Source: Chromera velia (taxonomy: Eukaryota; Sar; Chromeraceae). Taken from it: a stretch of 23,810 nucleotides of DNA. The DNA lies in the NCBI GenBank assembly GCA_018398765.1, contig JAHBMJ010000622.1:20001-43810 (forward strand), given 5' to 3'. Below the pieces are notes generated by a model, which saw nothing but the letters and a program-made list of their open reading frames with translations, searched no databases and was not told the DNA's origin. This document shows, one piece after another, positions 1 to 23,810 of the stretch (the first letter of the stretch is position 1; the number at the start of each line of letters is the position of its first letter). Position numbers and translations under genes: made by a program.

Positions 1-421
1 GTTGTGACACTTTTTTGGAGACTTTCGAGGCTGGTAGTCACAAAGACTTGCAGCACAGAAGTTCTACTATGGACAGCACTAATGAACAGAGAACATGCAC
101 AGCCATGAGGCAGACAGGTGGAGAGAGCTAGACGCAGAGGGATTGAGAGGCAGACCTCGTGGAAGATTGGAGGCAGGAAAACAGACAGGAAGACAACGAA
201 AGCAACCACTCTGCAAGAGAGAGATGCAGACATCTAGACAGACAGACTATATCGTCCTTTCTTTTCTTTTCACTTCCCAGACATCCAGACAGACAGACAG
301 ACAAACAGACAAACAGACAAACTGACCAAACCTCCAGTCCACCTCAAAACTCACAGACGGCTCGTCTCCTCTCATCGAGGCCGGCATCATGCCTTGCACC
401 ATCTGGATTTTCACACCCACC

Positions 422-473
<52 letters not shown>

Positions 474-930
474 TGAAGAACGACCAACATCTTGACATGT
501 TTTTTTTTCATGTGGAGGAGCCGGATAGTGACTCCCAGGAGCCTGGCTCCACCTGGCTTGGTCATTCATTCATTTATTCATTGATTTGACATTCCAAATA
601 AATGACGAATACATTTCTGTCCTCTGGACTCCAGAACACATCAGAGATGAACCAAGAAGATTCAGGTGGGGAAGGAGGATTCAGCAGAAGTCGCACGGTA
701 CAGACACAAGCTTCCTTCCAATCGATGCTCATCATAAAAAAAAAAAGAGCTAAGTGATTGCACTAAGCAGCGCCCCCTTCCGTAAAGTAGAAGAGAAATT
801 GAAAGTCACACAAATGGACGCACAAAGATTCCAAAGTTCCTACGGTATCAATAGCACACTAAGCTCAAGCAGCTGACCGCAAGAGTTCGTCTTCTCTTTT
901 CATCTCGGAGGATTGCCCGGAGACCAAAAA
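1..930. repeat. Intergenic region with GACA and CA/GA microsatellites; no gene seen
   Basis: The stretch holds a CAGA/CAAA tetranucleotide array at about 286-322, a compound (CA)n(GA)n array at about 422-471, and a short ATTC-type array near 565-585. One copy of a dispersed GACA/TATATCGTC repeat starts near 233. The open frames here are low-complexity translations of these repeats on both strands and carry no recognisable domain. The part from about 600 to 930 has no visible gene and may include 3' sequence of the minus-strand gene that follows. Confidence 0.7.
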
Positions 931-933
931 TGT

Positions 934-2437
934 TCAACGCCAAGAGCTTATCGTCTGAGCAGTGAGGGACCGACAGAAAAAAAGGTGGATAATCAATGAG
1001 CAAAAGAAAACAATAATGCATAATTTAATGAATGATCGACTGAATGAATGAAATAAAGAAAAAAATGACAAACAGCGGAGGGCCGAAGCCCAATGATCAT
1101 CTTCTCGAGTGAATGTGCGTAATCTTGATGGTGAACTTAGTGTGAGAAATGCAAAATGAGAGGTTTTGCGCCAGTGCCTGGGCCTGGTCCATTCCTTCGG
1201 GTCTCCTGGTTCTCCTGAACAGTTTCTTTTAATGCCTTTCTTTTTGTTTTCAACCTCTTCTTCTTTTCCCCCCCCAGATTCTATCTCAAGATGCCGACCT
1301 GTTGTCCTTGCAAGAGCGACATGAACGTGGGCGTCGAGATCTGCGGTCTGTTTTCTCTTCATCCTTCTGTCTTCCATCCGCTTTCTTGCCTCTCGGACCT
1401 CCTTCACGATTTTTCTCTGTTGTCGCACCTCCTCCTGTGCAGGGGACCCTGAAGGCAAAGGTGCCGCTTTGGCACTTCTGAACGTGGACATGAAATCATC
1501 CTGAGGATCTTTCTTCTCTCTTTCGTCGTCTGTGGGAGCCTCTAGATCAAAATCCAACGTAAAGATCTGAGCTGTGTCGACCCTTGAGAGCCTTTTTTGG
1601 CCCTGCTGCTGGTTGGACTGGAGAGACTCTAAATTCAAATTCAAATCCTTCGCAACCGGGAGCTTGAAGTACTGCAGAAAGGGAGCGAAGCGTGTATATG
1701 CGTAACTACATGCAACTATGCATTCCTTGCAGAAATTGTGGGACATGTATGCAAAAGCTTCATCGCTCATCCGACCACTTTCAATTTCACGCTAGTTGTC
1801 TCTTCAGTCGCCGCATTTTATCGAAAGGCAAGGAACTGGACAGACAGAACAAAGCATAAGAAGAAAAGAAGACGGAACAGATAGAATCGAGATGTTTTCT
1901 GGATTTGTTCTCACCAACTTACTTGCTCTATTCTGTCGAGCCTCAACCATCTGCGACTCCGTCTGCAGATTCTGAGGCTCTGGAAGTCTGTGTACATCCA
2001 CGAGCAGGGAATCCCATCTGCATCGAAGGGAGTGAAAAAGAACACAGGGGCTCCATGTAAGAAATGAACGACAGCAATGAGGAAGAAGATGCAGCTCGCA
2101 CAGAGCGAAGCTTGTGAGGAGTGAAAGAGTGAGCGAGTCAAGAAAGAAGGCAATCAGTGAGTGAGAGGGAGTGACTCAGTAAAGGAGTCAGGGACAAGAA
2201 GACCCACACAAAGAGGTCTGAGCTGGCAAACGGCAAGGCAATCAAGCAAACAGCGAGGCTGGCTGGCAGGCGGGCTGGCTGACTGTGGAGTATGCGGAGA
2301 CTTTTGTGGATGCTGAACGGGCAGGGGATACGTTCATCGACATAAAACCTCCCCCAAAGACGTGCGTAGACAGTTGAGAAAAGCATATCGAATGGACTGT
2401 CAGCTGTGCGAAGCGGTCCTTTTGACGAGCCAGTCAT
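934..2437 (-). CDS. Hypothetical multi-exon protein, family not recognised
   Basis: Three minus-strand blocks look coding. Block 3 begins after a CTGCAG acceptor at 1671 (YFKLPVAKDLNLN...) and runs open to a stop at 934. Its convincing part is about 1671-1285: an acidic stretch (FTLDFDLEAPTDDERE) followed by a charged, probably coiled-coil segment (QQRKIVKEVREARKRMEDRR). The tail below about 1280 looks non-coding, so the true end or a further intron is unresolved. Block 2 is 2017-1915, from a GATGCAG acceptor to a GTGAGA donor, and reads WDSLLVDVHRLPEPQNLQ. It joins block 3 in phase 0. Block 1 is an ORF with a Met at 2437 (MTGSSKGPLRTADSPFDM). Its GTCAGC donor at 2283 is one phase off for the full block 2, so either a GTTTTA donor after the WGR codons or an internal block 2 acceptor would be needed. 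No family is recognised. The gene is divergent from the PB1-UBA gene. Confidence 0.35.
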
Positions 2438-2524
2438 TTGAAGTGTATCTACTCGTAAGTTTGAGTCTGGTGCATCCAAGCGCACACAGACATCTAGCCA
2501 CCCGGCCACCCAGCCCCAGCAAGA

Positions 2525-2700
2525 CAAACAGACAGACTATATCGCCTTTTCTTTCCCTTTTTCTCTTTCCTCAGATAGACTACGTGTTTCGTCTTCTCCC
2601 TTCTTTTCTTCACGTACATTATAGACAGACAGACAATATCGTCTTTTCTTTCCTTTTTCTCTTCCTTCAGACAGACAGACAGACAGACAGACGGACGGAC
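2525..2700 (+). repeat. Dispersed GACA/TATATCGTC/pyrimidine repeat, copy B
   Basis: Alternating blocks are seen: a (CAGA)n run, then CTATATCG(T/C)C, then about 30 pyrimidines (TTTTCTTTCCCTTTTTCTC), then CAG followed by the next (CAGA)n run. A second block type reads CTTCTCCCTTCTTTTCTTCACGTACAT. The array ends with a CAGA run at 2669-2700. Related copies lie at about 233-325 on the plus strand and about 16118-16300 on the minus strand. Confidence 0.75.
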
Positions 2701-3539
2701 TTTCAAATAGGACGACATCCGGAATTGACGCCTGGACTTCTCCTCCCTGCAGGGAGTCACACATGCAGACATGCAGGAAGTCATATAGACATGCAGGGAT
2801 CAGAGACAATTAAGAGAAAGAGGACATACATCGGCACCGGGTGGAGAACAAAGCATCAAGGTGTCACATGCATCTGTGCACAACTCAAGACTCAACGGAA
2901 CCGCGCCTCGATACCTGTCCTTCAGTCACTGTACGTAGACGGTGAAAGACGAGAAGAGTAGGTTGCCTTGGACTCTTGACTGGCTGTTGTGTGTGTATGC
3001 TGGTGATGTGCACCGCTCAGCTGACCTGATTCACGAAGCGGGAAAGAACTTTCCAGCCCCAGAGAGACCTGCATGTACATGTATGCATCGGCTATGTATA
3101 GATGTATGCATCGGTTATGTATATATATGGCTGTCAGTCTGTGCCATTGGAGGCATAGATGTACTTCCACGAATGGCAAAAGACACTCGCGAGAGATCGA
3201 GGGTAGAAAGAGGCGTACCAATCCATCTTGAAGGTGTAAGGGGGTGGCTGGCCGTCTGCCATGCTGATATGTATGTAGAGTCAGTTGTGCTGCCTCTCAA
3301 CTGCCTCGGGTGTCGTGTGTTACGCTTGCAACAGCTGTGTTGCTGTTGTTGAAAAGGAGTTTAACTTCCAAACGCCGGACAAAGAGACATGCGGGGTCCG
3401 GAAGGCCTGATCGCTCGATATCTTGCGGCATTTGCTGGCTTGGACTGACTAACATGACGCGGCATTGACGCCTGATACCCAATATGTGGCATATCACCTG
3501 TATATCTGTCAGCATGCAGCCAGCATCTGACGATGAAAC

Positions 3540-3780
3540 TTCTTGCAATTCATTGCATGTCGAGCAATGCAACCGTCATTGCAACGTTCAATGCATGTGC
3601 ATCATGCAATCCCATTCGATCTTGCAACATCTTGCATGCAACACTCATGCATGCATGCCTGGCGCCGCGCGCGAGCTATCCGCATGCAGGAAAAAGGGTC
3701 CATGCGCATGCTTGAAGTGCGACGCCAGGACCCCGCGTGCATAGCATGCAGTCAGTCTGCATACACTGAGCACATGCAAA
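3540..3780. promoter_or_regulatory. TGCA/GCATGC-dense cluster with a short CGCG core
   Basis: TGCA, GCATGC and ATGCATGCATGC motifs recur every 10-20 bases, with a GCGCCGCGCGCGAG patch at about 3661-3675. The cluster ends about 35 bases before a TATA-like element and about 230 bases before the PB1-UBA start codon. A similar pairing of ATGCATGC arrays and a CGCG-rich island lies upstream of the DUF2306 gene. TGCATGC-type motifs are known ApiAP2 targets in apicomplexans. A promoter role here is inferred from position and recurrence only. Confidence 0.45.
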
Positions 3781-3816
3781 ATTAACGTACAGTGAATGAA
3801 AAAATGTTCAATGCTC

Positions 3817-3824
3817 TATAAAAG
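3817..3824 (+). promoter_or_regulatory. TATA-box-like element of the PB1-UBA gene
   Basis: TATAAAAG lies 193 bases upstream of the start codon at 4010 and just downstream of the TGCA cluster. It is a good textbook TATA match, but no transcription start can be seen from sequence alone. Confidence 0.35.
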
Positions 3825-4009
3825 CATCTTCAAGCTGCGTAAGTCCCTCTGTTGACTCGGCCACTTGAGCTCAAAAGTGATCCAAGACTGTGTTTGCTTG
3901 ACTCCGTTCATCTCCCTTAATTTGAAGGATCAGCGTTTCCTCCTCTCGTTCGGACAACAACACAGAAGAAGTCGGACTGTCACAGTGCAACACCTCTCGC
4001 TTTGTCAAC

Positions 4010-5703
4010 ATGAAGGTGAAGTGCAACTACAACAGTCAACACGAAGAGTTTGACTTCGATGAGAAACTGCCTCTGGCAGATCTTCGCCTCAAGATCAGAG
4101 AAACGTATCAAGCGAAGCCAGGACATGGATTCAAGCTCTTCTACAAAGATCCTGAGGGAGACATGTGCACCCTCACTGAGGGCACCTATCAGGATGCGAA
4201 GGCTCTGGCGATTGCCCGGAAGGAGGATCCCTCTCTCCAGTTGGTTCTCAAACTCGACAAGGACGCCTCCCTCCGCATTGCCAAGGAAACCCTCTCCAGG
4301 ACTCTCAAGACTCTCGAGGGTGAAGGGCTCCGAGGCCTTCTCAACAACGTCGGTCAAAGAAGCAGTCAAAAACGTCACAAGTCCATTTGTAGGTGCACCT
4401 GTTGCGCAAGTGCAAAAGTGTTGTTCTTGAAATAAAAGACCCCAAGACACCGCAAAAAATCGTTATCAGCAGGCTTACTTTGACTCCGGAACTGTAGGCG
4501 ATCTTTTCGATCTTCGTTTGTGCGCTCTCTCTCGTTCTCATCTCTTCCAACGCTCAACTCTGATTCACTTGTCCCGTGTCTAGTCCTGTTTTACATGTCC
4601 AGAAGCCCCCCCAGCTCTTTATTCAGAGTCTGAGAGCTTGAAAGACACTTTCTGCAAAGATCTAAGGTGTTCTTGACAGTCAACAAGAGAAATGGAGACG
4701 TTGAAGAGAAAAGAGGATTGATCAATGGACAATTGATGGCCTAAATGATCCAAAATGTCTCTTTTCCTTCCTTCCTTCCTTCCTTCCTTCCTTCCTTCTT
4801 TCTTTCCTTCTTTCCTTCTTTGCTTCCTTCCTTCCTTCCTTCCTTCCTTCCTTCCTTCCTTCTTTCCTTCTTTGCTTCTTTGCTTCCTTCCTTCCTTCCT
4901 TCCTTGTTTGCTTCCTCTCTCTCTGCAGTTCGTCAAGAAAGGATGGCCTGCCATGGTCGAGCAGCTCGAGCGTCTGCTTGGCATGATGGGAGAGATGAAA
5001 GACGGGGAAGACTTCGAGGAGATGTCCCACAAAATGGAGAGGAAGTTTATCTTCGCTGTAGTCATCCAGACAGAAGCACACGAAGACATGGTGGAAGACC
5101 TCCCCGGTGCCGAATTCTTTAAAATGCTCAACATGCGCAAGCTGCCCATTGCTGCACTGATCAATGCCATCATGTCACCTCTGCTAAAGTTCTTCGAGAG
5201 CTTCTCTGGCGGGGACGGCAAATTCAAATCCATCCTTCCCCTCCTCAGAGCCCTTGTGAAAATCACAGACCCGGACACAGTCTCAACTCTGAACAACGCC
5301 TTCCAAGTCGCCGATAAGCTGAAGGATGTGAGCGAGGATGAAAGACTGAAGGCCATGGGTCGGTTCTCATTTGTCGAATTCTCTCTTTCTGTCCTTTTTC
5401 GGTATTGTATTTGTTGCTTGAGATACCTTCATGGATGGATTGGTTCCTCGCTGTTGCTTGCATCAGCGATCCTCTCGTTGCTCCCTCATCGTTTGCTTTT
5501 CCCATTCTTTCCTTTCATTTTGCCATTCAAAACAAGCCTTGCCGCCGAGGTTCTGCAGGCGAACAAACCCAACAAGCTTGTCAAGGATTGGCGTGCTTTT
5601 CCATTCCCACCAACTTTCCTTTCTGCTTGCTTTCCGTGCTTCTTCCACCCCTTCCCGTATTTGTCTCGGACTTGCTTTCCCTTCCTTGCTTCTGTTTGTG
5701 TAG

Positions 5704-5736
<33 letters not shown>

Positions 5737-8700
5737 ATGTGCAAATAACAACAACGCGTTTGCAGAGGCGAAGCTGAAGGACGAGAAGCTGATCAAGATC
5801 ATGAGGAACGTGGTGAACTCTGAGGGCGGCGTCTTCTGCGTGTTGGAGCCTGAGTACAAAGACCACGTCAAGGCCATCGAGCCCGCACTGCAGGACCTGG
5901 TCAAGCTGTCGGAGTCTGAGGTGGCCCCCCTGGGGGACGCGGTTGCTGAGGTCATCCAGAAAGTCATCAAGATCGCTGTGGACAAATTGATGGGACAGAT
6001 GGCCTGGAAAGTACTCAGTCAGTCCATAGACGGATCGAGGGAGGAATTGACAGAGAAGTGCATCGGTCGACACATAGACAGACAGGTGCAAATATGCAGT
6101 TAAGCATGTATAGATGCATCCATGGATAGATGGATGGATGGATGGGCATAGAGGTACACGGATAGACAGGACCGAGAGATGGATGAACGGATGGACTCAA
6201 TGACAGACAAGTGGGTAGACGTTCACAGAAGAAGATGATGGATTCACGGATAAATACTCAGATAGACAGGTGGATAGATGATGGACACAGACGCCAACGG
6301 ATAGACAAATTCATACATAAAATTCCATCCACTTCTCGTACTCATACACAAACAGACGATCGATGCATTGGGGGCCTGGGGATCCGGTCATGTCTGCCTA
6401 ACTCTTTGTCCTCTTTCTCCCTTTCTCCCTCCCTCCCTCTCTCCCTCCTTTCCTTTCTCTGTCCATCCGAGTCTGTCCGATTGTCGACCAGTCCGTCAAT
6501 TTGTGTGCAAGTCGAATTGTATGTGCAATGGCTGTCTTGCCGCGTTCGCTTTCTGGTCGCCTATGACAGACGTCTTTGTTTCTGTTTCCTTCCTTGTGAA
6601 TTAAATGTTTGTGCACAGCAATCAGCTCCCCGTGCTCCCGCGTCCCCCCCCCCCCCCCCNNNNNNNNCCCCCCTGTGCAGTCCGTATGGTTGCCTTCGGT
6701 TTGATGATGGCGGCTGAGGCCATCAAGTCGAACTCATGGCTCTCTCCCATGGTGTGCGAATACCTCAAACTCGACTGCGATCCCGAGAAACCAGCAGATC
6801 CCAACTGGAAGGTGAGCCGCTGTCTGTCTATCTGTATGCATGTGTGGGCATTTATGGGCCTGTGTAGGTGGGTGTAAGGGTTGGGTGTACGCCTTTGTGC
6901 GTGTATGGATCAGACTGTGACTAGGCCCCTTTGTTTCGTTTCTGCTCTCTCTCGCACAGACTGTGTGGGTGGACCTTCCTTGTCTGTCGAGTTTTCATTT
7001 CCTTCTGGATCGACCCCTGCATGATTGGATTCGTTTCATTCTTCTGAGTTCTTTCTATCAATCTCACCCAGATATGCTTGCCCATACCCATAGTAGGGAG
7101 AGTTATTTCGTCAGCACAAAACAACACAATACCCTCTGTGCTCATGCATGCATCATGTCGGAATGATTTGCAGCCCGGTGCGTTCACCCCCCTCGCCCAG
7201 AGCATGTTCCAGGGCATGAAGGAGTGTCTTCAGCAGGCCCCCAAGACAGACGGGGAGGAGGGATTCTTCGACGACCAGATCACGGGGCTGGAACTCTTCT
7301 ATCAGGCATGCAACACTGGCGACTTGCCGGTCAGGGGGTGGGAGGGCGGGAAGGCTTGGTTCAAGAGTGGCAGGGGATGCACGATCGCGTGTACAGCGAG
7401 AAAGCGGGTGATGATGAGAGAGAGAAAGACAAAGAGCGAAGGAACCAGAGAGAGGGCGATGGGGCGGAAGAGAGATAGATGTCGAAAGAGAAAGTTTTGG
7501 CCCAGACGCGCACTGCAGAAAAAAGAAGTACTTAAGCACACACATACCATAAAATGGCTGACGTGCTCCACACGCTGCCCGCTTCTCTCTCCTTCCCCCG
7601 CTCCCTTCCTTTCTCTTCCTTGCAGGTCGACGAGCCCTCTCAAGACCTTCTGGGGGAGCTTATTGCTGACACATTCACAAAGGTAGGGGGGGGGGAGGGT
7701 GGAGGAAGAAGTGCAGGGGGGAAGGAAGGGAGCAAACTGTGGTTGTTTCTTTTGTGGAATGCTCTGTAGAGTTTCCCGTCATATTTCCCGCCTCTCGGAG
7801 ACGGCTTTTTCCTTTTTGTACGCCTTTATTCCTGTTTTCTCTTTCTCATTCTCTTTCTCTTTCTCCTCCTCTCTCTCTTCCTCTCATTCTCTTTCTTCTC
7901 TCTAGGAGAGAGAGAAAGTGAGAGTCTGTATGAGTGTCCTGATTGCTGGCGGTGTTTTGCCAGGCGGGAATGCGCTCTCCATGCATCAGCAGAGCATCTG
8001 TCCCTACCTGTCTTTTCTTTTTCTCTCAAGACGCTCGTGTCCCCCCCACGTGAAAGAAAATATTTTGCAGATCGCTGAGCCTCTGACTGAATGGGCAGTC
8101 CAAGAGGACATCGACAGGAGCGAGGCCGTTGTGCGGACTATGCTCGAGAGGGGCCTGGCTTTCTTCATGGAACTTTCTCCCGTCGTCGTGCCTGCTGCTG
8201 CAAAGGCGACAGGTGCGTCTCGATCGTGAAGCAGAAAGAAAGAAAGAAAGAAAGAAAAGGCGGTTGGCTGTTCTTCAGAGACATGAATACCCATGTATGG
8301 TTGGCTGGGGCATATTTGAACGATGAATCCAGATGGAACATAAGAAAAGGATAATAGACAGTCCTTCTTGAATAGATATAGAAATCTATTGAATGACTGT
8401 TTGATAGAAATCAAAAAGGAACGAAAGTAACTATGTCTCTCTCTCAGTTGCTGTTCCTTCTGTCTCTCTGCTCAAAAGAGGAGAACAGGAAAAAAAGCAC
8501 TGCATGTATAGCTCTGTCTGTGTGTCTCACCTTCAGGGGTCATCTCTTTGCCACGACAGATGCACGCACGCATGTACTTTTACTTACACATACGTCTCTC
8601 TACATGCATATCTGACTGTCCAACCTTGCATGCATCATGTGCAGCCCACGACTCGACAAAGGCGGACAAGACGACCGAGGCGTCCTCTGCTGAGAAGGTC

Positions 8701-9237
8701 CAGCTGCTGATGAGTTTGGGATTCGACGACAGGAAGAAAGTCGAAGAGGCACTCGAGGTAGGTGCGTATGTAGGTCGGCTGCTTGCTTTGATTCATGTCT
8801 GAGCAAATCATCGCCCCCATGCATGTCTCGAGTGCCCTTTTTGCTTTTCTGTCCTGACCTGTTCCATTCGATCTGTCGCTATCCCCTGCAGACGGTACCA
8901 GTCCATCTGCAAACACATACAGAGAAGTCACGAGTCCGTATTATTCTCTTGGGGTGTCTGACGGAGGCCCTTTGTTTCTTCTGCCTCACATACATTCTTA
9001 ATTCCCTCCTAACAGGTGCGCTCTCTCTGTGCGGCTCTGCAGCCCAAGCATAAATGGTGGCTGTCTTTGTGATAAAGATTCTTTCATTCTGCATGACCCT
9101 GCGCTTCCCCCTCCCCCCTGCAGGCTCGACACGGCCATGTGAGATCTGCAGCCACGACCCTCGCGAGCATGCACATGGCAGACGCGGCTGCCTCCAAGGG
9201 CAAAGTGATACGCATGAGGAGCGCAGTGAAGGAGTAG
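4010..9237 (+). CDS. PB1 and UBA domain protein, p62/NBR1-like layout
   Basis: Nine exons: 4010-4388, 4929-5358, 5766-6017, 6681-6811, 7174-7329, 7626-7682, 8071-8212, 8645-8757, 9124-9237, ending TAG. All introns are GT-AG and seven of eight joins keep phase. The first needs a one-base correction in exon 1, so the length is about 590 residues. Residues 1-82 form a PB1 domain: basic beta-1 (MKVKCNY) and an OPCA-type acidic loop (YKDPEGDMCTLTEGTYQDA), so both PB1 faces are present. Residues about 127-515 are mostly helical and match no family I know. Residues about 532-572 are a UBA domain (LLMSLGFDDRKKVEEALE, then ARHGHVRSAATTLA) split by the last intron. PB1 domains oligomerise or pair, and UBA domains bind ubiquitin; together they suggest a ubiquitin-dependent scaffold or autophagy receptor. 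ZZ and FW domains are absent. FCVL or FKML could be LIR motifs, but this is weak. Confidence 0.85.
4764..4928 (+). repeat. (TTCC/CTTT)n tract forming the 3' end of PB1-UBA intron 1
   Basis: About 155 bases of TTCC repeats with TTTC and TTGC variants run to a CTCTCTCTGCAG acceptor at 4928. The tetranucleotide array itself serves as the polypyrimidine tract. Frames across it (Ser-Phe-Leu-Pro repeats, or Lys-Glu-Gly-Arg on the other strand) are not real genes. Confidence 0.85.
5704..5734 (+). repeat. (CA)n microsatellite in PB1-UBA intron 2
   Basis: About 15 CA units lie 31 bases before the TTTGCAG acceptor of exon 3. Confidence 0.9.
6115..6330 (+). repeat. Degenerate GATA/GATG/GACA array in PB1-UBA intron 3
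   Basis: Imperfect GATAGATG, GATGGATG and AGACAGAC units fill the 5' half of the 663-base intron (6018-6680). Confidence 0.7.
6644..6673 (+). other. Poly-C tract containing an 8-base assembly gap
   Basis: Sixteen C, then eight N (6660-6667), then six C, ending in TGTGCAG at the exon 4 acceptor. The true length of the homopolymer is unknown. The gap is wholly intronic, so it does not affect the protein. Confidence 0.95.
8231..8258 (+). repeat. (GAAA)n microsatellite in PB1-UBA intron 7
   Basis: About six GAAA units start 20 bases after the exon 7 donor (GTGCGT at 8213). Confidence 0.85.
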
Positions 9238-9780
9238 AGAGAGGGAGGGAGAGAGGGGTGGGCGGGTTTGTTGACACGGAGATGGGGTATGGTGCCCGAG
9301 TATCTTCTCTATTGTCGCATCCCTGTCTTTCTGTCTGTCTTGTTGGTTATGTCTGGCTTCTGGGAGTTCAGGAGAGAGAAAGAGGCATAAAGGAGGAAGG
9401 AACGAGACATCCCCTCCAGTCCTCTCCTTCCGGACTGCCAGTGACTGCATTCGGTCCGGCCCTTTTCCTCTGAATGTGTCTGCCTCTAGCTCTTTCTTTG
9501 AAGGAGGCTCTGGCGGCCCATTAATCTGCATTTCACACAGGGACCTCCGTCAATGGTAGCCACTTTCGTAACGACGGCCCCCCTTTCAATTGACTCTGGA
9601 TTGGTTTTATGGGGGGCCCAGAGCGCAAAGAAGCGGTGCCGTATGTACACTGCATGGCAATTTCCGAGCAAAACTTTGAACGAGCCGTTCCAAAAGCGTT
9701 TATGGACGTTGATGATTCAATTCAAACTTTATGCAAACATTGATGTTTTTCTTCACACAAAGACCTGGCTAGGGACTTGA
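9238..9780 (+). other. Presumed 3' UTR and flank of the PB1-UBA gene
   Basis: This follows the TAG stop at 9235-9237. It opens with a purine-rich GAGA stretch and has no further exon that I can join. A 75-codon open frame at 9553-9780 has no recognisable domain. No clear polyadenylation signal is visible. Confidence 0.4.
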
Positions 9781-10255
9781 AATAGTGGAAGCAAATTTTA
9801 TTATAAAAGAAAACCTATAAGTAAAGGAAATTCCTTTATTATTTAACTTAAATCTAGACTTAAATAATAGGATGTGCACTAATTCGCAGTAAGTGATATA
9901 TACTGGGGGTCTTCTAGTAGCAAAAGTACTGAAATTTTAAGTTAAAGTTGATAAAACCTAGAATAAAACTAAGTCTCAGAATTTGTCTAGTAGCTTCAAC
10001 CGTTTGCTAAACAATCCGTTTTTTAAACTGTTTTTATTTATACGAGTAATAGTTAGTTCTAGAGTAAGTCAGTTAGTTAGTCAGCAGATACCTAGCTTAG
10101 TTGGGCGCTAACTTTGAATAATACTTGAACAGGTCTTAATTTTGACTTCTGAACCACGCGGAATTCTATAAATTAATTTTAATGGATATGAAACTGAAAC
10201 GTCAATTTAACGATTGAAATATTTTCAGTAACATACACAAAAAAAAAACTGACTA
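9781..10255. other. AT-rich island 1
   Basis: Composition shifts sharply to A/T-rich sequence with no open frame of note and a terminal run of nine A near 10242-10250. It lies between the 3' ends of the PB1-UBA gene and the minus-strand DUF2306 gene. Short GTTAGT repeats occur around 10068-10082. I see no gene in it. Confidence 0.6.
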
Positions 10256-10346
10256 CCTCAGTTTCATCTCAGTATGCAACTCTGCGCCTCGTGGGCACGA
10301 GAACGCACGAGAACGATCAACACAATTGGCCCACGCCCCAGCAACA

Positions 10347-11273
10347 TCACTTGGCCTTGGAAGAGGACGCCCTGACTAGCGCCCTGATCATGCAGACCTC
10401 TGCCGCCAGAATTCCAAGAGGAGTGCCGGTGTAGATGGCGATGAGGGCCTGCCCACTGAGGGTGTGCCGGAGCCCCACAGCCGCCACCAGCATGACGACC
10501 CGAAAGGCCAAGAAGGAGCCCCACATGGCGCCGTAGTAGCGCGCCATCCATCTTTGGTGAGTCTTGATGTCCTTTTGAATGGCGTAGTAGACTCCAATCA
10601 ACAGCGGGGCGATGGTTTGAATGACCATAGCGCACCATCCATACACAGCAAAGTTTGCACCGTAAGAGGGAATGTCTGCAGAGTCGAGGCCGAGCTTCTG
10701 AGCCTGACCGAGCCCAATGAGAGTGCACATAGTCACTGCATATCCGCTCCATCGATGCAGCGTGGGATATGCACGTCGAGTAGGTTGGTGAAATTGAATG
10801 AACGATAAAACGAGTGCAAAGGTAGAGAACCAGATATGCACGTACAGTTGCACGCGAAGAGATTCCGGCCCATGCTTGAATCTCTTATAGAAGTCAACAG
10901 CCCAGTTAGGGTGATACGAGAACCAGTCCAATTCCGAACAGGTGTCTACTCGTCCTTCCACCGAAGCGCAGGGCTGCACGCCATTCAAGTCCTCAGCAGA
11001 CATAGCGCTGAGGCCGAGATTGAGCGGAAAGTCGTAGATTGCGGTGAACCAGGCGATTTGCTTTGGAGCATCACCTACCAACCCGTACTGGAGGTTGACA
11101 ATCATGACGACGATTGTGAGGAAGGCGAATGCACCATAGGGCATCTTTCTTTGGAGAGCGCCCCGACAGAGGAGACCGATGCCTCCCACCAGGGAAAGAT
11201 AGATTCCACCAACAGAAAAAAGTGTAGAGGAGGTCATGACGAGAAAGCACGGAGGAACGGGATGAAGAGACAC
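10347..11273 (-). CDS. DUF2306-type multi-pass membrane protein
   Basis: A single uninterrupted frame of 308 codons ends with TGA at 10347-10349. The start may be Met1 (11273) or Met13 (11237). About seven hydrophobic segments fall near residues 13-37, 46-66, 143-161, 176-192, 206-231, 247-267 and 275-297. A hydrophilic loop (about 83-140) with three Cys (102, 112 and upstream-spaced) separates the second and third. Family hallmarks are a His in the third segment (H146, VHIWFS), TLHRWSG (H173) and KDIKTHQRWMARYYGAMWG (H239). The last matches the D..H..WM.R motif that I associate with the bacterial and fungal DUF2306 family (PF10067). Function is unknown; the spaced His residues could bind haem or metal, which is speculative. 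Lack of introns contrasts with both flanking genes. The 3' end converges on the PB1-UBA gene. Confidence 0.85.
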   Translation of the reverse strand: MSLHPVPPCFLVMTSSTLFSVGGIYLSLVGGIGLLCRGALQRKMPYGAFAFLTIVVMIVNLQYGLVGDAPKQIAWFTAIYDFPLNLGLSAMSAEDLNGVQPCASVEGRVDTCSELDWFSYHPNWAVDFYKRFKHGPESLRVQLYVHIWFSTFALVLSFIQFHQPTRRAYPTLHRWSGYAVTMCTLIGLGQAQKLGLDSADIPSYGANFAVYGWCAMVIQTIAPLLIGVYYAIQKDIKTHQRWMARYYGAMWGSFLAFRVVMLVAAVGLRHTLSGQALIAIYTGTPLGILAAEVCMIRALVRASSSKAK

Positions 11274-11639
11274 GATAATGCGTTGTGGAAGCCCTGTGGC
11301 AGTGTAACGATGTGTCGCGCTGCTTCACTCAGTCCTGCATCTGCAAGGAAACATCCTTTGCGTGGGAAAATTTGGGCATCGATGTCACATTTGGCTGCGC
11401 ATGCCACCCCTTTGTCCTGACTGAAGCGTTCATCATTGATTTGAAAGGAACCCGAGTTCCTCAGTGGGATGCAAAAGTCTTTTTCCCAGCAGCCATCAAT
11501 TGACCCACAATCCCTGAGAAGCTGTCCCGCACACTCTTCACTCCAGGACACTTCAATATCATTTCGTTGTATGATGAAGTTGAATGAACTTGTATATATC
11601 TGCTCTCTTGACTGTTGTTTTGCATGAAGGTCAGAAGTT

Positions 11640-11790
11640 CGCAAACTGCATGCATGCATCCTAGCTGCATGCATGCATGCATGGGCCGATTCTTGGCAGC
11701 GTGCACGGCGCTGCTTGCACGCGCGCGCGGCGCGGGCCCGCGCGCGCCCCGCGATCGAGGCCGGGCCGCCGCGCGCCTTTCGCAAGATGC
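11640..11790. promoter_or_regulatory. TGCATGCA arrays next to a CGCG-rich island
   Basis: Two TGCATGCATGCA arrays (about 11647-11660 and 11666-11682) are followed by a GC-rich, self-complementary patch of GCGCGCGC, GGGCCC and CGCG at about 11716-11776. The cluster lies about 370-500 bases upstream of the DUF2306 start and has the same ingredients as the cluster before the PB1-UBA gene. A regulatory role is inferred from recurrence and position. Confidence 0.45.
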
Positions 11791-11879
11791 ATGATATCGA
11801 GCGGATCGACAAAATGTGCCGTAGCCCCCGGCCATGGTATCTGTTAAGGCCCTTATAGCCGCACCTATGGAAAAAAAAA

Positions 11880-12455
11880 AGTCGAATTACCAATAAATCG
11901 GGTTACATTTGCCTTTCGGGACCCGCGCTTTCCGGCAACCGGCAATTGTACAGCGCATGGCGAACATGCACCTTTTGTCTCCAACCTTGATGTATCAGTA
12001 CATATATACAAAAACACACATGGAGAGGAATTGTACGTAAATTCGATCATCTGTGTAGTTTTTGAGGAAGGCGGTAAAGCACACCGTCTAAGTGAAGCTG
12101 TTCTGAATTGCTTGGTTGTTTGACTATGCTACCAAGCTCAGTGGCAAGTTAAGACATACCGCCTTACAGAGTTAGGAGTAAGCCGCACCACGACTGAGTG
12201 CGCTTCACAAAGAGGAAAAACGGTTAATTTGATTTGCAGAAATCTCTTTTTGCCCGTCTTCTTTCTCTCTACTTGGCCCCTCTTATCGTTCTTCAGCACC
12301 TAGTTTCTCAACTTCCTTCTACCTCCACTTGAGGATTTGGGACGCAAAATACTGTCTATATATAGTGTGTGTCACTATGGATACTGTAGTATTCGCTTTG
12401 AAATATTATGGAGAGGCTCACCGCATATGGGTCCAGCGCTTGGTGAGTTCAAGAG
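11880..12455. other. Intergenic, nothing else recognised
   Basis: Apart from the nested inverted repeats at 12066-12166, there is no coding frame above about 60 codons, no splice-linked exons and no simple repeat array. The run from 12240 to 12310 is pyrimidine-rich. Confidence 0.5.
12066..12166 (+). ncRNA. Possible structured RNA with nested inverted repeats
   Basis: AAGGCGGTA at 12068-12076 pairs perfectly with TACCGCCTT at 12157-12165. GTCT (12086-12089) can pair with AGAC (12152-12155). Inside, GCTTGGT (12110-12116) pairs perfectly with ACCAAGC (12131-12137) around a 14-base loop. The nesting of three helices in about 100 bases is more than I would expect casually, but no RNA family, promoter box or conservation is visible. 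Confidence 0.2.
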
Positions 12456-12459
12456 GGAG

Positions 12460-13950
12460 AGATATGAGCAGAAGCCGTTTGGGCCTGTAGATAAAGCTAG
12501 GTAAGCAAGTGTGTGAACAGAAGCTGTTTGGGCGTGTGGGTGAATGTTTGGGCGTGTGTGGGCTAGCGTGTGAGTACACGGGCATGGAAAGAAAGTGTGT
12601 GCAGTAACAGAATCCGCTTAGGCCTGCAGGTGGATGAATGAAGAGAGACGGAGAGAGTAAGCATGTTTATGAGGATGTATGAGTTTATGAACAGAAGCCG
12701 TTTAGGGGTGCGGGCAAGACAAGGAGAACGAATATGTAAACAGAAGCCGCTTGCATGGGCCCGTAGATGGATGAAGAGAAATCAATTGTGTGTCATTGAA
12801 GAAAAGTCGCTTGGGCCGCTGGTTAGGCCTATGGATGAATGAAGAGAGATCAACTGTGTGAACAGAAACATACAGAAGCCGCTTGGGCCTGTGGATGTCA
12901 TTGAGTGAAGAGAGTCTCAGATAGGGAGAACGAGTGTGTGAACAGAAGCCATTTGGGCATATGGGTGAATGAAAGGAGAATGAAGGGAGAAAAGGAGATA
13001 CAAGGAGAGCGAGTATGTGAACAGAAGCCGTTTGGGCGTGTGGGTGAATGAAGGGAGAAAAGGAGATACAAGGAGAGCGAGTGTGTGAACAGAAGCTATT
13101 TGGGCGTGTGGATAAATGAAGGGAGAATGAAGGGAGAAAAGGAGATACAAGGAGAGCGAGTATGTGAACAGAAACCGCTTGCCAATGGGCATGTGGGTGA
13201 AGAAAGAGAGACAAAGAGAACGAGTATGTGAACAGAAGCTAGGAACAGGAGCCGTTTGGGTCCATGGATGAATGAAGAAGGATCAATTGTGTGTCATTGA
13301 ACAAAAGCTGCACGAGCCTATGGCTAGGTCTATGGATATAATAAATGAAGAGATATCAAGTGCGTGAACAGAAGCCGCTTGGGCCTGTTGATGAATTAAG
13401 AGAGACAGGGAGAGCGAGTGTGTGAACAGAAGCCGTTTGGGCGTTTGGGTGAATGAAGAGAGATAAAGAGATACAAGATGAGCGAGTGTGTGAACAGAAG
13501 CTGCTTGGGCCTCATGCAGTGAATCAATGAAGAATAATGAAGATTGAGAGACATGGAGAGCGAGTGTGTAAATAGAAGCCGTTTTGGATGTCACAACAGT
13601 GTAGGTGAATGAACACCGACAGGGAAAGCAAGTGTATGAAGCGGTGTGAGCAGGCTAGGTGAAGAGGAGCCGTTTAGGCGTGTGGGTGAATGAAGAGGGA
13701 CAAGGACTCGCACAAGCATGTCAAGTTGTCAACAGAAGATGTTTGCATAGGTGTGTGGGTACCTGAATAAATAGAAACAGCCTGTCACTAAAAGAGAATG
13801 AGATTGAGTGTGTAAACAGAACTTCAAGCTGCTAGGGCCTGAAATAGAAATAAACGAAGAGAGATAGAGAGAGCAAGTGTATGAACAAAAGCCGTTCAGG
13901 TATGTGGATGTGAGAGTGTTAATAGAAGCCGTCAACTTTGGGCATGTGGG
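12460..13950 (+). repeat. Degenerate minisatellite, core GAACAGAAGCCGYTTGGGC
   Basis: About 22 copies of a core close to GTGAACAGAAGCCGTTTGGGC recur at spacings of roughly 60-80 bases, starting near 12466, 12515, 12605, 12690, 12868, 12938, 13018, 13088, 13166, 13366, 13425 and 13493 among others. The spacer between cores is also conserved: GTGTGGGTGAATGAAG, then GAGA(T/C)A, then GGAGAGCGAGTGTGT. Several cores are diverged or carry short insertions. Array units are not a constant multiple of three, so the long minus-strand frames across it (12702-13214 and others) are by-products. Confidence 0.85.
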
Positions 13951-13974
13951 TGAGTGATCGAAGAGAGACAGGGA

Positions 13975-14105
13975 AAATGAGGGATTAAGTGAGTGAGTAA
14001 GTAAGACAGTGAGTGAGTGAATGAGTGAGGAAAGCAAGAATGACTCAGTGAGTCAGTGACTAAGTGTGTTGGTGAGTGAGTAAGTGAGCACAGTCAACTA
14101 CAGCA
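13975..14105 (+). repeat. (GTGA)n/(GTAA)n degenerate array
   Basis: Imperfect GTGAGTGAGTAAGTAAG units directly follow the minisatellite and grade into the AT-rich island. Confidence 0.7.
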
Positions 14106-14745
14106 ATTAATACAGCAAGCGTAGCAAGCGTGTAGTTTTTTTTTGTCTTGTATAACATTGTGTTCAAATATTTTATAGATTAGCTCACAGTCTTAGTCAC
14201 AGATGATTTAAAAGAGCAAGTTGATAATAGAAGGCGTATATAATGTTTGGCTAGTACTAGAATGATCTATAAATAAAAGTAAATGAATGAAAGATTACAG
14301 CATGTGTGTCTGTATGTAAAAGATAGTAAAAGACCTATATATTGACTCCGTAAATAAAAAATAAAAATGTAAGTAGATTTAGTAAGCGGGGAGCTGCATT
14401 GTGATTTTTACTAGGATTTTTATTTTATATTTTTTTTAATTTTTTTATGTAAGAAAAAATAATTTGTTAAAGATTTATATATCAGTAATGTGTTGGTGCG
14501 GTTACAATTTCATTTTCTCTTTCACACTTATTCATGACTACTAGTACCATGTGTTAGCGAAGTCTTTGTACGACATTAATTTTTTTATTAGCAAATGTTT
14601 ATAAATATTAGCAAATGTATCTAATAGCAGAGCTTTTCTTATTTCTTCTTCTCAATTTGATTTTTAGTGTTGCTTTATATACATGTCGCTCAACACAGTT
14701 TTTAATTAACTAGTTTTATCACTTAACTAATCTCCTCACGCCCAG
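14106..14745. other. AT-rich island 2
   Basis: Strongly A/T-rich sequence with poly-T runs (about 14427-14447) and no gene. Composition returns to normal at about 14745, upstream of the primase gene. No terminal repeats or coding remnants are recognisable by eye. Confidence 0.6.
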
Positions 14746-15165
14746 TCGCCCTCCTCCTGCGGAGCCTCTCAATCGCTTTGAAGCCCGTCCAGCCATCTCC
14801 GGCCCTCTGCGGCATTTACACATACCGCGGCTACGCCTTTGCACGGCCAACAACCTGCTGCATGTACCACGATCATGAACGCACCTCTCACCCTATTTAT
14901 CCCTATCTCACCCCTGGGGGCCACGGGATGTCCCGTAGGGACATTACAATCAAAAGTATATCGAAAAGTCGAGGATTTTGATGGATGAAGATCTTTTCTC
15001 TTACTTTTTTCTTTCACAACATTCAAAATTTCTGCACAGCTCTCTCTGTGTTTCTCATAATTCAACAGACCGAAAGAGGCCCACTGCACCACGAATCCTG
15101 AAACAGCCTGGAGGAAAAGTCAGAGGAGGACTGCAGAGACAGAGTCTTTTTGTGCTCCCACCAGG

Positions 15166-15929
15166 ATGGAGGTGGAGACGGGCAACGCACAGAAAAAGCC
15201 GAAGACTGAGGGTGCCCCCCCTCAACAGAAGGGAAAGGAATTCACCCTGGAACTCCTCAAAGTCTTCTACAGTCAGTCGGCGTGCGTCTGGGTGCATGCG
15301 TGCGTGAGTAATGTTGTGAGTCGGACCTGGAGTTTATGCTCCTCTCTCTTCTTCGTCTGCGTTTCTCCAGTCAGGCAAGTCAGCCGCGGCGAGCTTAGGC
15401 AAAGCCGCGATTTGCCTGTAGCGAAAGAGTGATTCGATGGCTTGGCTGATAACCCCACTTGTCTGTGTGCCTCCAGACTGGAGCTACTGACAGCCTTTTT
15501 GCCCGCGTCTCAACCACCGGTCTCCTGATCCATTCCACTTCCTCCATCTTTTTTTCCTCTCGCTGCTTGCTACCTGAACCATCAGCACTCTTCATGGCTC
15601 ATGCTGACGTCTCGTTACTGACTCATCCTGCTCCCGAGTTTTGTGGTGCCGTCATCCCGTCCGATCTCCGGCCTCTCCCGCGCACTCTCTTTTTTTCCAT
15701 ATCCTCTTTCTCCCGTCCTGCCCTTGATCCGCATTCCCTGCTGCCCTTCTGCTGCAGCCAAACTGTTCCCCTATGACCTCATGTACAAGTGGCTCGACTA
15801 CGCGCATGGTCAGACACACTCACACATTTACACACAGAGGCATACATGCAAACCGAAGGCAGGGAGACTTTCTTTGAGGAAAATGGAAAAGGAGAAGGAA
15901 AGTCCCATCGATTTCTCTCTCTCTCTCTC

Positions 15930-15977
<48 letters not shown>

Positions 15978-15986
15978 TCTCTCTCC

Positions 15987-16039
<53 letters not shown>

Positions 16040-18430
16040 CCTGTCTGTCTGTCTGTCTGAGTTGTCGTGATGTTCTTTTGTCTTTGTTGCTTTCTTTCTT
16101 TTTGTCTATTGTGTTCATAGTCTGTCTGTCTGTCTGTAGGAGAAAAAGGGAAAGAAAAGACGATATAGTCTGTCTGTAGAAAGGAAGCGGTTCGGAAAGT
16201 AAAGTGAAGAAAAGACCATATAGTCTGTCTGTCTGTCTGTCAGTCATGTACATGAAGAAAAGAAGGGAGAAGAAGAAACATATAGTCTTTCTGTCTGTCT
16301 GTGCGTTTTTTTTTTCATTTTCCTCTCATCTCTCGTTGCTGCATTGCGCCGTGAAATTCCTTTCTGCCTGCCTGCCTGCTTTCAAAGTGACTGTTGAATG
16401 AACTCCATGTGAGTGAGTGAGTGAGTGAGTGAGTGCAGCCCCCCTGACGGTCAAGAAGGAGCCAGGAACAGACTCGACTGGAGACGTCATCATGGGTGAT
16501 GGTCAGCTTCCCTCCCTCTTCGTTCCCCCCCCCCCCTCTGTCTGTCTGTCTGTCTGTCGTGTGGTCGGTGTATGAGAGACAGGGCATGGGCGGTCTATCT
16601 GTTTCTTATCCTCGTGGCAGCTTCCGAGCCTCTGCGTTCATGCCGGCTGACAACTGCGGCCGGAAGGTTCTTCCCCCAAAGCTTCGTGAGGCTATCTGGC
16701 TCCGAATGATCAATGAGCGCTCTCCCGATCCTCTCATGTCCTCTCCTGTACGCAGCTGATGACGAGAACGCGAATCGCGTCTCCAACAGAGGCAGCCAGA
16801 GAAACCGCGGGGTTGACAAGGAGGATGACTTTAGAGGAGGGCCCCAACTGATCCAGAAAGGAGGGGGGGCAATGTCGGGGGGGGGGCGTGCCCCTCGGAC
16901 GTTCTTTGCCCGTCGTGAGTTTTCTCTCACGATCCGGATCATGGAGGAGAAGGGAGAAGGGGAGGCCTACTGCCGGTTCCGTTGCTACCGAGACGCGCAT
17001 GCCTGGCGAGACGAATTGATCCGACAGGTCCCCATCAAGATTGACATCGGGGCTGTGTACAACGTGCCCGTCAGCGAGAAGGATGCACTTGCAGGCAGAT
17101 TCCGTCCAGTGGAGAAGGTCAGAGAGAGAGAGACTGAGAAGCCGTGAATTGTTCCACTGTGAGAGAGAGAAGAGAGTCAAGCGGAGAAGGATCACAAGGA
17201 AAAGGAATGAAGAAAACGAAGTGCATCGAAACTGTCTCTGGACTCTCCGTGTGTGGACTAAGGCACTGCTGTCAAATGGTGACTTTGCCAAATAGAAAAC
17301 AGCCAGACAGACAGAAAGAGGCAGGGAAAGAAAAAGATGCTCCGCGTCTTTCCTCCCGTGTCCGTATGTATGTGCGTAGGCGGAAGAAAAGATCGTAAGC
17401 TTGGATATCGATTACTCCAGTGCAGGTTTTGTACGCATACTATGAGTGCACATTGTACAAAGTATGACCATACCACACACACTCTGTGTGTGTCTGTGCA
17501 TTCTTGAACTTCTGTACAGGAGATGATCTTCGATATCGATATGACGGACTACGACGACATCCGCACCTGCTGCTCCGAAGCGAACATCTGCCACAAGTGC
17601 TGGCTGTTCATGACGGTGGCCGTGAAGGTCCTCAACTCTTTCCTCAGAGGTCAGTCCGGAGAGGGGGGGAGAGGTCAGATAGAAAATGCAGAGAGATGGA
17701 ATATGCGGGTGTCGCGCAGCGAGAGAGGCGGTCAGTGAGAGATACAGGCGCGGACCGGCATACGTTCGCCCTCGATTGAAAAGGACGGCCCTTCAATTCC
17801 CTTCGTGAATTTCTCCTGAGCCGGTGATGGCCTTTTGGTTTTCTCCTCTGCTCTTTGTCTCACTGTTTGATGCACACTTCCCAATTCCGGCTTTGAGTGA
17901 CAGTTTCTTTCACTGTGTGTTTGTCGCTCTTCCTCCTCCTTATTCTCCTTCTGTGTTGTGTGTATGCATGCAGAGGATTTCGGATTCCAGAACCTGATGT
18001 TCATCTACTCAGGGCGGCGTGGTATCCATTGCTGGGTCTGTCAGTGGGTCTCTCTATCTGTCTATCTTTCTCTTCCTTCGTTGTACCTTCTCTCGCGACT
18101 GTGGCTCGGTCTCTTGTTCTTTGTTTCCACTTCATTGTTGCTCATCTCTTCGTCTTTGTGTTCCTCCATGCGGTACGGCTCCGTCTCCGCCTTTTCCTCA
18201 ACCTCTCTCGTTTCTTGCCCCAGTCGTTTGAGGCCTTGTGTTCCTTCCAGCCTTTTCCGCCGACCACTCCTTCTCACACTTGAAGAAATAACTTGGAATG
18301 AAATGGAATGAACTGCAGATCTCGGATCCTAGGGCAAGGCACATGGCAAACGAGTCACGGAATCAGGTCGCAGACTACCTCAACGTTCTCTCTGTCAGCC
18401 CTGCCTCTCTCTCTCTCTCTTTGTGTGTGT

Positions 18431-18461
<31 letters not shown>

Positions 18462-21400
18462 GGGGGCGACGGATGACGTGATTCGGCAACGCAAGATTCC
18501 AATTTCACAAAAGCGAGCTTGCTTGATTTTTGTCTGACACGGATTGTTTGTATGCAAAGTGGACCCTTTTCGACAGAAGAAAGTCCGTACACAATTAAGG
18601 TTTTTTTCTTCTTGGTAACCCATATTCTGCCGTCCAAACCCGAAAGTTTCTCCACTCACATTCACTCGGTGCTCCGCAGCTTGTCTTCTTCGCTCTGTTC
18701 ACCTTCTTTCCCTTCTCCCCTTCCCTGCCTTCTGTTCTATTCTGTGTTTACAGGGAGGTGACAACAACGCAAAGAGGGTCGAGCTCTCTTCACACAGAGT
18801 CCATCCAGTACTCAGGTGAGGCACGCTTTTTTGAGGACACGGAGGCTGTGAGAAGCTTTTTTTTTCCTGCCGTCTTTTGCGTTGTTCAACCTTCCCTTCA
18901 ATGCCCTCCAGTTTGTCTCTGCTCTTCTCCCCGCAAGAGAAAAGCTTCTTCACATCGTATGGATTGTTCTACTCGAAAGCTGACTGTCTGCTTCTTTCCA
19001 TCTTCTATCTTTTCTCGCCGTGAATCTTGTTCTTGCGCACGCATCCTTGTGAAACATCAACCGACAAACAAAAGGTCCTTCCTCTTTCCGTGTCTTGGCA
19101 CCATCCATTGTTTTTCTTCCTTCTCCTTTCCACGTACGTATGCAGACGCGCGTTCGACCTGCTCCGGAACCCCTCTTCTTCCACTTCTGCCTCTAGCGCC
19201 GACTCCTCCTCTTCCTCTGCTGAGGGTGACGGTCTGAGGACCAGCCTGTGGGGGCGTCTCCTTCATGAGCAGGACTTCTTCGGGATGGGCTCGGACAGCG
19301 ACAGAAGAGGGAACCCAGAGTTGGAGGAGAAGAAACAGAAGAACAGAGACGCGATGATCAACTATCTGCCTGCAGGTCTCTAGAGACACTCATTCAGTGA
19401 GATGAGAAAGATAGTATGGGTCTATCCAGGCTTTGGCTTTTCCCCCCCTTGTTGTGCGTTTTGGTTCAGCTGTATGCTCATACGGTCAACACACCAAAGA
19501 CAAGGAAATACCAAAGGGGAAAAAGGCAAGCAGTGCAGGAAGGAGAAAAACCGACTGTTGGCTTGGGGACCCTTACTCGCTTCCGTAGTGAGTGGGTGTG
19601 AAGTCTAGAAGAGGAATAAGAGGAAAGGTAGAACAGGAGAGTGCAAAAAAATTCCGGGAGGATCAGGTGAGGCAAACTGCCTCTCATGCTCTCAGCCAAA
19701 AAAGAAGCAGTAAGACCTTGTGAAAAGTGAGCGCAATGTGTCCATGCCCTCGTGTGTTCGTCGGTCAAATTTTTTTACATCTATTTGTCAAAAGGAGTCT
19801 TGTTTGCCTGCAGAAATGGAGAAGTACGTGAGTGAGTGGATAGAGGGCCAGAAGAAGAGGAGCGGATTCAACTCTGTGCAGCTCTGGGAGACGGTCAGCA
19901 GCAGGGCTCTTATTCGATTGCAATTGGTGCAACTCCCGTAACGTTGGGATGATTCCTTGAGCTTTCCTCTTCGTCTCATCTTTTGACTTTCTCTGCTGTT
20001 TTCCGCCTTTCTTGCTTCCTTGCTTGCTTCATTCCTCGCTCACTCGCTCACCTCTTGCTCTCTCTCTCGTCTTTTATTCGTCTCCGCGAATTTTCGCTTC
20101 CCCCTTTTTCGCGTCAATTTCTGCATGTTGTTGAGATGACACCTCCCCCCTTCCTCTCATGCAGATGGAGAAGTGGCAGCCCTCAGACAAGAAGCAGAAA
20201 GTGCCCGCAGACAGAGCACTGAAGGAAATCGTCCTCGCGTGGGCGTATCCTCGACTCGATATTAATGTCTCGTCAGGAGCCTGCCTGCCTGCCTGTCTTT
20301 TCTTTCTTTTGGTTCTCCTTTTTTTCTTCTGTTTTGTTTGTTTTCTCTCATTGCTGGTTTGATTCTCTCTCGACTGGATGTGCACGTCTCTTCTGTCCTT
20401 CAATTGCGTTTTTGTGTTCTCTCATGACGGGTTTTGTCTGTCTGTCTTCCTCATCTAGTCTGTCGGTGTGACGGTGTCCTATCTTGTTTCTCTGCGCTAG
20501 ACATTTCCTGCATTCCGCTGACTTCCCTCTCTCTCCCTGTTTGCAGGAAAGGGATGAATCACTTGTTGAAAAGTCCATTCTGCGTGCACCCCAAGACAGG
20601 TTCGTCGGCCCGTCACTGCAGCGACCCCCTTGCCTCTCAGTTGGCCTTCAGAGCTAGAGGAGGAGGAAAAATTCGTCTCTCTGCTACCCTCTCTTTTTTT
20701 TGGTTTTGTGTACGCAATCACTGGGACGAAATGTCGAGCTGCGTTGTAAAAAGTCTTCGGCGACCACTCTGCGGCCTGGGTGTTTCTTCTCCGCTTGCGT
20801 GTCTTCATTTGTACAATTGTTTCTTGTGTTAGCCCCCTGTTCAACACAAAAATCCATTCCTCACTGCAGACAGAGAAGAGCATGATTGAATGTCAAAAAA
20901 AAAAACACCCAGGGTTTCTCTCTCTTCACTGTTGCCCCTCTTTTCCCTTCCTGCCCGCCCCCCTCCCTCCATACAGCCCGAGTTTGCATCCCGATCGACC
21001 CGAAGAAGGCCGAGAGCTTCGACTTCTCCACTGTGCCAACACTCGGTGGGTGGGTGGGTGGGTGGGTGGGTTTGTTTTTCTTTCTCTCTGTTTGTTTTTG
21101 TGGCCCTCTTTCCCTCTCTCTCTCTCTCTCTGAGTAGAGTTGGTTCTGCCAGCCTGTCCCTGTGTGTTCGTGTGTGCGTTACTGCCCGTGTGACCCCTCC
21201 AGTGGACTTCAAAGTCGTCTCTTTTTTCAAAGATATGGTGCCCTTCTCTCGCATTCAATGCTTTTGCTTTTTTTGCTCTTTGCCTCTCTCCCCCCTGTCT
21301 CTGCGTCTGAGCGGGCGTGCAGGACAGCTTGTGCGAGAGCTGGAAGAAAACGGAGGGAAGGCAGAGGAGACGAGTCTTGCCTCCTCCGTGGCTCTCTTGA

Positions 21401-22252
21401 GAGAATTCGTGAAGCACTCCCACATCGCGGCCTCTCTCGACAACAAAAGTGAGTCTGTGAGTGAGTGAGTGAGTCAGTTCCTATGCAGACGTTGATTGAT
21501 GCATGTATGGAGGAAGAGGAAAAAAGCAAATACATGCATGTGAGTAAATGACGAGGGAAAAAAGCACACAGACGTCGATGCGTATCTGAATGGGATCTCG
21601 TGAACTGGAGTATGCTCAATCGTTTCAGAAAATCAGAAAAGCAGAGAGAGAAAGACGCTGTCGTTCGGTTTGGGTTTCCTGTCGCCGTGAAGGACGGCAA
21701 CAAGCAGCAAAAAGAGGTGAATGAAGTGAAAAACGGGAGGGGAATTTAAAAATTGTCCACTTTTCATTTGAAAGTACGGAAACCCTTCTTCACAGTAGAT
21801 TGACTCTCAGAATCCGTCCCGGGCCGCTTTTCTTGTTACTCTTTTCGTTCCCTTCTCCCTCGTTGATAACGTGTTTGCTTTTATGCGTGAGTGAGTGTGG
21901 CTGCAGACGCGCGAGATCACTCTGACTGGTGAGGGCAGGAGGGGAGACAGAGAACAGAGAGGGGGGGAGAGGGACAGGGAGAGGCGCTTCTCTCAATCCG
22001 TCTGTCGATTCAGCTCCTCTGCACTTAGCGGTTTTTCTCTGTCTGTCGCTTTCCGCCTTTCTTTGCATCATTTTGAAAGAAAGCAGACAAGAAGAATGGG
22101 GTTGCGATGCCTTCTCTGCTTCTGTCGATATTTGCTTTGCTCTCATTCTCTTTTTGTTCGAAGGCCGCTTCAAGTTTCCTCTCCTTTCGGCGAGAGCGAC
22201 GGTGTCTCAAAAGAAGGGGGGCAATGAGCAGGGCACTTTCCTGTGTCTGTAG
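15166..22252 (+). CDS. PRIM1: DNA primase small (catalytic) subunit, PriS/PRIM1 family
   Basis: Synthesises RNA primers in the nuclear Pol alpha-primase complex. Exons: 15166-15271, 15758-15808, 16439-16495, 16756-17117, 17520-17649, 17974-18035, 18319-18393, 18754-18815, 19146-19375, 19814-19893, 20165-20271, 20547-20599, 20977-21045, 21323-21448, 21637-21716, 21907-21928, 22164-22252. They sum to 1761 bases (586 residues plus TAG) with every phase matched. Landmarks: [13 protein letters not shown] (38-50), RREFS (124-128), KIDIGAVY (166-173), catalytic [12 protein letters not shown] (D197, D199), zinc motif CC-x5-C-x2-C (C209, C210, C216, C219), SGRRGIHCW (248-256), [10 protein letters not shown] (third catalytic D437), [13 protein letters not shown] (K449, H455). 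Unusual: a basic/Gly-rich insert of about 70 residues (53-122), a Ser-rich insert (312-327) and a C-terminal extension after about 523. Exon 3 has a weak acceptor and exons 15-17 rest on phase and splice sites only. The usual length is about 400-450. Confidence 0.93.
15914..16058 (+). repeat. (CT)n(GT)n(CTGT)n compound microsatellite in primase intron 2
   Basis: About 85 bases of CT repeat with short GT interruptions are followed by about 15 GT units and then CTGT units. It lies in the intron between exon 2 and the candidate exon 3. Confidence 0.9.
16118..16300 (-). repeat. Dispersed GACA/TATATCGTC/pyrimidine repeat, copy C
   Basis: On the minus strand the same blocks as at 2525-2700 appear: a CAGACAGAC run, CTATATCGTCTTTTCTTTCCC, then CAGA runs, and the second block CTTCTCCCTTCTTTTCTTCATGTACAT. 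The copy lies inside primase intron 2 in the opposite orientation to the gene. Confidence 0.75.
16407..16438 (+). repeat. (GTGA)n array ending in the exon 3 acceptor
   Basis: About seven GTGA units end in GTGCAG, directly before the candidate 57-base primase exon (16439-16495). A normal pyrimidine tract is displaced to about 16358-16382. Confidence 0.75.
18431..18460 (+). repeat. Uninterrupted run of 30 G in primase intron 7
   Basis: Thirty consecutive G follow a short TG run and precede AGGGGG. The tract starts 37 bases after the exon 7 donor. Its length may be unreliable because homopolymers of this size are hard to sequence. Confidence 0.9.
21046..21070 (+). repeat. (GTGG)n array that forms the exon 13 donor
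   Basis: Exon 13 ends CTCG and is followed by about six tandem GTGG units, so several equivalent GTGGGT donors sit 4 bases apart. Only the first keeps the frame with exon 14. Confidence 0.8.
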
Positions 22253-22458
22253 ACGCACCGTCATGTGGTGTCGCACTGCACCACATTGGAGCAGTTGACG
22301 AATGGAAACACTCGCATCTCTTCATGCAAACTCGTGAATCGCAATTGAATTCTGCACGTCTTGAGCCCCTCCATCTGTGTGTGTGTACTCGAATGATTCG
22401 AATCGCATCGTTTGGTGTTGGTGAGCTAGTTGGTGAGGTGGTTGAATCCGATAGCCGA

Positions 22459-22707
22459 GACTGGATATCAGAAAATCTTTAATAGAAGACATATCTACTA
22501 TATTGCAGCGTGGGTCTTAAGTAGCTTCGACTTTTTAGACTGGATATCAGAAAATCTTTAATAGAAGACATATCTACTATATTGCAGCGTGGGTGTTAAG
22601 TAGCTTCGACTTTTTAGATGTATGTCAGACTGGATATCAGAAAATCTTTAATAGAAGACATATCTACTATATTGTAGCGTGGGTCTTAAGTAGCTTCGAC
22701 TTTTTAG
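22459..22707 (+). repeat. Three direct copies of a 79-bp unit
   Basis: Units begin GACTGGATATCAGAAAATC and end TAGCTTCGACTTTTTA. They start at 22459, 22538 and 22628; the third is offset by an 11-base insertion. Between copies I see only single-base differences (GCAGCG against GTAGCG, GTCTTAAG against GTGTTAAG), so the duplication looks recent. The array begins about 205 bases after the primase stop and marks the boundary with AT-rich island 3. Confidence 0.95.
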
Positions 22708-23640
22708 GGTTATAACTTGAATGCAAGTTTAATATGTAGTTTTGTTCAACTTAACTTATTACTTAAGAAGTTGCATAATATCTTTTTATATATAACATAT
22801 ATAGTATAACATATTGTATTTTTTGCTAGATTTTTTGTAAAACAATAAAGTAGATAATGAGTTAATTATAAGTAGAAAAGGTATAGTAGAAAAGAAAGAA
22901 AAAATACTAGAAAAAATGGAGGATTCAGAAGGAATTATACTAAAAATAATAATAATAATTTAAGCAAATTCAGCCTAATAGTTAGCCTATCATTCAGGTT
23001 TCTAAGGAAAAAATAAATTAATTTTTTCAATTTTTTTAAAGACGTTTCAAAGCTGGATGACAGCCTGAGTCAGCTTTCGATACCAGCTACTGAACTCTTT
23101 AGCTAGCTCTTTAGAGGCTCTAGTTATTGAACAGTACATTCGAGCTTAAAAAATGATAAAAGCCTCTCTGCGTATCACAGCAAAAAAAAAATAATTAAAG
23201 CCAATCCTCGCGTAATTTTTTTTTTTCTTTTTTTTTTTTCGAGAATGTTGGGCCGGCAACAAACAAGTGTTGTTCAAGTGTTGCTTGCTTAACTGTTGTT
23301 TCGGTGTTACACAACTGTTGCTTAGGTGTTGCACAAAAAAAAAAGAAAAAAAAAATAATTACTAAAGCCAATTCCGGTTTACTTTTTTTTTTATTTTTTT
23401 TTGCTGTGATATGCTTAGAAACTGAGAATGCATGGTCTCCAACTGTGGCTAGAACTATGGGAACAAAGCCCATAGATTAGCCTACAGACGATCAAAACGG
23501 CATTGCTGGAAGTAGATAGAAAGAATCTAGGAAAGAATAAAGTTCAATAAACAAGGAACGAAAAAAATGTATTCATTTGATTAAGTAGAGGAAACAAACA
23601 AATTTAAGAAATCTAAAAGCAGACTCGGACCTCGGTAGAC
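22708..23640. other. AT-rich island 3
   Basis: A/T-rich sequence with short poly-A/T runs and no plausible coding frame. It contains the foldback element at 23171-23414. Confidence 0.6.
23171..23414. mobile_element. MITE-like foldback element of about 244 bp
   Basis: The left end CGTATCACAGCAAAAAAAAAATAA matches, inverted, the right end TTATTTTTTTTTTGCTGTGATATG closely. Inside, the sequence AATAATTA(CT)AAAGCCAAT(C/T)C occurs twice as a direct repeat next to opposing T and A runs. The centre carries several TGTTGC/TGTTGTT units (about 23270-23335). This resembles a small non-autonomous inverted-repeat element, but I see no transposase and no sure target-site duplication. Confidence 0.4.
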
Positions 23641-23810
23641 CTCGATGCCTATCAAATCCAACAGAAAGGCACCAGGCTGCCAAGCAGTTCTGTGAGCATG
23701 TGGCTGCTCTTTCTGAGGTTCGAATCACCGTTCGATTCGGAAGCCTCAGAGACTGAAGAGACTTTCATGGTCAAAAAAGAAAGGAACAAAAGAGAAAGAG
23801 GCGGAAACGG
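23641..23810. other. Window end, no gene recognised
   Basis: Normal composition returns. A 6-bp hairpin CGAATC/GATTCG lies at 23721-23739. No open frame or RNA gene can be supported before the edge. Confidence 0.5.

What the first reader, a model, noticed from the sequence alone, without database searches (positions are those of the whole stretch)
4010..9237. Minimal PB1...UBA protein: a possible p62/NBR1-like receptor without ZZ or FW domains
Joining nine exons gives an N-terminal PB1 domain with both a basic beta-1 and an OPCA acidic loop, and a C-terminal UBA domain. In animals and plants this pairing defines p62/SQSTM1 and NBR1, selective autophagy cargo receptors. Here the ZZ finger, FW domain and a clear LIR are missing, replaced by about 390 residues of mostly helical sequence I cannot place. 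It may be a stripped-down or independently assembled ubiquitin receptor.
Basis: partly seen in the sequence, partly recalled or inferred. Interest (0 to 1): 0.7.

Follow-up and report, generated by a model that had tools for sequence, protein, structure and literature searches.

The report
PB1–UBA ubiquitin adaptor gene
A nine-exon gene of a eukaryote (probably a chromerid alga) appears to encode a protein with a docking domain (PB1) at one end and a probable ubiquitin-binding domain (UBA) at the other, laid out like the autophagy receptors p62 and NBR1 but lacking several of their defining features, so it is best seen as a variant adaptor whose link to autophagy is unproven.

Summary
The observation largely holds. 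Window 4010-9237 (+) can be read as one nine-exon, 577-residue protein with a PB1 domain (Pfam 27.1 bits, cut-off 23.6) and a C-terminal UBA (21.9 bits in the full protein, 0.5 below cut-off; 25.8 in the last 75 residues). All nine exons score as coding in the modelled frame. No transcript was available, so the exon 1-2 join is inferred.

The p62/NBR1 receptor reading is only partly supported. ZZ and FW were not found, LIR motifs are at chance level, and the double-arginine finger that p62 and plant NBR1 need to polymerise is two glutamates here. By one published definition (FW plus PB1 or ZZ) it is not an NBR1.

A second PB1 gene in the same genome has the lysine and both arginines. Best guess: a heterotypic adaptor, the UBA holding ubiquitinated cargo and the acidic PB1 loop docking on a partner PB1. 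PB1+UBA combinations are already reported for protozoa, so this is a variant of a known kind.

The parts
4010..4348 (+). exon 1: start codon, PB1 domain, start of helical region (aa 1-113)
   Evidence: Pfam PB1 30.8 bits; coding score +0.13; in-frame donor AAC|gtcggt
4013..4180 (+). PB1 domain match (aa 2-57, profile 3-58 of 84)
   Evidence: same place in the whole-genome search, C621:24010-24180
4043..4048 (+). Glu12-Glu13 where AtNBR1 R19-R20 and p62 R21-R22 lie
   Evidence: alignments; role of the arginines from PMC6978347
4142..4162 (+). acidic OPCA loop Y45-K-D47-P-E49-G-D51
   Evidence: Y45, D47, G50, D51 identical to p62 and AtNBR1
4929..5358 (+). exon 2 (aa 114-256), helical middle
   Evidence: coding score +0.15; acceptor ctctgcag, donor TGG|gtcggt
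5766..6017 (+). exon 3, helical middle
   Evidence: coding score +0.25; splice sites
6681..6811 (+). exon 4, helical middle; begins 13 bases after a run of N
   Evidence: coding score +0.15
7174..7329 (+). exon 5, helical middle
   Evidence: coding score +0.34
7626..7682 (+). exon 6 (19 codons)
   Evidence: coding score +0.10
8071..8212 (+). exon 7, end of helical middle
   Evidence: coding score +0.13
8645..8757 (+). exon 8: linker and first part of UBA (8686-8757)
   Evidence: UBA 19.0 bits in this exon alone; 25.8 when joined to exon 9; coding score +0.28
9124..9237 (+). exon 9: rest of UBA match (9124-9150), tail, stop codon
   Evidence: coding score +0.08, a tie with another frame that holds four stops

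Best explanation
One gene encodes a 577-residue adaptor. Shown by sequence: an N-terminal PB1 with a full acidic (OPCA) face but a weakened basic face, a middle of unknown family with helical periodicity, and a probable C-terminal UBA. Inferred: the UBA binds ubiquitin on cargo or on a ubiquitinated partner. The PB1 acts mainly as an acidic (type A-like) plug that docks on the basic face of another PB1 rather than polymerising with itself. The candidate partner is the second PB1 protein of this genome, which carries the lysine and both arginines. The middle is a folded helical scaffold or cargo-binding region. It would thus work like metazoan NBR1 capping p62, a ubiquitin adaptor recruited through PB1, without being a member of either family.
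For: PB1 and UBA matches. Gene coherence: nine of nine exons coding in the modelled frame, all eight introns GT-AG, and the UBA spans the exon 8/9 join, 19.0 bits in exon 8 alone against 25.8 joined. PB1 scores above 1000 of 1000 shuffles against p62 and against AtNBR1. OPCA conserved but RR replaced by EE. Second PB1 gene, C1763 minus strand: 46% identity over 46 residues, 36.9 bits after joining two exons, K11 and R19-R20 present. Requirement for the arginine finger in homopolymers: PMC6978347 (passages). Metazoan NBR1 has a modified, monomeric PB1 and caps p62 polymers: PMC9582228 (passages).
Against: No transcript, structure or binding data. The UBA is 0.5 bit below cut-off in the full-length scan; the C-terminus shows no helical periodicity; it resembles two UBAs of its own genome only weakly (20 and 277 of 2000 shuffles as good), though NUB1 and 1vg5, chosen because they were top PDB hits, beat all 2000. 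The exon 1-2 junction has several possible donors. Lysine 4 is kept, so some basic-face contact is possible. The second PB1 resembles p62 and AtNBR1 no better than many shuffles (261 and 189 of 1000 as good), its best PDB match is a designed protein and not a PB1 (E=0.0027), and whether it is co-expressed is unknown. The genome search reads exon by exon, so further PB1 proteins may be missed.
Confidence: 0.42

Rival explanations
1. It is a true selective autophagy receptor of p62/NBR1 descent that lost ZZ and FW; a non-canonical LIR or another ATG8 contact in the helical middle links it to ATG8.
For: PB1...UBA order as in p62/NBR1; PB1 similarity to p62 and AtNBR1 above shuffles; ATG8 exons in the genome; Atg19/Atg34 show that NBR1 relatives can lose recognisable domains (PMC9582228, passages).
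Against: No FW or ZZ match and no LIR above chance; arginine finger lost, whose mutation abolishes autophagic turnover of p62 (PMC6978347, passages).
Confidence: 0.2
2. It works like a UBL-UBA proteasome shuttle: the beta-grasp N-terminus docks on a receptor, the UBA carries the ubiquitinated client.
For: The beta-grasp, helical middle and UBA order resembles UBL-UBA shuttles such as ubiquilin or Rad23 (recalled).
Against: The N-terminus scores as PB1 with an OPCA loop; no ubiquitin, STI1 or XPC-binding family appears among the four families listed for the protein (HMMER's filters drop most matches above E about 0.1). The genome has 63 ubiquitin-like matches, and C2308 holds one on the same strand as a UBA, a better candidate shuttle.
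Confidence: 0.12
3. A PB1 signalling scaffold whose UBA mediates dimerisation or another contact and not ubiquitin binding.
For: PB1 domains serve many pathways (PMC7051960, passages); the UBA is marginal, with Leu in place of Met in the MGF loop and one extra residue after it.
Against: Some UBAs with LGF do bind ubiquitin (recalled); nothing in the middle points to a signalling domain.
Confidence: 0.16
4. Two genes wrongly joined: a PB1-only protein ending at 4433 and a separate helical-UBA gene from exon 2 on.
For: Exon 1 stays open to a stop at 4433; PB1 lies wholly in exon 1; the donor with the most consensus-like intron side, 4388 (gtaggt), is out of frame.
Against: The 40 bases past 4348 score non-coding in all three frames, a short stretch; the in-frame donor gtcggt is also the one modelled for exon 2; an acceptor precedes exon 2.
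Confidence: 0.1

Closest known systems
NBR1 (plants, animals, protists)
   Same: N-terminal PB1 and C-terminal UBA; OPCA loop and beta-1 lysine conserved with AtNBR1
   Different: no ZZ or FW match, no clear LIR; arginine finger is Glu-Glu
p62/SQSTM1
   Same: PB1 at the N-terminus, UBA at the C-terminus, no FW
   Different: no ZZ match, no LIR above chance, no arginine finger; p62 is reported only from metazoans (PMC9582228, passages)
PB1+UBA proteins of protozoa (Mutte and Weijers 2020)
   Same: PB1 combined with UBA (PMC7051960, section 7 read)
   Different: reported from Apusozoa, Amoebozoa and Excavata; sequences not compared here. For Chromista the paper lists Kinase, NBR1 and CBS families, and says the NBR1 orthologues there were multiple partial proteins, as in Protozoa (passages), so similar proteins may already be among them
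UBL-UBA shuttle proteins (ubiquilin, Rad23)
   Same: beta-grasp N-terminus, helical middle, UBA (recalled)
   Different: PB1 instead of UBL; no STI1 or XPC-binding match listed

Membership tests
NBR1 | FW domain (with PB1 or ZZ), the definition in PMC9582228 | tested here: not met
   no FW match listed for the protein or its middle
NBR1 | PB1 domain | tested here: met
   27.1 bits, cut-off 23.6
NBR1 / p62 | ZZ zinc finger | tested here: not met
   no match listed; no CxxC in the protein
NBR1 / p62 | C-terminal UBA | tested here: inconclusive
   21.9 bits in the whole protein, cut-off 22.4; 25.8 for the C-terminal 75 aa, where UBA_HOIP also passes, 24.7 against 22.4: likely, not clear-cut
NBR1 / p62 | LIR that binds ATG8 | tested here: inconclusive
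   9 core motifs against 8.1+-2.4 in 2000 shuffles, 1 extended motif against 0.87; binding cannot be tested here
NBR1 / p62 | homopolymerising PB1 (Lys, double arginine finger, OPCA) | tested here: not met
   Lys and OPCA present, RR replaced by EE; polymerisation itself not tested
p62/SQSTM1 | metazoan origin | tested here: inconclusive
   genome unnamed; its size is nearer to Chromera than to Vitrella as given in PMC4501334 (passages)
UBL-UBA shuttle | N-terminal ubiquitin-like domain PF00240 | tested here: not met
   not among the families listed; PB1 is
NBR1 / p62 | turnover by autophagy with ubiquitinated cargo | not testable with these tools
   needs experiment

The most novel reading that the evidence does not exclude
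The genome divides the p62/NBR1 job between two PB1 proteins. This one carries the ubiquitin-binding UBA and an acidic-only PB1. The other (C1763) carries the basic face with the double-arginine finger and a long low-complexity region. Only together do they form an oligomeric ubiquitin receptor, assembled independently of metazoan p62-NBR1.
Probability: 0.2. Interest if true: 0.62.

Novelty: new variant of a known kind. Interest (0 to 1): 0.42.

Why it matters
If right, it shows a reduced ubiquitin adaptor in what may be a close relative of the apicomplexans. A charge reversal at the one site known to control p62/NBR1 polymerisation makes a direct prediction: no self-assembly, pairing with a second PB1 protein. 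That would bear on how selective autophagy or ubiquitin triage works in lineages where a canonical NBR1 is hard to find.

Tried and rejected
Rejected: the exon-1 end at 4388. A ZZ, FW or STI1 domain recognisable in the middle. A PDB relative of the whole protein (2 chains at E up to 10, at 1.5 and 1.6), of the PB1 exon (best is dishevelled DVL-1, E=0.12; that this chain is its DIX domain is recalled) or of the C-terminus (best NUB1, E=0.074). p62 PB1 itself reaches AtNBR1 only at E=0.086, so such misses say little. Also without result: viral contigs (1 stretch matched a pattern, none confirmed); tRNA and Rfam scans (none); NCBIfam (one match at E=0.025, far under its cut-off). Absence of an FW domain in the genome cannot be claimed, since no control rang; the ZZ loci were not examined for PB1 or FW neighbours. 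Literature: in the held library no paper has both Chromera and NBR1, Chromera and 'PB1 domain', or NBR1, PB1, UBA and alveolates together. The 23 papers with Chromera velia and autophagy were seen only as a listing of 20. PMC10104450 on autophagy in protists was seen in passages, which name NBR1 once, as a host protein. A first training set of long ORFs was too noisy and was dropped. In one search minus-strand loci were read on the wrong strand; corrected, which used 14 of the 16 loci (L008 and L021 left out).
Full report
Place. The window is G000:C621:20001-43810 of a 177.8 Mb, 4040-contig genome. No call names it.

Gene model. Nine exons (4010-4348, 4929-5358, 5766-6017, 6681-6811, 7174-7329, 7626-7682, 8071-8212, 8645-8757, 9124-9237), all eight introns GT-AG, read as 577 residues plus a stop. 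With GT or GC donors from about 4260 to 4440 and three acceptors, 20 pairs open the frame into exon 2, none from 4388. I prefer 4348 because its gtcggt is also the donor modelled for exon 2 and because 4349-4388 scores non-coding in all three frames, though it is short. Upstream there is an in-frame stop at 3923 and no in-frame ATG between it and 4010.

Is it a gene? A codon score was trained on 14 ORFs (2649 codons) of loci with UBA, ZZ or ATG8 matches elsewhere in the genome, against trinucleotides of 19 of the 20 stretches fetched. It was positive for 9 of 9 exons in the modelled frame (0.08 to 0.34), the best of six frames for eight and tied for exon 9. Of the 24 intron frames, 23 scored below zero; the exception was 0.04. 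Random 113-codon stretches averaged -0.093 with a 99th percentile of 0.110. The training set is small, some ORFs may run into introns, the background holds some genes, and the short exons have no null of their own length.

Domains. PB1: 27.1 bits in the full protein, E=4.2e-6, cut-off 23.6. UBA: 21.9 bits, E=1.5e-4, cut-off 22.4; 25.8 bits with the last 75 residues alone, where UBA_HOIP also passes. The UBA match crosses the exon 8/9 junction; exon 8 alone gives 19.0 bits, so the join is supported by the domain. The middle (aa 114-502, 389 residues) matches no Pfam family at a meaningful level (best E=0.13). For aa 84-500 the hydrophobic moment at 100 degrees exceeds 300 shuffles by z=4.7, with no strand periodicity, while the PB1 region shows strand periodicity (z=2.7); the C-terminal 77 residues show neither (z=-1.5 and 0.2), which does not help the UBA. 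Beyond this, secondary structure was judged only by Chou-Fasman propensities.

Missing parts. No CxxC, hence no usual ZZ; 9 core LIR motifs against 8.1+-2.4 in 2000 shuffles; 1 extended LIR against 0.87.

PB1 faces. Aligned with human p62 and Arabidopsis NBR1, K4, Y45, D47, G50 and D51 are identical in all three. In that alignment K4 falls on p62 K13 because p62 has a longer first loop; the documented p62 lysine is K7. The spacing K-x7-RR-F of AtNBR1 (K11, R19-R20) is K-x7-EE-F here. Jakobi et al. report that the double arginine finger makes the main salt bridges to the OPCA loop, that its loss abolishes binding in AtNBR1, and that p62 R21A/R22A is diffuse and not degraded by autophagy; PKC-zeta, which lacks it, stays soluble (PMC6978347, passages read). 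So self-polymerisation is unlikely, though K4 leaves it open. PB1 similarity to p62 and AtNBR1 exceeded all of 1000 shuffles each.

Second PB1 gene. The PB1 search of the genome gave one match above cut-off, this gene, and at relaxed E a second place, C1763:9106-9228 minus, 22.5 bits. Fetched sequence shows an upstream exon (9412-9338) and a second exon from 9210, open to 7678; joined, PB1 scores 36.9 bits in the first 85 residues and 32.4 in 505 of the 536 residues read (the last 31 were not given to the call). It is 46% identical to ours over 46 residues, with K11 and R19-R20. The rest of the ORF is low in complexity, with no UBA match; sequence below C1763:7000 was asked for and not obtained. 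Its PB1 does not resemble p62 or AtNBR1 above shuffles (261 and 189 of 1000 as good), and its best PDB match is a designed protein at E=0.0027. This gene is the basis for proposing a heterotypic pair; nothing shows that the two proteins meet.

Setting. The genome encodes ATG8 (two exon matches on C39), at least 6 UBA matches above cut-off, 15 ZZ matches above cut-off and 63 ubiquitin-like matches. A canonical NBR1 was not found: FW gave no candidate, but no control rang, so absence is not shown, and the ZZ loci were not examined for PB1 or FW.

Comparison. Rasmussen et al. define NBR1 by FW plus PB1 or ZZ, find it in Alveolata among others, and confine p62 to metazoans (PMC9582228, passages read). 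Mutte and Weijers found protozoan proteins that combine PB1 with UBA (section 7 read) and, in Chromista transcriptomes, Kinase, NBR1 and CBS families, the NBR1 orthologues as multiple partial proteins (PMC7051960, passages). The layout is therefore not unprecedented; the glutamate pair, the long helical middle and the candidate partner PB1 are the new points as far as the searches go.

Verdict. A real, probably single gene for a PB1...UBA adaptor; the autophagy role is possible, not shown. New variant of a known kind, moderate interest.

Noticed in passing
G000:C1763:7678-9412 minus strand (L052-L054): Second PB1 gene with lysine, double arginine and acidic loop, followed by a long low-complexity region.
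   Followed up: partly
window 10347-11270 (-): ORF with a DUF2306 membrane-protein match (35.3 bits, cut-off 31.6).
   Followed up: no
window 17508-18311 (+): Exons of the DNA primase small subunit (Pfam 51.2 and 26.9 bits, cut-off 26.8; PDB primases E down to 2.8e-16).
   Followed up: partly
G000:C39 (L002, L003): ATG8 in two exons; the reading frame runs on by about ten residues past the region where the conserved glycine is expected (its position is recalled), so a C-terminal trimming step may be needed (translation).
   Followed up: no
G000:C2308:3224-8288 (-): A ubiquitin-like match and a UBA match on one strand within about 5 kb: a candidate UBL-UBA shuttle gene.
   Followed up: no
window 12925-13173 and 22458-22707: Tandem repeats with units of about 68-79 and 79-90 bases.
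   Followed up: no
window 6660-6667: A run of N inside intron 3, 13 bases before exon 4; the assembly is uncertain there.
   Followed up: no
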